Of a stretch of 64,000 nucleotides of DNA, positions 1 through 64,000 are shown piece by piece; positions within the stretch are counted from its first letter, which is position 1, and every line of letters starts with the position of its first letter. Made by a program: the position numbers and the translations under genes. Source of the stretch: Lactobacillus sp. CBA3606 (GTDB lineage: Bacteria > Bacillota > Bacilli > Lactobacillales > Lactobacillaceae); the NCBI RefSeq assembly GCF_002970935.1, contig NZ_CP027194.1:1798001-1862000 (forward strand), given 5' to 3'. Under the pieces are notes generated by a model. The model was not told where the DNA came from, did not search any database, and was given only the letters and a program-made list of their open reading frames with translations.

Positions 1-595
1 GGATTACGATTCATAAGGCGATTCAGTTACTGATTATTGAAGGCATGGTTTATTCTAAGCGCGGTGCTGGGACCTTTGTGCGAAAGGATTTTGGTTTAAA
101 AGAACAGCGGCAAGCAACTCAGGTTGACCGCCCCTTGGAACAACGCGGACCAATCAGGGCAAAAAAGTAACTAGCAAAGTGTTAGAACTCCAGGCCCGGC
201 TACCAACGACGCATGAAGCTGAACAACTCATGATTGATGAGATGGATCCCGTGTACGTGATTCGCCGAACGCGGTTTGTGGATGGCAAGGTGTGGGCCTA
301 TGAGCATACCATTATGCCAACCAGTATTGTGACGTTAACGAAGACGGTGCTAGAAGGTTCAATCTATGGTTACTTAGAACAAGCCCGGGGCATGTCGTTA
401 GCTGGGTCGCATCGGCTAATTTCGGCGGCCAAGGCCACTACGGAAGACGTTGAAGCAATGGGGGCCCAATTGAATGATCCCGTGTTAGTGATTAATCAAG
501 TCAGTTATACGGACGATGGCCAACCCTTCGAATTATCAGAATCACATTTTCCGTATGCCAGCAGTACGGTAGTGGCAGATATTCAAGTGCACTAA
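1..595 (+). pseudogene. GntR/HutC-family regulator with UTRA domain, 5'-truncated by the window and frameshifted
   Basis: From base 3 the frame reads the end of a GntR winged-helix domain (EGMVYSKRGAGTFVRKD) and hits TAA at 165-167. The following UTRA effector-binding domain (VYVIRRTRFVDGKVWAYEH, then FELSESHFPY near the end) is in a different frame and runs to 595. Adding one G in the TTGGAA run near 137-139 joins the two halves through a natural linker (DRPLGTTRTNQGKKVTSK), so the gene looks intact apart from one missing base. Members of this family are sugar-phosphate-responsive repressors. The DNA-binding start lies outside the window. Either a recent loss-of-function mutation or a sequencing error explains it. 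UTRA family call is firm; its target is unknown. Confidence 0.8.
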
Positions 596-610
596 TGACC
601 GAAAATTATT

Positions 611-638
611 AGCCCATGGCTGTCGCATGGGCTTTTTT
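611..638 (+). terminator. Intrinsic terminator of the GntR gene
   Basis: Perfect 8-bp stem AGCCCATG (611-618) with CATGGGCT (626-633) and a T tract to 638, 16 bases after the UTRA stop codon. Confidence 0.9.
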
Positions 639-689
639 GAGTGGTTTGCATTCGGTAAATAAGAGGTGCATAATTTATTTGAAAAAGTA

Positions 690-707
690 AGCGTTTTCTA
701 AAACGCT
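690..707. promoter_or_regulatory. 18-bp palindrome just before the PadR gene, candidate operator
   Basis: AGCGTTTT-CT-AAAACGCT is a perfect inverted repeat that abuts the ribosome site (GGAGGG at 711) of the PadR-type gene. The position fits an autoregulatory site that would block a transcript or its ribosome site. It does not match the usual PadR ATGT-N8-ACAT pattern and is only loosely like a cre. Confidence 0.5.
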
Positions 708-723
708 AAAGGAGGGTCTTCAA

Positions 724-1053
724 ATGGCTGAAGATTTTTATCAACGTTTGATTGATAAGTATGAACCAATGACGGAAGCGGCTTTTTTAATTTTAGTGAG
801 TGTCCGGCAACCGATTAAAAGTGAGGCGTTACCAGCAAAAATTGCGGCGTTGACGCAGGGAAAATTGCAATTGGGATTAGGAACCTTATTTACGACCTTA
901 CATGCGATGACCAAGGATTATTTGATGACGGAGCGTTTAGACGCCGATGATCAGGCCATTTATGAAATCACTGGGAGTGGCGCAGCCGTATTGGCGGCCG
1001 AACGCGATCGCCTGCAACTACTAACCGCGATTTTAAAACAAGAACAAGTCTAA
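724..1053 (+). CDS. PadR-family winged-helix transcriptional regulator
   Basis: A 109-residue protein with the compact PadR layout: an N-terminal helix with the TEAAFLILVSV core, a wing-containing DNA-binding fold with GLGTLFTTLHAM (the family's ..GTLY..L..L recognition segment), and a C-terminal dimerisation helix (AAVLAAERDRLQLLTAIL). Start ATG is set by AGGAGGG at 710-716. A DUF2812 membrane protein follows after 35 bases, a pairing repeatedly seen in Firmicutes where PadR represses the pair. The upstream 18-bp palindrome is a plausible binding site. Ligand unknown. Confidence 0.88.
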   Translation: MAEDFYQRLIDKYEPMTEAAFLILVSVRQPIKSEALPAKIAALTQGKLQLGLGTLFTTLHAMTKDYLMTERLDADDQAIYEITGSGAAVLAAERDRLQLLTAILKQEQV

Positions 1054-1088
1054 GTACGTTAATTTAGAGTGACTGGGGAAGCGAGTCA

Positions 1089-1886
1089 ATGTGGCGTTAT
1101 CGGTTTTTAATTAAAGGATCAGCACAAGAGTTAACTTGGTTGAATCAGTTGGCCCAAAAAGGGTGGTTGCTGGCTCAGATTCGGGGAAATTGGTATCACT
1201 TTCGGCGGACGAAGGTGACTTATCGTCTATTTAGTGAGTATGTGCCCACTGAATTGATGACGACTGTGGCACCGGGTAATCAGCTGTTTAGCGTGTTAGC
1301 CACGGTTCAAGTCAAGAAGCCAGCTATTCAAATTGTTTATACGGGGAGTCCGCAAGCTGTGGTCCAAGCTATCCGGTTATCACCGGGAGATGCGTCCATG
1401 CGGTTAAAAGTCGCGCTCAGTTTACGTGATCGCGCGCTCAATACGATGAATCTATTGATTTATTTAGGCGTTGGCTTTTTTGGGTTGCTTATTTTTACCA
1501 TGGATAGTGATTTGCAACTTATCTTACTGACGGTGTATGGGGCAATTGGTATTTATGTCGTATTGCGATTTGCGAAGGCAACTAAGAATTTACAGGCACA
1601 AATCATGATTTTACGGCGCGCCACGGCAGATTATGATGGCGCATGGCTGCCAACGATGCACGTCTTTTTGACGGCCATGCCTAGTGACTTAGCGTTAGAA
1701 CCAGTAGCGAGTTTGGGCCGTTGGACGCTAGTTGGCCATAGTCATAACGGCACTTATTGGTATGACTTGCAAACATTAGCGTCAGCAGCCGAAATTAAAC
1801 AAACGCTCCAACCATTTTTACCAGCCACCACCCAAGTGAATGTGATTAGTTGGCTGGGATTAGCACCACTTGGTTGGGTTATTTAA
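1089..1886 (+). CDS. DUF2812 membrane protein, PadR partner
   Basis: 265 residues. The N-terminus (MWRYRFLIKGSAQELTWLNQ...GWLL...G.WYHF) carries the DUF2812 signature of a short soluble domain. Two hydrophobic segments follow at about residues 119-138 and 142-160 (separated by MDSD), then a ~100-residue soluble tail with no domain I recognise. Ribosome site GGGGAAG precedes ATG. It is very likely co-transcribed with the PadR gene. The family's biochemical role is not established; related pairs respond to cell-envelope stress or toxic compounds, which is only a guess here. Confidence 0.75.
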   Translation: MWRYRFLIKGSAQELTWLNQLAQKGWLLAQIRGNWYHFRRTKVTYRLFSEYVPTELMTTVAPGNQLFSVLATVQVKKPAIQIVYTGSPQAVVQAIRLSPGDASMRLKVALSLRDRALNTMNLLIYLGVGFFGLLIFTMDSDLQLILLTVYGAIGIYVVLRFAKATKNLQAQIMILRRATADYDGAWLPTMHVFLTAMPSDLALEPVASLGRWTLVGHSHNGTYWYDLQTLASAAEIKQTLQPFLPATTQVNVISWLGLAPLGWVI

Positions 1887-1900
1887 CTAATATCAAGGTC

Positions 1901-1954
1901 GGGTCCGGAGAATTAAACGGGCCCTTTTTGTGTTACCCGACGCCGGGCTTTTTT
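1901..1954 (+). terminator. Tandem intrinsic terminators after the DUF2812 gene
   Basis: First hairpin GGGTCC (1901-1906) with GGGCCC (1919-1924, one G-U pair) followed by TTTTT. Second short hairpin CCCG (1936-1939) with CGGG (1944-1947) followed by T6. The 220 bases after this, up to the next ribosome site, are AT-rich and I see no gene there. Confidence 0.7.
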
Positions 1955-2179
1955 ATAATATAAATAATATTAGGTGACATAAAATTAAAATAGTAGTACT
2001 CTGATAAAGACTAAGGCTGGGATGTGCGTTATTATTATCATTGAGTATTGAACTATTAAAATATAAATAAATAATGCTATGAATGTTGCGGTATTCGTCA
2101 TACTATTTTCATAAAATCAGTTTAAATTGTAGTTAGGGTCAATTAGGTTGACCAGGAAAAAATTAGCGAGGTGATTTTG

Positions 2180-2671
2180 ATGCGATTAAAAGATTTAACT
2201 GGAGTAACTTTTACCCGTTTAACAGTGATTGAACGGGCGGAAAGTGCCCCTAATGGCAATGCGCGCTGGTTATGCCAGTGTTCTTGCGGGCGAAAAGTGG
2301 TTGTGGACAGTTATCGGTTGCGTAAAGAAATTACGAAGAGTTGTGGCTGTTTACGGGCCGATGTCAGTCGAAAAAATATCTTTGAAAATCCTAAAACCCG
2401 TCAAAATATGGGCCGTAGTGATAATTTACCTTTATATCAAGGCACGTCCGTGGATCGCTTAAAGCCAAATAGTCGTAACCGCAGTGGTGTCATCGGGGTT
2501 TCTTTTGATCGGTGCTCACAGAAATGGGTCGCTCGCTTAATGTATCGGGGTCGCTTGGTTTTAAATCAACAATTTGCCGATATGGATGATGCTATTTTAG
2601 CGCGTAAACAGGCAGAGCAACATTATGTGATGCCCGTACTAGCCGAATATGCCAAGTCAAGCGCGGAATAA
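2180..2671 (+). CDS. AP2-domain-like DNA-binding protein with zinc-ribbon N-terminus
   Basis: 163 residues. An N-terminal cysteine cluster (WLCQCSCGRKV...SCGCL, about residues 32-59) looks like a small zinc-binding module. The C-terminal part (RSGVIGVSFDRCSQKWVARLMYRGR..NQQFADMDDAILARKQAE) matches the AP2/integrase-type three-strand DNA-binding fold found in phage and lactobacillus proteins and in AP2-containing homing endonucleases. No HNH nuclease motif is visible, so this is a DNA-binding protein without an obvious nuclease. ATG at 2180 is chosen over an upstream GTG because GAGGTG (2168-2173) is correctly spaced for it. It stands alone; such genes are often of phage origin. Confidence 0.7.
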   Translation: MRLKDLTGVTFTRLTVIERAESAPNGNARWLCQCSCGRKVVVDSYRLRKEITKSCGCLRADVSRKNIFENPKTRQNMGRSDNLPLYQGTSVDRLKPNSRNRSGVIGVSFDRCSQKWVARLMYRGRLVLNQQFADMDDAILARKQAEQHYVMPVLAEYAKSSAE

Positions 2672-2701
2672 CGCGTACATAAGTCTGATGATTAGTTGCA
2701 A

Positions 2702-2733
2702 GGTGTTTGGGATAAAATCCAAATGCCTTTTTT
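2702..2733 (+). terminator. Intrinsic terminator after the AP2-like gene
   Basis: Stem GGTGTTTGG (2702-2710) with CCAAATGCC (2719-2727, two G-U pairs), then T6. Confidence 0.75.
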
Positions 2734-2839
2734 GCTACTCTAAATTTGCGGGTATTGTTTTTGGGGAAGCGGTTGGCTGAACCTAATTGTGATACTATTA
2801 ATGAATAATAACCGATCAGCTAGAAAGGATGCGGCAAGC

Positions 2840-3499
2840 ATGGCAGTAGTTGGACGACCGCAAGATCCAAAAAAAGTGCAGCGAATCATGCGAGCAGCGA
2901 CCCATGAATTCGCTAGTCAAGGGTATACCAAGGCAAAGACCGACCAGATTGCTAAAGCGGCCCAGGTATCAAAGGGCTTAATTTTTCATTATTATGGGAA
3001 TAAGCAGCAACTTTATTTTGAAACGGTGCAAGCGGCCACGGCTTTGATCAAGGCGACGCTAAGTCCAGTGACGCCGGTAGCACCAATTGATTTAGTGACG
3101 TTAGTGGTTCAAAGTACTCAAGCTAAAGCTGATTTCGGGCAAAGTCATCCGGATGAAATGCGGCTCATGATTGCGGCGTATGGTAATGCTGAGCAATTAC
3201 CAAGCGGGATTCAGCAGCAATTAACGCAACTTTATACGCAAAGTATGGTGGCGATGCAAACGTTGATTGAAGCGGTCCTGGCGCGGATGCCGCTGCGACC
3301 AGAATTGGATCGATCAACAGTGGTGGCCCTCATTATGGGTGTCTATAACCAAATCTTTACCGAATTTCAACAGCAGTTACCGGCCCATTCAGCGATGACG
3401 ACCATGGCGGATACGCAATGGATTGTGGAACGGGCTAAGGCTTATATGCATATTTTAGAAGTTGGTTTAGTTGGACCAAAAATTGATAGTGAAAGTTGA
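2840..3499 (+). CDS. TetR-family transcriptional regulator
   Basis: 219 residues from ATG 2840, which follows GAAAGGA; an in-frame TTG 51 bases upstream lacks a ribosome site. The TetR HTH is clear at about residues 12-58 (IMRAATHEFASQGYTKAKTD and QIAKAAQVSKGLIFHYYGNK). The C-terminal ligand domain is divergent. The acyl-CoA dehydrogenase fusion gene begins 9 bases after its stop, so they are probably one transcription unit and the regulator likely controls that enzyme in response to an acyl-CoA or related small molecule (inference, by analogy with FadR-type TetR proteins). Confidence 0.88.
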   Translation: MAVVGRPQDPKKVQRIMRAATHEFASQGYTKAKTDQIAKAAQVSKGLIFHYYGNKQQLYFETVQAATALIKATLSPVTPVAPIDLVTLVVQSTQAKADFGQSHPDEMRLMIAAYGNAEQLPSGIQQQLTQLYTQSMVAMQTLIEAVLARMPLRPELDRSTVVALIMGVYNQIFTEFQQQLPAHSAMTTMADTQWIVERAKAYMHILEVGLVGPKIDSES

Positions 3500-3508
3500 G
3501 CAACGGTG

Positions 3509-5110
3509 ATGGAATTGAATTTAACAACAGAACAGGCGGCATTGTGGCAAAAGCTGACGACTTTTACCGCCCAAAAAATAACGCCGTTAGATCATGAGAT
3601 TGATCAACAAGGTCGGTTTGCGGCTGAAGCGTATGCGCTATTGGTGCAACAAGGTCTCCCACAACAAGGGTTAACGGCACCCTTTGGTCAGGGCTTGGAT
3701 ATGGTATCGCAAGTGCTATGTGTCATGGCATTAGCGCAAGGTTCCGCCAGTGTCGCCACAACATTAGCCAGTTTATGGCAAATTACAGCGCAAATTGATC
3801 GGTATGGCACGGCTGACCAGCGCGCGACTTTGTTGGCGGCGGCGCAGACTAAATTAATGGGCTTTGCCGTTACTGAACCCGGTGGCGGGAATGCGTTGGG
3901 CGTTCAAACGACGGCATTTAAAAGCACAACTGGCTGGTTATTAGATGGCGAAAAAGTGTTGATTACAAATGGGGGGCAAGCAGCTCACTATTTGGTTTTG
4001 GCGAAAACTGATCAAAATGATTTTGCCATTTTTATGATTGACGCCACGATGCCAGGTGTTAAGGTGACGCAACCAGTTGAAACATTAGGATTACGGGGAG
4101 TCGCAGTGGCTGGCTTACAATTAAATAATGTGGCCGTTACGACGACCCATTTATTAGGCCAAATCGGTCAAGGGTTAGAAATTTCACGACACCAACAAAA
4201 TATGGCCCGAATCTTCAACGGCGCTTTGGCAGCCGGAATCATGCAACATGCTTTAACGCAATTGAAACCGTATACGCAACAACGACATTTAGTTGATGGT
4301 CCCCTAAACACGTTCGCAACGGCACAAACTCAGGTTGCAACAATGGCGACAACATTACGGGCAACCCAATTATTAACGCTCGATGCAGCGCGCCAAATGG
4401 ATCGACAACCAGATTTTGCGGCCGCTGCGACGATGGCAACGTTATTTGGGAGTCAAAATGGCCTGACGGTTACAAATCAGGCCTTACAATTGGCCGGTGG
4501 TTTGGCTTACACGCGTCAATTGCCATTTGAACAATTAATGCGTGACATGCGAGCGTTAACCCTAATTGACGGCCCCGTTGAAATGCTGCAACAGGAATTG
4601 GGCGCAGCTGAGTTAGACGCGGCCAATGAGGGGCACTTAATGACTAAACAACCGGTGCCCGTAACGAAACGGATCGAAGTTGCAGATTTGCCACGGGTAA
4701 TTAAGGCTTTGCGGTTGACGGAAGAGGTCCCGGTGACGGTCGGTGGCATTCGCACTGCCAAACGAATTATTGCTTTAGGGCGCGGCGCTGATAATCCAGA
4801 AGTTTTGTTGCAAGCACAGCAATTGGCGAAATGGATTGGGGCGGCCGTGGCCGTGACCCGGCCGTTAACCACCAAGGAACAGTTTAGTATTGACCAGCAA
4901 ATTGGTACTGGTGGGGCGACGGTGACTCCGGAAGTAATTATTAATATCGGTATTTCTGGATCCGAGCAATATGTTAGCGGCATGATGGGGGCGACCCATA
5001 TCTTGTCGGTTAATCAAGATGCCACGGCAGCAATTTTTAGAGTATCACAGCAAGCGTTTGTTGGGACGGCCGCAGCATTTTTGGCTGGCGTTTTGGCAGC
5101 TTTGAAGTGA
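3509..5110 (+). CDS. Acyl-CoA dehydrogenase fused to an ETF-alpha FAD-binding domain
   Basis: About 533 residues. Residues 1-370 have the acyl-CoA dehydrogenase fold: FAVTEPGGGNALGVQT is the flavin/substrate motif, GWLLDGEKVLITNGG the middle beta domain, and QLAGGLAYTRQLPFEQLMRD the C-terminal helical domain. At the position of the catalytic Glu of the YEGT motif the protein has IDGP, with Asp354. Residues about 400-533 match the C-terminal FAD domain of ETF alpha (RIIALGRGADNPE, then NIGISGSEQYVSGM and SVNQDATAAIFRV). The ETF-beta-like part is absent here. The enzyme would reduce or oxidise an activated 2-enoyl/acyl compound with electrons passed between two flavins. GTG at 3506 is an alternative start; translation is coupled to the TetR gene. 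Substrate unknown. Confidence 0.82.
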   Translation: MELNLTTEQAALWQKLTTFTAQKITPLDHEIDQQGRFAAEAYALLVQQGLPQQGLTAPFGQGLDMVSQVLCVMALAQGSASVATTLASLWQITAQIDRYGTADQRATLLAAAQTKLMGFAVTEPGGGNALGVQTTAFKSTTGWLLDGEKVLITNGGQAAHYLVLAKTDQNDFAIFMIDATMPGVKVTQPVETLGLRGVAVAGLQLNNVAVTTTHLLGQIGQGLEISRHQQNMARIFNGALAAGIMQHALTQLKPYTQQRHLVDGPLNTFATAQTQVATMATTLRATQLLTLDAARQMDRQPDFAAAATMATLFGSQNGLTVTNQALQLAGGLAYTRQLPFEQLMRDMRALTLIDGPVEMLQQELGAAELDAANEGHLMTKQPVPVTKRIEVADLPRVIKALRLTEEVPVTVGGIRTAKRIIALGRGADNPEVLLQAQQLAKWIGAAVAVTRPLTTKEQFSIDQQIGTGGATVTPEVIINIGISGSEQYVSGMMGATHILSVNQDATAAIFRVSQQAFVGTAAAFLAGVLAALK

Positions 5111-5131
5111 GGGGAAATAGTTAATAGATCC

Positions 5132-5172
5132 AGCTTCCGAACACAAAGTGTCGTTTCGGAAGCTATTTTTTT
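5132..5172 (+). terminator. Strong intrinsic terminator
   Basis: Perfect 10-bp stem AGCTTCCGAA (5132-5141) with TTCGGAAGCT (5155-5164), then a seven-T run at 5166-5172. It ends the TetR/dehydrogenase unit. Confidence 0.93.
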
Positions 5173-5228
5173 AGGTCGTGGCGAATACCAGTCCGGGTTC
5201 TTAATGTCAAAATAAGGGGAAGTTAAAC

Positions 5229-7469
5229 ATGCAAATTCAAGATCGTATTATTCAAAATGAGCAAGTCCGGTTTACTATTTTAACGGATAAATTAATTCGA
5301 ATTGAATATTCAAAGTCTGGTCAATTTGAGAATCAAAAGACGCAACTAGTTCAAAATCGAGATTTTCCGCCAGTTCAGTTTAAAGTTTATCAAAATGAAC
5401 ATGGGCATGTTTTAGAATTAGTGACGACTGGTTTTCATCTGTACTATGATGGCGGTGAACTTGATGCTGGAAGCTTGTTTATCGATGCGGCTTCGAATTA
5501 TGGTACTCATTACAGTCGCTGGTATTACGGAGAGCCATTGACTAAAAATCTAAAGGGAACCGCCCGAACTTTGGATAAAGCGGATGGTGCTATTTCGTTA
5601 GCAGATGGTCTTATGTCTAAAGATGGTTTTAGTGTGTTAGATGATTCAAATTCGTTTATTTTAGAAAATGATCAAGTTAGTGTGCGGCAACAGCCAGAAA
5701 TTGATTTATACTATTTTGCCTATGGCCGCGATTATCGTCAGACGTTGCAAGTCTATTATCAGTTAACAGGTTTTCCACCGCTAGTGCCACGATATGCTTT
5801 AGGAAATTGGTGGAGTCGGTTTTATCCTTATACCCAAAATGAATATTTAGAGTTAATGCAAAAATTTGATCAGCAGCAAGTTCCGATTGCGGTCGCCGTC
5901 TTTGATATGAATTGGCATATAACAGCTATTCCTAAAAGATATGGTAGTGGTTGGACTGGCTATACTTGGAATCGGGATTATTTTCCAAATCCCGTTAAAA
6001 TGATGCAACAGTTGCACGCTCAGGGTCGAAAAGTGACTTTAAATGTCCATCCAGCTGCTGGTATTCGAGCGAGTGAGGTCGAGTATCCAGCCGTTGCGAA
6101 AAAATTAGAGTTAGATCGTGCTAATGAACAACCGGCTTTATTTAACTTGCAAGACAACCAATTTAAACTCGTTTATTTTAACTTTATTCATCGGCAGTTG
6201 GAACAACAAGGAGTAGATTTCTGGTGGGTTGATTGGCAACAAGGCGGCGCTCGTGGTAAGTCAAAAATTGATCCATTATGGTTATTAAACCTTAATCATT
6301 ACTTAGATAATGAACGGCAACACCCTGGAGAAGGGTTAGTACTATCGCGGTATGCTGGCCCTGGGAGCCATCGTTATCCCATCGGTTTTTCTGGTGATAC
6401 AGTTGCTTCGTGGGCCTCATTACAATTTCAACCATACTTTACGGCGACTGCTAGTAACATTGGTTACACTTGGTGGAGTCATGATATTGGTGGGCATATG
6501 CGTGGCACATATGATGGTGAATTAGCTTTGCGATGGCTGCAATTAGGTGTTTTCAGCCCGATCTTGCGTTTGCATAGTTCTAACAATATTTTCATGGGAA
6601 AAGAACCTTGGAATTATGACCAAACGATAGCACCGGTTATGATTAAATTCTTACAGTTACGGACACAGTTATTACCTTATTTGGATAGTGCTAATTATCA
6701 AACGCATGCGGAAGGCTTACCGTTAGTGCAACCAATGTATTATGGTCATCCGAATGATGAAGTGGCTTATCAAGTGCCAAACGAATATCAATTTGGACCT
6801 GCCATGATTGTGGCATCAATTACGACGCCCGCAGATTCAGTGACACAATTAGCGAAGACTAAGGTCTGGTTACCTGCGGGTACTTGGTATGATTTCTTTA
6901 CCGGCTTACGCTACCAAGGAAACCGTGTTTTTGAAGCGTACCGTGAAAAGGCGACCTATCCAGTATTTGTCAAAGCTGGCAGTATAATTCCTTTAAGCTC
7001 TGACTATATGGCGCCATTGACGCAATTACCAATAAAATTAAAACTTAAGATATTTACTGGTCAAGCGGGGACTTATGAACTCGTTGAACATTTAGGTCAA
7101 CGAAGGGCTATCACAACGATTACTTGGGATGAAGAGCAGCAGCGATTAAGTATGGTTAGTGATGATCCTACTCACTTGATTCCAGTTAATCGTGAGTACC
7201 AACCAGTATTAGTTGGGGCAACTGCTCAAATAACTGCAAGGACGGCGACCACATTTCAATTTAACGATTACAAAACTCAGTTGCAAATGCCCACAGTAGC
7301 ACGATTAGTTAAGCAACGGTTGCAATTTTCAAAGTTAAGTTTCGAAATTAAGTGGCAAATTTGGCAGGCATTTGATGAGGCTGATAACACCAATCAATTA
7401 TTAGGTTACTTATCAACGCTTAATGAAACGCAGATTAAGGCGATGATTACTGAATTGATTATTAATTAA
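5229..7469 (+). CDS. GH31 family alpha-glucosidase/alpha-xylosidase
   Basis: 746 residues, cytoplasmic (no signal peptide). An N-terminal beta-sandwich is followed by the GH31 barrel: PPLVPRYALGNWWSRFYPYT begins the catalytic domain, DFWWVDWQQGG carries the expected nucleophile Asp335, and FSGDTVASWASLQF carries the expected acid/base Asp390. WWSHDIGGHMRG is the typical distal substrate loop. The WVDWQQ form of the nucleophile motif places it with lactobacillus GH31 enzymes, not classical WxDMNE alpha-glucosidases. It presumably trims alpha-linked glucosides or xylosyl-glucosides entering through the neighbouring systems. ATG follows AAGGGGAAG. Two LacI regulators and the maltose operon follow on the same strand. 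Confidence 0.88.
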   Translation: MQIQDRIIQNEQVRFTILTDKLIRIEYSKSGQFENQKTQLVQNRDFPPVQFKVYQNEHGHVLELVTTGFHLYYDGGELDAGSLFIDAASNYGTHYSRWYYGEPLTKNLKGTARTLDKADGAISLADGLMSKDGFSVLDDSNSFILENDQVSVRQQPEIDLYYFAYGRDYRQTLQVYYQLTGFPPLVPRYALGNWWSRFYPYTQNEYLELMQKFDQQQVPIAVAVFDMNWHITAIPKRYGSGWTGYTWNRDYFPNPVKMMQQLHAQGRKVTLNVHPAAGIRASEVEYPAVAKKLELDRANEQPALFNLQDNQFKLVYFNFIHRQLEQQGVDFWWVDWQQGGARGKSKIDPLWLLNLNHYLDNERQHPGEGLVLSRYAGPGSHRYPIGFSGDTVASWASLQFQPYFTATASNIGYTWWSHDIGGHMRGTYDGELALRWLQLGVFSPILRLHSSNNIFMGKEPWNYDQTIAPVMIKFLQLRTQLLPYLDSANYQTHAEGLPLVQPMYYGHPNDEVAYQVPNEYQFGPAMIVASITTPADSVTQLAKTKVWLPAGTWYDFFTGLRYQGNRVFEAYREKATYPVFVKAGSIIPLSSDYMAPLTQLPIKLKLKIFTGQAGTYELVEHLGQRRAITTITWDEEQQRLSMVSDDPTHLIPVNREYQPVLVGATAQITARTATTFQFNDYKTQLQMPTVARLVKQRLQFSKLSFEIKWQIWQAFDEADNTNQLLGYLSTLNETQIKAMITELIIN

Positions 7470-7570
7470 ATTTAAGTGGTTTAGCGAATGGGAGCCAAAC
7501 TGACTTTCGGTGCGTGTTTTGGTGACTTTAATGCTGATATGATCACTTTGCAACCGGTTGCGCTAGCTAA

Positions 7571-7584
7571 AGTTAACGCTTACA
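7571..7584 (-). promoter_or_regulatory. cre-like operator before the first LacI gene
   Basis: Read on the minus strand it is TGTAAGCGTTAACT, 13 of 14 against the CcpA/LacI-type consensus TGNAANCGNWWNCA. It sits 37 bases before the ATG and could serve catabolite repression or autoregulation. Confidence 0.6.
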
Positions 7585-7620
7585 ATGACTAATGAAAGTT
7601 AAAATGTAGGGGGCGATTTT

Positions 7621-8628
7621 ATGGCGACAATTAAAGACGTTGCAAAATTAGCGAAGGTTTCACCATCAACGGCATCGCGCGCAATGCATGATAATCCAGC
7701 GATCAGTCAAAAAACAAAATCACGAGTTTGGCGAGCGATGGCGCGACTACATTATGCGCCGGATTTTAATGCCCAAGGGTTAGCAAACAAACGCAGTAAC
7801 GCTATTGGGGTGATTTTACCAATTGATCAACAAGAAATATTTACCAATCCATTTTTCTTGAAAGTTTTACGTGGGATCAGTGAAGCGTGTTATCATGCGC
7901 AAATGATGGTCAACTTAGCGACTGGGTCATCACAAGCTGAATTATTAAAAAGTATTGATATTATGGTTACTCAGGGAATGATCAAACGATTTATTGTTCT
8001 GTATTCAGAACGCGATGATCCAATTTTAGTTAAGCTCCAACAATTAGAGGCTCAATATGTCATAATTGGAAAACCGTATCGATTAGTAAACGAGACGCCA
8101 TATGTTGATAATGATAATATTTTAGCTGGTTCAGATGCCACCCAATTTTTAGTGGCGCATGGGCATCACGACATTTGTTTTGTGCATAATGATTTAAAAA
8201 AGATGGTTCAAAATGATCGGTTATTAGGCTATCAACGAATCATGATGGAAAATCACTTTCCAGTTAAGATGTTGGCATTACCGGCACAAGAGTATCCAGG
8301 TGGACGACAATTAGTTATTCAATACTTAACGCAACATCCAGAAATAACTGGTTTTGTGACCGTGGATGATATGTTGGGTTTACGGATTCAACAAGTGCTG
8401 CAATCATCTGAAATGGTAACTGGACGGCAAATATCAATTATTGGTTTTAATAACTCGGTTTATTCAGAAGCGGCACATCCAGCTTTAACCTCAGTGGAAG
8501 TATTCCCACGCCGTTTAGGTCATGAGGCGGCTAAAATTGCGGCGGGGTTACAAACGCACGAACATTTAACGACTAAAATTATTGTTCCCCATCAAATCAT
8601 TGAACGTCATTCTGTCGTAACCATGTAA
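7621..8628 (+). CDS. malR: LacI-family transcriptional regulator (MalR-like)
   Basis: 335 residues. The N-terminal HTH (IKDVAKLAKVSPSTASRAMH) and hinge helix region are typical, followed by a periplasmic-binding-protein-like effector domain (GVILP at about residue 59; FVTVDDMLGLRIQ and ISIIGFNNSVYSE near the C-terminal lobe). Start ATG follows GGGGGCG. It lies upstream of another LacI gene and the maltodextrin genes, so it most likely represses one of the alpha-glucan units; which of the two regulators binds which operator cannot be decided from sequence. Gene symbol is tentative. Confidence 0.85.
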   Translation: MATIKDVAKLAKVSPSTASRAMHDNPAISQKTKSRVWRAMARLHYAPDFNAQGLANKRSNAIGVILPIDQQEIFTNPFFLKVLRGISEACYHAQMMVNLATGSSQAELLKSIDIMVTQGMIKRFIVLYSERDDPILVKLQQLEAQYVIIGKPYRLVNETPYVDNDNILAGSDATQFLVAHGHHDICFVHNDLKKMVQNDRLLGYQRIMMENHFPVKMLALPAQEYPGGRQLVIQYLTQHPEITGFVTVDDMLGLRIQQVLQSSEMVTGRQISIIGFNNSVYSEAAHPALTSVEVFPRRLGHEAAKIAAGLQTHEHLTTKIIVPHQIIERHSVVTM

Positions 8629-8652
8629 AACATCATTTTCGGAGGTGTAAGT

Positions 8653-9600
8653 GTGACCACATTAACAGATGTTGCAAAGCGGGCCAATGTTTCCAAGATG
8701 ACGGTATCACGGGTGATTAATCATCCGGAACAAGTTCGTGATGAATTGAAGCGCAGTGTTTTTGCGGCAATGCAAGCGTTAAATTATCGGCCTAATGTTG
8801 CTGCTAAGGCGTTAGTAAATAATCGTACCCAAATTATTAAGTTATTTATTTTAGAAGATATGGACACGACGGAACCCTATTACATGAAGCTTTTAGCCGG
8901 AATTTCAAAGGAATTGGGGAAAGAACAGTATTCATTACAGTTAGTGACGGAGCATAATTTTGACATCGGTGGTTGTGATGGGTATATCGTCACTGGGATG
9001 CGTCATGCAGACTATGAGTGGTTACAACGCTTAGAGCGACCAGTCGTTTTATTTGGTGAAAATCGCTTAGAGTTTGATTATTGTGATACTGATAATACGT
9101 TGGGAACAAAAATAGCCACTGAATATGCAATTAAACAAGGTTATACGCAGATTGAATTTATTGGGATTAATGTAAAGGAACCTTTCGAATATTCACGTGA
9201 AGCGGGTTATTTGCTTAGCATGCAAAAGCATCAATTGACCACGTCGATTCAACGATTTAGTAATCATAGTCATTTAGCTATGGAATATATTCAGCAACAG
9301 GCGCAACGTTTGCAAGCCAATACTTGTTATATTTGTGCCAGTGATCGGTTGGCATTTGGCATTGAAAAGGGCTTAACGCGTTTTAACGCTAAAATCCCGG
9401 CAGATTTTGGAATTATTGGTTTTGATGGGGTCTTTTTAAATCAGGTGGCAACGCCCAAGTTAACCACAATTCAGCAGCCGGTTTTCGAATTGGGTGTCCA
9501 GTGTGCACAGATGCTACTGACTAAAATCAGTCAAGGGGGTCAGCCACAGGGCATTCATCAGGTGAAACCGACGTTACTAATCGGTGGTTCAACAAGATAA
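8653..9600 (+). CDS. Second LacI-family transcriptional regulator
   Basis: 315 residues from GTG 8653, set by GGAGGTG at 8641-8647. HTH: LTDVAKRANVSKMTVSRVIN. The effector domain is shorter than in the first regulator, with a compressed first lobe (IIKLFILEDMDTTEPYYMKLLAGI) and the usual FGIIGFDGVFLNQVATPKLT segment. It starts 24 bases after the first LacI gene, so both are co-transcribed. Sequence divergence between the two argues for different effectors and not a recent duplication. Confidence 0.86.
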   Translation: MTTLTDVAKRANVSKMTVSRVINHPEQVRDELKRSVFAAMQALNYRPNVAAKALVNNRTQIIKLFILEDMDTTEPYYMKLLAGISKELGKEQYSLQLVTEHNFDIGGCDGYIVTGMRHADYEWLQRLERPVVLFGENRLEFDYCDTDNTLGTKIATEYAIKQGYTQIEFIGINVKEPFEYSREAGYLLSMQKHQLTTSIQRFSNHSHLAMEYIQQQAQRLQANTCYICASDRLAFGIEKGLTRFNAKIPADFGIIGFDGVFLNQVATPKLTTIQQPVFELGVQCAQMLLTKISQGGQPQGIHQVKPTLLIGGSTR

Positions 9601-9631
9601 ATTGATTTGACATGTTTTTTATGATTGGTGG

Positions 9632-9656
9632 TCAGGATGAGAATCCTGATTTTTTT
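9632..9656 (+). terminator. Intrinsic terminator after the LacI pair
   Basis: TCAGGAT (9632-9638), GAGA loop, ATCCTGA (9643-9649), then T7. It separates the regulators from the maltose enzyme promoter. Confidence 0.88.
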
Positions 9657-9670
9657 GTTGGGTTAAAATC

Positions 9671-9749
9671 TGTTAGCGATAACAATTGGAAAACCCTTGT
9701 TTCTCTTATGGATAGTCAGTAGGATTATCGTGTAAGAAAACGTTTTCTT
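9671..9749 (+). promoter_or_regulatory. Promoter with two LacI/CcpA-type operators before the GH13 genes
   Basis: Operator 1 TGTTAGCGATAACA (9671-9684) fits the cre consensus fully. A promoter TTGTTT (9697-9702), 17-base spacer, TAGGAT (9720-9725) follows. Operator 2, AAGAAAACGTTTTCTT (9734-9749), is a perfect 16-bp palindrome over the likely transcription start. Upstream plus start-site operators suggest repression by looping or roadblock by MalR and/or CcpA. Confidence 0.75.
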
Positions 9750-9772
9750 GATGGGCGAAGGGGGTAGTTGCA

Positions 9773-11419
9773 ATGGTGAATTGGTATGATCGACAGATTA
9801 TTTATCAAATTTATCCAAAAAGTTTTCAAGATACAAATGATGATGGCATTGGTGATTTACAGGGCGTGATTCAACGAATTCCCTATTTAAAAGAGTTGGG
9901 CGTTACTACAATTTGGTTAAATCCAATCTATGTTTCACCTCAAGTTGATAATGGTTATGATGTATCAAATTATTATGCGATTGAGCCATCTTTAGGCACG
10001 ATGAGTGATGTCGAAGCGCTAATTAAAGCATTGCATCAAAATAATATGCACTTATTGTTAGATTTTGTCATGAATCATACATCTGATCAACATCCTTGGT
10101 TTCAAGATGCTATTAAGCACCCTCAGGGGTTGTACCGGGATTATTATTTGTGGTCAGATGCACCGGCTAATCAGTTACCGAATAATTGGGGGTCATTTTT
10201 TGGCGGGAGTGTTTGGGAAGCCGATCCGGGAAAAACTGAACAATATTATTTCCATTTGTTTGATCGGCACATGCCGGATTTAAATTGGCGTAATCCAGAA
10301 GTACGGCATTCAATGCTGGAGATCGCCAAATTTTGGGTGAAGAAAGGCATCGATGGCTTACGTTTAGATGCTTTTATCCATATTGATAAAGCTAATTTTA
10401 AGCAACAGGTTCCTAGCCAGTCAACTGAACCAGTTGTCGCTGAGGCGTTTTATGCGCATTTGCCGCATGTTCAACCTTATTTAAGTAAATTTTGTGGCGC
10501 ATTGCGGCAACTAAAGCCAGATATTTTTATTTTAGGTGAGGCAGCTTCTGCCAGCCCAGAATTGTTAATGGATTATAGTCGTCCAGCTAACAATGAATGT
10601 AATGCAGTCATTACTTTTCGGTCATTGGTTGATGACAAAAGCCATCTTAATCCAAAACTGCCCGCGGAATTTCAACCTAAGCCCTTAGATATCGAAGGGA
10701 TGAAACGGCAACTCACTACGATTCAAACTAAGTTAGCTGGCGTGAGCTTACCGGTTTTATATTGGAGCAATCACGATTTGGCGCGATTAGCGACACGGTA
10801 TGCGAGCAAATGGCATCATGAGCAAAGTCTTAAATGCTTAGCAGCGATGCTATATTTACAACGTGGTATTCCGATTATTTATTACGGCGAAGAAGTCGGT
10901 ATGGAAAATTTAACTTTGCCAAATTTGCAAGCATTTAATGACCGAACGGTGGGGCCATTCGATCGGCAGGCTCAAGCCTTAGGTTATGATCAGCACCAAA
11001 TTATGCAGATGTTGAATCAAACCCATAAGTTGGCGGCCCGTGGTCCGATGCAATGGGATAAAAACCAGCCCTATGATGGGTTTTCAACCCAAACGCCTTG
11101 GCTCATTGGTCAAACTAAGCCTGAGAGTTCAGCAATGACGGCGAGCCTATTAAGTTTTTATCGCCAGTTACTCAAGCTTAAACAAACTGAGTTATTTACA
11201 GCTGGTGATGAACTGATTGAGGCATCACCAAAAGGATTATTCCAGTTTACACGTCAATTGGATAACAGACGAGCAACGGTGACTTGTAATCTGACGGATA
11301 CGGCCATTACAGTCGCAGTACCCACGTTGGCTAAGGTGCAGTTATTGGAAGGCGATGTTACCCAGACCGCAACGACGACGACTTATCATCCTTGGTCAGT
11401 GATCGTTACTAAAAATTAG
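9773..11419 (+). CDS. GH13 oligo-1,6-glucosidase/alpha-glucosidase
   Basis: 548 residues, no signal peptide. The barrel opens with WYDRQIIYQIYPKSFQDTN, and the calcium-site-like loop DTNDDGIGDL is that of the oligo-1,6-glucosidase subfamily (GH13_31). Catalytic residues expected for GH13 are seen: Asp199 in GLRLDAF (nucleophile), Glu256 in ILGEAAS (acid/base) and Asp335 in SNHDLAR. Substrate is probably isomaltose/panose or short maltodextrin with alpha-1,6 or alpha-1,4 links, in the cytoplasm. GGGGG ribosome site precedes the ATG. The next GH13 gene follows after 12 bases. Confidence 0.9.
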   Translation: MVNWYDRQIIYQIYPKSFQDTNDDGIGDLQGVIQRIPYLKELGVTTIWLNPIYVSPQVDNGYDVSNYYAIEPSLGTMSDVEALIKALHQNNMHLLLDFVMNHTSDQHPWFQDAIKHPQGLYRDYYLWSDAPANQLPNNWGSFFGGSVWEADPGKTEQYYFHLFDRHMPDLNWRNPEVRHSMLEIAKFWVKKGIDGLRLDAFIHIDKANFKQQVPSQSTEPVVAEAFYAHLPHVQPYLSKFCGALRQLKPDIFILGEAASASPELLMDYSRPANNECNAVITFRSLVDDKSHLNPKLPAEFQPKPLDIEGMKRQLTTIQTKLAGVSLPVLYWSNHDLARLATRYASKWHHEQSLKCLAAMLYLQRGIPIIYYGEEVGMENLTLPNLQAFNDRTVGPFDRQAQALGYDQHQIMQMLNQTHKLAARGPMQWDKNQPYDGFSTQTPWLIGQTKPESSAMTASLLSFYRQLLKLKQTELFTAGDELIEASPKGLFQFTRQLDNRRATVTCNLTDTAITVAVPTLAKVQLLEGDVTQTATTTTYHPWSVIVTKN

Positions 11420-11431
11420 GAGGTTTTTTAA

Positions 11432-12730
11432 ATGGCAAATGATACGATTACCAATTTACGGCAACAAGTGATTTATTCTGTTTTTCCGCGTAACTATACG
11501 GCGCAGGGGACATTTAGTGCGATTCAAGCTGATCTACCACGAATAAAGGCCTTGGGCACTGATATTATTTGGCTAATGCCGATTTATCCGATTGGAAAGG
11601 CTCATCGAAAAGGGGCGCTAGGTTCACCATATGCAATTGCAGATTATCGTAGTATTAATCCAGAATTAGGAACGATGGCAGATTTTAAAGCGTTGACGAC
11701 TGCGATTCATCAACAAGGGATGCGAGTAATTATTGATATTGTTTATAATCATACATCGCCAGATTCGAAGTTAGTCCAACAGCATCCGGACTGGTTCTAT
11801 CATAAATCGAATGGTGATTTTGGTAATCGTGTGGCGGATTGGTCGGATATCATTGATTTAGACTATCAGAATTCGGCTTTGTGGACGTATCAAATTGAGA
11901 CCTTAAAGCAATGGGCGACCGAGGTGGATGGTTTTCGCTGTGATGTAGCGCCCCTCGTACCTTTAGACTTTTGGTTAACCGCTCGGCGAGAATTGGCAGC
12001 CTATAAACCGGGGCTAATTTGGTTAGCAGAAAGTAATGATTCAGCTTTTTTGAAGCAAGTTCGTGATGCCGGTTTTGAAGATTTGTCAGATAGCGAACTC
12101 TATCAAGCTTTTGATATGGTATATGACTATGATACTTTAGCTGATTTACATGCCACCGTAGCTGGTAAGCGTAGTCTAGGCGAGTTTGCACGAATCCTAA
12201 TGAAACAAGATGTTACTTTCCCGAAAAATTATGTGAAGTTACGATTTTTAGAAAACCATGATGTGCCTAGAGCGGCCGACTATCTTTCAACCCCCCAACA
12301 AGTAAAAAATTTATTAGCATTTAATCTATTTGAAAAGGGAAGTGCTTTAATTTATGCCGGTGAAGAGTTTGGCGCTAAGCATTTGCCGAGTTTATTTGAT
12401 CGTGATCCAGTTGCTTTAAATGGTCCGCTAGCTTTGACACCGATGATTCGCCAAATTAGTTCAATTAAGCATCATTCCCTCTTTGAGACAGGGGCTTATC
12501 AGGTTCAACCAGTTAATGAGCAAGTGATGCAAGTTCAGTATCAGCAAGCTGATGAACTGGCCTTAGGTTATTTCGCATTTCAAACTTTTACCGGTGAAAT
12601 CAGTTGTCCATTAGCGAATGGAAAGTATCTTAATCAACTAGATGGCCAAGATATTATGGTGAAAAACAATCAGTTTAGTTTCACCGGTGACCCAGTTATT
12701 TTTATAAAACAATTGATTTGTTTCAAATAA
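11432..12730 (+). CDS. GH13 alpha-amylase-type maltodextrin hydrolase
   Basis: 432 residues, shorter than most intracellular amylases and without the N-terminal domain of neopullulanases. Motifs: VIYSVFPRNYTAQGTF at the start, IIDIVYNHTSPDS (region I), GFRCDVAP with Asp171 (nucleophile), IWLAESND with Glu200 (acid/base), FLENHDVPR with Asp277. No secretion signal, so it acts on imported maltodextrins. Excellent AGGAGG ribosome site overlaps the end of the previous gene. It forms an operon with the oligo-1,6-glucosidase and lies just upstream of the malE promoter. Confidence 0.88.
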   Translation: MANDTITNLRQQVIYSVFPRNYTAQGTFSAIQADLPRIKALGTDIIWLMPIYPIGKAHRKGALGSPYAIADYRSINPELGTMADFKALTTAIHQQGMRVIIDIVYNHTSPDSKLVQQHPDWFYHKSNGDFGNRVADWSDIIDLDYQNSALWTYQIETLKQWATEVDGFRCDVAPLVPLDFWLTARRELAAYKPGLIWLAESNDSAFLKQVRDAGFEDLSDSELYQAFDMVYDYDTLADLHATVAGKRSLGEFARILMKQDVTFPKNYVKLRFLENHDVPRAADYLSTPQQVKNLLAFNLFEKGSALIYAGEEFGAKHLPSLFDRDPVALNGPLALTPMIRQISSIKHHSLFETGAYQVQPVNEQVMQVQYQQADELALGYFAFQTFTGEISCPLANGKYLNQLDGQDIMVKNNQFSFTGDPVIFIKQLICFK

Positions 12731-12882
12731 AATTGTGTCAAAATTCAGTGATATTACGGGTTGATTTAAGGCTTTTACATGATCATAATGTTAAGAATGT
12801 TTGAATTTGCGCAACCGATTGCATAGGTTTTTAGATGCAGAAAGTCGTGTAATGACGCTGTTTATAAAAGAAATATAAAAAT

Positions 12883-12937
12883 TGTTATCGGTAACATTGT
12901 GAAAGGGGTTGCGAAAACGCTTTCAAAACTGCATAAT
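12883..12937 (+). promoter_or_regulatory. malE promoter with two LacI/CcpA-type operators
   Basis: TGTTATCGGTAACA (12883-12896) is an inverted repeat with cre-like arms. CGAAAACGCTTTCA (12912-12925) is 13 of 14 to the strong cre consensus and lies across the -35/spacer of a promoter TTGCGA (12909-12914), 17 bases, CATAAT (12932-12937). Occupancy should block RNA polymerase directly, giving both maltose induction and glucose repression. Confidence 0.78.
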
Positions 12938-12992
12938 TGAAGTTGTCATAAAAGGTTATGGATCTTAATAAAATTAAGTAGGGGGTAACATC

Positions 12993-14291
12993 ATGACAAA
13001 GGGATGGAAAAAGTTAGGAGTTACAGTTTTAGCCGGGGCAATGGCATTAACATTGGTCGGTTGTGGTAACAGCAATTCTTCAAGTGCTTCTAACAAGAAA
13101 GTTAAGATTACGATCTTCCAAGGGAAGGTTGAATCAAACAAGCAATTTAAACAAATTGCGGCACGGTATCATAAGTTACATCCAAATGTTTCAATTTCAG
13201 TTTCATCAGTTGGTGGGGGGACCGATTATAGTCCAGTTCTAAAGACACGGATTTCTTCAGGGAATGCGCCAACAATCTTTAGTTTAGCTGGACCAGCGGA
13301 TGTTAAGCAATTTGCTTCACAAGAAGCTGATTTGTCTAACACTAAGGCTGCTAAAGCTGCCCAATCTGGGACTTTAAATGCCGTTACAACGAATGGCAAA
13401 ACAGTTGGGTTACCATTCAACGTTGAAGGTTATGGGTTTGTTTATAACAAGACGATTTTCAAGAAGGCTGGGATTGATCCAACTAGCTTAACAACGATGG
13501 CTAAATTAACTGCTGCTGTTAAGAAGATTGATTCTGAAAAATCTGAATTAGGGATTAAAGGCGTCTTTGCATTACCTGGTAAGGAAACTTGGATTCTTTC
13601 TGACCATTTAGCTAACTTGTATGTGGGTCAACAATTTAATGGCAATGCGCAAAAGATGTATAAATCTAAGAGCATGAGCTTTACAGCAAATAAAGAAATG
13701 AAGTCAATGATTGATTTACAGAAGCAGTATTCTGTTGGACCAGTTATGCAATTAGACTATTCTGCCCAAGTTAATCAAAACTTCTCACAAGGTAAAGTTG
13801 CGATGATTCAACAAGGGGACTGGATTTATTCAACGGTTGAACAAATCGATAAGAAATTTGCTAAGAATGATATTGGCATGATTCCAATTCCAGTTAAAGG
13901 TTATGAAAATAAATTACCAGTTGGGACTTCATTATACTGGGGTGTTAACAAGAACAAGTCAACGGCTGAACAAACAGCAGCTAAGAACTTCTTAGATTGG
14001 TTATACACATCTAAAGAAGGTAAGAAGTTAGTTGTTAACAAGCTTCATTTCGTACCAGCCTACAAGGGTTACGGTAACGTTAAGATGCCAGATGCATTGT
14101 CACAAGTTGTCTTCAAGTACTCAAAAGCTAATAAGACAATTGGTTGGGCATTCCCTGCTTACACTGGGACATCATGGGATCCAAATACCTTCCAACCAAA
14201 CTTACAGAAGTATCTGTCAGGCAAGCAAAGTTGGGATACAACCGTTAAGAATTCAATTAAGGGTTGGAACGAACAACAATCGTCAAATTAG
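12993..14291 (+). CDS. malE: Maltose/maltodextrin ABC transporter, solute-binding lipoprotein
   Basis: 432 residues. Lipoprotein signal with lipobox LVGC and Cys24, followed by a Ser/Asn-rich tether. The mature part is a family-1 sugar-binding protein (KVKITIFQGKVESNKQF, FNVEGYGFVYNKTIFKKAGI, GKVAMIQQGDW motifs). It would capture maltodextrins at the membrane surface and deliver them to MalFG. Followed by malF after 36 bases, so co-transcribed. Codon use is strongly biased, as expected for an abundant protein. Confidence 0.92.
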   Translation: MTKGWKKLGVTVLAGAMALTLVGCGNSNSSSASNKKVKITIFQGKVESNKQFKQIAARYHKLHPNVSISVSSVGGGTDYSPVLKTRISSGNAPTIFSLAGPADVKQFASQEADLSNTKAAKAAQSGTLNAVTTNGKTVGLPFNVEGYGFVYNKTIFKKAGIDPTSLTTMAKLTAAVKKIDSEKSELGIKGVFALPGKETWILSDHLANLYVGQQFNGNAQKMYKSKSMSFTANKEMKSMIDLQKQYSVGPVMQLDYSAQVNQNFSQGKVAMIQQGDWIYSTVEQIDKKFAKNDIGMIPIPVKGYENKLPVGTSLYWGVNKNKSTAEQTAAKNFLDWLYTSKEGKKLVVNKLHFVPAYKGYGNVKMPDALSQVVFKYSKANKTIGWAFPAYTGTSWDPNTFQPNLQKYLSGKQSWDTTVKNSIKGWNEQQSSN

Positions 14292-14327
14292 TAAAGTCTA
14301 AAGGTATTTCAGAAGAGGGGATTATAT

Positions 14328-15188
14328 ATGAAGAATCGAAGCTTATCTTTCTGGCTCTTTTTAACGCCAACCCTCGTTGCGTTAGCACTAGTTGTTTTCA
14401 TTCCGGCCATTATGGGTGTATTTTACTCATTCACTAACTGGGATGGGCTTGGCTATACTGAGATGCTCGGTTTTAAAAATTACATCACACTTTTCCATAA
14501 CAGTGGCTTTTTAGCCGCTTTGTGGTTTACTGTTCGATTTGTAATTGTAACCGTTATCTTATTGAACGTGATTGGTTTGGCATTAGCGTTATTAGTAACG
14601 CAAAAGTTTAAGGGTAGTAATTTATTACGGACAATTTTCTTCATGCCAAACTTAATTGGTGGGTTGATTTTAGGTTTCATTTGGCAGTTTATCTTTACCC
14701 AAGCTTTTACAGCAATTGGGAAAGCGTTACACATCGCGGGATTATCAGGGTGGTTGACGGATGCTAAGACTGGTTTTTGGGGCTTAGTCATTGTCACGGT
14801 CTGGCAAATGAGTGGTTATATCATGATTATTTACATTGCTTATTTGCAAAATATTCCCAGTGAAGTAATTGAAGCTGCTGAAATGGATGGAGCTTCACCA
14901 TGGCAACGATTCGTTCATATTACGTTCCCAATGATTGCACCAGCCTTTACGATTTGCATGTTTTTAACACTTTCAAATGGGTTTAAGATTTATGATCAAA
15001 ACTTGTCATTAACGAACGGTGGTCCCTATAAATCAACGGAAATGTTAGCAATGAATATTGTTAATACGGCCTACTCAGAAAATAATTTTGCTTTAGCTGA
15101 AGCGAAAGCTTTAATCTTCTTCCTGATTGTGGCGGCCATCTCTATGTTGCAAGTCTACTATAACCGTAAGCGGGAGGTAGATTTGTAA
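14328..15188 (+). CDS. malF: Maltose/maltodextrin ABC transporter permease
   Basis: 286 residues with six predicted transmembrane segments; unlike the enterobacterial MalF it lacks the large periplasmic loop. The EAA motif that contacts the ATPase is clear (EVIEAAEMDGASPWQRFVHI, then TFPMIAP). AGAGGGGA ribosome site. Its TAA overlaps the malG start by one base, which implies translational coupling. Confidence 0.93.
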   Translation: MKNRSLSFWLFLTPTLVALALVVFIPAIMGVFYSFTNWDGLGYTEMLGFKNYITLFHNSGFLAALWFTVRFVIVTVILLNVIGLALALLVTQKFKGSNLLRTIFFMPNLIGGLILGFIWQFIFTQAFTAIGKALHIAGLSGWLTDAKTGFWGLVIVTVWQMSGYIMIIYIAYLQNIPSEVIEAAEMDGASPWQRFVHITFPMIAPAFTICMFLTLSNGFKIYDQNLSLTNGGPYKSTEMLAMNIVNTAYSENNFALAEAKALIFFLIVAAISMLQVYYNRKREVDL

Positions 15189-16000
15189 TGAAGAAAACTA
15201 GTCGAATCTTTTTAGGGATTTTAGGAATTCTGTTAGGGCTGGTCTGGCTCTTCCCATTTTACATGATTTTAACAAACTCTTTTAAAACGCCAAAGGGAAT
15301 TTTCGCTTCCGTATTAGGGTTGCCAACAACGGCTACGACGGCTAACTATAAAAACTCTTTTAAAGCGTTAGATTTCATGAATTCATTAGGTCACTCGTTA
15401 CTAATTACCGTTGTTTCGGTAGTCATCATTGTCTTTTTCTCATCAATGGCGGCCTATGCGTTGCAACGTAACAAGAGTAAGTTAAGCGGTGCCTTGTTGA
15501 TGTTATTTGTTTCAGCGATGCTGATTCCATTTCAAACGGTTATGATTCCATTAACGGCTAACTTTGGACATGTTCATATGTTAAATATGTGGGGATTAAT
15601 GTTGATGTATCTTGGCTTTGATGCCAGCTTATCAATCTTCCTGTATCAAGGCACAATGAGCAGTATTCCGATTGCCATGGATGAATCGGCTGAATTGGAA
15701 GGGGCTAATCGATTCCAAATCTTCTTTAAAATTATTTTTCCAATGTTAACACCAATTACGGTGACCGTTGGGATCCTAAATATTATCTCGATTTGGAACG
15801 ATTATCTGTTACCATCACTGGTTTTACCACAAACTCAGTATACGATTCCGCTACAGATGTTCTTCTTCTTTGGTCAATATACCAAACAATGGCATCTAGC
15901 GTTAGCCGGATTGACTTTGTCGATTATTCCAGTCATTCTCTTTTACGCCTTTGCACAACGTTACATTATCAAAGGTGTTACTGATGGTGCGGTCAAGTAA
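15188..16000 (+). CDS. malG: Maltose/maltodextrin ABC transporter permease
   Basis: 270 residues, six transmembrane segments, EAA loop MDESAELEGANRFQIFFKI then IFPMLTP. It pairs with MalF to form the channel. Ribosome site GGGAGG lies inside the end of malF. Confidence 0.93.
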   Translation: MKKTSRIFLGILGILLGLVWLFPFYMILTNSFKTPKGIFASVLGLPTTATTANYKNSFKALDFMNSLGHSLLITVVSVVIIVFFSSMAAYALQRNKSKLSGALLMLFVSAMLIPFQTVMIPLTANFGHVHMLNMWGLMLMYLGFDASLSIFLYQGTMSSIPIAMDESAELEGANRFQIFFKIIFPMLTPITVTVGILNIISIWNDYLLPSLVLPQTQYTIPLQMFFFFGQYTKQWHLALAGLTLSIIPVILFYAFAQRYIIKGVTDGAVK

Positions 16001-16035
16001 ATTAAGCAATTGAATAAAGCGAAGGGAGGGTGCTA

Positions 16036-16692
16036 ATGTTAAATTTACAATCAAAGTTTGGACAAAAACTCGTCGTCATTGGTAATTGGTTAGCGGCATT
16101 GGTAACGATCAATCTAATTTGGTTTCTAGTGACACTGCCGGTTCTGGTTATGCTGGTTTTAAGTTTCAGCGTACCGTTAAACCAAACCTATGCGGGTTCA
16201 CTGGCGATTACGGTTGTGATGTTAGCAGCCTTCACCGTACCGGCTACGACTGCAACGTATCAAGCGGTGCAAGCGTGGCAGACTACCGATAGTGGCTCAT
16301 TTTTAAAGGTCACTTGGCGCGCTTATTTAGTGGCATTAATGCATTGGCAAGCAAATCTGCTAGTGGCAGTAGTAGCAGGTAGCTGGATCACGGCTTTAAG
16401 ATTAACGACAACTAATGTTGGGTTACACGTTGCGACACTAGTTTTCGGTATTGTATTACTAACTCTTTGGAACGGGTGGAATTATTGTCAGTTTGAAAAT
16501 TTATCGGTCATTGAATTGGTGGTAGCCCACCCATTCAAGCTACTGCTATCAGCAGTGGTTACGATAATTCTATTTGCACTTAACTTTGAGTTGCGGCTGA
16601 TTTTCTTTATCTTGTTGTTTAGCATGTCTTTGTCAGCGCTAACAACCTATCGAATTTTTAACCCGCACTTAAAAGCTGAATCGACAAACTGA
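16036..16692 (+). CDS. DUF624 (YesL-family) membrane protein of the maltose operon
   Basis: 218 residues from ATG 16036 (GGAGGG at 16025-16030 is 5 bases away); about five hydrophobic segments. YesL-family proteins are often encoded with ABC oligosaccharide importers in Firmicutes, but their role is not known. Its place between malG and msmX suggests a link to assembly or regulation of the importer. It is not a permease of the known type, having no EAA motif. Confidence 0.75.
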   Translation: MLNLQSKFGQKLVVIGNWLAALVTINLIWFLVTLPVLVMLVLSFSVPLNQTYAGSLAITVVMLAAFTVPATTATYQAVQAWQTTDSGSFLKVTWRAYLVALMHWQANLLVAVVAGSWITALRLTTTNVGLHVATLVFGIVLLTLWNGWNYCQFENLSVIELVVAHPFKLLLSAVVTIILFALNFELRLIFFILLFSMSLSALTTYRIFNPHLKAESTN

Positions 16693-16734
16693 TTTTAACT
16701 AAATGAATGATGGAAATAAAGGAGCGTTGGCATA

Positions 16735-17838
16735 ATGGCAGAAATAAAATTGGAACACATCTATAAACGTTATCCTGGAAACGACGCAGACTCGGTAACT
16801 GATTTTAACTTAGATATTAAAGATAATGAATTTATCGTATTTGTCGGTCCTTCTGGGTGTGGTAAATCAACAACTTTGCGGATGATTGCCGGATTGGAAG
16901 ATATTACCAAGGGTGATTTAAAGATTGATGGGGAAGTTATGAACGATGTTCACCCCAAAGATCGGAATATCGCCATGGTTTTCCAAAACTACGCATTATA
17001 TCCACAAATGTCAGTTTTTGATAATATGGCTTTTGGATTAAAAATTCGAAAAATGCCAAAGGATGAAATTGAAAAACGGGTTAATAACGCGGCTGATATC
17101 TTAGGCCTCACTAATTATTTGAAACGGAAACCGGGTGCCTTGTCTGGTGGACAACGTCAACGGGTGGCTTTAGGTCGCGCCATTGTGCGGGATGCTAAAT
17201 TATTCTTACTTGATGAACCTTTATCAAACTTAGATGCCAAACTTCGAGTTGATATGCGGACTCAAATTGCGCAGTTACATCAGCGTTTAAAGACCAATAT
17301 GATTTATGTGACGCATGATCAAATCGAAGCGATGACCATGGCTGATCGAATCGTGATTATGAATGATGGTAAAGTCCAACAAGTTGGGACGCCCGACGAT
17401 TTGTATAATAAACCAGTTAACAAATTTGTCGCTGGTTTTATGGGATCACCATCAATGAATTTCTTTGAAGCCGAACTAAAAGATGGTCGTGTTTCAAATG
17501 GCAAAGGTCTGGATGTCGCGGTACCAGAAGGGCGTTTAAAACTTTTACGTGAGCAAGGCTACGATGGCAAGAAACTAACGGTTGGGATTCGACCAGAAGA
17601 TATTCATACCGAACAAGTCGCTTTGGATGCCATGGCAGATGCAGTTGTTAATGCTAAAGTTGAAGTTTCAGAATTCTTAGGTACTGATTCAATGCTCTAT
17701 TCACGGACAGGGGCCACGGAATTTGTAGCCCAAGTCAATGCACGTGATTATCATAAACCAGGCGAAGAAGTTAAAATGGCCTTTGAAATGAGTAAAGCTC
17801 ATTTCTTCGATGACGAAACTGAATTGACAATTGAGTAA
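16735..17838 (+). CDS. msmX: Sugar ABC transporter ATPase, MsmX/MalK type
   Basis: 367 residues. Walker A GPSGCGKST, Q-loop VFQNYALYPQMSVFDN, signature LSGGQRQRVALGRAI, Walker B LFLLDEPLSNLD and the switch His in VTHDQ. The C-terminal TOBE/regulatory domain (VGIRPEDIHTEQ onward) is that of multi-sugar ATPases. It energises MalEFG and may serve other importers in trans. GGAGCG ribosome site. Confidence 0.94.
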   Translation: MAEIKLEHIYKRYPGNDADSVTDFNLDIKDNEFIVFVGPSGCGKSTTLRMIAGLEDITKGDLKIDGEVMNDVHPKDRNIAMVFQNYALYPQMSVFDNMAFGLKIRKMPKDEIEKRVNNAADILGLTNYLKRKPGALSGGQRQRVALGRAIVRDAKLFLLDEPLSNLDAKLRVDMRTQIAQLHQRLKTNMIYVTHDQIEAMTMADRIVIMNDGKVQQVGTPDDLYNKPVNKFVAGFMGSPSMNFFEAELKDGRVSNGKGLDVAVPEGRLKLLREQGYDGKKLTVGIRPEDIHTEQVALDAMADAVVNAKVEVSEFLGTDSMLYSRTGATEFVAQVNARDYHKPGEEVKMAFEMSKAHFFDDETELTIE

Positions 17839-17874
17839 ACAATTGTTGTGGGGTTAAGTTAATGCTGATGAAAA

Positions 17875-17910
17875 GAGTCTGGTGGCAGTAACTGTCGCAG
17901 GCTCTTTTTT
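17875..17910 (+). terminator. Intrinsic terminator between msmX and the phosphorylase gene
   Basis: GAGTCTG (17875-17881) pairs with CAGGCTC (17898-17904, one G-U), with T6 after. As the next gene follows within 30 bases without a clear new promoter, it may act as a partial terminator that lowers phosphorylase expression relative to the importer. Confidence 0.7.
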
Positions 17911-17939
17911 AGCGGGGCTAATTAGGAGGACGTAAGCAA

Positions 17940-20219
17940 ATGAAACGTATTTTTGAAGTCAATCCATGGCACGTGATTAGTCACGAATTAGTGCCGACTG
18001 ATAAGCGACTACAAGAGAGTATGACAAGCATTGGCAACGGTTACATGGGCATGCGTGGGATGTTTGAAGAGCATTACTCGAATGATACGCTCAAAGGAAT
18101 TTACATTGGTGGTATTTGGTATCCAGATAAGACCCGGGTTGGCTGGTGGAAGAATGGGTATCCGGACTACTTTGGTAAGGTCGTTAATGCGGTTAATTTC
18201 ATTAAAGTGAACTTAACGATTGATGGTGATCAAGTAGATTTGGCTAAAGATGATATTAGTGATTTTACGGTCGATTTAGATATGCACACAGGGGTGTTAC
18301 GGCGATCATTCATCGTAACAAAAGGTGCTAAGCGCGTTCAGTTCATGATTGACCGGTTCGTTAGCGTCGCGCAAAAAGAACTATTTGATGTGCATTATAG
18401 CGTGCATAATTTGAGTGCGGAACCTGTGCAAGTTGGGTTTATCTCACAAATTGATGCAGATGTCTTTAATGAAGATGCTAATTATGATGAACAATTCTGG
18501 CAGGTTCTTGATAAACGACACACCATCACCGGTGGCAGTATGGTCGCTGAAACGAAGCCTAATGACTTTGGGACACCGCGGTTTACCTTAGGACTGCAAA
18601 TGATGCATATGACTGATTTTCGGGGTGTTAATGCACCGGATACTGAAAAATCAGTCACCAACATTTTTCGTGGCACCCTGGCAGCGGATGAAACGAAAAA
18701 TTTTGAAAAAAGAGTCCTCGTGGTGACCTCGCGCGACTATGAAGATATGTTAGCCTTACGTTCCGGCTTAGCTGAGTTAAGTGAAAAGATCAATACCCAG
18801 ACGTATGAAGACCTATTGCAAGCGCACGTGGCAGTCTGGGCGCAGCGCTGGGAATTAGCCGATGTGGCAATTGACGGTGACGATGCGGCACAACAGGGGA
18901 TTCGGTTCAACTTGTTCCAGCTATTTAGCACGTATTATGGTGAGGATAAGCGCCTGAACTTGGGACCAAAAGGATTCACTGGTGAAAAGTATGGCGGGGC
19001 AACTTATTGGGATACTGAAGCTTTCGGTGTGCCCTTCTACCTGTCATTAGCGAAGCCTAAAGTTACTGAAAACTTACTAGAGTATCGACACAATCAATTA
19101 GATGGTGCATATCATAATGCGCAGATGCAAGGCTTAGCTGGTGCACTTTTCCCGATGGTGACCTTTAACGGTATCGAATGTCACAATGAATGGGAAATTA
19201 CCTTTGAAGAAATTCATCGGAATGGCTCGATTGCGTACGCAATTTTCAATTATACCCGTTATACTGGTGATGAAACTTATTTGAAGACCCACGGTATCGA
19301 TGTTTTGACCGCAATTGCTCGTTTCTGGGCGGATCGGGTTCATTTTTCAGAACGGCGCCAACAATACATGATTCATGGCGTCACTGGTCCCAATGAATAT
19401 GAAAATAATGTTAACAATAACTGGTATACCAACTTTATGGCGCGCTGGACGTTGCAATACACGTTGGCGAGCTTGAAGAAAGTGACCTCGGCGAAGCAAG
19501 CAGAACTCGCCGTGAGTGCGACTGAACGTGCTAAATGGCAAGATATCGTGGATCGGATGTATTTCCCACACGATGATCAATTAGGGATCTTTGTTCAAAA
19601 TGATACTTATTTAGATAAGGATTTGAAACCAGCGGCATCAATTCCAGCTGATCAGCGACCGATTAATCAACACTGGTCATGGGATCGCATCTTGCGGTCA
19701 CCTTATATTAAGCAGGCGGATGTGTTACAAGGCATCTATTACTTTATGGATCAGTTTACACCAGCCCAAAAGCAAGCTAACTTTGACTTTTATGAACCGT
19801 TGACGGTCCACGAATCCAGTCTGTCGCCCGCAGTGCATGCGATATTAGCCGCAGACTTGCATTATGAAGATAAGGCCGTTGAAATGTATCAACGAACGGC
19901 GCGCTTGGATTTGGATAATTACAATAATGATACGGTCGATGGGTTACACATTACCTCAATGACTGGTTCTTGGCTGGCAATCGTCCAAGGTTTCGCAGGA
20001 ATGCGGGTACGCGATGGTAAGTTAGCGTTCGCACCATTTGTACCGAAAGCTTGGTCGCACTATCAATTCCATGTCAACTTCCGTGGTCGCTTATTGAAAG
20101 TTGATGTTGATCAACAAGGGTCGACGGTTGAATTGGTTGCCGGTGAGCCGTTGACGATTGAATTGGCTGGTCAAGCGGTCAACTTAAAAGATACCGTAGC
20201 TACTAAAGTTCAGGCCTGA
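17940..20219 (+). CDS. mapA: Maltose phosphorylase, GH65
   Basis: 759 residues. Converts maltose plus phosphate to glucose and beta-glucose-1-phosphate in the cytoplasm. The barrel motif HGVTGPNEYENNVNNNWYTN carries the acid catalyst Glu486, corresponding to Glu487 of the Lactobacillus brevis enzyme. An N-terminal beta-sandwich (WHVISHELVPTDKRLQESM, SIGNGYMGMRGMFEE) and C-terminal jelly roll frame it. AGGAGG ribosome site. Phosphorolysis saves ATP and completes the route malEFG-msmX import, GH13 trimming, phosphorolysis. Trehalose or kojibiose phosphorylase is less likely given the context. Confidence 0.92.
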   Translation: MKRIFEVNPWHVISHELVPTDKRLQESMTSIGNGYMGMRGMFEEHYSNDTLKGIYIGGIWYPDKTRVGWWKNGYPDYFGKVVNAVNFIKVNLTIDGDQVDLAKDDISDFTVDLDMHTGVLRRSFIVTKGAKRVQFMIDRFVSVAQKELFDVHYSVHNLSAEPVQVGFISQIDADVFNEDANYDEQFWQVLDKRHTITGGSMVAETKPNDFGTPRFTLGLQMMHMTDFRGVNAPDTEKSVTNIFRGTLAADETKNFEKRVLVVTSRDYEDMLALRSGLAELSEKINTQTYEDLLQAHVAVWAQRWELADVAIDGDDAAQQGIRFNLFQLFSTYYGEDKRLNLGPKGFTGEKYGGATYWDTEAFGVPFYLSLAKPKVTENLLEYRHNQLDGAYHNAQMQGLAGALFPMVTFNGIECHNEWEITFEEIHRNGSIAYAIFNYTRYTGDETYLKTHGIDVLTAIARFWADRVHFSERRQQYMIHGVTGPNEYENNVNNNWYTNFMARWTLQYTLASLKKVTSAKQAELAVSATERAKWQDIVDRMYFPHDDQLGIFVQNDTYLDKDLKPAASIPADQRPINQHWSWDRILRSPYIKQADVLQGIYYFMDQFTPAQKQANFDFYEPLTVHESSLSPAVHAILAADLHYEDKAVEMYQRTARLDLDNYNNDTVDGLHITSMTGSWLAIVQGFAGMRVRDGKLAFAPFVPKAWSHYQFHVNFRGRLLKVDVDQQGSTVELVAGEPLTIELAGQAVNLKDTVATKVQA

Positions 20220-20302
20220 TTTCAACGTGGCCGAATCTGGTTGAAATCAAGTGTTCACACCCTAGAATGAGTCAAACTTCATTCTAAACAACTCCTAAAC
20301 GA

Positions 20303-20331
20303 CGTATTCCTGAAGGGGAATACGTTTTTTT
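20303..20331 (+). terminator. Intrinsic terminator of the maltose operon
   Basis: CGTATTCC (20303-20310) with GGAATACG (20317-20324), followed by a T7 run. Confidence 0.93.
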
Positions 20332-20382
20332 ATCAGCAGAATGTCGCAAACAGGTGACCAAGGTCAGGTTGTTCTGCTTAAC

Positions 20383-20427
20383 CAAAAATTGGCAGTCATT
20401 CTCAAAAAGAGGAATGACTACCAATTT
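20383..20427 (-). terminator. Terminator of the alpha-galactosidase operon, member of a two-copy hairpin family
   Basis: Stem 20386-20401 with 20412-20427, one mismatch in 16 bp, with a five-base T tract on the minus-strand transcript (A run at 20384-20388). Arm AGTCATTC/GAATGACT is shared with the hairpin at 46703-46747. Confidence 0.8.
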
Positions 20428-20468
20428 CATGTTAATACTCGCAAACGAGTCGACTAATAAGAAAATCG

Positions 20469-22637
20469 TTAGACTTGGTGCAAGAATAATAACTTGGTTT
20501 CAAAATCATGTGCTGGTGGGTCTAGTGACAAGCCGATTTGGTTTAGTTCTTGGCCGGACCATTGGCCCCCGGTGCTTAACTGATAATGCGCAGTTTCGTT
20601 GAGATAATGCAACGGTAACTGGGTGGGGACTTTTACCGCTGAACTTAAACCCGCGGTGTAGAAACAAACCGCATGTTTTTGATCAGCTGTTACTAACAAC
20701 CAAGCTTGTTCAGTCGTTGTGGGTCGTTGTGTTGCCAGCCGGTAAAAGTTAGCGGTTTTAAACAACGGTTGCCAAGTTTGATACGTTTTAAGCCGTTTTT
20801 TAATGGCGGCCTGATTCGTGGCCGATAAGGTGTTTAAATCCAATTCGAAGCCTAGTTGGCCGATTGTTGCTAAATCCAAACGTGTTTTTAATGGTGTGGA
20901 CCGACCGTTTTGGGCATTGGGGCTAGCGGCGACGTGAGAGCTAAACACCGCTTGAGGAAATTGATAACTGAAACCTTTGATAATGGTGGCTCGATCAACC
21001 GGGTCGGTTAAGTCACTCAGCCATGTTTGATCAGTGTAAGCTAACATCCCAAAGTCTAAACGCCCACCGCCTGCGGAACAATTTTCGATAATTAAGGCCG
21101 GAAAACGGGCGCGCAATTGACCTAATAGATCATATAATCCCAAGACGTAACGGTAATAAAGTTCATCTTGTTGGTCACTAGGGAGGCAATCATTGCCCAC
21201 CTGGGTTAGATGCCGATTCATATCCCATTTCAGGTAATCCAAATGATTAGTGGTAATTAGTGTGGTCAATGTTGTTAAGAGATGTTGACGGACAACAGTT
21301 CGCGATAGATCCAAAACTAACTGATGACGTGCAGTAATGGGCGCACGTTGTTGGTAGTGGAGGGCCCAATCAGGATGTTGCTGGTAGAGCTGGCTAGTCA
21401 TCGTAATCATTTCCGGTTCAACCCATAAACCAAATTTTAAGCCAGCTTGATGAGCTTGCTCAGCTAATGGCCGTAACCCTTGTGGAAATTTTTGTGAATC
21501 TACCACCCAATCGCCCAATTGACCGTGTTCACTATTGCGATTAACGAACCAGCCATCGTCTAAGACCACCATGGTTAGGCCTAATTTTTGTGCCGTCTGA
21601 ATCAAAGGCTGCATTTTAGTAGCTGAGACCGCAAAACCCAGGGTTTCCCAAGTGTTCAGGGCAATTGGCTTGTGGTTTGTAGTGGGCTGTAGTTGGTTAG
21701 CAAAAGCATGCAATGATTGCGACAAACCGTTAAAGCCTTGATCAGACCAACTTAAAAGTGCCTCTGGTGTTTGAAAAGTAGCGCCAGCGACTAACTTCCA
21801 AGTGAAAGTCGTGGGCTCTAAACCAATCGTTAAGCGGGTTTGTTGATATTGATCAACTTCCACGGTGTGTTGAAAATTACCACTCCAGACGAGCGCACTC
21901 CCCAAGACTTCGCCAGTAAATTCGGTTGTCTGAGGGCGAGCTAACGCCACAAATGGTTGGTGTTGTGGTCCACTAGTACCGCGTAAGCTCCGCTGACTTT
22001 GCAACCCAGGATGCAATGGGGTGAAGGTGGCTTGAGCTTCATGCGCGTGAGTGCCACTAAAGGTTAGCGCTTTATAATTTGCATCCGCTAAGTCCAATTG
22101 TAGACTAGCCGCAGCGTCGACCATCAGTGTGGTCGAACCCGCATTGATTAGGGTCGTACTACGTAAAATTAAAGCCGAATCTTCAAAAATTGTATAATTT
22201 AAATCCAGCTTTAACTGGGTGACAGCATCGCTTAAATGTAAAATCAACGTGGTCACTGCTGTGCCGGCCTTAACGGTTGGAGGCAACTGCTGTGGGTTTA
22301 AGGGCTGTTGCGTGACTGTCATGCCAGTGTAAGTTAGGAGCGGCAATAGTTGATTAGCTGTGTCTTTAATCAAGTAACTTGGTTGCCGATAATCTCCGCT
22401 GCCAATCGTGGCATATTCTAGCGGAAGCGACGTGATGGCATATGGAAAAGTTGCGGTGGGGTCAGTGGCAAAGGCATGGGCGCCAGTTGGCAAGCCCGGT
22501 TCTCCGCAATAGTTTGGCAAATAACGCCCAAAATAGCGATGCACCGGATACCGATTGTCGAGTAACTGAATAATATAACTGATCTGATGATTATAGAGTT
22601 GAATCAGACCACTCGCTTTATCGAATTTAACAGGCAT
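20469..22637 (-). CDS. aga: GH36 alpha-galactosidase
   Basis: 722 residues, cytoplasmic. GH36 hallmarks: LDDGWFVNRN, LGDWVVD and HPDWALH in the barrel, nucleophile Asp472 in LKWDMNRHLT and acid/base Asp542 in TWLSDLTDPVDR; the spacing of 70 residues equals that in characterised Geobacillus AgaA. It would release galactose from raffinose, stachyose or melibiose. It starts 20 bases after the sucrose-type PTS gene, on the same strand, implying co-transcription. In L. plantarum I recall a fructokinase gene in this position, so this locus may be specialised to raffinose-type sugars (memory-based, unchecked). Confidence 0.92.
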   Translation of the reverse strand: MPVKFDKASGLIQLYNHQISYIIQLLDNRYPVHRYFGRYLPNYCGEPGLPTGAHAFATDPTATFPYAITSLPLEYATIGSGDYRQPSYLIKDTANQLLPLLTYTGMTVTQQPLNPQQLPPTVKAGTAVTTLILHLSDAVTQLKLDLNYTIFEDSALILRSTTLINAGSTTLMVDAAASLQLDLADANYKALTFSGTHAHEAQATFTPLHPGLQSQRSLRGTSGPQHQPFVALARPQTTEFTGEVLGSALVWSGNFQHTVEVDQYQQTRLTIGLEPTTFTWKLVAGATFQTPEALLSWSDQGFNGLSQSLHAFANQLQPTTNHKPIALNTWETLGFAVSATKMQPLIQTAQKLGLTMVVLDDGWFVNRNSEHGQLGDWVVDSQKFPQGLRPLAEQAHQAGLKFGLWVEPEMITMTSQLYQQHPDWALHYQQRAPITARHQLVLDLSRTVVRQHLLTTLTTLITTNHLDYLKWDMNRHLTQVGNDCLPSDQQDELYYRYVLGLYDLLGQLRARFPALIIENCSAGGGRLDFGMLAYTDQTWLSDLTDPVDRATIIKGFSYQFPQAVFSSHVAASPNAQNGRSTPLKTRLDLATIGQLGFELDLNTLSATNQAAIKKRLKTYQTWQPLFKTANFYRLATQRPTTTEQAWLLVTADQKHAVCFYTAGLSSAVKVPTQLPLHYLNETAHYQLSTGGQWSGQELNQIGLSLDPPAHDFETKLLFLHQV

Positions 22638-22657
22638 TTTAAAGGCTCCAATCAGGT

Positions 22658-24613
22658 TTAAATGGCTGCAGCGACGCCACTAGTTGCCGGTTGCGTCAAG
22701 GCGACTAACTGGTTACCCGCTGTCACTTGGTCAACTTTTAAGCGTTCAACATTGGCGTAGGCCGGTGTATTAGTAATGACCAGCATTACGGTGGGGTCAT
22801 AGTGTGCCGCGGTTAAGGCAGCAATGTCAAAGGTTCCCAATAGCTCACCTGCTTGGACGTGGTCGCCTTTTTGGACCTTGGTCGTAAAGTGTTCGCCGTT
22901 TAAGTTAACGGTATCAATACCAAGATGAATCAGAATTTCAGCGCCAGCATCTGTCTTAATACCATAAGCGTGGTGACTATCGTAGGTAACCGTGACGGTA
23001 CCACTAGCTGGTGCTAAAACTTGGTCGCTGATGGGAATAATGGCCGCCCCTTGCCCCATAATTTCAGCGGAAAAGACTTGGTCATGAACTTGGCGGAGAC
23101 TTTCGTTGGTCCCACTGACGGGGGCAACTAAGACTTCATCAGCAACGACACTAGCGACGGGAGCAGCAACAGGTGTGGTTGCTTGAATATCGGTATCATC
23201 ACCTAAAGTTTGTTTAGCATAGATGAAGGTCGGAATGAAAGCCACAATAAAGGCGATTAAAGCACTTAATAAGAAGGCCGGAATTGAACGTGATGCAATC
23301 GAAATGAAGCCAATGACGGAAGCTGGTCCCATGGCGACGGCTAAAACGTGAAACAGGCCTAGAAAAATACAAGCAATCCCAGAGGCAATCGCCCCAAAGA
23401 TAAAGGGATATTTCATTTTTAAGTTGACCCCGAAAATGGCAGGTTCAGTAATTCCCAGCAACGCTGATAGTCCAGCAGATGAAGTCAATGCTTTTTGTTT
23501 TTGACTCTTAGTTGCAAAGAAAATTGCTAAGGTTGCGGCCCCTTGGGCAATGTTAGCCATGGAAGCGACCGGGAAGATAAATGAGCCACCAGTTTTACTA
23601 ATATTAGCTAATAACTGAGTTTCAATCGCCGGGAATGTTTGATGTAGCCCGGTAATAACGATGGCTGAGTAGAGGAGCCCGAAAATACCCATCCCAATCC
23701 AGCCGGTGGTGTTGTAAAGGCCAACTAGCCCGTTGGTTAAAGCATCACTAACTGTCCGTAAAACTGGACCAACAATGGTAAAGGTTAGAAAACCGGTAAT
23801 TACAATAGCAAACATCGGTGTAAACGTAAAGTCGAAGGCGCCTTTAATATGCTTATGGAAGAATTTTTCAAGCGTGGCTAGGATGAAGGCAACGGCTAGT
23901 ACGGGTAAGACTTGGCCTTGATACCCAGCTTGGGCAACGTTTAAGCCAAAGATATTCCAGTAAGTCATTTTGCCGGCTGCCGTAACGGCGGCTACATTAT
24001 TGCCGTTAACGAGGTCGGGTAAGACCATAATCATGCCCATGGCAGCCCCTAAGAAGGGATTACCACCGAAGCGTTTCGTAGCTGAGAAACCTAATAAGAT
24101 TGGTAAGAAGGTGAAAGGAGCAGCTGCCATGGCGTTAATCATTTCGGCAATGCCTTTGAGTCCGGGATAAACTTCAACCACAGATTTGGCCATGAATAGA
24201 TTTTCGGCCGTTAACACATTATTTAAAGCCATTAATAGACCACCAGCAACTAAGGCTGGAATAATTGGAATAAAAATATCAGATAGCACTTTCAAAAAGT
24301 CCATTAAGGGGTTTTTCTTTTGACCAGCACTGGCGACGGCTTTAATGTCATCAGGGGTGGCTTCTTTAAGTCCAGTTCTTTCAATTAAAGCATCGTACAC
24401 GTGATCAACATCGCCAGGTCCAATAATAATCTGGTATTGTCCGTTGGTTTCGAAAGTTCCCTTAACATCGGGATCGTCATCCAACGCTTTTTGATTGATT
24501 TTGCTTTCATCTTTAATGACTAACCGTAGCCGAGTTGCACAATGGGCAGCGGCTTGAAGATTATTAGTACCGATCGCAGCTAAAACACGATCAGCGACTG
24601 CTTGATGGTTCAT
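22658..24613 (-). CDS. scrA: Sucrose-type PTS transporter EIIBCA
   Basis: 651 residues. Domain order B-C-A: phosphocysteine Cys25 in [15 protein letters not shown], then a ten-helix EIIC of the glucose superfamily ([35 protein letters not shown]), then a Crr-type EIIA with the phospho-His in [16 protein letters not shown] 24613 is chosen because AAGGAG is 8 bases upstream; a GTG nine bases earlier overlaps that site. Imports and phosphorylates sucrose; trehalose or raffinose specificity is possible since the neighbour is an alpha-galactosidase. Repressed by ScrR/CcpA through operators in its leader. Confidence 0.9.
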
Positions 24614-24646
24614 TAGGACCACTCCTTTTAGGTTGATAAATTAGTT

Positions 24647-24707
24647 TTGCAAGCGCTTTACACAATCCAATAATAACAAGTTATCAAAATATGTCAAGCG
24701 TTTAACA
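24647..24707 (-). promoter_or_regulatory. PTS promoter with two LacI-type operators
   Basis: Minus-strand promoter TTGACA (24692-24697), 16-base spacer, TATTAT (24670-24675). Operator TTGCAAGCGCTTTACA (24647-24662) lies just past the start site and TGTCAAGCGTTTAACA (24692-24707) covers the -35. Both share an AAGCGYTT core with the sites of the divergent promoter. Confidence 0.78.
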
Positions 24708-24780
24708 TAAAATAATTTAGCAAGGTGTTCTTTATTAAAAAGCCAATTTCATAAAAAATAACACATAATTAAGCAAAATG

Positions 24781-24820
24781 TGATAAACGTTTGACATATC
24801 GTTGTAAGCGGTTTTATAAT
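24781..24820 (+). promoter_or_regulatory. scrB promoter with two LacI-type operators
   Basis: TTGACA (24791-24796), 18-base spacer, TATAAT (24815-24820). Operator TGATAAACGTTTGACA (24781-24796) overlaps the -35, and TGTAAGCGGTTTTA (24803-24816) fills the spacer and meets the -10; the latter is also a 13/14 cre. Confidence 0.82.
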
Positions 24821-24860
24821 AGGCTTAACTTAAATTAGTCCATCGAAGGAGTTAACAATC

Positions 24861-26303
24861 ATGGAATGGAATCGGCAAACAAGGTATACCCCTTATCAAC
24901 AGTGGCCACAGTCGCGGTTAACGGCTTTAAAAGCGCAAGCCAAAGGGTCCAAGTGGCGGATGCAGCACCATATTCAACCTGCCAGTGGCTTGTTAAACGA
25001 TCCAAATGGGTTTTCTTATTTTAACCAGCAGTGGCATTTGTTTTACCAGGTTTTTCCATATGGGCCGGTACATGGTCTGAAAGCTTGGCAACATGTGACT
25101 TCTAAAAATTTAATTGATTGGCATGATGAGGGCCTAGCGATTCAGCCGGATACCCGTTACGATTCCCACGGTGCCTATACAGGGACGGCGTTACCGATTG
25201 GCGACCGGTTGTTTATAATGTATACCGGCAATGTTCGTGATGAAGCTTGGCAGCGGCAAGCTTATCAGTTGGGCGCTTGGATGGGGCCAGATAATCACAT
25301 TGAAAAGCTGGCAGCGCCGTTAATTGACGCCGCACCTACAGGTTACACGACTTCGTTTCGTGATCCGTACTTATTACACCATGACGGGCACTATCAAGCC
25401 ATTATTGGTGGTCAGACGACTGCAGAAGTTGGGGCGGCCTTAGTTTATGACTCACCCGATCTACAACACTGGCAATTCAAAGGTGAACTCAACTTGCCAG
25501 CAGCGTTGCGTGGTTATATGGTGGAATGTCCTAATTTAGTCTTTATTGGCGGTCAACCCGTTTTCTTGTTTTGTCCACAGGGGTTACCGCAAACGACCCT
25601 AGCTTATCAAAATATCTATCCTAATGTTTATATCGTCGGGCAAACCTATGATTGGTCACAGGCCACTTTGACGGCACCCACCGGGCCAACGCAATTGGAT
25701 GCTGGGTTTGATGTCTATGCGACGCAAGCCTTTAATGCGCCTGATGGCCGTGCCTTAGCGGTGAGTTGGATTGGTTTACCAGAAGTCGCTTACCCGACGG
25801 ATGCTGAGAATTGGGCGCACTGTTTAAGTGTGGTGAAGACGTTAACGTTAAAAGATAATCACCTCTATCAAAATCCAGTTGCCGAAGTAACGCAATTAAG
25901 AACGCAGTCCCATGATTTAGTGACTGAAGTAACGCAATTGAACGGCGCCTTTGAAGTGGAACTCACTGTTCCGGCCGCAACCGTTGCGACGGTCACGATT
26001 AAGACGGGGATTGGCACCGGGCACTTAACCGTAACCCTCGATGCCCGCCGTGGTCAGGTTACTGTTGATCGAAGTGCCACAGGCCACCCCTTTGCGGAAA
26101 AGTATGGTCAGGTGCGAACGGCGCAAGTGACAGCTGGTACTGCGATAAAAATGCGGCTAATCGTAGATGTGTCAGTCTTTGAATGCTATATTAATGAGGG
26201 CTATACCGTTTTAACGGGCCGCTTCTTTTTAGATGCAGCGCCAACCACGGTTCAATTAGCCGGTTCACCGACCACTGGGACCGTCTGGGAATGGCGTAAA
26301 TAA
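24861..26303 (+). CDS. scrB: Sucrose-6-phosphate hydrolase, GH32
   Basis: 480 residues. Cleaves sucrose-6-phosphate to glucose-6-phosphate and fructose. Beta-propeller signatures: nucleophile Asp47 in GLLNDPNGF, TSFRDPYLL (transition-state stabiliser) and VECPNLV (acid/base Glu). A C-terminal beta-sandwich is present (AVSWIGLPEVAYPTD marks the end of the propeller). GAAGGAG ribosome site. Followed by scrR after 20 bases. Confidence 0.95.
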   Translation: MEWNRQTRYTPYQQWPQSRLTALKAQAKGSKWRMQHHIQPASGLLNDPNGFSYFNQQWHLFYQVFPYGPVHGLKAWQHVTSKNLIDWHDEGLAIQPDTRYDSHGAYTGTALPIGDRLFIMYTGNVRDEAWQRQAYQLGAWMGPDNHIEKLAAPLIDAAPTGYTTSFRDPYLLHHDGHYQAIIGGQTTAEVGAALVYDSPDLQHWQFKGELNLPAALRGYMVECPNLVFIGGQPVFLFCPQGLPQTTLAYQNIYPNVYIVGQTYDWSQATLTAPTGPTQLDAGFDVYATQAFNAPDGRALAVSWIGLPEVAYPTDAENWAHCLSVVKTLTLKDNHLYQNPVAEVTQLRTQSHDLVTEVTQLNGAFEVELTVPAATVATVTIKTGIGTGHLTVTLDARRGQVTVDRSATGHPFAEKYGQVRTAQVTAGTAIKMRLIVDVSVFECYINEGYTVLTGRFFLDAAPTTVQLAGSPTTGTVWEWRK

Positions 26304-26323
26304 GTGAGTACTGGAGTCAAACT

Positions 26324-27304
26324 ATGAAACCAAAATTAAATGATGTGGCAAAGTTAGCTGGTGTTTCGGTCACGACGGTGTCGCGCGTGATTAACAATCA
26401 TGGTTATCTGAGTCAAAAAACAAAAACCGCGGTTATGGCGGCGATGCGCGAGTTACATTATCAGCCGAATAATATGGCCCGTTCGTTACAAGGTAAAAAT
26501 ACCCAATTAGTGGGAGTGATTTTTTCAGATATTAGCAACCCATTTTTTGCTGAACTGGTTTCTCGGATTGAAAAGCTATTATTTGCTAAAAACTATAAAG
26601 TCATTTTATGTAACAGTGCCGATGATCCCCAAAAAGAGCGCGATTATTTACAAATGTTAATGGCCAATCAAGTTGATGGCATTATTGCCGGGGCACATAA
26701 TTTAGGGTTGGAAGAATATCAACAGTACGGCTTACCGATTATTTCGTTTGACCGTTATTTGTCAGCCAATATTCCAATTGTGAGCTCGGATAATTTTAAT
26801 GGCGGTTACTTAGCTGCGCAAGCTTTACGGCAAGCGGGGGCAACGAAATTAGCGATTTTTACGGGTAAAAACCAAGCTGGTTCCCCAACTAATGGGCGCC
26901 GGGAAGGTTTTACAGCCTATTTAAAGCAACAGCAATTGACGCCCCATGTTCATGAGTTACCCTTTGAATTGTCACCAGCATTAAAAATGATGCAAATTCG
27001 GACTATTTTGGAAAACAATGATTATGATGGGGTCTTTTGTAGTGATGATTTGACAGCGTTGCTCACGATAAATGTGGCCCGACAAATTCCGATTGATGTT
27101 CCCAATGAATTAAGGGTGGTGGGGTATGATGGGACCGCCTTGATGCGCAACTATCAACCCCAATTGACCACGATTGAACAACCCTTGGCCGATATTAGCA
27201 CGTTGTTGGTGTCATTATTATTACAACGCATTGTCGATGCGAATTGTGAGTTAGAAGCGAAATACACGTTACCAGTAAAGTTAGTTAAAGGCACTACAGC
27301 TTAA
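26324..27304 (+). CDS. scrR: Sucrose operon repressor, LacI family
   Basis: 326 residues with HTH LNDVAKLAGVSVTTVSRVIN, ribose-repressor-like effector domain (GVIFSDISNPFFAELV, VDGIIAGAHN, DGVFCSDDLTALL, VVGYDGTALMRNYQPQLTTI). Its genomic place identifies it as the regulator of the divergent scrA/scrB promoters and their four operators. Likely effector is a phosphorylated sugar from the PTS. Confidence 0.92.
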   Translation: MKPKLNDVAKLAGVSVTTVSRVINNHGYLSQKTKTAVMAAMRELHYQPNNMARSLQGKNTQLVGVIFSDISNPFFAELVSRIEKLLFAKNYKVILCNSADDPQKERDYLQMLMANQVDGIIAGAHNLGLEEYQQYGLPIISFDRYLSANIPIVSSDNFNGGYLAAQALRQAGATKLAIFTGKNQAGSPTNGRREGFTAYLKQQQLTPHVHELPFELSPALKMMQIRTILENNDYDGVFCSDDLTALLTINVARQIPIDVPNELRVVGYDGTALMRNYQPQLTTIEQPLADISTLLVSLLLQRIVDANCELEAKYTLPVKLVKGTTA

Positions 27305-27326
27305 AAGTAAGAAAGGCGGTTTGAAG

Positions 27327-29003
27327 ATGCAGACGGCAGCAATTAAATGGTGGCAAAAAGCCGTAGTTTACCAAGTTTATCCACGGAGTTTTCAGGATAC
27401 AAATCAGGATGGTATTGGCGACTTACCCGGTGTCACCGCTCATTTAGATTATTTGAAAAAATTAGGGGTCGATGTGATCTGGTTGAATCCAATCTATCGG
27501 TCGCCTAATGACGATAATGGCTATGATATTAGTGATTATCAAAAGATTGCGTCAGAATTTGGCACGATGGCCGATTTTGAGACCTTGTTAGCCGCTGCCC
27601 ATCAGCGGGGCCTCAAAATTATTATGGATCTAGTGGTTAACCATACGTCAGATGAACATCCCTGGTTTCGCCAGAGTCGCTCAAGTACGACTAATGCGTA
27701 TCGCGATTTTTACTTTTGGCGTGCTGGCAATGGTGAAGCCGCCCCTAATAACTGGGATTCGGCTTTTGGTGGTTCGGCTTGGCAGTATGATCAGCACACT
27801 GACGCCTTCTATCTGCATACTTTTTCAACCAAACAGCCTGATTTGAATTGGGAAAATCCGACCGTGCGTCAAGCTATTTATCAGATGATGACGTGGTGGC
27901 TGGAGAAGGGCGTTGATGGCTTTCGCATGGATGTTATTAATCAGATTTCCAAGCGGCCAGGCCTGCCAGATGGGCCTTTGAAACCGAATAGTGTCTTTGG
28001 CGATTCCCAGTTAGCCAATGGTCCGCGGGTGCATGAGTTTTTGCAAGAAATGCATCAGCAGGTGTTGACCAAGTTCGATGTGATGACTGTTGGTGAAACT
28101 CATGGGGTGACGCCGGCGGATGCCCTTAAATATGCGGGTCAAGACCGGCACGAATTGGATATGGTTTTTGAATTTGACCACCTTAAACTAGATAATAGTC
28201 AGGCTGGTTACGGCAAGTGGAGTACCCGTAAAACACCGCTGGTGGCCCTAAAAGCAGTCATTGAAAAATGGCAAATTGGGCTAAACGGTCAGGCTTGGAA
28301 TAGTTTGTTTTGGAATAACCATGATACCCCCCGCGTGGTCTCGCGGTTTGGCAATGATACGCCACAGTATCGTGAACGATCGGCCAAAATGTTAGCGACC
28401 TGTTTGCATTTGTTACAGGGGACTCCGTATATTTATCAAGGGGAGGAACTTGGAATGACGAATGCGCATTTTGACCACCTCAGTCAGTATCGAGATATTG
28501 AAACGTTGCATGCGTATCGTGATTTAGTCACGACCAACCATCAATTGACGAAACCAGATATGTTAGCGCGTATCGCAGCGAAGTCACGTGATAATTCACG
28601 AACTCCGATGCAATGGAATGCCCATGAAAATGCGGGCTTTAGTACTGGCAAACCGTGGATTGAGGTCAACACTAATTATCCGACGGTGAATGCGGCCGCA
28701 GCATTAGCTGACCCTGATTCAGTCTGGTATTATTATCAAAAATTAATTGCGTTACGCCATGACTACCCGTTGGTTACCTTGGGGACCTTTACCTTATTGT
28801 TGCCAACGGATCCAGCAGTATTCATGTATCAACGACACTATCAATCGCAAACTTGGTTAGTCGTTTGCAACTTTACCGCTGAGCAAGTCACCCGTGCGTT
28901 AACGCCATATTTGACAGCACAAGCGCGGTTAATGATTGGCAACTATGCGGATGATCAGGGCGATGTATTGCGGCCTTATGAAGCTAAAGTCTACGCTGTT
29001 TAA
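27327..29003 (+). CDS. agl: GH13 alpha-glucosidase of the sucrose locus
   Basis: 558 residues from ATG 27327, 6 bases after an upstream TTG; AAAGGCGG is the ribosome site. GH13_31 features: KAVVYQVYPRSFQDTN, DTNQDGIGDL loop, MDLVVNHTSDEHPW, nucleophile Asp202 in GFRMDVIN, acid/base Glu257 in TVGETHGV, Asp333 in WNNHDTPR. Val after the nucleophile and the overall form match sucrose isomaltase/oligo-1,6-glucosidase and dextran glucosidase-type enzymes. Cytoplasmic. Last gene of scrB-scrR-agl. Confidence 0.92.
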   Translation: MQTAAIKWWQKAVVYQVYPRSFQDTNQDGIGDLPGVTAHLDYLKKLGVDVIWLNPIYRSPNDDNGYDISDYQKIASEFGTMADFETLLAAAHQRGLKIIMDLVVNHTSDEHPWFRQSRSSTTNAYRDFYFWRAGNGEAAPNNWDSAFGGSAWQYDQHTDAFYLHTFSTKQPDLNWENPTVRQAIYQMMTWWLEKGVDGFRMDVINQISKRPGLPDGPLKPNSVFGDSQLANGPRVHEFLQEMHQQVLTKFDVMTVGETHGVTPADALKYAGQDRHELDMVFEFDHLKLDNSQAGYGKWSTRKTPLVALKAVIEKWQIGLNGQAWNSLFWNNHDTPRVVSRFGNDTPQYRERSAKMLATCLHLLQGTPYIYQGEELGMTNAHFDHLSQYRDIETLHAYRDLVTTNHQLTKPDMLARIAAKSRDNSRTPMQWNAHENAGFSTGKPWIEVNTNYPTVNAAAALADPDSVWYYYQKLIALRHDYPLVTLGTFTLLLPTDPAVFMYQRHYQSQTWLVVCNFTAEQVTRALTPYLTAQARLMIGNYADDQGDVLRPYEAKVYAV

Positions 29004-29026
29004 TGTCGTCAATTGAGCATAAATCC

Positions 29027-29074
29027 AAAAAAAATTGCGTCAAGAATTCATAAAATTCTTGACGCAATTTTTTT
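29027..29074. terminator. Bidirectional intrinsic terminator
   Basis: Perfect 18-bp stem 29031-29048 with 29054-29071, flanked by A and T runs, between the convergent agl and oxidoreductase genes. Confidence 0.95.
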
Positions 29075-29076
29075 AA

Positions 29077-29991
29077 TTATTTCTCAATGACAATCCGGCC
29101 ATCATGGGTTCCCGCTAATAATGCTTGGCCTTGAGTGAAGCCGGCTAACGTGAATGGTAAATGGGTTCCAATGGTGGTCCGTAATTGGTCGGTACTGAGT
29201 AATTTAAATAACATTTGCAATGCGGCCTGATCAGAAATGACATTGGTTGCGTGAATGGATTGGAAGTGAATGGACTTGCTACTAGCTGGCAAGCGGTTAG
29301 CGACTGAAACAATCGTTGCGTCGAATTTAGCCATTGCCAAATCGGTCTTACCATCAATTCCATTGAGCGTGACGTTGATAATCACATCCCCTCGGTCAGC
29401 TAAGACATGGGCGGGATTTTGATGATCATAAGCCACGAACTGGTCTAAACCTAAGGCCGTTAGTTCATCCGCATGGCGCTGACTTGCAATGGCAATCACG
29501 TGAGCGCCTAAGCGCTGGGCCAATTGGACGACCAACATGCCGACACCACCAGCCGCGCCTTTGACAATCACCGTCTGGCCGGCCTGAACATCAGCGAAAT
29601 AACGCACGGTTTTGTAGGCAGTAATACCCGGCGTAATCAGGCTAGCTGCCATCGCTGCTGTTAGATTATCTGGAACTGTGACCACGGTATCAGCGTCCAC
29701 ACAGACTTGTTCAGCGTAGGCATGCTCTGTGTGTGCCGCCACCCGGGTCTGTAACGGCACGTCTGTCACGGCGGCCCCCACTTTGATGACACGACCAACC
29801 ACATCGTGGCCGGGAATGAGTGGCAGTGGTGTGTCCGGATTAGTCCCCCGATGGTCAAGACGATCACTATCATTTAAATTTACCGCTAGCGTTTCAATCA
29901 CCAGCTGATTCGCGGTTGGTTCTAAAGCTGGCTGTTCGATTGCTTCAAAAATGGCAGGTCCCCCAAATTTGCGATAACCATATGCAAGCAT
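29077..29991 (-). CDS. Zinc-independent quinone oxidoreductase, MDR superfamily
   Basis: 304 residues from the ATG preceded by AGGAGGGGG; an upstream in-frame codon would add seven residues but would overlap that site. GroES-like N-terminal domain (MLAYGYRKFGGPAIFEAIEQ, DRLDHRG, PGHDVVGRVIKVG) and a Rossmann fold with VKGAAGGVGMLVVQLAQRLG for NADPH. The catalytic-zinc cysteines and structural-zinc lobe are absent, as in QOR/zeta-crystallin. Substrate is unknown (quinones or enones). Single gene. Confidence 0.88.
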   Translation of the reverse strand: MLAYGYRKFGGPAIFEAIEQPALEPTANQLVIETLAVNLNDSDRLDHRGTNPDTPLPLIPGHDVVGRVIKVGAAVTDVPLQTRVAAHTEHAYAEQVCVDADTVVTVPDNLTAAMAASLITPGITAYKTVRYFADVQAGQTVIVKGAAGGVGMLVVQLAQRLGAHVIAIASQRHADELTALGLDQFVAYDHQNPAHVLADRGDVIINVTLNGIDGKTDLAMAKFDATIVSVANRLPASSKSIHFQSIHATNVISDQAALQMLFKLLSTDQLRTTIGTHLPFTLAGFTQGQALLAGTHDGRIVIEK

Positions 29992-30120
29992 CGTTTTCCC
30001 CCTCCTAGGCAAAAAAGTTCTTTAAGCCAATTGTAGCGGGGGACTAGGGTAAATCACAAGCTACAACCATCAGATTAGGGGCTTTGTTTGGTGACTAACT
30101 TAGTAAGCGCAACGGCTTGC

Positions 30121-31527
30121 TTATTCACTCGGTAACTGCTTTTTAGGCTGACGCTTGAGCCCCCAACCAGTGAAGCCGCTGAGAATGGAGAAGAGTGGTG
30201 ACAATAAGCTGAAGAAACAAAATGGGAGGTAAGCTAGCGTGCTCACGCCTAATGTATTGGCGGCAAAGGCTCCCGCAACACCCCAAGGAATGAGGTAGTT
30301 AATGACGGTACCGCCATCTTCTAGGACCCGACTTAAGGCAAGATTAGCTAAGCCGCGGTCATTAAAAGTCTTTTTGAAAGCTTTTCCCGGCAGAATAACG
30401 GAGAGGTACTGTTCGCCAACAAAGAGATTGACGCCGATTCCTGCTAAAATCGCGGCGGTGACTGTGGCACCAGTGCCGTGGAGTCGCTTAGCGAGGGGCA
30501 CCATCGCAGTTTGCACGAGGTTGAACTTCATGAGCAAGCCGCCTAACGCTAGGGTTAACAATATTAACGAGACGGTGCCCATCATTGCACTGATACCGCC
30601 CCGGGATAGCAATTGATCGACACTCGCATTGCCGGTTTTGGCCACAAACCCCGTTTCAATCATGCCAGCAACTTTGCTTAATGGCGTGTGCGGCTGTTCA
30701 ATAAATAACATCACGATGGCTAGGCCGATATTCAATAAGAGCGTCGGAATGGCAGGAATTTTGCGCAATGCACAGCCTAACATGAGTAACAGCGGTAATC
30801 CGGCCCACCAACTAATGGTGAAATTCTGATTTAGCACGGCCAAGGTTGTTTGGATTTTTCCCAACTGGCTACCTGTGGCGGCCCCTAAGCCGAGAACGGT
30901 GTATAGGCCAAGTGAAACGACGAAAGCGGGAATCGTGGACCACATTAAGTTTCGAATATGGTTAAAGAGGTCACTTTCAGCGATGGCGGCAGCTAAGTTC
31001 GTTGAATCAGATAGTGGTGACGTCTTATCTCCAAAAATAGCACCTGAAATGATGGCACCGGCAATTAAGGCCGGGTTAATCCCCATAGTGGTCCCAATCC
31101 CGAATAGCGCAATCCCAATCGTCGAAATAATGGTAAAAGCACTCCCGATTGAAGTTCCGATAATAGCACAAACTAAGAAGACTGAGGGGACGAACCATTG
31201 TGCGGAAATCAGATGAAAGCCGAAGACCATCATGGATGGAATAATACCGGCCGCAATCCAAACACTGATTAAGGCACCAATCAACAGAAAGATAAAGATT
31301 GGAATGATACCAGTGGTAATGCCATCTACAATGCCGGCATGAATCTCTTCCCAGGTTGCCCCGCGAGTTTTGGCCCAGAGAATTAGTAATGCGATAACTA
31401 AAATGACGGGGGTCTGTGGAGAAAGCCCGAATTTGATGACGCCTAGCCCCATAATCGTTAACATGAGTAATAAAATAAGTAGCGCGGCGGGTAAACGAAC
31501 CGGCCGCCAATGAGAATTAGGTTGCAT
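30121..31527 (-). CDS. nhaC: NhaC-family Na+/H+ antiporter-like transporter, T-box controlled
   Basis: 468 residues, about 11-12 transmembrane segments. IGTSIGSAFTIISTIGIALFG and ISGAIFGDKTSPLSDSTNLAAA are the NhaC core motifs. ATG 31527 has AAGGAG 8 bases before it. It lies behind a T-box leader, so expression answers to uncharged tRNA. Comparative studies have suggested that T-box-linked NhaC proteins (YheL group) transport an amino acid, tyrosine in some Firmicutes; the specifier here also reads as a Tyr codon, so an amino-acid role is more likely than simple sodium exchange. Confidence 0.85.
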   Translation of the reverse strand: MQPNSHWRPVRLPAALLILLLMLTIMGLGVIKFGLSPQTPVILVIALLILWAKTRGATWEEIHAGIVDGITTGIIPIFIFLLIGALISVWIAAGIIPSMMVFGFHLISAQWFVPSVFLVCAIIGTSIGSAFTIISTIGIALFGIGTTMGINPALIAGAIISGAIFGDKTSPLSDSTNLAAAIAESDLFNHIRNLMWSTIPAFVVSLGLYTVLGLGAATGSQLGKIQTTLAVLNQNFTISWWAGLPLLLMLGCALRKIPAIPTLLLNIGLAIVMLFIEQPHTPLSKVAGMIETGFVAKTGNASVDQLLSRGGISAMMGTVSLILLTLALGGLLMKFNLVQTAMVPLAKRLHGTGATVTAAILAGIGVNLFVGEQYLSVILPGKAFKKTFNDRGLANLALSRVLEDGGTVINYLIPWGVAGAFAANTLGVSTLAYLPFCFFSLLSPLFSILSGFTGWGLKRQPKKQLPSE

Positions 31528-31544
31528 GGTCAACACTCCTTTTT

Positions 31545-31800
31545 TTTAACAAAAAAATCGTCCCCGTTGCAGTTAATGCAACAGGGACGATTGATTAGAC
31601 CGTGGTACCACCCAGCTTGAAGTCACTTTAAGTCACTTCCACTCACTAGAAGGTAACGGTTCTAGTTATTATCCGCCGGGTGATCCCGGACATTTTACCG
31701 TATTTCAGCATCATTAACCTGATCGGTTCGCAGCAACCACCGACTTCCTGACCCACAGTTAAGATGTTACTTGAAAGTAAAATTAACGTTCATTATTAAG
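31545..31800 (-). ncRNA. T-box leader (probably tRNA-Tyr responsive) of the nhaC-type gene
   Basis: On the minus strand the T-box motif GGGTGGTACCACGG is at 31600-31613 and a terminator follows (stem 31558-31571 with 31577-31590, then T7). Upstream, the Stem I distal-loop type sequence TTGCTGCGAACC is seen and GCTGAAA-TAC-G at 31700-31709 aligns with the specifier region of known T-boxes, giving TAC (Tyr) at 31700-31702. Promoter TTGACG (31833-31838), 17 bases, TAATAT (31810-31815). T-box identity is firm; specifier assignment is by eye. Confidence 0.9.
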
Positions 31801-31855
31801 TTAAAGGCGATATTAGCATGTTGTAACCAGAACGTCAAGTGCGACAGCTAACAGG

Positions 31856-32749
31856 TTAGCCTTGATCCGCATTAAACGTTTGTTCCACGATATCCATGAC
31901 TTCTTTGAACAAGCCAATTGGAAATTGGTGGGAGCGGCGAATTAAGTTGATATGCACGCTAGGAATTTGAACGTCGTTAATTGGTAATTTAACTAAGCCA
32001 TCAATGGGCGCCGTGGTGATATCTGAAACAAAGCCTAACACCTTGTTTTCACGGACTAGACCGCTGATTAAGTTACTATTATCCGATTCAAATAAAACTT
32101 GTGGTTCGATTGATAACTGTTCTGTCAATTGATGAAAGACGAGTTTGTTTAAATAAGTGGCATTCAAAATCACGAACGGGTACTGTAAAGCATCCTTGAA
32201 AGTCGGATGTTCCAATTGGGCAAAGGGGTGATCAGGATGACTTAAAATTTTAAATTCGAATGGTCGCAAAGGCGTCACCGCCAAGCGTTCATCAAGTGTT
32301 TGGTCGAGATTCCCACTAATGGCTAAGTCAAGCTGACCAGCTAAAACTTGTTTGACTAATTGGTTAGCACCCATTTCAACAGTGTGAACGCTATTTAATA
32401 GGTCTTTTTCGATGATTGGTCTGGTTAAGGCTGGTAAGTAGTGTTCACCAATCGCTGGTTCAACACCGAGCCGCAACGTATGCTGACGCAAGTGACTGAT
32501 GGATTCATTCACGTGTTGCCAGTTAGAGGTAATATCATTAGCTGCTAATAAGAGTTGCTGACCGCTAGGCGTTAAGACCAAGGCTTTTGTCTTGGCCTGG
32601 CGAAAAAAGAGTGTCACTTGAAAATGACGTTCAAGGCGTTTGATGGCTTGAGAAATTGTGGGCTGACTGACATGAAAGTCGGCAGCTGTTTGGGTGTAGC
32701 TCTGGGTACTAATCAAACGCTGAAAGTAATACAGATCCTTAATGTTCAT
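31856..32749 (-). CDS. LysR-family transcriptional regulator
   Basis: 297 residues. N-terminal winged HTH (MNIKDLYYFQRLISTQSYTQ, HVSQPTISQAIKRLERHF, PSGQQLLLAANDI) and a periplasmic-binding-type effector domain with LRLGVEPAIGEHYLP. It lies directly upstream of the T-box/nhaC unit, and the nhaC promoter begins about 20 bases before this stop codon, so the two are close but separately initiated. The MleR/CitR-like look does not define a target. Confidence 0.88.
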   Translation of the reverse strand: MNIKDLYYFQRLISTQSYTQTAADFHVSQPTISQAIKRLERHFQVTLFFRQAKTKALVLTPSGQQLLLAANDITSNWQHVNESISHLRQHTLRLGVEPAIGEHYLPALTRPIIEKDLLNSVHTVEMGANQLVKQVLAGQLDLAISGNLDQTLDERLAVTPLRPFEFKILSHPDHPFAQLEHPTFKDALQYPFVILNATYLNKLVFHQLTEQLSIEPQVLFESDNSNLISGLVRENKVLGFVSDITTAPIDGLVKLPINDVQIPSVHINLIRRSHQFPIGLFKEVMDIVEQTFNADQG

Positions 32750-32850
32750 GAAAATGTAGCCTCCATAAGAATTGTTAGTAACGAGTCTTAAAAGAATCGC
32801 TCTGGGCTAGCTTAAGTTTGTGTTATTTAAACATGATTATAAAAAAAACT

Positions 32851-32868
32851 TATTGATTAAGGGGGTGT
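32851..32868 (+). repeat. 18-bp direct repeat, copy 1
   Basis: TATTGATTAAGGGGGTGT; two differences from the consensus TATTGGTTAAAGGGGTGT of three copies. Confidence 0.65.
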
Positions 32869-33018
32869 TCAATGACCCGCCCTTGATGTTTGGGTTATCA
32901 GTTGACCAGTTAATCATACCACGATTATTGCTTGAATAGGCCAATTATGTTACTGAATATTTAATTTAGGGTAATTAATCATATAATGGTTGAATACTTA
33001 AATTTATAATTAATTTTA

Positions 33019-33148
33019 ATAGTGTTTCGCCGGCAATACTGATACCTGAAAACGCTGATGAGTGATGGCTTTCAGCGATTCTGCTGATTAAACGAAGTTG
33101 TACAGTTTAACTGGGACCGCATAAAACAGGCGCTCATCAGAACACTAT
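33019..33148. other. Nested inverted-repeat element, possible structured RNA or MITE remnant
   Basis: Outer arms ATAGTGTT (33019-33026) and AACACTAT (33141-33148); inner arms CTGATGAG (33055-33062) and CTCATCAG (33133-33140), all perfect. A competing hairpin CGCTGA/TCAGCG within 33053-33077 uses part of the inner arm, so the RNA could switch between two folds. No T-tract terminator or clear promoter is attached. The outer arms could equally be terminal repeats of a small dead element. Confidence 0.4.
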
Positions 33149-33272
33149 ATAATAGTTATAATTAATATTAGAAATTATGCTGAAAAATAAATTTAGTTTA
33201 TAACCCGTTTGTCGTCGCCAATGATGATGAGTTAACGGTCAAGAGCCAAAAAGATAACTTATAAGCATTGCT

Positions 33273-33290
33273 TATTGGTTAAAGCGGTGT
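33273..33290 (+). repeat. 18-bp direct repeat, copy 2
   Basis: TATTGGTTAAAGCGGTGT, one difference from consensus. The 12 bases before it (ATAAGCATTGCT) also resemble those before copy 3 (ATAAGTATGGCG). Confidence 0.65.
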
Positions 33291-33492
33291 CATATTTAAA
33301 TTTAACCAGCCAATTTGCTAGCTGAAAAGGGGTTAAAGTTAGTACTGGCAATGGGTTGCTTAGTTTTGGCTAATTTTAAGATAAATAAGGTTAACCCCCT
33401 GAAACTATAACTGATGTTAATGAGTCGGTTCGGCTGGCTGAGTAGTTGGGCCCGTCCAGATTAAGTTAAGTAAAACTAACATAAGTATGGCG

Positions 33493-33510
33493 TATCGGTT
33501 AAAGGGGTGT
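33493..33510 (+). repeat. 18-bp direct repeat, copy 3
   Basis: TATCGGTTAAAGGGGTGT, one difference from consensus. Spacing from copy 2 is 220 bases and from copy 1 to copy 2 is 422 bases. Confidence 0.65.
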
Positions 33511-33693
33511 GCTAATTTAGTTGGCAGGACTGGCTAACAAGCGATTCAATATAAGTTATTATAATACTAAACATGTTTTCAATGAGATAAATGGTGTTAA
33601 AACAACTAGTTTGTTAATTAAGTATAAAATATTATTATAAACAAACCAAATTAAATATAATTTTTTGATGGTGACAGTAACTAATTTAGCTAT

Positions 33694-33730
33694 AAAAAAA
33701 CTGCGACGCAAATTGGTCGCAGTTTTTTTA
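33694..33730 (-). terminator. Terminator of the small membrane-peptide gene (bidirectional form)
   Basis: AAAAAAACTGCGAC and GTCGCAGTTTTTTT around a short loop give a strong hairpin with a T tract on either strand. It lies about 20 bases after the stop of the 43-residue frame on the minus strand. Confidence 0.88.
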
Positions 33731-33748
33731 ATTTTGATGGCAGGGTCC

Positions 33749-33880
33749 TTAACGCCGATCTTGATGTGATCGGTTCGTGGGTCTTATTCGAACGGGTTGA
33801 GCAGCGGGGACGCGGTTCCCGGCGACAACACCAGCAACGGCTGCGAGCCCGGCAGCTGCTAATAAACCAGCTAATAGCAT
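33749..33880 (-). CDS. Small membrane peptide, 43 residues
   Basis: The frame MLLAGLLAAAGLAAVAGVVAG then NRVPAAQPVRIRPTNRSHQD gives one Ala/Gly-rich hydrophobic helix and a basic tail. A perfect GGAGG ribosome site (33889-33893) is 8 bases from ATG, and a strong terminator follows the stop, so it looks like a genuine one-gene unit. Too short for routine gene calling. Such Gly/Ala-rich single-helix peptides occur in lactobacilli as uncharacterised proteins; a toxin, holin-like or stress peptide are guesses only. Confidence 0.68.
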   Translation of the reverse strand: MLLAGLLAAAGLAAVAGVVAGNRVPAAQPVRIRPTNRSHQDRR

Positions 33881-33975
33881 GTGCAAGACCTCCTTTTCGT
33901 TAAAGCACTAGTAACGTTTTGATTACTTGCAGTCTAGGCGAGTTGGCGGTGAAATGCAATTAATAAGCTGGTAAA

Positions 33976-34818
33976 TTAACGAACTTTTGCATAAGTTGCA
34001 ATTTTCTTAAGTAATTGTTGATTATGGTTGATTCTAGCAAAGGCGGCGGCGTCATTTAAGAGTAGTGCGGTCTTGGTTGAATCTGAGCTTAATTGAGCCT
34101 GTAAAAATTTAATACGCGCAACATAAAAAGTGACATGAAATTGGGCACAAATTTTAATGGCGTAGGTGAGGAGCTTTTCACTCTGGTCGGTTTCACCTAA
34201 TTCGGCGTAAAAGGCACCCGTGTGAAAGGCTAAGTTAATGACCCGCCAGACGCTGGCTGTTGTTGTTAAAGCGAGATTTGGTAGGGCATGCCGGACCTTT
34301 TCAAAGTAATACTGGGCTTTATTTAATTCATGATTATATTGATAAGCAATCCCACTGCCGCAATAAGCAAGCTGGGTATAAATGAGGGCGTGTTGTTCAT
34401 CCAAATCGGTGATGATCTGGTCAAAGTTAAAGAGGACATCACTGATTGGATGATGATTAAGAGCGGCGACGTAGCCGTTTAAATAGTAATATTGTAGCTT
34501 GGTTTCTTGATCGTGGCGAGGGACGTCGGCAACTTTTTTGAGCCGCGTTTCGGCGTCGGCGTAGTCACTAGTAATTAAGTCAAATTCAACTTTTTCGAGT
34601 TCCGTTAAGACGGCCGCATCTGCGACCCGTTCAGTTGGGAAAACGTCTTCTAATTGTAATTGCAGCCGTTGACAAAGTTGTGCGACAATCCGAATTGCTG
34701 GGGCCTTGCCGTTATTTTCAAATTTACTTAAGGTGGCTTGGGTACAGATTCCCGCAGATAAGGCTTTTTGCGACAAGCCTAAAGCTTTCCGCCGGGCAAT
34801 AAATAATTCAATGTTCAT
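33976..34818 (-). CDS. XRE-family regulator with TPR-like C-terminus (Rgg/MutR or RNPP-like)
   Basis: 280 residues. HTH_3 at residues 4-60 (RRKALGLSQKALSAGICTQA, LSKFENNGKAP). The rest is all-helical with repeating Tyr/Leu patterns (AYCGSGIAYQYNHELNKAQY, FHTGAFYAELGETDQSEKLL), as in peptide-sensing Rgg/MutR and PlcR-type regulators. It lies just upstream (on its own strand) of the small membrane-peptide gene, which reads in the same direction 95 bases on, so it may control that gene. Whether a signal peptide is sensed cannot be told. Confidence 0.78.
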   Translation of the reverse strand: MNIELFIARRKALGLSQKALSAGICTQATLSKFENNGKAPAIRIVAQLCQRLQLQLEDVFPTERVADAAVLTELEKVEFDLITSDYADAETRLKKVADVPRHDQETKLQYYYLNGYVAALNHHPISDVLFNFDQIITDLDEQHALIYTQLAYCGSGIAYQYNHELNKAQYYFEKVRHALPNLALTTTASVWRVINLAFHTGAFYAELGETDQSEKLLTYAIKICAQFHVTFYVARIKFLQAQLSSDSTKTALLLNDAAAFARINHNQQLLKKIATYAKVR

Positions 34819-34924
34819 TCTTATGGACCCCCTTAAAGGTTATCGCATTAACTTTATCAGAATTAACGATGAACAACAAGGCTAACATCGCGTGTGACAA
34901 GCTTTGGCTGGAACCGGTCAGTAA

Positions 34925-34975
34925 AAAAGCACCCTATAGTCATTAAACAAATTGTCTAATGATTAGGGGGTGCTT
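34925..34975 (-). terminator. Terminator of the oppA-type gene
   Basis: AAGCACCC / GGGGTGCTT arms extended through AGTCATTA / TAATGATT, with T6 on the minus-strand transcript (A run about 34923-34928). Confidence 0.85.
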
Positions 34976-34993
34976 CAGTGCGACCTGATTCAG

Positions 34994-36649
34994 TTATTTA
35001 GCCATGTAAGCGGACTTGAAATTATAGTTAATGCCCGCGGTATTGTAAATTAACCCCTTCAGTTTTGGATTAACCATTTGCGCGATGACGTTTTGCGAAA
35101 GTGGGGCGACCCCTTGGTCAGTGCCCATAATCTTTTCGGCTTTGGCTAAGGCTGCCCAACGTGTTTTGCTGTTGGTCGTATTAGCGGCGGTCGTAATGGC
35201 GGCATCGTAATCTGAGTTGGTCCATTTACCGAAGTTATAATCGTTCGTCGAGGTCATGATACCTAAATCTGAGATTGGATCAGAGAAATCAGCTTGCCAT
35301 GCGGATAGTACCAACTGGAAGTTCCCGGCAGTTTCCCGAGCAATTCGCGTCTTATAAGGCACGGTGATACTCGTGATCTTTAGACCCGGTAATTCTTTTT
35401 CTAATTGGCCTTGAACATATTCCGATAGAGCTTTCATCTGATCAGTATCATCATGCGTTAAAGTCAATGTTAAGCTCTTTTTGCCAACTGCAGCCAAGCC
35501 TTCACGCCAGAGCTTTTTGGCCTTGGCATTGTCTTGGGTCACAGAACTGTTAACGGTGTTTTCCGTAGCAAAATCTTTGCCAGTGGTTGGATCTTTCGCT
35601 AAGCCGGCGGTCACGAAGCCCTTTGGTGTGACCGAACCGTCACCTAAAACGTTATTGACGAGTTGCTTCCGGTTGAGCGTTAAGGACATCGCTTGTCGTA
35701 ACTTCGTATTAGCTAAGGCCTTAACCTTCTTTTGATTGAACTCCAAGTAATTCAGGCGCGAAGATTTGCGAATAACTAATTTATTATTATTCTTTTCGTT
35801 TTTAACTTGTTGCCCAGATAGGGTTGCCATATCCAGCTTACCGCTTTGGAATAAGTTAAAGGCGGTCGTGGTTGATTTGATGACTTGATCATGAATCTTG
35901 GTTAGATGGACATTCTTTTTGTCCCAGTATTGATTGTTTTTAACTAAGGTCCAAGTCGCGTTGGTTCCTTCCCAACCAGTCATTTTAAACGGCCCATCGT
36001 AGACCATTTTACTAGAACTGGTCCCGTAACCTTTGCCATATTTTTTAACGGCATTTTCGTTTTGCGGGAAGAAGACGTCAAAGCCCATCAACAACTTGAA
36101 ATACTCGATGGGTTTTTCCAACGTGACGGTTAACTGGTACTTCCCATTGGCTTTAATCCCTAAAGTTGACGGCTTGGCTTTGCCGCTGGTGATTTTGTCG
36201 GCGTTTTTAATGCCAGAGTAGAGGTAAGCGTATTGTGAAGCCGTCTTAGGGTCGACACTCCGGCGCCAGCCATAGACGAAGTCTTGCGCCGTGACTGGGT
36301 CGCCGTTACTCCAATGGGCATTTTTACGTAACGTAAAAGTATAAGTTAATTTATCTTTAGAAAGCTTGGTCCCCGTCGCAATTCCGGGCGTGATTTTACT
36401 ATCATTGCCAATACGATAAAGGCCTTCTTGCGAGTTACTAATCATGGTACCACTAATGACATCGACTGCTAGTGATGGATCTAGTGTGGATAAATCTTGG
36501 CCATTTTCGGACCAATTTAAAACTTGTGAACTGGCTAGTTTGCCAGTTGACTGACTGCTACTGGATGAGTTGGTTTTACCGCAACCGGCTAATAATAGCC
36601 CGATGGTGGCAGTGGCGGCAAGTGCCGCGGTGATTTTTTGCCATTTCAT
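34994..36649 (-). CDS. oppA: Oligopeptide ABC transporter substrate-binding lipoprotein
   Basis: 551 residues. Signal MKWQKITAALAATATIGLLL ends in lipobox LAGC with Cys23 and a Ser-rich tether. SBP family 5 features: YTFTLRKNAHWSNGDPVTA, DFVYGWRRSVDP, ATWTLVKNNQYWDK, RQAMSLTLNRKQLV. Start chosen at the Met before the signal sequence; the in-frame extension upstream has no ribosome site. No permease or ATPase genes are adjacent, so it is an orphan binding protein that must use an Opp system elsewhere. Ligand probably peptides. Confidence 0.9.
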   Translation of the reverse strand: MKWQKITAALAATATIGLLLAGCGKTNSSSSSQSTGKLASSQVLNWSENGQDLSTLDPSLAVDVISGTMISNSQEGLYRIGNDSKITPGIATGTKLSKDKLTYTFTLRKNAHWSNGDPVTAQDFVYGWRRSVDPKTASQYAYLYSGIKNADKITSGKAKPSTLGIKANGKYQLTVTLEKPIEYFKLLMGFDVFFPQNENAVKKYGKGYGTSSSKMVYDGPFKMTGWEGTNATWTLVKNNQYWDKKNVHLTKIHDQVIKSTTTAFNLFQSGKLDMATLSGQQVKNEKNNNKLVIRKSSRLNYLEFNQKKVKALANTKLRQAMSLTLNRKQLVNNVLGDGSVTPKGFVTAGLAKDPTTGKDFATENTVNSSVTQDNAKAKKLWREGLAAVGKKSLTLTLTHDDTDQMKALSEYVQGQLEKELPGLKITSITVPYKTRIARETAGNFQLVLSAWQADFSDPISDLGIMTSTNDYNFGKWTNSDYDAAITTAANTTNSKTRWAALAKAEKIMGTDQGVAPLSQNVIAQMVNPKLKGLIYNTAGINYNFKSAYMAK

Positions 36650-36747
36650 GAGTGGTGACCCCCTAGTTCCTTTTATGATATAAGAATGAGAATACATTAA
36701 AAACTGATTAAAATCAACTTAAATTTAAAATTATTTTTAAGCGGTCA

Positions 36748-36789
36748 CCAAAAAAGCAGTCCAAACGGTGAGTTTCGCCGGGACTGCTT
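36748..36789 (-). terminator. Terminator of serC-serA
   Basis: AAGCAGTCC (36754-36762) with GGACTGCTT (36781-36789), T tract on the minus transcript over 36750-36755. Confidence 0.9.
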
Positions 36790-36829
36790 AGTAAAAGAAT
36801 TCACCTAACAATGTCAGAGTAGCCGTCGT

Positions 36830-38002
36830 TTAGTAAGGTCGCTTAAGTAGCCGGACCCGATCAACGGCTGGAATTTGGTTGAGTGTCGTGATTAATTGCT
36901 GACTACGGGTGTGGTCAAGCTCATCGATATCGATGATGGTATAGGCAGTTTGTTGTTTGGCAGCATTCGCCATTGAGGCGATATTTAGTCCCGCCGCCGC
37001 TAATGTTGCGGTAATTTGACTAACCATATTGGGGACGTTTTGGTGAATGATGGTGAATCGGTGCGCTGCATTAAATGGCACGCTTAAGTTGGGTAAGTTA
37101 ATGGCATCTTGAACATTGCCCGTTTCCAGGTAGGTCATAATGGTTTGCGCAGCCGCGGTGGCGCCGTTAACTTCGGCTTCTAAGGTTGACCCGCCGATAT
37201 GTGGCGTGACAGTGACTTGGGCTTGATTAGCCAAGCTTGGTTCACCAAAGTCGGTGTAATAGTGGGCCACCTGACCGGTCTTAATGGCTGCTAAAACGGC
37301 ACTATTATCCACAATCCCACTACGCGCGTAGTTGAATAACTGAACCTTAGCTGGCATTGCGGCCAGTTCGGTGGCGCCAATTAGGTTTAATGTGGCCGCA
37401 CTTTTAGGGACATGGACGGTGACGTAATCAGCGTCTTTGACGGCCATCGGTAAGGTGGCGGCCCGTTGGACCTGTTTGGAAATGTTCCAAGCGGCGTCGG
37501 CTGATAAGTATGGATCATAACCAACAACGTTCATCCCAAGTGCAAGGGCAGCGTTTGCCACTAAGACCCCGACATGACCGAGGCCGATGACGGCGAGCGT
37601 TTTACCGAATAATTCGGTGCCGTTGAATTTGGTTTTATCATGTTCAGTGCGTTGCGAGACATCTGCTTCGGTGTGGTGGGCTGAATAATTGGCAGCTTCG
37701 ATTAAGTTTCGTGAGGCCACAATTAAGAGTGCAATGACGAGTTCTTTAACCGCATTGGCGTTACTGCCAGGTGTGTTGAAGACGGCTGTCCCATTTTTAG
37801 TGGCGGCGGCGATGGGAATATTATTGACACCAGCTCCGGCGCGGGCAATCACTTTGAGCGTCGCTGGTAAGGGTTGGTGCGTGAGGTCGACTGAGCGAAT
37901 GAGATAAGCATCAGGATTGTTAGTTTGGTTGAGTTGGTAAGCGCTAGTAAATCGGTCTAAACCGGCTTGGGCAATCGCATTATAAGTTTTAATTTGATAC
38001 AT
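36830..38002 (-). CDS. serA: D-3-phosphoglycerate dehydrogenase
   Basis: 390 residues. First step of serine synthesis: 3-phosphoglycerate to 3-phosphohydroxypyruvate with NAD. Dinucleotide motif VIGLGHVGVLVANAALALG, catalytic Glu/His region in FGEPSLANQ and TPHIGGST, and a C-terminal ACT domain (FTIIHQNVPNMVSQITATLA) like that of serine-inhibited enzymes. The long frame extending upstream is not coding here: ATG 38002 has AAGGAG and lies inside the end of serC (14-base overlap), indicating translational coupling. Confidence 0.94.
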   Translation of the reverse strand: MYQIKTYNAIAQAGLDRFTSAYQLNQTNNPDAYLIRSVDLTHQPLPATLKVIARAGAGVNNIPIAAATKNGTAVFNTPGSNANAVKELVIALLIVASRNLIEAANYSAHHTEADVSQRTEHDKTKFNGTELFGKTLAVIGLGHVGVLVANAALALGMNVVGYDPYLSADAAWNISKQVQRAATLPMAVKDADYVTVHVPKSAATLNLIGATELAAMPAKVQLFNYARSGIVDNSAVLAAIKTGQVAHYYTDFGEPSLANQAQVTVTPHIGGSTLEAEVNGATAAAQTIMTYLETGNVQDAINLPNLSVPFNAAHRFTIIHQNVPNMVSQITATLAAAGLNIASMANAAKQQTAYTIIDIDELDHTRSQQLITTLNQIPAVDRVRLLKRPY

Positions 38003-39089
38003 TTGACTGAACTCCTTTATGGGTGGCTTCAAAAGTGGCGAGATAATCAACGAGTGCCTGCACACCAGCGATTGGCATGGCGTTATAAAGACTCGCCCGC
38101 AGGCCACCTAATAGGCGGTGACCTTTTAAATTCAATAAGCCATTTTGAGTGGCACCGGCAATCACTTGAGCATCTAAAGCTGGACTAGTCGTTTTAAAAG
38201 GGACGTTCATCAGTGACCGGTCAGCGGGAGCGACGGGATTATTAAACAGCGTGGATTGATCTAAAAAGTCATATAATAAGGCTGCTTTTTGACGGTTACG
38301 TTGGGCCATGACGGTGACGCCACCTTGCGCTTTGAGCCATTTCAAGACTAGCCCGGCTGCATAAATTGCCATGACTGGTGGGGTATTGAACATCGACCGT
38401 TTGGCTGCAAAAAGCTGATAGTCAAGCATGCTGGGCAGATGTTGGGCGTGCCCGATTAGGTCGTCACGAACAATAACTAAGGTTAGGCCAGCCGGACCAA
38501 GGTTTTTTTGAGCACCAGCAAAAATCATCCCAAAGTCGGTGACATTGTAGGGCTGGCCTAAAAAGTTAGAGGACATGTCAGCAACTAAGGGGACGGTCCC
38601 AGTGACCGGTAAAGTGGTATAGGCGGTGCCTTCAATCGTATTATTAGTTGTGACATGGACATAATCTAAGTCAGTTGCGACCGGTTGAGTGAGGATTGGT
38701 AGGGTGGTGAAGTGAGTCGCCGCGCTACTGCCCAAAATATCGACTTTAGTGTGGACCCGTGTGGCTTCATCTGCGGCGCGACTCGCCCAATGACCGCTAT
38801 CAAGGAGCCCGATATGATGATGTTTGGTCGCTAAATTTAACGGTGCGGCGGTGAATTGTAAGGTGCCACCACCTTGAAAGAAAAGCACGTGATAATTATC
38901 AGGAATTTGCATTAGCGTTCGTAAATCGGCTTCAGTATCAGTGATAACCTGGTCAAATAGTTGGGAGCGGTGTGAAAGTTCCATGATACTCATGTGCGAT
39001 CCTTGAAATGATGGTAATTCGGCTTGAATCTGAGCAATCACTGGTTGCGGCATGACGGCCGGACCGGCGGAAAAATTATAAATTGGCAT
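37989..39089 (-). CDS. serC: Phosphoserine aminotransferase
   Basis: 366 residues. PLP enzyme of the second step of serine synthesis (3-phosphohydroxypyruvate to phosphoserine). YNFSAGPAVMPQPV at the N-terminus, FFQGGGTLQF phosphate-binding loop and the PLP-lysine in AGAQKNLGPAGL. Start at 39089 after GTGGGGA. Expression should be governed by the leader-peptide attenuator upstream. A serB-type phosphatase is not in the operon. Confidence 0.94.
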   Translation of the reverse strand: MPIYNFSAGPAVMPQPVIAQIQAELPSFQGSHMSIMELSHRSQLFDQVITDTEADLRTLMQIPDNYHVLFFQGGGTLQFTAAPLNLATKHHHIGLLDSGHWASRAADEATRVHTKVDILGSSAATHFTTLPILTQPVATDLDYVHVTTNNTIEGTAYTTLPVTGTVPLVADMSSNFLGQPYNVTDFGMIFAGAQKNLGPAGLTLVIVRDDLIGHAQHLPSMLDYQLFAAKRSMFNTPPVMAIYAAGLVLKWLKAQGGVTVMAQRNRQKAALLYDFLDQSTLFNNPVAPADRSLMNVPFKTTSPALDAQVIAGATQNGLLNLKGHRLLGGLRASLYNAMPIAGVQALVDYLATFEATHKGVQSNVSN

Positions 39090-39124
39090 TAATATCCCCA
39101 CTTTCAAATTAACGGTGACTAGCT

Positions 39125-39340
39125 AAAAAAGTCCGCGCAATCAATTTTGATCACGCGGACTTAAAGTCAGGAGTTATAACCGTCCGCGTCATCAATGGTC
39201 ATTGACAAGTGCGCGGGCTTTGTTGGAACGCAAAACTAGGCCGACACAGTTGTCTGTGTTGACCAGGAGGAGACGATTAAGTTAGCTTGACGATTAATAA
39301 CCATGCTGACCACTCCTAAAATTTCGTTGCCTTAAATCTA
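39125..39340 (-). promoter_or_regulatory. serCA leader: promoter, leader peptide and terminator/antiterminator attenuator
   Basis: Minus-strand promoter TTGACA (39358-39363), 17 bases, TAGATT (39335-39340). After the leader peptide come segment 1 GCCCGCGCAC (39210-39219), segment 2 GACGCGGAC (39182-39190), segment 3 GTCCGCGTGATC (39149-39160) and segment 4 ATTGCGCGGACT (39130-39141) plus T6. Segments 1:2 can pair (CCGCG/CGCGG with TCAATG/CATTGA inside), 2:3 form an antiterminator and 3:4 a terminator. This is the classical arrangement of translation-coupled transcription attenuation. No T-box motif is present. Confidence 0.82.
39236..39304 (-). CDS. Candidate serCA leader peptide, 22 residues
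   Basis: ATG preceded by AGGAG (8 bases away) opens MVINRQANLIVSSWSTQ and ends TTVSA before TAG. Ser occurs at positions 12, 13, 15 and 21 (TCC TCC TGG TCA ... TCG), so Ser-tRNA shortage would stall the ribosome about 60-80 bases before the antiterminator. The peptide lies between the promoter and the attenuator hairpins. It is too short for usual annotation; function is inferred from position and codon content. Confidence 0.78.
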   Translation of the reverse strand: MVINRQANLIVSSWSTQTTVSA

Positions 39341-39434
39341 CCAAGCCGGTAAAAATTTGTCAAGCTAACATGACTAAAATTATTGTGGCATAATGAAAAG
39401 CAACTAAGCCAATTAATGCAAGGAGATTCAGCTG

Positions 39435-40058
39435 ATGACTACTTTCTATATTGTCCGGCATGGTCAAACGACCGCCAATGCGCAAGACTTAAAACAAGGG
39501 ACGATTAATACCGCTATTACACATTTAAATGCGGTCGGTGAGCGCCAAGCGCAAGCCCTACAAGCACGTTTTGACATTAGTTTTGCTGATCGTTTAATCG
39601 TGAGTCCGTTAGCTCGGACGCAAGCAACCGCCGCTATTTTAAATCATGGTCGTGATTTGCCAATCACACTCGATGAGCGTTTACTTGAAATTTCATATGG
39701 TCAATGGGATGGTCAAAAGAATGCCGCGCTAAAAGCGCAGTATCCCCAATATTTTGATCCAGCCTTACACGACGTCCTGCCAAGCTATGTCACCGTTGCC
39801 ACAGCGGGTGAGTCGTTTGATCACGTGGTCCAACGGGTGACCGATTTCTTAACGACAACGGCGCAAGCCCATCCAGCTGATCAGATTATCGTGGTGACGC
39901 ACGGGTTTACGGTGAAGGCGATGTTACTTGCCATCTTAAAACCGGCTGATCCCATGAGTATTCCTGAACCGGATAATGCCAGTATGACGAAGCTGACCGT
40001 GGTGCCAGCTGAAGACCGCGCTTATGTGAGCTATTATAATCGGCAGGTTGGCTTTTAA
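39435..40058 (+). CDS. Histidine phosphatase family protein (phosphoglycerate-mutase-like)
   Basis: 207 residues. Catalytic RHG motif at residues 8-10 (IVRHGQTTANA), second His156 in VVTHGFTVKAM, Glu in DERLLEISYGQWDGQ. The small size and TEG-less active site favour a phosphatase over a cofactor-dependent mutase. It reads away from serC with the two starts about 345 bases apart. Because serB is missing from the locus, a phosphoserine phosphatase role (as in the iPSP enzymes of some bacteria) is worth considering; alpha-ribazole phosphatase is less likely. AAGGAG ribosome site. Confidence 0.85.
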   Translation: MTTFYIVRHGQTTANAQDLKQGTINTAITHLNAVGERQAQALQARFDISFADRLIVSPLARTQATAAILNHGRDLPITLDERLLEISYGQWDGQKNAALKAQYPQYFDPALHDVLPSYVTVATAGESFDHVVQRVTDFLTTTAQAHPADQIIVVTHGFTVKAMLLAILKPADPMSIPEPDNASMTKLTVVPAEDRAYVSYYNRQVGF

Positions 40059-40077
40059 AAATGGAGGATGATTTAAA

Positions 40078-41067
40078 TTGACTTATTCAGCAGCAGCGAC
40101 GCGTTATCAAGATTTACCGATTCGGCGAGTAGGCCGCACGGGGCTACAACTCCCAGTCGTGTCACTGGGACTATGGCGTAATTTTGGCGATACCGCGCCA
40201 CTAGAACAGTCCCGTGCCGTAGTGTTAGATGCCTTTGATCATGGGGTGTTTAGCTTTGATTTAGCGAATAACTATGGTCCTAGCAAAGGTTCAGCCGAAA
40301 AAACCTTTGCCCAGATTCTGAAAACGGATTTAAAGCCTTACCGGGATGAATTGGTGATTACAACGAAGGCAGGCTATCCAGCCTGGCCGGGGCCATATGG
40401 GGCGTTTGGGTCCCGGAAAACCTTGATTAGTTCGCTGGATCGCAGTTTACAGCGAATGAATTTGGATTATGTGGATATCTTTTATTCTCATCGACCGGAT
40501 CCAAATATTGATCTCCAAGAAACCGCAGCGGCTTTAGATTTATTAGTGCGGCAAGGCAAGGCTCTGTACGTCGGAATTTCTAATTATGACCGAGCGCAAA
40601 CTGAAACCATGGTTGGCTATTTTAAAGCGATGCATACGCCATTTACGGTCAATCAAGTGTCATACAATTTACTGAATCAGCAAGCAGTCACTAGTGGTTT
40701 GCTGGATTATTTGACGCAGGCGCAGGCCGGTTTGGTGGCATATGGACCCTTGGCAGAAGGCCTATTAACGCAGCGCTATTTAGCTGGGATTCCGGCTGAT
40801 TTTCCAATTCATCGAACAAATCAAGCGCTTTTAGCAGCGGGCGCTGCACCAGTGGTCGCACGCTTGAACGCACTAAATCAAGTTGCCATGCAACGGGGCC
40901 AAACCCTGGCTCAGATGGCGTTAGCGTGGTTATTACGTTCAGAAACGGTGACGAGTGTCATTATTGGCACGACCAGTGTGGCCCATTTACGGGCGAACTT
41001 AGCAGCGACGCAACAGTTAACTTTTAGTGCCGCCGAAGTGACCACAATCAAGCAAATTTTAGGCTAG
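40078..41067 (+). CDS. Aldo/keto reductase, YghZ-like
   Basis: 329 residues from TTG 40078 (GGAGG at 40063-40067; no in-frame ATG nearby). AKR tetrad is visible: Asp in SFDLANNYGPS, Lys in ITTKAGYP, His in FYSHRPDP, with Tyr in NNYG. The GSRKTLISSLDRSLQRMNLDYVD stretch groups it with AKR14 (L-glyceraldehyde-3-phosphate reductase-like) enzymes. NADPH-dependent carbonyl reduction; physiological substrate unknown. Follows the histidine phosphatase after 19 bases, likely co-transcribed. Confidence 0.88.
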   Translation: MTYSAAATRYQDLPIRRVGRTGLQLPVVSLGLWRNFGDTAPLEQSRAVVLDAFDHGVFSFDLANNYGPSKGSAEKTFAQILKTDLKPYRDELVITTKAGYPAWPGPYGAFGSRKTLISSLDRSLQRMNLDYVDIFYSHRPDPNIDLQETAAALDLLVRQGKALYVGISNYDRAQTETMVGYFKAMHTPFTVNQVSYNLLNQQAVTSGLLDYLTQAQAGLVAYGPLAEGLLTQRYLAGIPADFPIHRTNQALLAAGAAPVVARLNALNQVAMQRGQTLAQMALAWLLRSETVTSVIIGTTSVAHLRANLAATQQLTFSAAEVTTIKQILG

Positions 41068-41108
41068 GTCGGTGGCCTAAAAAGTAATCAAACTGTAACT
41101 TTAAATAT

Positions 41109-41122
41109 CGAACGTGCGTTCT
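41109..41122 (+). promoter_or_regulatory. LexA (SOS) box
   Basis: CGAACGTGCGTTCT matches the Gram-positive LexA consensus CGAACRNRYGTTYC at 13 of 14 positions, with perfect GAACG/CGTTC arms. It lies just upstream of a TATGAT -10 (41133-41138), where LexA binding would cover the -35 region. Confidence 0.7.
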
Positions 41123-41168
41123 GTAAATGTGCTATGATTAGGATACTATTTTCGATGAGGTGATCTGA

Positions 41169-41390
41169 ATGGAACAGCTGAAAACAATTGAAGCGTCGTT
41201 ATTACAAGCGTATGAATTGAATTGTGTGGTGCGATTAGGCTTAACGGATGGGCGCAATCCCAGTGGCCTGATTGCAGCGGTCAATGATACGGCCGTCTTC
41301 TTAAATCAACAGGCCGGCATTGTTAATCAAATTGCCATCAGCGATGTGACTGAGATTGTCTTTTTGAAAGAACCCTGGTGGCAACGTTAA
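41169..41390 (+). CDS. YolD-like small protein, putatively SOS-controlled
   Basis: 73 residues. A helix (LLQAYELNCVVRLGL) followed by a small beta structure ending in the QIAISDVTEIVFL strand resembles the core of YolD-family proteins, which in bacilli are linked to Y-family polymerases and the SOS response. GAGGTG ribosome site. The LexA-type box in its promoter supports that link. The similarity is judged by eye and the N-terminal arm of typical YolD is missing, so the family call is tentative; no polymerase gene is adjacent. Confidence 0.6.
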   Translation: MEQLKTIEASLLQAYELNCVVRLGLTDGRNPSGLIAAVNDTAVFLNQQAGIVNQIAISDVTEIVFLKEPWWQR

Positions 41391-41420
41391 CTAGTACGTC
41401 TAGTGAGCCTAAAAGTCTGC

Positions 41421-41490
41421 TTTGGTATCTTTAATGACCGATACCAAATAATCGTCGCAAGAGTTAAAAAAATTCTTGCGGCGATTATTT
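41421..41490. terminator. Hairpin plus bidirectional terminator between convergent genes
   Basis: TTTGGTATC (41421-41429) pairs with GATACCAAA (41440-41448). Overlapping its end is a long stem 41446-41462 with 41474-41490 (one G-U in 17), with a T run on the plus side, separating the YolD-like and NFACT-R genes. Confidence 0.88.
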
Positions 41491-41509
41491 TTTCGATCCA
41501 AGTTACGTG

Positions 41510-42376
41510 TTAATCAGCTTGAACTCGTAACTGTTTGACTAATGCAGCATCTGGGCGGACCGTGATTGTCTTCGCTTGACCACTAAAAGTGACGAGGCCA
41601 GATTTGGCGCCCTTCGGCTTTCGAAGTTGACTAACTTTTAAGACGTCAACCGGGACCCGGGGGTATTTGCGGCCTTTACTGTAGTAAGCCGTCAAGACGG
41701 CCGCTTCAGTCAAGGTCTGTTGGCTAGGGTGATTACTATGAATGACCACGTGTGATCCCGCGAGTTCGCTCACATGCATCCAGTAGTAATCCTTACGGGC
41801 AGTCAGGGTCAAGTGATCATTTTGATCGCTATCTTTACCGACTTCCACTAACACGTGGTCGCTCGTGTAAAAACGACGGGGATGCGCTGGTTCCGGGGCT
41901 TTCGATGAATGTAAGATATGCGTTTTCAAGGCGCCTTCAGCAATCAATGCTTGTTTTAGCGTGGCAACTTGGGTGGCATCGGTCGGTTGAAAGCTGGCTT
42001 GCCGGTCGAGTTGAGCTTGCCGAAGCTGCTTAGCTGTTTGTAAGTGTTCAGTAACGGTTGCTAGGCCACGCTTGGCTTTGCGATAAGCATGGAAGTAAGC
42101 TTCTGCATTGACCATGATCGACTTGGTCACATCGAGTGGAATCGTGATAGTTTGTCCGGGGGTTCGATAATCGGGCAAGGTCACAGTCTGCTGATGACCA
42201 GTGATTTGGCTAGCGTAGGTTTTTAGTAAAGTGCCTTTGACTTGTAAGTCGGTGGCATCGCCCACTTGTCCAATGGCGCGGGTCAAAGCTGTAATTTGTT
42301 TGTCAGTCCGAAAAAGCTGCCGGGTCATCGCAGCTTGAACGAGTTGTGTATCGGTTGGTTCGGTTGAAATTGACAT
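41510..42376 (-). CDS. Stand-alone NFACT-R (RqcH C-terminal-like) RNA-binding protein
   Basis: 288 residues from ATG 42376 (AAGGA upstream). The C-terminal ~110 residues match the NFACT-R/DUF814 domain of RqcH/FbpA proteins (FYTSDHVLVEVGKDSDQNDH, MHVSELAGSHVVIHSNHP, AAVLTAYYSKGRKYPRVPV). The N-terminal half is helical (a shortened coiled-coil arm) and lacks the NFACT-N and HhH domains of full RqcH, which is about 560 residues. A separate full RqcH would be expected elsewhere. Such short proteins may bind 50S subunits or tRNA in rescue. It lies head to head with ackA. Confidence 0.8.
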   Translation of the reverse strand: MSISTEPTDTQLVQAAMTRQLFRTDKQITALTRAIGQVGDATDLQVKGTLLKTYASQITGHQQTVTLPDYRTPGQTITIPLDVTKSIMVNAEAYFHAYRKAKRGLATVTEHLQTAKQLRQAQLDRQASFQPTDATQVATLKQALIAEGALKTHILHSSKAPEPAHPRRFYTSDHVLVEVGKDSDQNDHLTLTARKDYYWMHVSELAGSHVVIHSNHPSQQTLTEAAVLTAYYSKGRKYPRVPVDVLKVSQLRKPKGAKSGLVTFSGQAKTITVRPDAALVKQLRVQAD

Positions 42377-42489
42377 GAGTAACCGTCCTTTGCTTGAAGA
42401 TAAACGTAGGTTTAGTATACCGCATTCAAAATAATTCAACACTTTTCATGAAAATTCGGTATTCTATTATATGGGAGGTTGATATTTCG

Positions 42490-43677
42490 ATGCAAAAAAC
42501 ATTAATTATTAATGCCGGTAGTTCGTCGTTAAAGTGGCAGTTATTTGAAATGCCCGCTGAAACGGTGCTAGCTAGCGGTATGGTAGAGCGAATTAGTATG
42601 CCCGGCTCAATCTTTACGATTAAGTACGGTGACCATCAAAAATTTGAGACCGTGGTTGATAATTTGGACCAGAACCAAGCGGCTCAAATGATGTTGGCAG
42701 AACTGCAACGGTTGCAGGTGATTCAAACGTTGACAGAAATTACAGCGGTTGCCCATCGGGTGGTTGCCGGTGGTGAAACGTTCAAGCAGGCGGTGGAAGT
42801 AACGCCGGCCGTCTTAGACACAATTAAACAGTTAAGTAACTTTGCGCCGTTACACAATCCGATGGAAGCAAAAGGGATTGAAACCATGGCGCAGACATTA
42901 CCCAATGTGAAGCAATATGCTGTTTTTGACAGCCAATTCTTTACGGATTTGCCAGAGATGAACGCGATTTATAGTTTGCCGTATGAATTAACTCAAAAAT
43001 ACCATATTCGACGGTATGGCGAACATGGTATTTCACATCGCTACTTGACTAATCGGGCGGCAGAACTATTGGGTAAGCCCGTTTCAGCAGTCGACTTAGT
43101 GACGTTACACTTGGGTAGTGGTGCGTCATTAGCCGCCGTTAAAGCTGGCAAAGCTTACGATACTTCGATGGGCTTTACACCATTAACGGGGGTTACGATG
43201 GGAACACGTGCTGGGGATGTCGATCCAGCCGTGCTGCCTTATTTAATGCAAGTCTTGAAGATTAGTGATCCCAATGAAATCATGATGATGTTGAATAACC
43301 AGTCGGGTTTACTCGGTGTTTCAGGCATTTCACCAGATATGCGTGAGATTAAAGCGCAAGAAACAACTAATCCACAGGCAAAGTTAGCGGTTGATATTTT
43401 TGTGAACCGCATTACGAAGTATGCCGGTAGTTACTTGACTGAATTGCATGGGGCCGATGCGGTGATCTTTGCCGGTGGGATTGGTGAACACAATGCGCAA
43501 TTACGGCAACAAATTGTGGATGAATTAAGTATCTTTGGCCTTAAGTTAGATGCTGACTTGAATGCTGCCGGTAACGAAGGCGTGATTAGTAGTGCCGATT
43601 CAGCGATTAAAGTCATGTTAATTCCAACCAACGAAGAGTTAGCGATGGTGCGCCAGGTCGCCGCACTACAACAGTAA
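42490..43677 (+). CDS. ackA: Acetate kinase
   Basis: 395 residues. Acetyl phosphate plus ADP to acetate plus ATP. INAGSSSLKWQLFEMP at the N-terminus, VAHRVVAGGE, GEHGISHRYLTNRAAELLG, GTRAGDVDPAVL and GGIGEHNAQLR motifs are all present. ATG 42490 follows GGGAGG; the longer frame before it is not likely to be translated. Lactobacilli often hold several ackA paralogues. Confidence 0.96.
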   Translation: MQKTLIINAGSSSLKWQLFEMPAETVLASGMVERISMPGSIFTIKYGDHQKFETVVDNLDQNQAAQMMLAELQRLQVIQTLTEITAVAHRVVAGGETFKQAVEVTPAVLDTIKQLSNFAPLHNPMEAKGIETMAQTLPNVKQYAVFDSQFFTDLPEMNAIYSLPYELTQKYHIRRYGEHGISHRYLTNRAAELLGKPVSAVDLVTLHLGSGASLAAVKAGKAYDTSMGFTPLTGVTMGTRAGDVDPAVLPYLMQVLKISDPNEIMMMLNNQSGLLGVSGISPDMREIKAQETTNPQAKLAVDIFVNRITKYAGSYLTELHGADAVIFAGGIGEHNAQLRQQIVDELSIFGLKLDADLNAAGNEGVISSADSAIKVMLIPTNEELAMVRQVAALQQ

Positions 43678-43814
43678 TTAAGCTTTCCTAAACTTGGAAC
43701 TGGACGGTAGGCGTTGGGTGCCAGCCCATGCTAAACTTAACGTTGAGAACAAGTTTGTTCAACCAGCAGTCGCGATGACCGTAAGGAGGGAAGCTCAGTT
43801 TGTTGAGCGCATAG

Positions 43815-44009
43815 ATGATCGGGTTATTGATTGCTTTAGTAATTGGCTTTTGGTTGCTGAAAGTTGTCTTTAAAGTTGGTTTTTGGCTGATTGGATTGGC
43901 GGCCATGATTGTGGTCGGCCTATTCTTAATTCGGATTGCTTTATGGTTAGGCGTTGCCGTGCTAGCCATTGGTGGTTTAGCCTTAGTTGCCAGCCCATTT
44001 CGTAATTAG
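43815..44009 (+). CDS. Small hydrophobic membrane protein, 64 residues
   Basis: Two to three hydrophobic segments (MIGLLIALVIGFWLLKVVF, then AAMIVVGLFLIRIALWLGVA and VLAIGGLALVASPF). It resembles LiaI/PspC-type or YvlD-like small membrane proteins of cell-envelope stress systems only in composition. A good AAGGAGGG lies 25 bases too far upstream and serves a short TTG-started frame that stops just before this ATG, so initiation might be by reinitiation. Strong terminator follows. Moderate confidence that it is expressed. Confidence 0.58.
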   Translation: MIGLLIALVIGFWLLKVVFKVGFWLIGLAAMIVVGLFLIRIALWLGVAVLAIGGLALVASPFRN

Positions 44010-44027
44010 TAAATTCAAGCTATTTTT

Positions 44028-44074
44028 AAAGCCGTTAGTCATAATCACTGGTGGATTATGACTAACGGCTTTTT
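44028..44074. terminator. Strong intrinsic terminator
   Basis: Perfect 19-bp stem (44028-44046 with 44054-44072) followed by T5, between the small membrane gene and the convergent crcB pair. Confidence 0.93.
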
Positions 44075-44112
44075 GATGTAAGATGAAAAGTACAGCTCAG
44101 GCGGATATTGGT

Positions 44113-44466
44113 TTAAAGCAAAGTTCCTAGCCAAACAAAACTGAGGCCGCCAAAAAGGCTGAGGCTTAAATACCAACTAGCGGTGGTCCAATGATGGTGG
44201 CGTGCTAATAAAACAATTTCGTTAATCATGGTGGCAAAGGTTGTCAGGCCACCCATAATACCAGCACCTAAAAAAAGTTGCCATAATGGTGGCAGTGAAC
44301 TGGGCAAATCCCAGCCAAGCAATAGGGCCCCACTAAGGTTGATGATGAAGGTAGCGAGAGGGAAGGCCCAACGTTGATTGAGTGGCTTGGCGAGGGTCAT
44401 GACACCATAGCGAGTGAGGGCGCCCAGTGCCGCGCCACCACCAACTAGACTAACTGCGATCAACAT
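44113..44466 (-). CDS. crcB2: Fluoride channel subunit CrcB/Fluc, second gene
   Basis: 117 residues, four transmembrane segments. VGGGAALGALTRYGVM and GLTTFATMINE are the family motifs. It overlaps the other subunit gene by 7 bases; Gram-positive bacteria commonly make Fluc from two genes as a heterodimer that exports fluoride passively. No fluoride riboswitch was recognised before the pair. Confidence 0.92.
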   Translation of the reverse strand: MLIAVSLVGGGAALGALTRYGVMTLAKPLNQRWAFPLATFIINLSGALLLGWDLPSSLPPLWQLFLGAGIMGGLTTFATMINEIVLLARHHHWTTASWYLSLSLFGGLSFVWLGTLL

Positions 44467-44849
44467 GGGGTCGCCCCCTTAGTCAGCCAATAATGACTCA
44501 GTAAATTTCCCGCTAAACCGGCAATAAGTCCTAATCCCAAGCTGGTGCCGACGTAGGCGCCTACTAAGCCCAGCTGATGTTGTTGGAGTAGTTGCAAGGT
44601 TTCGAATGTGAACGTTGAAAAAGTGGTAAAACTACCGATGAGGCCAACGCTTAACCCGGTGATGACCGCTTCGGACAGCGGTAGCCAGGTTGGGAGTAAT
44701 TGCGTCACGAGACTCAACAGGAAAGCACCCGTCACGTTAATAATGACGGTTAGCCAAAAATGTTGCGGCCAGCTGATGAGCAGACTGAGCCATTCGCGAC
44801 TACCGCCACCGATAAAGCCAAAAATGGCGATGGCACTTATTTTTTTCAA
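44460..44849 (-). CDS. crcB1: Fluoride channel subunit CrcB/Fluc, first gene
   Basis: 129 residues from TTG 44849 (AAAGGAG nine bases before); the frame upstream of it is not supported. Four transmembrane segments, FGFIGGGSREWLSLLIS and GSFTTFSTFTFE match the conserved pore and Phe-box motifs. Confidence 0.9.
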   Translation of the reverse strand: MKKISAIAIFGFIGGGSREWLSLLISWPQHFWLTVIINVTGAFLLSLVTQLLPTWLPLSEAVITGLSVGLIGSFTTFSTFTFETLQLLQQHQLGLVGAYVGTSLGLGLIAGLAGNLLSHYWLTKGATPC

Positions 44850-44983
44850 AATATTGGGCTCCTTTGGATTGTTTAGTTTCAGTTTAAAGCCTTTGCCGGC
44901 TAGTTGCAAAATAAATTAAAGCATGTTAACCTATAACACAACTTATGAAAAACGGGGTATTCAGCCAATGCGTAACTAATTAA

Positions 44984-45109
44984 TGCGAGCAATTGAACAG
45001 TTTTGACCACTCTTTAAGGGGTCAACTGTCTTTTCTTGGGATTAATTAGTTGGGCTGGCAGGATACTAAATGCCAGTGGTCTCTTAATTGAGAGCACTTT
45101 TTTTGTGCC
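44984..45109 (+). promoter_or_regulatory. Leader of the ABC-F gene with two hairpins, candidate attenuator
   Basis: Hairpin 1: ACAGTT-tt-GACC (44998-45009) with GGTC-AACTGT (45021-45030), then TCTTTTCTT. Hairpin 2: CTCTT/GAGAG (45082-45095) followed by T7 (45099-45105). A short frame ATG 44984 to TGA 45007 (MRAIEQF) runs into the left arm of hairpin 1. Ribosome stalling on such a frame could open the hairpin, as in antibiotic-induced ABC-F genes. The short frame has no clear ribosome site, so this is a hypothesis. Confidence 0.45.
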
Positions 45110-45143
45110 CAGTTTAATCCCTGAATTTAAGGGGGAATTTAAC

Positions 45144-46655
45144 GTGGTAAGTCTTAAATTAAGTAAAATTGAAAAACAAATCAATGGTCAAACGTTGTTT
45201 GAAATTGACCAATTACAAGCGACGGGCTCGGCGCATATTGGCGTTGTGGGTCGCAATGGTGCTGGTAAATCGACCTTGGCACACCTGATTACGGGCGCCG
45301 ACCAGGATTATACTGGTCAAATAGTAGTCGATGCACCAGTCCGCTATGTGCCACAAATTGCGGCGAATCATGAACGCAGTGGTGGGCAAGCCATGTTGGC
45401 CCGGGTACGGCAGGCATTACAAGCGCGACCGGCAATACTAATTTTGGATGAACCGTCATCGAATTTGGATGAAACGCATCAAGCGTGGTTGATTAAAAAG
45501 CTACAGCAATATCGCGGTCTATTGCTGCTCATCTCGCATGATCGCCAGCTGCTCAATGCAGTGACTGACCAGACATGGGCGGTTGCGCAACACCAATTTA
45601 CGGCCTATGCCGGTAATTATGCGGCTTACGCCGCGGTACAGGCGCAACAATTAGCCAGTCAACAAAATGCGTATGCCCGCCAAACGCGACATACGCAGGA
45701 GTTACAACGGGCCATGCAGGCGCGACGGGAGAAAGCCCAACGCGTTCGGCGTGGCAGTCGACGTTTAACACCAGCGGAACGGGCTAATTCAAAATCGCTA
45801 CGGGAAGCAACGGCTGCCAAGTTGGAACGCAGTGCTAGTAGCTTGGGCCAGCGTGGGGCGCGTGAAGCAACCGTTGCCAAACCAGTGACTGCGACTGGTT
45901 TCAAATTAGTGGCAACTGATTTTCCACCGTTGACGGGTAAAACAGTCGTTGCTGCGACGGACTTTACCTTAAAGGCGTTCAACCAAACGCTTTTAAAACA
46001 ACTTAACTTGCAAATCAAACCGGGCGAACGGGTGGCATTAGTCGGTCCGAATGGCTGTGGCAAAACAACGCTATTACAGGCTATTCAAGCTAGGACGGCA
46101 GGATTAGCCGTGGCACCAACTGCTAAAATCGGCGTTTTTAATCAAGATATGACAGTGCTAGATGACCAGTTGACAGTCTGGAAAACAGTCCGTGCGACCA
46201 GTGCGTTGCCTGATCAAACGATTCGCAATGTTTTGGGCGCCCTGGGATTGCCGGCCAGATTCTATTCACAACTCGTGGCAAACTTGAGTGGTGGCGAGTT
46301 GGTCAAGCTACAATTGGCCCGGATTTTAGTTGGGATGTACAACGTCTTAATTTTGGATGAACCGACCAATTATTTAGACGTCGCCGCCTTAGATGCATTA
46401 GCGGCTTACTTGCAACATTATCCCGGCACGGTCTTGTTTGTCTCCCATGATGCGACTTTTCGGCAACAAGTCGTGACGCGGACGTTAACCTTCGCTGACC
46501 GGACTTTGATTGACCCAGCCCAAGTTGCCACACAAGCGGCCCAACCGTCAGATTTACCGTTGTTGCAGTTCAAGTATGATCAATTAATGCAAGATCCAAC
46601 TGCTAAAACTGCTGACATCCAAGCCTTGCGTACGCAAATTGAGGCCTTAAAATAA
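45144..46655 (+). CDS. ABC-F family ATPase (antibiotic-resistance/ribosome-protection type)
   Basis: 503 residues from GTG 45144 (GGGGGAA upstream). Two ABC domains without membrane segments: GRNGAGKSTLAHL with LILDEPSSNLD, then GPNGCGKTTLLQA with NLSGGELVKLQLARI and LILDEPTNYLD. Between them is a basic interdomain linker (RREKAQRVRRGSRRLTPAER), as in ABC-F proteins that enter the ribosome E site. The first domain is compact, lacking most of its usual arm, like Msr/Vga/Lsa-type proteins. Likely protects against a ribosome-targeting drug; the drug cannot be inferred. Confidence 0.87.
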   Translation: MVSLKLSKIEKQINGQTLFEIDQLQATGSAHIGVVGRNGAGKSTLAHLITGADQDYTGQIVVDAPVRYVPQIAANHERSGGQAMLARVRQALQARPAILILDEPSSNLDETHQAWLIKKLQQYRGLLLLISHDRQLLNAVTDQTWAVAQHQFTAYAGNYAAYAAVQAQQLASQQNAYARQTRHTQELQRAMQARREKAQRVRRGSRRLTPAERANSKSLREATAAKLERSASSLGQRGAREATVAKPVTATGFKLVATDFPPLTGKTVVAATDFTLKAFNQTLLKQLNLQIKPGERVALVGPNGCGKTTLLQAIQARTAGLAVAPTAKIGVFNQDMTVLDDQLTVWKTVRATSALPDQTIRNVLGALGLPARFYSQLVANLSGGELVKLQLARILVGMYNVLILDEPTNYLDVAALDALAAYLQHYPGTVLFVSHDATFRQQVVTRTLTFADRTLIDPAQVATQAAQPSDLPLLQFKYDQLMQDPTAKTADIQALRTQIEALK

Positions 46656-46702
46656 GGCGTACAACGTGCGTGGATTAAAAGTCAGTTTAATGTCACTTAA
46701 TC

Positions 46703-46747
46703 TAAAATCGGCAGTCATTCAGGTATTGAGAATGACTGCCGATTTTA
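46703..46747. terminator. Terminator-like hairpin, second member of the AGTCATTC family
   Basis: Perfect 18-bp stem 46703-46720 with 46730-46747. Its core GGCAGTCATTC ... GAATGACT is shared with the 20386-20427 hairpin, in an otherwise unrelated location, between ABC-F and the convergent ECF genes. Confidence 0.82.
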
Positions 46748-46794
46748 AGGTAATGTGCGTCAATAACTCGACTTTTGGTTCGCGCACTTTAAGG

Positions 46795-47454
46795 CTAGGG
46801 CCAAGGAATAATGAAGACGCCAAGTTGCATTAAAATAATACCGCTAATTAAGAGGGCCCAATCACGTGCTTGCAATGGCACTTGCCGATAATGAGTGCGT
46901 GGTGCGTCTTCGACAAACCCGTGGGACGTCATTGCTTGTGCCAGATTTTGTGACCAGTTAACAGCCACTAGCACGGCTTTGAAATACAGCTTGGGTGACC
47001 AGAAACTTAGCGCCTGACCACGCATTAAGCCTGCCGTGTGAATCACTTTGACTTCGTGCTGAATCTTCGGGACTAGGTTATAAGCCGCTAAGACCCCGTA
47101 AGCAAATTTAGCGGGCAAATGCCAATTTTGTTCCAATGAATCAGCTAATTGGAGAATGTTAGTCGTTAGCGTAAAGGTTGCTCCGGTAAAGACGAACGCA
47201 TAAATCCGGGTAAATAACACCCAGGCCATCATGGTCTGATTGCCACTACCATTGATATATTGGGTACTCCATAGACCGATAGCGGGTAGCAATGGCACCA
47301 ATAATAACCAACCGAGCGTGCGCAACTTGATCCCGTGCCAAAGCAGGTCGATGATGGCTAAGAGGACTAATGCCACGTTGAGACTGATAATCGTTGTAAA
47401 CGAAATTTCTAAGGCAATTGTTAATAATAGTAATAACTTAATACTAGGATTCAT
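46795..47454 (-). CDS. ykoC: ECF transporter T-component (YkoC-like)
   Basis: 219 residues, five or six hydrophobic segments of the CbiQ/EcfT family, with the coupling helix region ending ..HEVKVIHTAGLMRGQALSF. It overlaps the ATPase gene by 4 bases, giving translational coupling. Transmembrane scaffold of a vitamin-precursor importer. Confidence 0.85.
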   Translation of the reverse strand: MNPSIKLLLLLTIALEISFTTIISLNVALVLLAIIDLLWHGIKLRTLGWLLLVPLLPAIGLWSTQYINGSGNQTMMAWVLFTRIYAFVFTGATFTLTTNILQLADSLEQNWHLPAKFAYGVLAAYNLVPKIQHEVKVIHTAGLMRGQALSFWSPKLYFKAVLVAVNWSQNLAQAMTSHGFVEDAPRTHYRQVPLQARDWALLISGIILMQLGVFIIPWP

Positions 47455-48860
47455 GAGCGCACCTCCGGATAGCGTAAATGCTGCTGATTGAACCGCAAAT
47501 GATAATCAATTAAAGAGGTCAGACCAGTTAACTGATGACTAATAATAATCAAGGTTTGCTGGGTGGCTGCTTGCGTGGTCTGCAATAACGTGACTAATGC
47601 CTGCACCGAAGCTAAGTCCAGCCCTTTTAGTGGTTCGTCCATGAGCAATACCGGCGTCTGCATGATGAGCATCGTTAATATCTGTAGCTTTTTCTTTTGC
47701 CCTTCGCTTAACGTATAGATGACTTGGTCGGTGTGGTCGGCTAGATTCAGTTGTTGTAATGCTGCCTGAATCCGGGCTGGCGTGAAATAGTCCCCATAAG
47801 CGTGTTGCTGGCTAAGCGCTAATTCCTCGGCCATGGTAATCGTTAAGAATTGCGTCTCAGCCTCTTGGAATAGCAATGCCACTTGGCGCGCATATGGTCG
47901 ACGCTTGATTTTTTTGATGTCATGACCAGTGTAGCTAATTGTTCCCAAATAGGGGGCCAAACGGACGAGTGCTTCAAAAAAAGTTGATTTGCCACTGCCA
48001 TTTGGTCCGGTAATCAAGGTATTGTGATGCTGGTATAACAATAGGTCAGTGGGAGCTAACAAAAGTCGGGTTCCGGCCATTAGTTGCACGTTAGCGAGCT
48101 TAAACAGCGGCGTCGCAGTTGGCGCCGGTACGGGCCAAGTTTTCGTTGGCGTTTCAAAGGCTGTTAGTAACGAGGCCCACTGACTTGGTGGTAACGTGGC
48201 TAAGCCTTGGCCGGCAGTAATCTGAACCAGATTATCAATGAGGGGGGCATAACCAGTGAAAACGTGATCCGCTAAAATAATGGTTTTACCAGCTTGGTCA
48301 CGGAGCTGAACGAGACACTGTAACAGACTCGCGCGCGCCGCCGGGTCAACGCTAGCAAAGGGTTCATCTAATAAAATAACGGCACTATCCATGGCAACAA
48401 TGACCGCTAAGGCGACTTTTTGCTTTTCTCCACCGGATAACTGATCTAACAAGCGCTGGCGGAGTGGCCCGATACCGACTAAGTCTAAGGCGCGGGTGAT
48501 TTTGGCTGGCATGGCGGCCGGGTCGACTTGGCGATTCTCTAATGCAAAGATTAATTCATTTTCGACCGTATCCATAGCGAATTGCTGGTTCGGATTTTGA
48601 AACATTAACGCCACTTGACTAGCACGTTTGGTGAGTGGTAAGTCGGTGAGCCGAGTTTGGTCATAATAAATGGCATCGGTAGCGGCGGTTGCAGGTAATA
48701 AACCGGCCATCAATTTGAGTAAGGTGGATTTGCCTGCACCGGATGGCCCCGTTAGTAAAGTGAACTGGTGGGCCGGAAAGGTGAGCGTTGCCTGATCAAA
48801 GATGGGCGTTTGCGCCGCCGGATACGTATAAGTGAGTTTTTTTAGCGCAATCGTTGCCAT
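47451..48860 (-). CDS. ykoD: ECF transporter ATPase, two fused ABC domains (YkoD-like)
   Basis: 469 residues. First half: TGPSGAGKSTLLKLMAGLLP, LSGGEKQKVALAVIVAM, ILLDEPFASVDP. Second half: TGPNGSGKSTFFEALVRL, TLSEGQKKKLQILTML, LLMDEPLKGLDL. A single-chain tandem ATPase is typical of the YkoEDC family, where it replaces EcfA1 and EcfA2. Second signature is LSEGQ, a mild variant. Confidence 0.9.
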   Translation of the reverse strand: MATIALKKLTYTYPAAQTPIFDQATLTFPAHQFTLLTGPSGAGKSTLLKLMAGLLPATAATDAIYYDQTRLTDLPLTKRASQVALMFQNPNQQFAMDTVENELIFALENRQVDPAAMPAKITRALDLVGIGPLRQRLLDQLSGGEKQKVALAVIVAMDSAVILLDEPFASVDPAARASLLQCLVQLRDQAGKTIILADHVFTGYAPLIDNLVQITAGQGLATLPPSQWASLLTAFETPTKTWPVPAPTATPLFKLANVQLMAGTRLLLAPTDLLLYQHHNTLITGPNGSGKSTFFEALVRLAPYLGTISYTGHDIKKIKRRPYARQVALLFQEAETQFLTITMAEELALSQQHAYGDYFTPARIQAALQQLNLADHTDQVIYTLSEGQKKKLQILTMLIMQTPVLLMDEPLKGLDLASVQALVTLLQTTQAATQQTLIIISHQLTGLTSLIDYHLRFNQQHLRYPEVRS

Positions 48861-48875
48861 CAAAAAGCCCCTTTT

Positions 48876-49448
48876 CTAATTAGTGTGTGTTCTAAAAACA
48901 TGACTACGATCTAATAAATTGGTGATTAAGCGAGTTAAGACGCCGCCAAATAAGAACATGGAACAGAAGCGGACGACGAAGTACAAAATTAGTAACCAAA
49001 GTTGGAGCTTGATATAACCGTTGCGAGCCAAGTCCCAAGCAAAGGTGACGATGGTGGTCGTTAGGGCCGAAGCGGTCAGGCCGAACCAGTCATAGTGCCG
49101 ATAGCGCGTGATTACGTAACCTAATTCAGCACCGATACCTTGTGTCACTCCCGAAATCAAAGTTGAAATCCCCCATTGACCGCCAAAAAACATTTCGACA
49201 ATTGAAGCAAGTAGTTCGCCTAGTGTTGCGGCTCCTTTTAGGCGTATCAGGTAGCCGGCTAACATCCCTGGCATACACCAAAGACCTAGTAAGAGTTCAT
49301 TGGCGAGCCCGGATAGGCCAACGGGCGCTAAAAGCGCTGTTAAAACGTCATAAACATAGTTAGTTCCCATAAAAATTGCCCCAAAAAAGATCCCGATTAA
49401 TGCAATCAGAATAATATCACTTAAATGCCATGCTTTTGTCCAGTTCAT
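48876..49448 (-). CDS. ykoE: ECF transporter S-component (YkoE-like, thiamine/HMP)
   Basis: 190 residues with about five transmembrane segments; WHLSDIILIALIGIFFGAIF and VEMFFGGQWGISTLISGVTQ are YkoE-family patterns. ATG 49448 follows GGGGAGG. The TPP riboswitch upstream shows the substrate is thiamine or its pyrimidine precursor (HMP). First gene of ykoE-ykoD-ykoC. Confidence 0.88.
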   Translation of the reverse strand: MNWTKAWHLSDIILIALIGIFFGAIFMGTNYVYDVLTALLAPVGLSGLANELLLGLWCMPGMLAGYLIRLKGAATLGELLASIVEMFFGGQWGISTLISGVTQGIGAELGYVITRYRHYDWFGLTASALTTTIVTFAWDLARNGYIKLQLWLLILYFVVRFCSMFLFGGVLTRLITNLLDRSHVFRTHTN

Positions 49449-49492
49449 CAATAAAACCTCCCCAATAATGTGGCATTCATGCATTCGGTAGA

Positions 49493-49534
49493 CTAAAAAC
49501 GGTCACCATTAGTCATAAATAACTAGTGGTGGCC
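49493..49534 (-). terminator. Expression-platform terminator of the TPP riboswitch
   Basis: On the minus transcript GGCCACCACTAGT (49522-49534) pairs with ACTAATGGTGACC (49501-49513) with two G-U pairs, followed by GTTTTTAG. Ligand binding would favour this terminator. Confidence 0.85.
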
Positions 49535-49571
49535 GGCTAAAGTCCATATTGATGGTTCCCTAAAAGCATTG

Positions 49572-49637
49572 CTCCCTGCGCTGGCATTGTCCAGATTCAG
49601 GTTCAATGGGTATTATCTCAGCCATTTGGCACCCCAG
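49572..49637 (-). ncRNA. TPP riboswitch (thi box)
   Basis: On the minus strand the conserved parts appear in order: GGGGTGCC, GGCTGAGATAATACCC, TTGAACCTGA, TCTGGACAATGCCAGCG, CAGGGA. These are the pyrimidine- and pyrophosphate-sensing arms of the thi box. It controls ykoEDC. Confidence 0.96.
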
Positions 49638-49800
49638 TTGCTATGAATGTTACGCTTAGTGTAACCGAATTCAGCGGGGCATGCAATGACTTCTTACCAG
49701 GAGTGAGCAAAGTTCATTGGAAAATCATGATTTTGTGCTTTACTATAAGTTAGTAAACTTGCAAGTTAATCAAGTGGCAGTCAAGTTGGAGGTTGTTAAG

Positions 49801-50277
49801 ATGACAACAATATATGATTTTAAAGAGACTGAAATGACCGGCGATTCACTCGCATTAGAGCAGTACCGTGGGCAAGTGATTTTAATTGTGAATACGGCTA
49901 GCAATTGTGGCTTAGCACCGCAGTTTAAAGGCTTAGAAGCGTTGTATCTAAAATATAAAGCAGAGGGCTTGGTTGTTCTAGGCTTGCCTTCGAATCAATT
50001 CCACCAAGAAAAGGCGGATGACGCAGCGACCCATGACTATTGTCAACGGCATTATGGCGTCACTTTTCCGATGACTAAGCGGGTGTTAGTCAACGGTGAG
50101 GATGAAGATCCACTGTTTGCTTATCTGAAACAAACGGCGGGACATGGTCGGATAAAATGGAATTTTACGAAATTTTTAATTGGTCGTGATGGGCGCGTCT
50201 TAAATCGGTTTGCACCGACCACGCGACCAGAAACATTCGAAGCTGCGATTCGCGATGCCTTAGCGGATCGGTCATAA
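49801..50277 (+). CDS. gpx: Glutathione peroxidase family protein
   Basis: 158 residues. Peroxidatic Cys36 in VNTASNCGLAPQFKGLEALY, Gln in GLPSNQFHQEKA, and Trp-Asn in IKWNFTKFLIGRDG form the catalytic set. A Cys-type enzyme that in bacteria usually uses thioredoxin or another thiol. GGAGG ribosome site fixes ATG 49801; longer frames upstream lack one. The aldo/keto reductase follows after 17 bases. Confidence 0.92.
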   Translation: MTTIYDFKETEMTGDSLALEQYRGQVILIVNTASNCGLAPQFKGLEALYLKYKAEGLVVLGLPSNQFHQEKADDAATHDYCQRHYGVTFPMTKRVLVNGEDEDPLFAYLKQTAGHGRIKWNFTKFLIGRDGRVLNRFAPTTRPETFEAAIRDALADRS

Positions 50278-50294
50278 GATGGGAGGAATTTAGT

Positions 50295-51125
50295 GTGGAA
50301 ACATATACATTAAGCGATGGGTTAACGGTCCCTAAGATTGGTTTTGGCACCTATAAATTGAATGGCGCACAAGGGGTTCAAGTCATCGATAGTGCTATCG
50401 ATCGTGGGTACCGGTTATTGGATACGGCTTTTAATTATGAAAACGAAGGGGCCGTTGGTGAAGCGGTACGGCGGACAACGGTACCGCGCACTGACTTAAT
50501 TATTTCATCGAAGTTGCCCGGCCGGCATCATACTTATCATGAAGCAATTGCAACGATTGAAGAATCCTTATATCGGGCGGGGTTAGATTATTATGACCTC
50601 TATCTGATTCATTGGCCGAATCCCAAGGAAGACCACTATGTGGAAGCTTGGCAAGCCTTGATTGATGCGCAAAAGTTTGGGCTGGTGCGGTCAATCGGCG
50701 TATCGAACTTTTTGCCAGCTCATCTGGACCGCCTAGCGCAGGAAACGGGCGTGTTACCGGTGATTAATCAGGTTGAACTCCATCCATACTTCAATCAAGC
50801 AGATCAGCGTGACTATGACACGGCGCACGGCATCTTAACACAAGCTTGGAGTCCGCTTGGCCGGGCCAGTGAGCTGTTAAAAAATCCAACGCTTAAAAAG
50901 CTAGCAACCACCTATGACAAAAATGTGGGTCAATTGATTTTACGCTGGGAAACGCAACTCGGGGTATTGCCAATTCCCAAGTCTTCAACCCCTGGGCGGC
51001 AAGCCGGCAATCTCGCTATTTTTGATTTTGAAATTTCAGCGGCAGATATGGCAACCATTAATGGGTTAAGTCAGGCGGATGGCCGCCTGAAAGCCCAAGA
51101 CCCCGCCGTTTATCAAGAGTTTTAA
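50295..51125 (+). CDS. Aldo/keto reductase, 2,5-diketo-D-gluconate reductase-like
   Basis: 276 residues from GTG 50295 (GGGAGG). AKR5-type: PKIGFGTYKLNG, Asp in LLDTAFNYENEGAVGEA, Lys in IISSKLPGRH, His in LYLIHWPNP, SIGVSNFLPAHLDRL, and the NADPH tail LPIPKSSTPGR. Co-transcribed with gpx, suggesting detoxification of carbonyl products of oxidative stress (inference). Confidence 0.91.
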   Translation: METYTLSDGLTVPKIGFGTYKLNGAQGVQVIDSAIDRGYRLLDTAFNYENEGAVGEAVRRTTVPRTDLIISSKLPGRHHTYHEAIATIEESLYRAGLDYYDLYLIHWPNPKEDHYVEAWQALIDAQKFGLVRSIGVSNFLPAHLDRLAQETGVLPVINQVELHPYFNQADQRDYDTAHGILTQAWSPLGRASELLKNPTLKKLATTYDKNVGQLILRWETQLGVLPIPKSSTPGRQAGNLAIFDFEISAADMATINGLSQADGRLKAQDPAVYQEF

Positions 51126-51163
51126 GTCAGATTACAATGTTTGGAAAATGCGATTGAGACAAA

Positions 51164-51208
51164 AAATAAGTGCTGGCAGAAGTTACAAAATTCTGCCAGC
51201 ACTTATTT
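51164..51208. terminator. Bidirectional intrinsic terminator
   Basis: Perfect 18-bp stem 51164-51181 with 51191-51208, flanked by A6 and T5, between convergent AKR and greA-type genes. Confidence 0.94.
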
Positions 51209-51237
51209 TTATCATTAAAACAGTCGTAACGGGAACT

Positions 51238-51708
51238 TTAGGCCTTATGAATCGCAATAATTTTAACTTGGTAATGACCATTGGGCGCCATGACGGTGAC
51301 GATGTCATCAACGGTATGTTGGTTCAGGGCAGCACCAATAGGTGAGGTAAATGAAATTTTGTTATCGGTTAAGTTGGCCTCTTGTTTACCGACTAATTGG
51401 TAAGTGACACGGTCGTGGTCATCCATGAATTCTAACGTGACTGATTTGCCAATATCAAGTTGATCATTATCAGCCGGCGTAACGACCTTAGCGTATTGCA
51501 ATTGCTTATTTAAAAAGCGAACGCGACTTTCCAAACGGCCCAAATCGCGTTTGGAATTCGTATATTCGGCGTTTTCAGAGCGGTCACCTAATGCGGCCGC
51601 GGCTGCCAGCACTTTGATGCGGTGTGGACGTTGGGCAATCAATTCAGCAATTTCTTGTTCAATCGCGTGGTAACCGGCAGCAGTCATTTTATTAAAGGTT
51701 GGTTCCAT
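51238..51708 (-). CDS. greA: GreA-family transcription elongation factor
   Basis: 156 residues. N-terminal coiled coil with acidic tip GDRSENAEYTNSKRDLGRLE, which enters the RNA polymerase secondary channel to stimulate cleavage, then a C-terminal FKBP-like domain (TSPIGAALNQHTVDDIVTVM). GreA is more likely than GreB; many lactobacilli have more than one paralogue. The start is preceded by TGAGG. A small RNA/leader element precedes it on the same strand. Confidence 0.92.
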   Translation of the reverse strand: MEPTFNKMTAAGYHAIEQEIAELIAQRPHRIKVLAAAAALGDRSENAEYTNSKRDLGRLESRVRFLNKQLQYAKVVTPADNDQLDIGKSVTLEFMDDHDRVTYQLVGKQEANLTDNKISFTSPIGAALNQHTVDDIVTVMAPNGHYQVKIIAIHKA

Positions 51709-51860
51709 GAGTTAAAACCTCACATTACTTGGATTTTGCTGACAATAGTTTACCGCAAATTAATTTGAATTGGTACTGGATAGGGGTTAGTTAGCTAATC
51801 ATCAACACTTTATTATTAATAAGTTGGAACTGGTTCGACAGACTAGTTAACAATCAAAGT

Positions 51861-51943
51861 AAAAAAAATAGCCAATAGCTTTACAGCTTTGGCTAGTCGT
51901 AAGGTTTCTCACGCCTTACGGAGTTACGAACACTCTCAGTATA
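51861..51943 (-). ncRNA. Candidate small RNA or attenuated greA leader
   Basis: Minus strand. Promoter TTGTAT (51961-51966), 17-base spacer, TATACT (51938-51943), then about 70 bases: a short hairpin GAGT/ACTC, a 7-bp stem CGTAAGG/CCTTACG (51898-51904, 51914-51920), and a strong terminator (51869-51895; TAGCCAAAGCT-GTAA-AGCTATTGGCTA) with an eight-T run at 51861-51868. No frame inside encodes a plausible peptide. It may be an independent sRNA or an attenuated leader of greA 150 bases downstream. I do not recognise it as any known riboswitch class. Confidence 0.7.
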
Positions 51944-52048
51944 GGCAAATTAATGTAAAAATACAATTGTTATGTTATTTAGACAGTGGCATTATCGGTG
52001 AATATGGTAGCGATTACAAAGAAAAATAAAATATTTTGAACAAACTGC

Positions 52049-52090
52049 TTGAATTTTAGTCTAGACCAATATACAATTGGACTATACCAA
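52049..52090 (+). promoter_or_regulatory. nagB promoter with two NagR-like GntR operators
   Basis: TTGAAT (52049-52054), 17 bases, TACAAT (52072-52077). TTTAGTCTAGACCAAT (52055-52070) fills the spacer and AATTGGACTATACCAA (52075-52090) covers the -10/start region; both are palindromic variants of the tGGTCTAgACCA motif bound by NagR/DasR-type GntR proteins. Confidence 0.75.
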
Positions 52091-52112
52091 ACAAAGAGGG
52101 AGTCAGTTAATT

Positions 52113-52826
52113 ATGAAAGTTATCGTAGTAAAGGATCAAGCTGCCGGCGGCAAAGAAGGATTTAAGGTCTTTAAGGATGCCTTAGATGATGGGGCTAAAG
52201 TATTTGGGTTGGCAACTGGTTCAACACCCGTTACAACTTATCAAGAAATCGTAAAGAGTGACTTAGATTTCAGTAACTGCACATCCGTTAACTTGGATGA
52301 ATATGTTGGTATTGCACCAGACAATGACCAAAGTTACAAATATTTCATGCAATCACATTTATTTGACCAAAAGCCATTCAAGGCGTCATTCTTACCAAAT
52401 GGGTTAGCTGCTAATCCAGATGAAGAAGTTAAACGTTATGACAAGGTTATCGACGAACATCCAATTGATTTACAAATCTTAGGAATTGGTCGGAATGGTC
52501 ATATTGGGTTTAACGAACCTGGTACTTCTCGCGATGTTACGACCCATGTTGTTGATTTAACACCGTCAACCATCGAAGCCAACGCTCGGTTCTTCGCCAG
52601 CGAAAATGATGTGCCTAAGCAAGCCTTCTCAATGGGCTTAGCTTCAATCATGAAGAGCAAGCACTTATTGCTTGAAGCCTTTGGCGAGAACAAAGCCGAC
52701 GCAGTTAAGGGCATGATTGAAGGTCCTGACACCCCTGATCTACCAGCCAGCATTTTGCAAAATCATCCTAACGTTACCGTTATTATTGATGAAGCTGCAG
52801 CTAGCAAATTAAGCAAAAAATACTAA
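52113..52826 (+). CDS. nagB: Glucosamine-6-phosphate deaminase
   Basis: 237 residues from ATG 52113 (AGAGGGAG upstream). Converts glucosamine-6-phosphate to fructose-6-phosphate and ammonium. [54 protein letters not shown] carry the catalytic Asp and His. Short version without the E. coli allosteric tail, as in Firmicutes. Highly biased codons. Regulated from two NagR-like operators. Confidence 0.96.
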
Positions 52827-52850
52827 TTTAAACGCATCCTAGAAGCTTAG

Positions 52851-52887
52851 CATCACGAGACCATTTTGGTTTTGTGATGTTTTTTTG
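52851..52887 (+). terminator. nagB terminator
   Basis: CATCACgagACC pairs with GGTtttGTGATG, followed by T8. Confidence 0.9.
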
Positions 52888-52905
52888 CTGGTTGAAAAAC
52901 AATCG

Positions 52906-52945
52906 AAAAAACGTCACCCTAAAATTAATCAAGGTGACGTTTTTT
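52906..52945. terminator. Bidirectional terminator, nagB/pepD
   Basis: AACGTCACC and GGTGACGTT arms with A6 before and T6 after; ends the minus-strand dipeptidase transcript. Confidence 0.9.
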
Positions 52946-52960
52946 GTATCAAATATCAAG

Positions 52961-54385
52961 TTATAGATTCTGGCCTTTTTCCCAACTAGTTGCTGATAAT
53001 AATAAGCTTTGTTTAACCAGCTGATCGAATAAAGCATAGGTCCGTTTTGAGATTTCACCAGCTGTTTCAGCGTTTGCCCGCGTTAAAGTAGTTGCGACAT
53101 TTTTTCCTTTAACCATGGCATCCGTCTTCGCCACACGGCCCAACGCATAGGATTGGCACCCAGCACGAAAGGCATTAACCGTGGCGGCGAAGTCGTGCCA
53201 GTGTGGTTCAATCAAAGCGGATAAGGTTTTGTTTAACCAGTAGACGTTGTGGCTATCGACCGTGGCTGTCGTATTGCGGTAGTCCAGCGGCGTGTCATTA
53301 ATGTTGGTAAAGAATGGGACGGCGGGCGCATAGGCGAATAAGCCCATCGTTACCCATTGAATCGCCGCTTGTTCGGCCGGAACATCATTGCGGATTTGCA
53401 AGATGGATTGACATTGATTGCGGTCCATCGCAATCGAACGGTACCGCTTTTGTTCCGCAACAGTTCCAGAAGCATAGGTGTCAAATGGATCATATGGCGT
53501 GCCATTATAGTGTGACGATAGGAAGAACTGAACGTCATCAACTGCTAATAAATGGCTGGGTTTACGAGACATTGGCATCGTTTGATCGGTCGGTTGTTGT
53601 GTGGTTATCTCAGGGTTGAACAAGGTTTGCCCGTACCAAGTTCGCGGCGTGTTGTAGTAGGCATCGTCTTCGCCATGGGTCCCAAAAATTTGACGGAAAT
53701 TAAAGTGATCAGGAGCGGGATTCAAATGGTTCTGGTTAACAAAGGCCACTAAATCGGTGGCACCTAAAAAGTTATCAGTATCGTTTAAATCCAGTTCTTC
53801 TATGACCATTTGGTTAGGGACAATTGCATAGGTCGCTTCAGGTAAGCGCATGGCGCCCCAATGATGACCGCCAGCAGTTTCTAACAACCAGATATCATTA
53901 TGGTCATTGAACGCAATGCTGTTGCTTTCACCAGTCCCGTATTTTTCGATTAAGGCACCCAGCCGTTGGACGCCGGCTTTCGCACTTTTGATGTACGGCA
54001 ACACTAATGTGACCATTGCTTCCTCATTAATCCCATCGGTGACGAGTGGATCGTAACCTAAAACACGGGCATTAGTGGCTGTGGTTTCAGTTGCACTCAT
54101 GCCGACGTTATGGTCATTAATCCCAGCTTCTTCATATTGACCGTCGCTTTGGTCTGCCTGTGGGGTACCCGTATAACGGTAAGCGTGGTCGGGTAACGGC
54201 ACCGTCACGCCGGTTGTGACCGAGGTGAAGGTCGCGTTCGGCTGATCAGTAGCAGGATGGACTACAAATTTAATGGGATTAATTGGGCCGTAACCATCCT
54301 CGTTACGTGCGACCATCGTGGACCCATCGATACTAGCGGCTTTACCGACTAATATTTCGGTGCAATCAGAACTTTTATTTATCAT
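52961..54385 (-). CDS. pepD: C69-family dipeptidase
   Basis: 474 residues from ATG 54385 (AAGGGGG upstream); the longer frame is not supported. Ntn-hydrolase: a short propeptide ends before Cys8 in SSDCTEILVGKAASIDGSTM, then VARNEDGYG, GINDHNVGMSATETTATNAR and WLLETAGGHHWGA. After self-processing Cys becomes the N-terminal nucleophile, as in Lactobacillus PepD. Cytoplasmic dipeptide hydrolysis. Confidence 0.92.
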   Translation of the reverse strand: MINKSSDCTEILVGKAASIDGSTMVARNEDGYGPINPIKFVVHPATDQPNATFTSVTTGVTVPLPDHAYRYTGTPQADQSDGQYEEAGINDHNVGMSATETTATNARVLGYDPLVTDGINEEAMVTLVLPYIKSAKAGVQRLGALIEKYGTGESNSIAFNDHNDIWLLETAGGHHWGAMRLPEATYAIVPNQMVIEELDLNDTDNFLGATDLVAFVNQNHLNPAPDHFNFRQIFGTHGEDDAYYNTPRTWYGQTLFNPEITTQQPTDQTMPMSRKPSHLLAVDDVQFFLSSHYNGTPYDPFDTYASGTVAEQKRYRSIAMDRNQCQSILQIRNDVPAEQAAIQWVTMGLFAYAPAVPFFTNINDTPLDYRNTTATVDSHNVYWLNKTLSALIEPHWHDFAATVNAFRAGCQSYALGRVAKTDAMVKGKNVATTLTRANAETAGEISKRTYALFDQLVKQSLLLSATSWEKGQNL

Positions 54386-54680
54386 TAGTGTTGCCCCCTT
54401 GATTGCTTCTAGTATAGGAGTCTGAGGCGAGAATTCAACGGTGGTCAGATGAGTCACTTGTGAAAACGCAATCATTTAGGTGGCAATTGAATTCATGAAA
54501 CGGCTATCATTCCTTTTAAATTAGCAATTTGCGAGCGTGTGCCAACCTTTTGACTTGTGAATTAGTGAGTTTAATTTTGGCACACTTTCCTGTGCCACGG
54601 GTCTACCTAGAACTCCTTGAAACCGTTTTCTATACTCGATATGATAGAGACGTTAAGAAAAAGGAAGGAGCTTTAGTGTA
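54386..54680 (+). promoter_or_regulatory. mtlA control region: candidate MtlR operator, cre and promoter
   Basis: TTGGCACA-CTTTCC-TGTGCCAC (54577-54598) is an inverted repeat close to the MtlR activator site known from bacilli (TTGNCACA-N4-TGTGNCAA). A further arm GTGTGCCAA lies at 54537-54545. Promoter TTGAAA (54617-54622), 17 bases, TATGAT (54640-54645); cre TGAAACCGTTTTCT (54618-54631) overlaps the -35, so CcpA would block it. Operator centre is about 65 bases before the start, fitting activation. Confidence 0.72.
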
Positions 54681-56519
54681 ATGAAAGCAGCAAATGTAAA
54701 TAATTCTGCAACCCAATCCGCTCCTGTTGCAAAGAAGCCGGGTATCAAAGCCCGGGTACAAAAATTTGGGAGTGCCTTAAGTAACATGGTCATGCCGAAT
54801 ATCGGGGCCTTTATTGCTTGGGGGTTAATTACCGCCATCTTTATGAAGGGTGGTTGGTTCCCAAATGCGGATTTGGCTAAGATGATTCAACCCATGGTTA
54901 ATTATCTCTTACCACTACTAATCGCGTTTACCGGTGGGAATATGATTGCCGGTCATCGTGGTGGGGTCGTTGGTGCGATTGCAACCATTGGGGTCATTGT
55001 TGGGTCCAACATTCCAATGTTTATTGGGGCCATGATTATGGGACCACTTGGTGGCTGGGCCATCAAGAAATGGGACGATGCGATTTCAGATAAAGTCCGG
55101 AGTGGCTTTGAAATGCTCGTTAATAACTTCTCCGCTGGGATTATGGGGATGTTACTAGCCATTGTTGGGTATTACGGTATTGGGCCGGTTGTTGCGGGTG
55201 CTAGTGCAGCGATGGCCGCCGGGGTTAACTGGATTATCAAGGTTAACTTATTACCATTAGCGAATGTCTTTATTGAACCAGCCAAGATTTTATTCTTAAA
55301 TAATGCAATTAATCAGGGGATTTTAACCCCACTTGGGATTCAATCAGCTGCTTCAGCTGGTAAATCAATTCTGTTCTTACTTGAACCAGATCCAGGTCCA
55401 GGTCTTGGGGTCTTGTTAGCCTTTGCTTTATTCGGTAAAGGAACGGCCAAGGCTTCAGCACCGAGTGCGATGATTATTCACTTCTTTGGTGGGATTCATG
55501 AAATTTACTTCCCATACATTTTAATGAAACCAGCCTTATTCTTAGCAGTTATCGCTGGTGGGGTTACCGGTACGGCGACCTTTAGTTTGTTAAACGTTGG
55601 TTTGAAGTCAACGCCATCACCTGGTTCGATCTTCATGCTGTTCATCATGTCACCCCGTAGCATTTCAAATTATATTGGCCTCTTGTTAGGGGTTGCCTTG
55701 GCGACGGTGGCCTCATTCATTGTTGCGGCGATTATCTTACGCCGTGATAAGAGTATGGGTGCCGAAGATTTGGCTGCTGCTCAAGGTCAAATGAGTGCGA
55801 TGAAGAATGCTAAGAATGGTGAAGCGGTTAATCCCGCCGAAGCCGCTGACGTGATTGCTTCTTATAAAGATGTTGATCATATTATCTTCGCTTGTGATGC
55901 CGGTATGGGATCATCCGCAATGGGGGCATCCTTATTACGGGATAAAGTGAAGAAAGCTGGTATTGAGATGTCCGTGACGAATACGGCCATCAGTAATTTG
56001 AAAGATGAACCAGGCTTATTAGTTATTACGCAAGATGAATTAGCTGATCGAGCTGCCCAAAAAGCACCGCATGCTTTACGGTTGGCCGTTGATAATTTCT
56101 TGAGCAGTCCTAAGTATGATCAAGTCGTTGTTAACTTAAAGGCTCGCGATCAAGTTAGTCCGGAACCAGCACCTGCTTCAGCAGCACCACAAAGTGCCAC
56201 CGAAGATCCGAGTGCATTACCTGACAACTTAGATTTAACCGTCGTTAACGAAGTGGTCTTTGTTCATCATGATGGTCACTTGGGAACCGCAACCATGGCA
56301 ACGTCATTGATGAAAGGGCGTTTAAAGAAAGCTAACAAGTCAATTGCTGTTAAGAACTTAGGTATTGATGAATTGCAAGATAACCACAGTCTCTTAGTTG
56401 TTTCCAGTTCGGAAGCCGCTAAAAACTTGAAGACCCGTTATACACACGTTCAAGTGTTAGTCACGGACGACCTTCTGAACTCGCCTAAATATGATAAGAT
56501 GGTCTTAGGATTAAAATAA
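54681..56519 (+). CDS. mtlA: Mannitol PTS EIICB with a second, Cys-less EIIB-like domain
   Basis: 612 residues. EIIC (residues 30-350: NMVMPNIGAFIAWGLITAIF, GGNMIAGHRGGVVGAIATIG, HFFGGIHEIYFPYILMKPAL) is followed by a normal EIIB with phosphocysteine Cys405 (FACDAGMGSSAMGASLL). After a Pro/Ala-rich linker (about residues 493-513) a second EIIB-like copy reads FVHHDGHLGTATMATSLM; His529 is at the Cys position, so it cannot be phosphorylated in the usual way. Imports mannitol as mannitol-1-phosphate. AAGGAG ribosome site. Confidence 0.93.
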   Translation: MKAANVNNSATQSAPVAKKPGIKARVQKFGSALSNMVMPNIGAFIAWGLITAIFMKGGWFPNADLAKMIQPMVNYLLPLLIAFTGGNMIAGHRGGVVGAIATIGVIVGSNIPMFIGAMIMGPLGGWAIKKWDDAISDKVRSGFEMLVNNFSAGIMGMLLAIVGYYGIGPVVAGASAAMAAGVNWIIKVNLLPLANVFIEPAKILFLNNAINQGILTPLGIQSAASAGKSILFLLEPDPGPGLGVLLAFALFGKGTAKASAPSAMIIHFFGGIHEIYFPYILMKPALFLAVIAGGVTGTATFSLLNVGLKSTPSPGSIFMLFIMSPRSISNYIGLLLGVALATVASFIVAAIILRRDKSMGAEDLAAAQGQMSAMKNAKNGEAVNPAEAADVIASYKDVDHIIFACDAGMGSSAMGASLLRDKVKKAGIEMSVTNTAISNLKDEPGLLVITQDELADRAAQKAPHALRLAVDNFLSSPKYDQVVVNLKARDQVSPEPAPASAAPQSATEDPSALPDNLDLTVVNEVVFVHHDGHLGTATMATSLMKGRLKKANKSIAVKNLGIDELQDNHSLLVVSSSEAAKNLKTRYTHVQVLVTDDLLNSPKYDKMVLGLK

Positions 56520-56542
56520 ACCGTTATCATATGAGGTGACCC

Positions 56543-58618
56543 ATGGTTAAGTTCACGAAACGTCAAGACGAATTACTACAGTTATTGTTGGCTAGCCCAA
56601 CGGGACTCAGCATGAGTCAGATTGAAACCGCCATCAATAGCAGTCGTCGGACGATCTATCGAGAGTTTAGCAACTTAGAACTAGTTCTTGAAAATGCGCA
56701 TTTAAAAGTTGTTAATCACGAGCATCGGTTCCAATTAAGTGGGACGGCGACGGAATTAACGGCTTTTAAAGCCCAATTGACAGCTAGTCATGGGATTACG
56801 CCCGCCTTTGATTCGCAAACACGGCAGAATGCCTTAGCTTGTCGCATCCTAATGGCGGACCGTTCGATGAAGTTAAAAGAATTAGCGTTAGATTTTAACG
56901 TCAGTATTGCGACTATTTCCAATGATTTAAACACGTTGAGTACCCCCTTTGCAGACTATGAACTTTCAATTGAACGCTTAAAGTCGCGGGGAATTCAAGT
57001 GGCCGGCACGGAAGGCAATATTCGGAGTTTGTTTGCTACGATTTTGAATCATGCCATCAATGACTACGAATTCTTCAAAACAATTGGTAAGCTCAAACGT
57101 GGGTTGGAAGTGTCAACGATTGATGAACAATCTTATTTTCTCAGTCAATTAGATACCACCGTCTTAATGTACTGTTACCAAGCGGTGCGAAGCTTGAAAA
57201 AACAATATTTTTCGGCGGTGCCGGATGGTCAATTACAACAATTGATTATCACGCTAACGACCGCTGTCATGCGGTTACAACGCGGTCAACGGGTGACGTA
57301 TTTACAAGGTATCAATCGCGATGACTTCTTAAAGTATCAACGGATTGCCTTAGCGATTTTGACACAATTGCCAGGAACGTTGAAAGCCCAGATTACCGGT
57401 GCTGAGATTGACTTTTTAGCCCAGCAGATTAAAGGCCTCACGTTTCGGATTGACCAGGATGCGTCATTGTCTAATTATGATTTGCAACTCACGTATCGAG
57501 TGAAAAAGTTAATTGATGCCGTTGCCCAGTATTTTGATTGGTCATTTGGGACGGATGATCAACTGCTCAATAATTTGACGGCACACATGCAGATCGCATT
57601 ACAACGGAACGGTATTCCCGGGCCAGTACCGCCGAGTCCAGAGTTACAGGAAGTCCGTTCTCAGTATCCAAAGTTATATTCGGCCGTGGTGCGGGGCTTT
57701 GCGGCCACGTTCCCGGATCAGAACTTTCAGATTGATGAACTAACGTATTTGCTGATTCATTTTGCCAGTACTTATGAACAACAGTTAAGTCATCAAGCGT
57801 TGAAAGTCTTGGTGCTATGTCCCAATGGGATGACGACGGCGCGGATTTTAAAAACGCGTTTGGCACGCTTGATTCCAGAAATTACCATGATTGAAGTGGC
57901 TCGGATTGGGAGTCTTGGTCAGATTGATTTAAAGCAATTTGACATGATTCTCTCAACGACCCAACTACCGGGATTCAAGTTGAATTATCGGGTAGTCAGT
58001 CCCTTGTTACTTGAAAATGAAGTGAGTGCGTTGCGTGATTATATCCACCAGTATTTTCCAAGTACCCAGTTGGTAGATGCGCAACCGGCCCCCCAGCCGG
58101 AACTCACTTTAGACTTTGACACGACCTATCAACGGCTAACAATTGCGAAAAAAATTTTGGACCAGTTCACAATTACCGCCATTGCTAATGAACAGGCGAC
58201 GATTGCGGAAACCTTAGTGAAAATCACACGGTTACTTGATCCAAAATTAGTCCGTGACCCTTTAGAAGTGGCCGGAAAATTGTTACACCGAATTGGAGTT
58301 GCCCCAGTTGGTATTCCCAAAACCAACTTGGCGCTCGTGCATACTTTAAGTCAACAAGTCACGGCACCGTATTGTGCCATCTTTGAATTGACAACGCCAA
58401 TGACGTTTAAAAGCATGGATGACCAAACGATTCAACTCCAGCGTATCGTACTGATGCTGGGTCCGGAAAATATGAGTAGTTTTGAAAATCGCTTAATGGG
58501 CAAGTTAAGTGCCCTAGTGATCGAAAACCAAGCGAACACCACCGCCTTTATGACGGGCAGTCGCCCAGAATTGTATCAATTAATTAGTCAAGCATTTTTG
58601 AACGAACTAACGAAATAG
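56543..58618 (+). CDS. mtlR: Mannitol operon transcriptional activator
   Basis: 691 residues. Order: N-terminal Mga/HTH_11 (RQDELLQLLLASPTGLSMSQ), second HTH (LKELALDFNVSIATISNDLN), two PRD domains (INDYEFFKTIGKLKRGLE; LTAHMQIALQRNGIP), EIIB-Gat-like domain with Cys in VLVLCPNGMTTARILKTRLA, and an EIIA-Mtl-like domain (PKTNLALVHTLSQQV). Activity depends on phosphorylation by HPr/EII components. Lies between mtlA and mtlF. GAGGTGA ribosome site. Confidence 0.93.
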   Translation: MVKFTKRQDELLQLLLASPTGLSMSQIETAINSSRRTIYREFSNLELVLENAHLKVVNHEHRFQLSGTATELTAFKAQLTASHGITPAFDSQTRQNALACRILMADRSMKLKELALDFNVSIATISNDLNTLSTPFADYELSIERLKSRGIQVAGTEGNIRSLFATILNHAINDYEFFKTIGKLKRGLEVSTIDEQSYFLSQLDTTVLMYCYQAVRSLKKQYFSAVPDGQLQQLIITLTTAVMRLQRGQRVTYLQGINRDDFLKYQRIALAILTQLPGTLKAQITGAEIDFLAQQIKGLTFRIDQDASLSNYDLQLTYRVKKLIDAVAQYFDWSFGTDDQLLNNLTAHMQIALQRNGIPGPVPPSPELQEVRSQYPKLYSAVVRGFAATFPDQNFQIDELTYLLIHFASTYEQQLSHQALKVLVLCPNGMTTARILKTRLARLIPEITMIEVARIGSLGQIDLKQFDMILSTTQLPGFKLNYRVVSPLLLENEVSALRDYIHQYFPSTQLVDAQPAPQPELTLDFDTTYQRLTIAKKILDQFTITAIANEQATIAETLVKITRLLDPKLVRDPLEVAGKLLHRIGVAPVGIPKTNLALVHTLSQQVTAPYCAIFELTTPMTFKSMDDQTIQLQRIVLMLGPENMSSFENRLMGKLSALVIENQANTTAFMTGSRPELYQLISQAFLNELTK

Positions 58619-58633
58619 TGTAGGTGAATAAAA

Positions 58634-59083
58634 ATGGAAGCTTTAGATAAAAAGATGATTGCTTTAAATCAACAAGTTGCCACGCAAGCAGAAGGGATTC
58701 GGTTAGCTGGTCAATTATTGGTCGATGGTGGTTGTGTCGAACCAGAATATATTGATGCGATGCAGGCCCGTAACCAAGATGTTTCCGTGTATATGGGTAA
58801 CTTCATTGCCATTCCCCATGGAACTGAGGATGGCATGAAATATATTAAGAAAACGGGAATCTCCGTGGTGCAAGTTCCAATGGGTGTGAGCTGGGGTGAT
58901 CCCGAAAATGATGACGATGATAAAGCCGTCACAGTAATCTTCGGGATTGCTGGCTTGAATGGTGAACACTTGAACCTCTTATCACAGATTGCCATCTACT
59001 GTAGCGACGTGGCGAACGTGGCGAAGTTAGCTGATGCTCAATCCGAAGATGAAATTATTAATCTATTAAAGGAAGTTGATTAG
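58634..59083 (+). CDS. mtlF: Mannitol PTS EIIA
   Basis: 149 residues. Phospho-His62 in [17 protein letters not shown]; fructose/mannitol EIIA fold. It passes phosphate from HPr to the EIIB domain of MtlA and also to MtlR. Its last codons hold the ribosome site of mtlD. Confidence 0.95.
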
Positions 59084-59084
59084 C

Positions 59085-60239
59085 ATGTTAGACGTACATT
59101 TTGGTGCCGGTAATATTGGTCGGGGTTTCATTGGTGAAACCTTAGCGGACAATGGATTTAAGATTACTTTCGTGGATGTTAACGAAACGTTGATTGATGA
59201 ATTAAACGAGCGACATGGTTATACGATTGAATTGGCGGCAGAAGGCCAAGAACATATCGAAGTTCATGACGTTAAAGGGATTAATAACGGTAAAGATCCA
59301 CAAGCCGTTGCCGCTGAAATCGCGCAAGCTGACTTGGTCACAACTGCGATTGGGCCTAAGATTCTGAAGTTCATCGCACCGTTGATTGCGGATGGGATTA
59401 AGTTACGTCAAGCTAATGCTGATACCACACCTTTAGATGTGATTGCTTGTGAAAATATGATTGGTGGGAGCCAATCTTTGAAGCAATCCGTTTATGAAGC
59501 TTTGGATGATAGCGAAAAAGCATGGGCAGACCAATATATTGGCTTCCCTAATGCCGCTGTTGACCGGATTGTACCGTTACAAAAACATGATGATCCGTTA
59601 TTCGTTTCAGTCGAACCATTCAAAGAATGGGTCATTGACAAGTCACAAATGAAGAACCCAAAGATTCAATTAAAAGGGGTCGATTATGCAGATGACTTGG
59701 AACCTTATATCGAACGGAAGCTCTTCTCTGTTAATACCGGACATGCGACCGTGGCTTACACGGGTAATATGAAAGGGTACAAGACGATTGGTGAAGCGGT
59801 TAAAGATGACAGTGTTGTTGCTCAAGCGCAACGTGTCTTAAGCGAAACTGGAGACTTACTCATTCAAAAGTGGGGGTTTGATCCAGAAGTTCACCATGCT
59901 TACCAAGCGAAGATTTTGAGCCGGTTTGAAAATCCTTATATCTCCGATGATATCGAACGGGTTGGCCGGACCCCAATTCGGAAGTTGGGCTTTGACGAAC
60001 GATTCATTCGTCCAATTCGTGAATTGAAGGAACGTGGCCGGGATTACAGTGCCTTAGTCGACACTGCCGGTATGATGTTCTTCTTTGATTATCCGAATGA
60101 TGCCGAAAGCGTCAAGTTACAACAATTATTGAAGGATGAACCAATTGAAGCAGTCATTAAGACAGCGACTGGTTTGAAAGATGCCGCTTTGATTGATGAA
60201 ATCAAGGCTGCGTATGAAAAACATTTAGCTGAAAAATAA
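59085..60239 (+). CDS. mtlD: Mannitol-1-phosphate 5-dehydrogenase
   Basis: 384 residues. Oxidises mannitol-1-phosphate to fructose-6-phosphate with NAD. NAD site [47 protein letters not shown] and [16 protein letters not shown] motifs. ATG 59085, one base after the mtlF stop, is preferred to a TTG nine bases upstream because GGAAG is spaced for it. Confidence 0.96.
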
Positions 60240-60252
60240 ATCAAGTTAACTT

Positions 60253-60294
60253 AAAGGACTGATTGCCAACCGCCAGGGCAACCAGTCCTTTTTT
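60253..60294 (+). terminator. mtl operon terminator
   Basis: AAAGGACTG (60253-60261) with CAGTCCTTT (60283-60291) and inner TTGCC/GGCAA, then T run. Confidence 0.93.
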
Positions 60295-60392
60295 GACTCA
60301 AATGTCAGTCGGGTTATTTACTTGGGCTAATTATCGGCAGATGGACTTAATCAAAAAAATCAGGTTAGCAAGCGCAATTGGCATACAAAAAA

Positions 60393-60406
60393 TGTAAGCG
60401 ATGGCA
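60393..60406 (+). promoter_or_regulatory. cre-like site before the Mur-ligase/CapA gene
   Basis: TGTAAGCGATGGCA fits TGNAANCGNNNNCA at all fixed positions, 56 bases before the start codon. The surrounding promoter is not clear. Confidence 0.5.
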
Positions 60407-60461
60407 TAATTGACTTAATAAAACTGATTATGTCAGTTAAGCCAGAAAGGGTTGGAAAGCG

Positions 60462-63400
60462 ATGATTAGTAATGAAACGTTCCTAAGTATGCATGAAATT
60501 GCTGAAATGTTAGATGGAAAGTGGGTGTTGCCACCGGCTGATGACCAAGCGTTAGTCGAGCATTATGCAATCTATCCAGGTGAGTTAATACATAAAGACC
60601 ATGCCAATTTATGGTTCGCAATGGATGTCCCAACTTGGCAGCGGGGGACAAGTAATACTGGGGTATATGCCACCACTTTTGCTGACTCACACGCTAAAGT
60701 TAGCCAATATCAACAGTACTTGCAGATGGCAGTTGTCCAACATCCGGTGGCTGATACGACCGTGCCTCAGCTACAAGTCACAGACCCTTATGTAGCGATG
60801 GTCACACTCTTTAAATGGGTCAATCAACATAATCCTAGTCGTAATGTGGGCATTACGGGGACTGTTGGGAAAAGTACGATGAAGGAATTAGTTGCAACGT
60901 TGTTATCATGTACGACCACGGCGAATAAAACGCCACTGAATCATAATTCACGGACGTCATCGCGGATTACAGTTCTGAATAATGCTAAAGCCGACTACAA
61001 TATCTTAGAAATTGCGTTGGCTTCATTATGGTATGGCCGCCAAAAAGTGGGCATTGTGGAAGATGTCAAGTTGGATTTAGCGATTTTGACGCAGGTTGGT
61101 GTCGGCCAACGCGGTTATGATGAACATAAAATGGCCGATTTTAAAACGCGAATTGCCTATGGGTTGAAGCCGGGTCAACCTTTTTTAGTTAATGGGGATA
61201 TTGCCAATATTGATGAAGTAGTAACGAATGCGCAACGGTATACGAAAAATATCGTGACATATGGAACCACCGCGGCCTGTGATTTTGTTGGACAAGTCAA
61301 TGCTGCAGGGCAACTGACTGTGACTTACCAAGATAAAGCGGTGGCGACGTTAACGGTGGCTGGTTTTGACCAAGGTCTCATTAGTAATATTATTGGTGCT
61401 TTGGCAGCTCATCAATTGTTAATAGGGGATTTGGCGCCGGCTGATTTAACAACTTTTGCCACCAGTTGTCAGGCTTTGGCTGTTAAAGCTTTGCAACAGA
61501 CAACGGTGCAGAATCATCAGGTGACCATTATTGATGATACGCATAATGCCGAGTTACTCTCGATGACGAACTTTATGCAGTATGCCCAAAGCTATCCTGT
61601 TTCAGCGCAGACGCAAAAGATTTTTATTGTCGGGCGGATTATTAACTTAGAATCGCAAGCGCGCCAAGTTTATCAGCAACTAGTGACGGAATTTAATCAA
61701 AGCCAGTTTGATACGGTCTATACGTTTGGTCCGGAGATTGATCAAGTTGCAGCTGAATTTAAGCCAGCACTTTATGGCGGACATTTTGAAACAATTGAGT
61801 TGCTGATTCAAGCGATTACGAAGCGTTTATCCACGGATACGGTTATTTTTATCAAGGGATCGAGTCGTAATTCGAAAATCAATCGTATTAGTCGGCAGTT
61901 TGTGAAGCAGGCGCCACATTACGTTGACGGTGTTGATCAAGTCGCAATTACTGAAATTGAACCAAGTTCAACGGCGTATACCACTAACGGTGTTGGGAGA
62001 TTGTTAGTGATTCTAAGTTGTTTAGAACGCTTAACTTATCGCAAGTTAAAGCTCACAGATTTGGTTAAGATCACGCAAGATTTAAATCACGATCGTAGTG
62101 TCAATAAAGTTGGGTTAACGGTGGGCGCCACTCACACGGTACTAGAATTGTTGAGTTTAGCGATTGTTGCGCCAGCACCGGATGTCATTATTAACTTGGC
62201 CGAATCAATTTTTGGCGGTAATCGAGCGGCAATTCAAGGCATACAACAGCGGGCCAAGCAATTGGGATTATCGGCCCAAGCGGTGGTTAACATTACTGGT
62301 CGACCAACTCGGCATCCGCAACGGACTTATTTAAGTGATGTAGAAAAGATTGGGGCTGCCCTAGTTAAATTGCCGAATGAGTTTTTAAGCTTGTTAAGTT
62401 TACAGCGGGCACAGCTGGCTAATAGTCGTCAGAGTTATCAGAAGCGGTCGCAGTTATTAAAAACTGGGAAAAACTATGGTTCAGTTTTCTTTGGGCCCCA
62501 AGAAAGTAATGGCTTGATCTTTTTCAATACGCCAACGGGTAAGCGGGCTATTGCATTTATTAATGCGCCGCATATTAGTTATATTGATACTAAGTTGGAA
62601 CAACTGATTGATGGTGGCTTGCCAGCAACGGCCGTTAAAACGCCGGTGGATAAAGTCACGTTAACGCAACCAATTATAAATTTATTGAGTGATACTTACT
62701 TTGGCGAGATGTATACGCGAGACCGGCAACGGCGCCAGATTGATGATGGGTTACAAAAATATGGCTATGGGCACTCTTTTGAAAAAATCGGGTCGTTCTT
62801 TTCAGCAACTGCGTATAATATTTTTAATTTTGAGGCGGTCTTTGCCAGTGGGCCGAGTGCCCTTACGGGGATTAAACCATTCGTGTTAGATGCTAAGGCT
62901 AAGCCAACGATTGCTGAATTAAAACGGCGCCACTTTAACCTAGCAATGATGGGGAATAATCATGCGAAAGATGCGGGCGCAGAAGCTTTGATGACTAGTA
63001 TTACGGCCTTTCATCAAGCTGGAATTGCCACGGTCGGTGCGGGAATCGATCAGACTGATAGCCGTCGCTTCGTTGAGTTTGACTATCATGGGCAAAAGAT
63101 TGCCTTGTTTAATGGCTATTGGTATCGTAACCCGGCCTATAATTTATTTGATTTTTATGCCAAAACAAACGTGGCCGGTGTTAATTGTTTGGATACCTTA
63201 GTATGGGAGGCAGTGCGGGATTATAAACAACAAAATCCGACGGCCAAGGTAATTGTTAGTGCCCATTGGGGTAATGATTTCCAAGAAAAAATTATGCCAG
63301 TCCAGCAAGCAACAGCCGAAAAACTCGTGAGCGCTGGGGCAGATTTGATTATTGGGCATGGCCCCCATATCTTACAGCCAATTAAGTATGTGGGTAAGGC

Positions 63401-63671
63401 GCCGGTAATTTATAGTATCGGTAACGGTGTGTTCAATAATAACGGTGAATTTGTTAAACGTGGTTGTTTAGCCTATGGTGCGACAGTTCGGCTTGATTTG
63501 GACAAGCAACGTCTCTATCTATGCCCATTTTATGCCAATAATCGTGAAACTTTCTGGCAACCAGCCTTTGTGAATGATGAAGATTTTAAAGAGGCGGCGG
63601 GGGTGTTTGGTACTGAATACGCAACGACTAAGTTAGATGGCGATCTAAATGCGGTTGTGATTCCGCTTTAG
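60462..63671 (+). CDS. Large fusion protein: Mur ligase domain plus CapA-type metallophosphatase
   Basis: 1069 residues, no signal peptide or membrane helix. Residues 1-450 form a MurF/CapB/CphA-like ligase: ATP loop GITGTVGKST (130-139, Lys137), NKTPLNHNSRTSS, EIALASLWYGR, and a Mur C-terminal region (TIIDDTHNAEL, IFIVGRIINL). Residues 450-730 are a linker/unknown region (DLNHDRSVNKVGLTVG, DVIINLAESIFGG). From about 735 the CapA/PgsA fold begins: Asp744 in LSDTYFGEMY, Asn789 in FNFEAVF, His834 in MGNNHAKD, His935 in SAHWGND, His966/His969 in GHGPH, all metal ligands of that family. It joins an amino-acid-adding ligase to a CapA phosphatase, resembling poly-gamma-glutamate (CapB plus CapA) functions in one chain, apparently cytoplasmic. 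Product unknown. Confidence 0.82.
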   Translation: MISNETFLSMHEIAEMLDGKWVLPPADDQALVEHYAIYPGELIHKDHANLWFAMDVPTWQRGTSNTGVYATTFADSHAKVSQYQQYLQMAVVQHPVADTTVPQLQVTDPYVAMVTLFKWVNQHNPSRNVGITGTVGKSTMKELVATLLSCTTTANKTPLNHNSRTSSRITVLNNAKADYNILEIALASLWYGRQKVGIVEDVKLDLAILTQVGVGQRGYDEHKMADFKTRIAYGLKPGQPFLVNGDIANIDEVVTNAQRYTKNIVTYGTTAACDFVGQVNAAGQLTVTYQDKAVATLTVAGFDQGLISNIIGALAAHQLLIGDLAPADLTTFATSCQALAVKALQQTTVQNHQVTIIDDTHNAELLSMTNFMQYAQSYPVSAQTQKIFIVGRIINLESQARQVYQQLVTEFNQSQFDTVYTFGPEIDQVAAEFKPALYGGHFETIELLIQAITKRLSTDTVIFIKGSSRNSKINRISRQFVKQAPHYVDGVDQVAITEIEPSSTAYTTNGVGRLLVILSCLERLTYRKLKLTDLVKITQDLNHDRSVNKVGLTVGATHTVLELLSLAIVAPAPDVIINLAESIFGGNRAAIQGIQQRAKQLGLSAQAVVNITGRPTRHPQRTYLSDVEKIGAALVKLPNEFLSLLSLQRAQLANSRQSYQKRSQLLKTGKNYGSVFFGPQESNGLIFFNTPTGKRAIAFINAPHISYIDTKLEQLIDGGLPATAVKTPVDKVTLTQPIINLLSDTYFGEMYTRDRQRRQIDDGLQKYGYGHSFEKIGSFFSATAYNIFNFEAVFASGPSALTGIKPFVLDAKAKPTIAELKRRHFNLAMMGNNHAKDAGAEALMTSITAFHQAGIATVGAGIDQTDSRRFVEFDYHGQKIALFNGYWYRNPAYNLFDFYAKTNVAGVNCLDTLVWEAVRDYKQQNPTAKVIVSAHWGNDFQEKIMPVQQATAEKLVSAGADLIIGHGPHILQPIKYVGKAPVIYSIGNGVFNNNGEFVKRGCLAYGATVRLDLDKQRLYLCPFYANNRETFWQPAFVNDEDFKEAAGVFGTEYATTKLDGDLNAVVIPL

Positions 63672-63750
63672 ATTTGAAACTTCAATTAAGAAAGTTAGTC
63701 CCCAAACGTGCTATGATAATGAATAAATGAATTTGAAGTGAGGGACTAAG

Positions 63751-64000
63751 ATGATTGAACCAATCAATGGTGATCAGTTTGCGACTGTTGCTGCTGGTAC
63801 TGACTTAACGGTTGTTGATTTTTGGGCAGATTGGTGTGGGCCATGTAAGATGCAGACGCCAGCACTAGAAGCATTGGATGAAGAATACGATGGCAAAATC
63901 AAGTTTGCATCATTAGATGTTGACCAAAATAAAGCGCTGGCAGAAGAGTTGCAGATCATGAGTATTCCAGCTTTGGTTGTTTTCAAAAACGGCCAACCAG
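63751..64000 (+). CDS. trxA: Thioredoxin, 3' end beyond the window
   Basis: First 83 codons of a thioredoxin: VVDFWADWCGPCKMQTPALE carries the WCGPC redox pair and SIPALVVFKNGQP the cis-Pro loop. ATG 63751 follows GTGAGGGA. The gene is truncated only by the end of the window. It reduces disulfides in the cytoplasm and could support the Cys-type peroxidase at 49801. Confidence 0.93.
   Translation, partial: MIEPINGDQFATVAAGTDLTVVDFWADWCGPCKMQTPALEALDEEYDGKIKFASLDVDQNKALAEELQIMSIPALVVFKNGQP

Follow-up and report, generated by a model that had tools for sequence, protein, structure and literature searches.

The serC-serA genes in the window, by which we mean the whole 64,000-nt stretch of DNA analyzed here, are very probably controlled by a ribosome-mediated (leader-peptide) transcription attenuator that is specific for serine. 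We found a short frame ahead of serC, a cluster of Ser codons within it, five complementary, covarying pairings and a tie of the element to serC across genera. The serC leader would be a known kind of attenuator with a new specificity, and it most likely turns on the serine-making genes when serine for protein synthesis is short.

Layout of the serC leader

An earlier sequence-only reading of this DNA had proposed a promoter, an AGGAG-started 22-residue frame with Ser at codons 12, 13, 15 and 21, and a terminator ahead of serC. We located all three, the frame exactly as described (Table 1). The TTGACA hexamer is visible in 15 of 19 stretches from the genus, the remaining four being too short to include the promoter position. 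Pattern scans of 38800-39600 gave four promoter-like sites (1.9 ± 1.4 in shuffles) and one terminator-like site (1.0 ± 1.0 in shuffles), and such scans, taken alone, prove little. Folding of the 153-nt element gave z = -6.06, and 0 of 200 shuffles folded equally well. The window has 21 Shine-Dalgarno-led frames of 12-40 codons, of which the leader is the sole one with a Ser cluster; its count of four Ser (binomial p = 0.02) is weak evidence by itself.

Table 1. Features of the serC leader and its operon, in window positions.
Feature	Position	Strand	Remark
Promoter-like TTGACA-17-TAGATT	39335..39363	-	extended -10 TG before the second hexamer; pattern scan
Shine-Dalgarno AGGAG of leader frame	39313..39317	-	
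Leader peptide frame	39236..39304	-	ATG start, 22 codons, MVINRQANLIVSSWSTQTTVSA*
Leader Ser codons	within 39236..39304	-	TCC TCC (12, 13), TCA (15), TCG (21)
Segment 1	39255..39264	-	GGUCAACACA, codons 14-17; pairs with 2
Segment 2	39239..39254	-	GACAACUGUGUCGGCC, codons 17-22; pairs with 1 or 3
Segment 3	39204..39218	-	GCCCGCGCACUUGUC; pairs with 2 or 4
Segment 4	39182..39193	-	GAUGACGCGGAC, antiterminator 5' arm; pairs with 3 or 5
Segment 5	39149..39161	-	AGUCCGCGUGAUC, terminator 5' arm and antiterminator 3' arm; pairs with 4 or 6
Segment 6	39125..39143	-	terminator 3' arm and U run
Terminator	stem 39162-39129, U run to 39125	-	15-pair stem then T run
serC, phosphoserine transaminase	37989..39089	-	ATG at 39089
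serA-like, 2-hydroxyacid dehydrogenase	36830..38002	-	PF02826, PF00389

Taken as sequence features, a short frame with a ribosome-binding site lies just 3' of the promoter, its codon cluster is for the operon's own amino acid, and mutually exclusive segments are followed by an intrinsic terminator, all of which are expected of an attenuator. The SerC product was matched by NF003764 (491.9 bits, cut-off 253) and TIGR01364 (459.1 bits, cut-off 443.6). The serA-like gene overlaps the end of serC; the best NCBIfam model for its product is PGDH TIGR01327, at a sub-threshold 248.3 of 454 bits, and its C-terminal ACT matches are weak and below cut-offs.

The element precedes serC across the family

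We found serC in 20 of 21 genomes of the genus, with the element before it in all 20. In 19 of these, the 450 nt upstream of serC include a short frame with the TCCTCCTGGTC motif, and each of the 19 leaders has a Shine-Dalgarno-like stretch ahead and reads SSWST followed by a short tail. In the twentieth (G002), the element lies 573 nt upstream of serC. The one genome lacking serC (G007) had no match at E <= 0.01 to R1, a model built from the 19 genus leaders.

At the same threshold, R1 matched 115 of 397 family genomes. We examined 50 matching places outside the genus, and 43 precede serC: 42 with a Ser-Ser cluster leader and one (L137) with Ser-Phe-Ser. The other seven do not (L165, L168, L170, L172-L175); by eye, L168, L172, L174 and L175 resemble T-boxes. 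For alignment A3, 51 chosen sources were searched, with near-duplicate loci and loci without serC excluded, which gave 54 matches, three of them on the opposite strand. To reduce redundancy, seven genus rows were omitted from the 51 forward matches, which left 44 in A3; a gapped alignment of 282 columns (A2) was set aside.

R2, a model built from the 44 leaders, matched 127 of 397 family genomes at E <= 1e-3. The top 95 matches (E <= 4.1e-7, a cut-off chosen post hoc, once the end of the serC-linked matches was known) all lie before serC, at a median of 25 nt from the SerC match; 94 were placed by coordinates, and in the 95th (G387) serC is split in two frames. Among the matches listed, none weaker than 4.1e-7 lies before serC by contig and position.

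At E <= 1e-40, 171 of the 397 family genomes have serC itself. A further 40 regions upstream of serC were read, 32 of them selected for a weak (E > 1e-9) or absent R2 match. A Shine-Dalgarno-led Ser-cluster leader is present in 20, eight of them (G026, G065, G032, G129, G319, G146, G375 and G193) with no R2 match before serC among the matches listed. Scanning gave no Ser leader in 19 of the 40 regions, in a set thus selected mostly for weak or absent R2; these comprise all regions read of g2, g3, g31, g34 and g37, the four g23 regions of this set, two of three of g17 and one of four of g6. In the last region (G384), the element lies outside the scanned stretch. One serC upstream region in which no Ser leader was seen (L203, in G222) has near-identical tandem repeats of ~98 nt directly before serC, two of which carry a Shine-Dalgarno sequence and a frame beginning MFPPWRFSPDGMDI.

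Outside the family, the best R2 match in 295 genomes of the order reached 3.1e-6. The outside-family matches that we read (L259-L261) have no Shine-Dalgarno-led leader at the match, and no case is claimed there. The putative serine leader element is widespread in the family, yet not universal, and its conservation argues strongly for it. This is the comparison that the sequence-only reading had called for: in relatives the Ser codons ahead of serC are kept and the alternative segments covary across genera, so that both frame and segments are conserved, where a lack of conservation had been named as grounds for dropping the idea.

Six segments with alternative pairing

The first reading had drawn four segments that pair 1:2, 2:3 or 3:4. 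Alternative pairing stood, with covariation across genera; the number of segments did not, and is six, with an off-state of 1:2, 3:4 and 5:6 (the terminator) and an on-state of 2:3 and 4:5 (the antiterminator). Over the 19 genus leaders, mean duplex energies (shuffled values in brackets) are -10.2 (-3.9) for 1:2, -16.8 (-7.7) for 2:3, -10.0 (-7.4 ± 2.8) for 3:4, -14.9 (-7.4) for 4:5 and -18.8 (-6.3) for 5:6. Of the five pairings, 3:4 stands out least from shuffled sequence, with a modest gain. Non-adjacent controls were close to shuffled: -3.0 vs -4.2 for 1:3, -7.0 vs -7.3 for 2:4 and -8.1 vs -7.0 for 3:5.

On A3, 90.5% of off-state cells are paired, with double changes in 18 of 27 pairs, and 90.3% of on-state cells, with double changes in 14 of 21 pairs; by helix, 3:4 has the lowest paired fraction (83.4%). 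Counted on the same alignment from which the helices were read off, double-changed cells number 112 in the off-state (37.5 ± 5.7 shuffled, 0/500) and 75 in the on-state (22.4 ± 4.5 shuffled, 0/500). The on-state helices are absent from the model used for sequence collection, and A3 was aligned on sequence alone. Sliding the partner segments drops paired cells from 90% to 28-53%, and the four longest runs in a column-pair scan are 5:6, 2:3, 4:5 and 1:2. Helix 1:2 is nearly invariant across leaders. The window and its sister L002 deviate on both sides of 2:3, with GACAACUGUG against CACUUGUC vs mostly CAUCUGUG against CAYGGAUG in the other leaders, and the window 2:3 helix contains two mismatches.

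Serine is the likely signal

In the 44 aligned leaders, Ser occupies codon 13 without exception and is missing once each at codons 12 and 15 (43 of 44), a constancy that may partly reflect collection with a sequence-aware model. Eight divergent leaders were found without the model; hence, we argue that the Ser cluster is real. UCC is used at codon 12 in 39 of 44 leaders and at codon 13 in 41 of 44, although no Ser codon is rarer in the window, where UCC accounts for 65 of the 914 Ser codons in 43 ORFs (7.1%). In B. subtilis, UCN codons sense serine starvation (PMC3862929).

Sensing of a general slow-down of translation, or of another amino acid (Trp or Thr) rather than serine specifically, is unlikely. 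Trp and Thr are invariant too in the 19 genus leaders (SSWST), but over the 44 leaders codon 14 is Trp in 36, Leu in five and Arg in three, with Lys or Gln in other leaders among the 40 further serC regions; three of 44 have Ala or Ser at codon 16, whereas Ser 12, 13 and 15 stay. That the 95 best R2 matches precede serC also speaks against it. Since the Trp between the Ser codons varies, serine is the likely signal, and we rejected Trp sensing because other genera have Leu, Arg, Lys or Gln in its place.

We give very little credence to a nascent peptide that arrests the ribosome with a small-molecule co-ligand, as in TnaC, where the peptide and not the codon matters. The peptide ends are well kept within the genus, as such arrest would predict, but this is partly explained by segments 1 and 2 lying inside the frame, and residues conserved beyond the sensed amino acid were not found across genera, where little is constant outside the Ser cluster (e.g. 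NNVLFSSSPVGTHC, VNLASSSTQSLV and FVLSSSQSSS). Just as improbable is a leader that binds a protein or metabolite (a riboswitch or T-box) and has a small frame by chance. Lactobacillaceae are rich in T-boxes, with 291 reported for 15 genomes (PMC3766115), yet the covariance models for the T-box and the serC RNA RF00517 gave no match at E <= 10 in the leader region (38950-39450), and the invariant columns are mostly in codons or paired segments. Seven Rfam matches at E <= 10 in this region are all far under their gathering scores; Leu_leader RF00512 had the best E-value of the seven (0.73; 16.8 bits vs gathering 50) and was discarded as below gathering. Elsewhere in the window lies the only Rfam match at gathering score, a TPP riboswitch (RF00059, 59.5 bits, 49554-49646, - strand).

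Proposed mechanism and folding under ribosome masks

From the serine attenuator reading, we infer translation of the frame, stalling of the ribosome, an order of folding and a response to serine. With ample seryl-tRNA, the ribosome would reach the stop codon and either cover segment 2 or release, so that 1:2 forms. In both cases 3:4 would form, and the 5:6 terminator would then halt transcription. With scarce seryl-tRNA, the ribosome would stall at UCC UCC x UCN, beside and within segment 1, which would leave segment 2 free to pair with 3 and thus segment 4 free to pair with 5. With 4:5 paired there would be no terminator, and serCA would be transcribed.

We simulated the switch by partition-function folding of the 44 leaders with a ribosome mask. 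In RNA through segment 3 with no ribosome, 2:3 formed in 35 of 44 and 1:2 in five. In RNA through segment 4, 2:3 formed in 15 of 44 when free, 23 when masked to Ser13 and two when masked to Ser15, and 3:4 formed in 37 of 44 with the ribosome at the stop. Whichever mask was applied to full RNA, terminator 5:6 persisted in 39-41 of 44. The free MFE structure already contains 2:3 in five of 19 genus leaders (L008, L010, L013, L014 and L019). For the window leader, 2:3 reached at most 0.38 under any mask, and with the ribosome at the stop its full RNA favoured the antiterminator 4:5 (0.99). Hence, equilibrium folding gives the predicted switch direction only in part of the leaders, with the Ser13 mask and not the Ser15 mask, and the window itself is not among them. 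Since such folding leaves out transcription timing, it neither proves nor refutes the relay; because the terminator dominates the folded full RNA, our confidence in a serine attenuator is slightly lowered.

Relation to known systems

With its six segments, the serC leader matches the plan of the his attenuator of Salmonella, in which terminator E:F opposes B:C and D:E and A:B is the default when untranslated (PMC4046918). It differs in sensing, as we propose, serine and not histidine, in preceding serC-serA, in its occurrence in Lactobacillaceae and in having segments 1 and 2 inside the leader frame; the two are likened by plan, not sequence. The attenuator idea of the sequence-only reading is thus supported by the conserved frame, Ser codons and segments, with its plan amended to a his-like one.

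Branched-chain amino acid attenuators of Firmicutes (S. aureus ilv-leu; predicted in L. lactis and Streptococcus) are likewise ribosome-mediated and occur in low-GC Gram-positives (PMC5794164), but have Leu/Ile codons and ilv-leu genes. The alpha-proteobacterial element RF00517 also stands before serC-serA (PMC1273637); its two short stems are proposed to mask the ribosome-binding site, and the available part of its description mentions no leader peptide (PMC1273637). In B. subtilis sinR, TCN (UCN) codons are serine-starvation sensors too, but act on translation of their own gene without an attenuator (PMC3862929).

For His, too, Firmicutes have known or predicted leader-peptide attenuators (PMC2965389, PMC9413887). 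A 2013 comparative study covers the Rfam leader-peptide attenuators for His, Leu, Thr and Trp, plus Ile/Val and Phe (PMC3766115), and Cys leaders have been reported as well (PMC1262725, PMC8632094). Serine is missing from the leader specificities in the available parts of these reports (PMC3766115, PMC1262725, PMC8632094). Among the matches listed from the open-licence PMC literature, none is a serine attenuator by title or abstract, and a search of the text of Wels 2008 on T-boxes gave neither serA nor serC.

If true, the reading would mean that Lactobacillaceae, known for T-boxes, conserve a serine-specific ribosome-mediated attenuator in many of their genera, and that the six-segment his-operon plan of distant bacteria recurs there. 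The question of why some lineages control a gene by a T-box and others by a leader peptide becomes testable, and the serC leader could be used to report on seryl-tRNA in vivo in lactobacilli of food and gut.

Leaders with other codons

Among weaker R2 matches, we read 17 family places, besides places read among the R1 matches; gene names other than serC were recognized from the proteins themselves. The window genome has a second leader, MSLLLNHSKTQTSFYFWYFR, before an aminotransferase near 2298193 (L264 / L268), and a leader ending SFYFWYFR precedes an aminotransferase in all 21 genus genomes (including L269-L288). A YL[YC]FWFF frame was seen by eye before an aminotransferase in three g14 genomes, and RYYYFWFF stands before one in a g13 genome (L252). 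In eight g14 genomes (L244-L251), aromatic frames, e.g. MIKINSKINRFYYYWYV in L244, precede DAHP synthase; these were found by eye, the stretch searched by the script lying beyond them. A search of the window genome for DAHP synthase (PF00793) gave no match. L254 has a Val-rich frame (by eye) ahead of a permease and L257 a Leu/Ile-rich one ahead of a hydroxyisocaproate-dehydrogenase-like gene, each seen once, and in L258 and L263 TrpX-like genes follow frames with a single Trp. Other weak matches, e.g. L255, L256 and L262, had no comparable leader.

In these other leaders, codon content matches gene function. We lean somewhat towards an attenuator family in Lactobacillaceae in which a similar multi-hairpin scaffold carries a swapped codon cluster (Ser at serC; Phe/Tyr/Trp at an aromatic-type aminotransferase and DAHP synthase; possibly Val, Leu/Ile and Trp at the permease, hydroxyisocaproate-dehydrogenase-like and TrpX-like genes, respectively), beside T-boxes. 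The scaffolds appear similar in plan, and a common origin is not implied. The first reading had called a serine leader-peptide attenuator unusual for lactobacilli. As a class, leader-peptide attenuators may not be rare there, since other amino-acid genes, including one in the window genome, are preceded by similar leaders built on other codons.

A divergent histidine phosphatase gene

A histidine phosphatase gene (39435-40058, + strand) is divergent from serCA. Similar genes lie near serC in G387, G259 and G033, and in G346 (L211) the gene seems, by eye, continuous with serC. The product of 39435-40058 scores 90.8 bits with the PspA model, under the cut-off of 350, and it is a candidate for the missing phosphoserine phosphatase.
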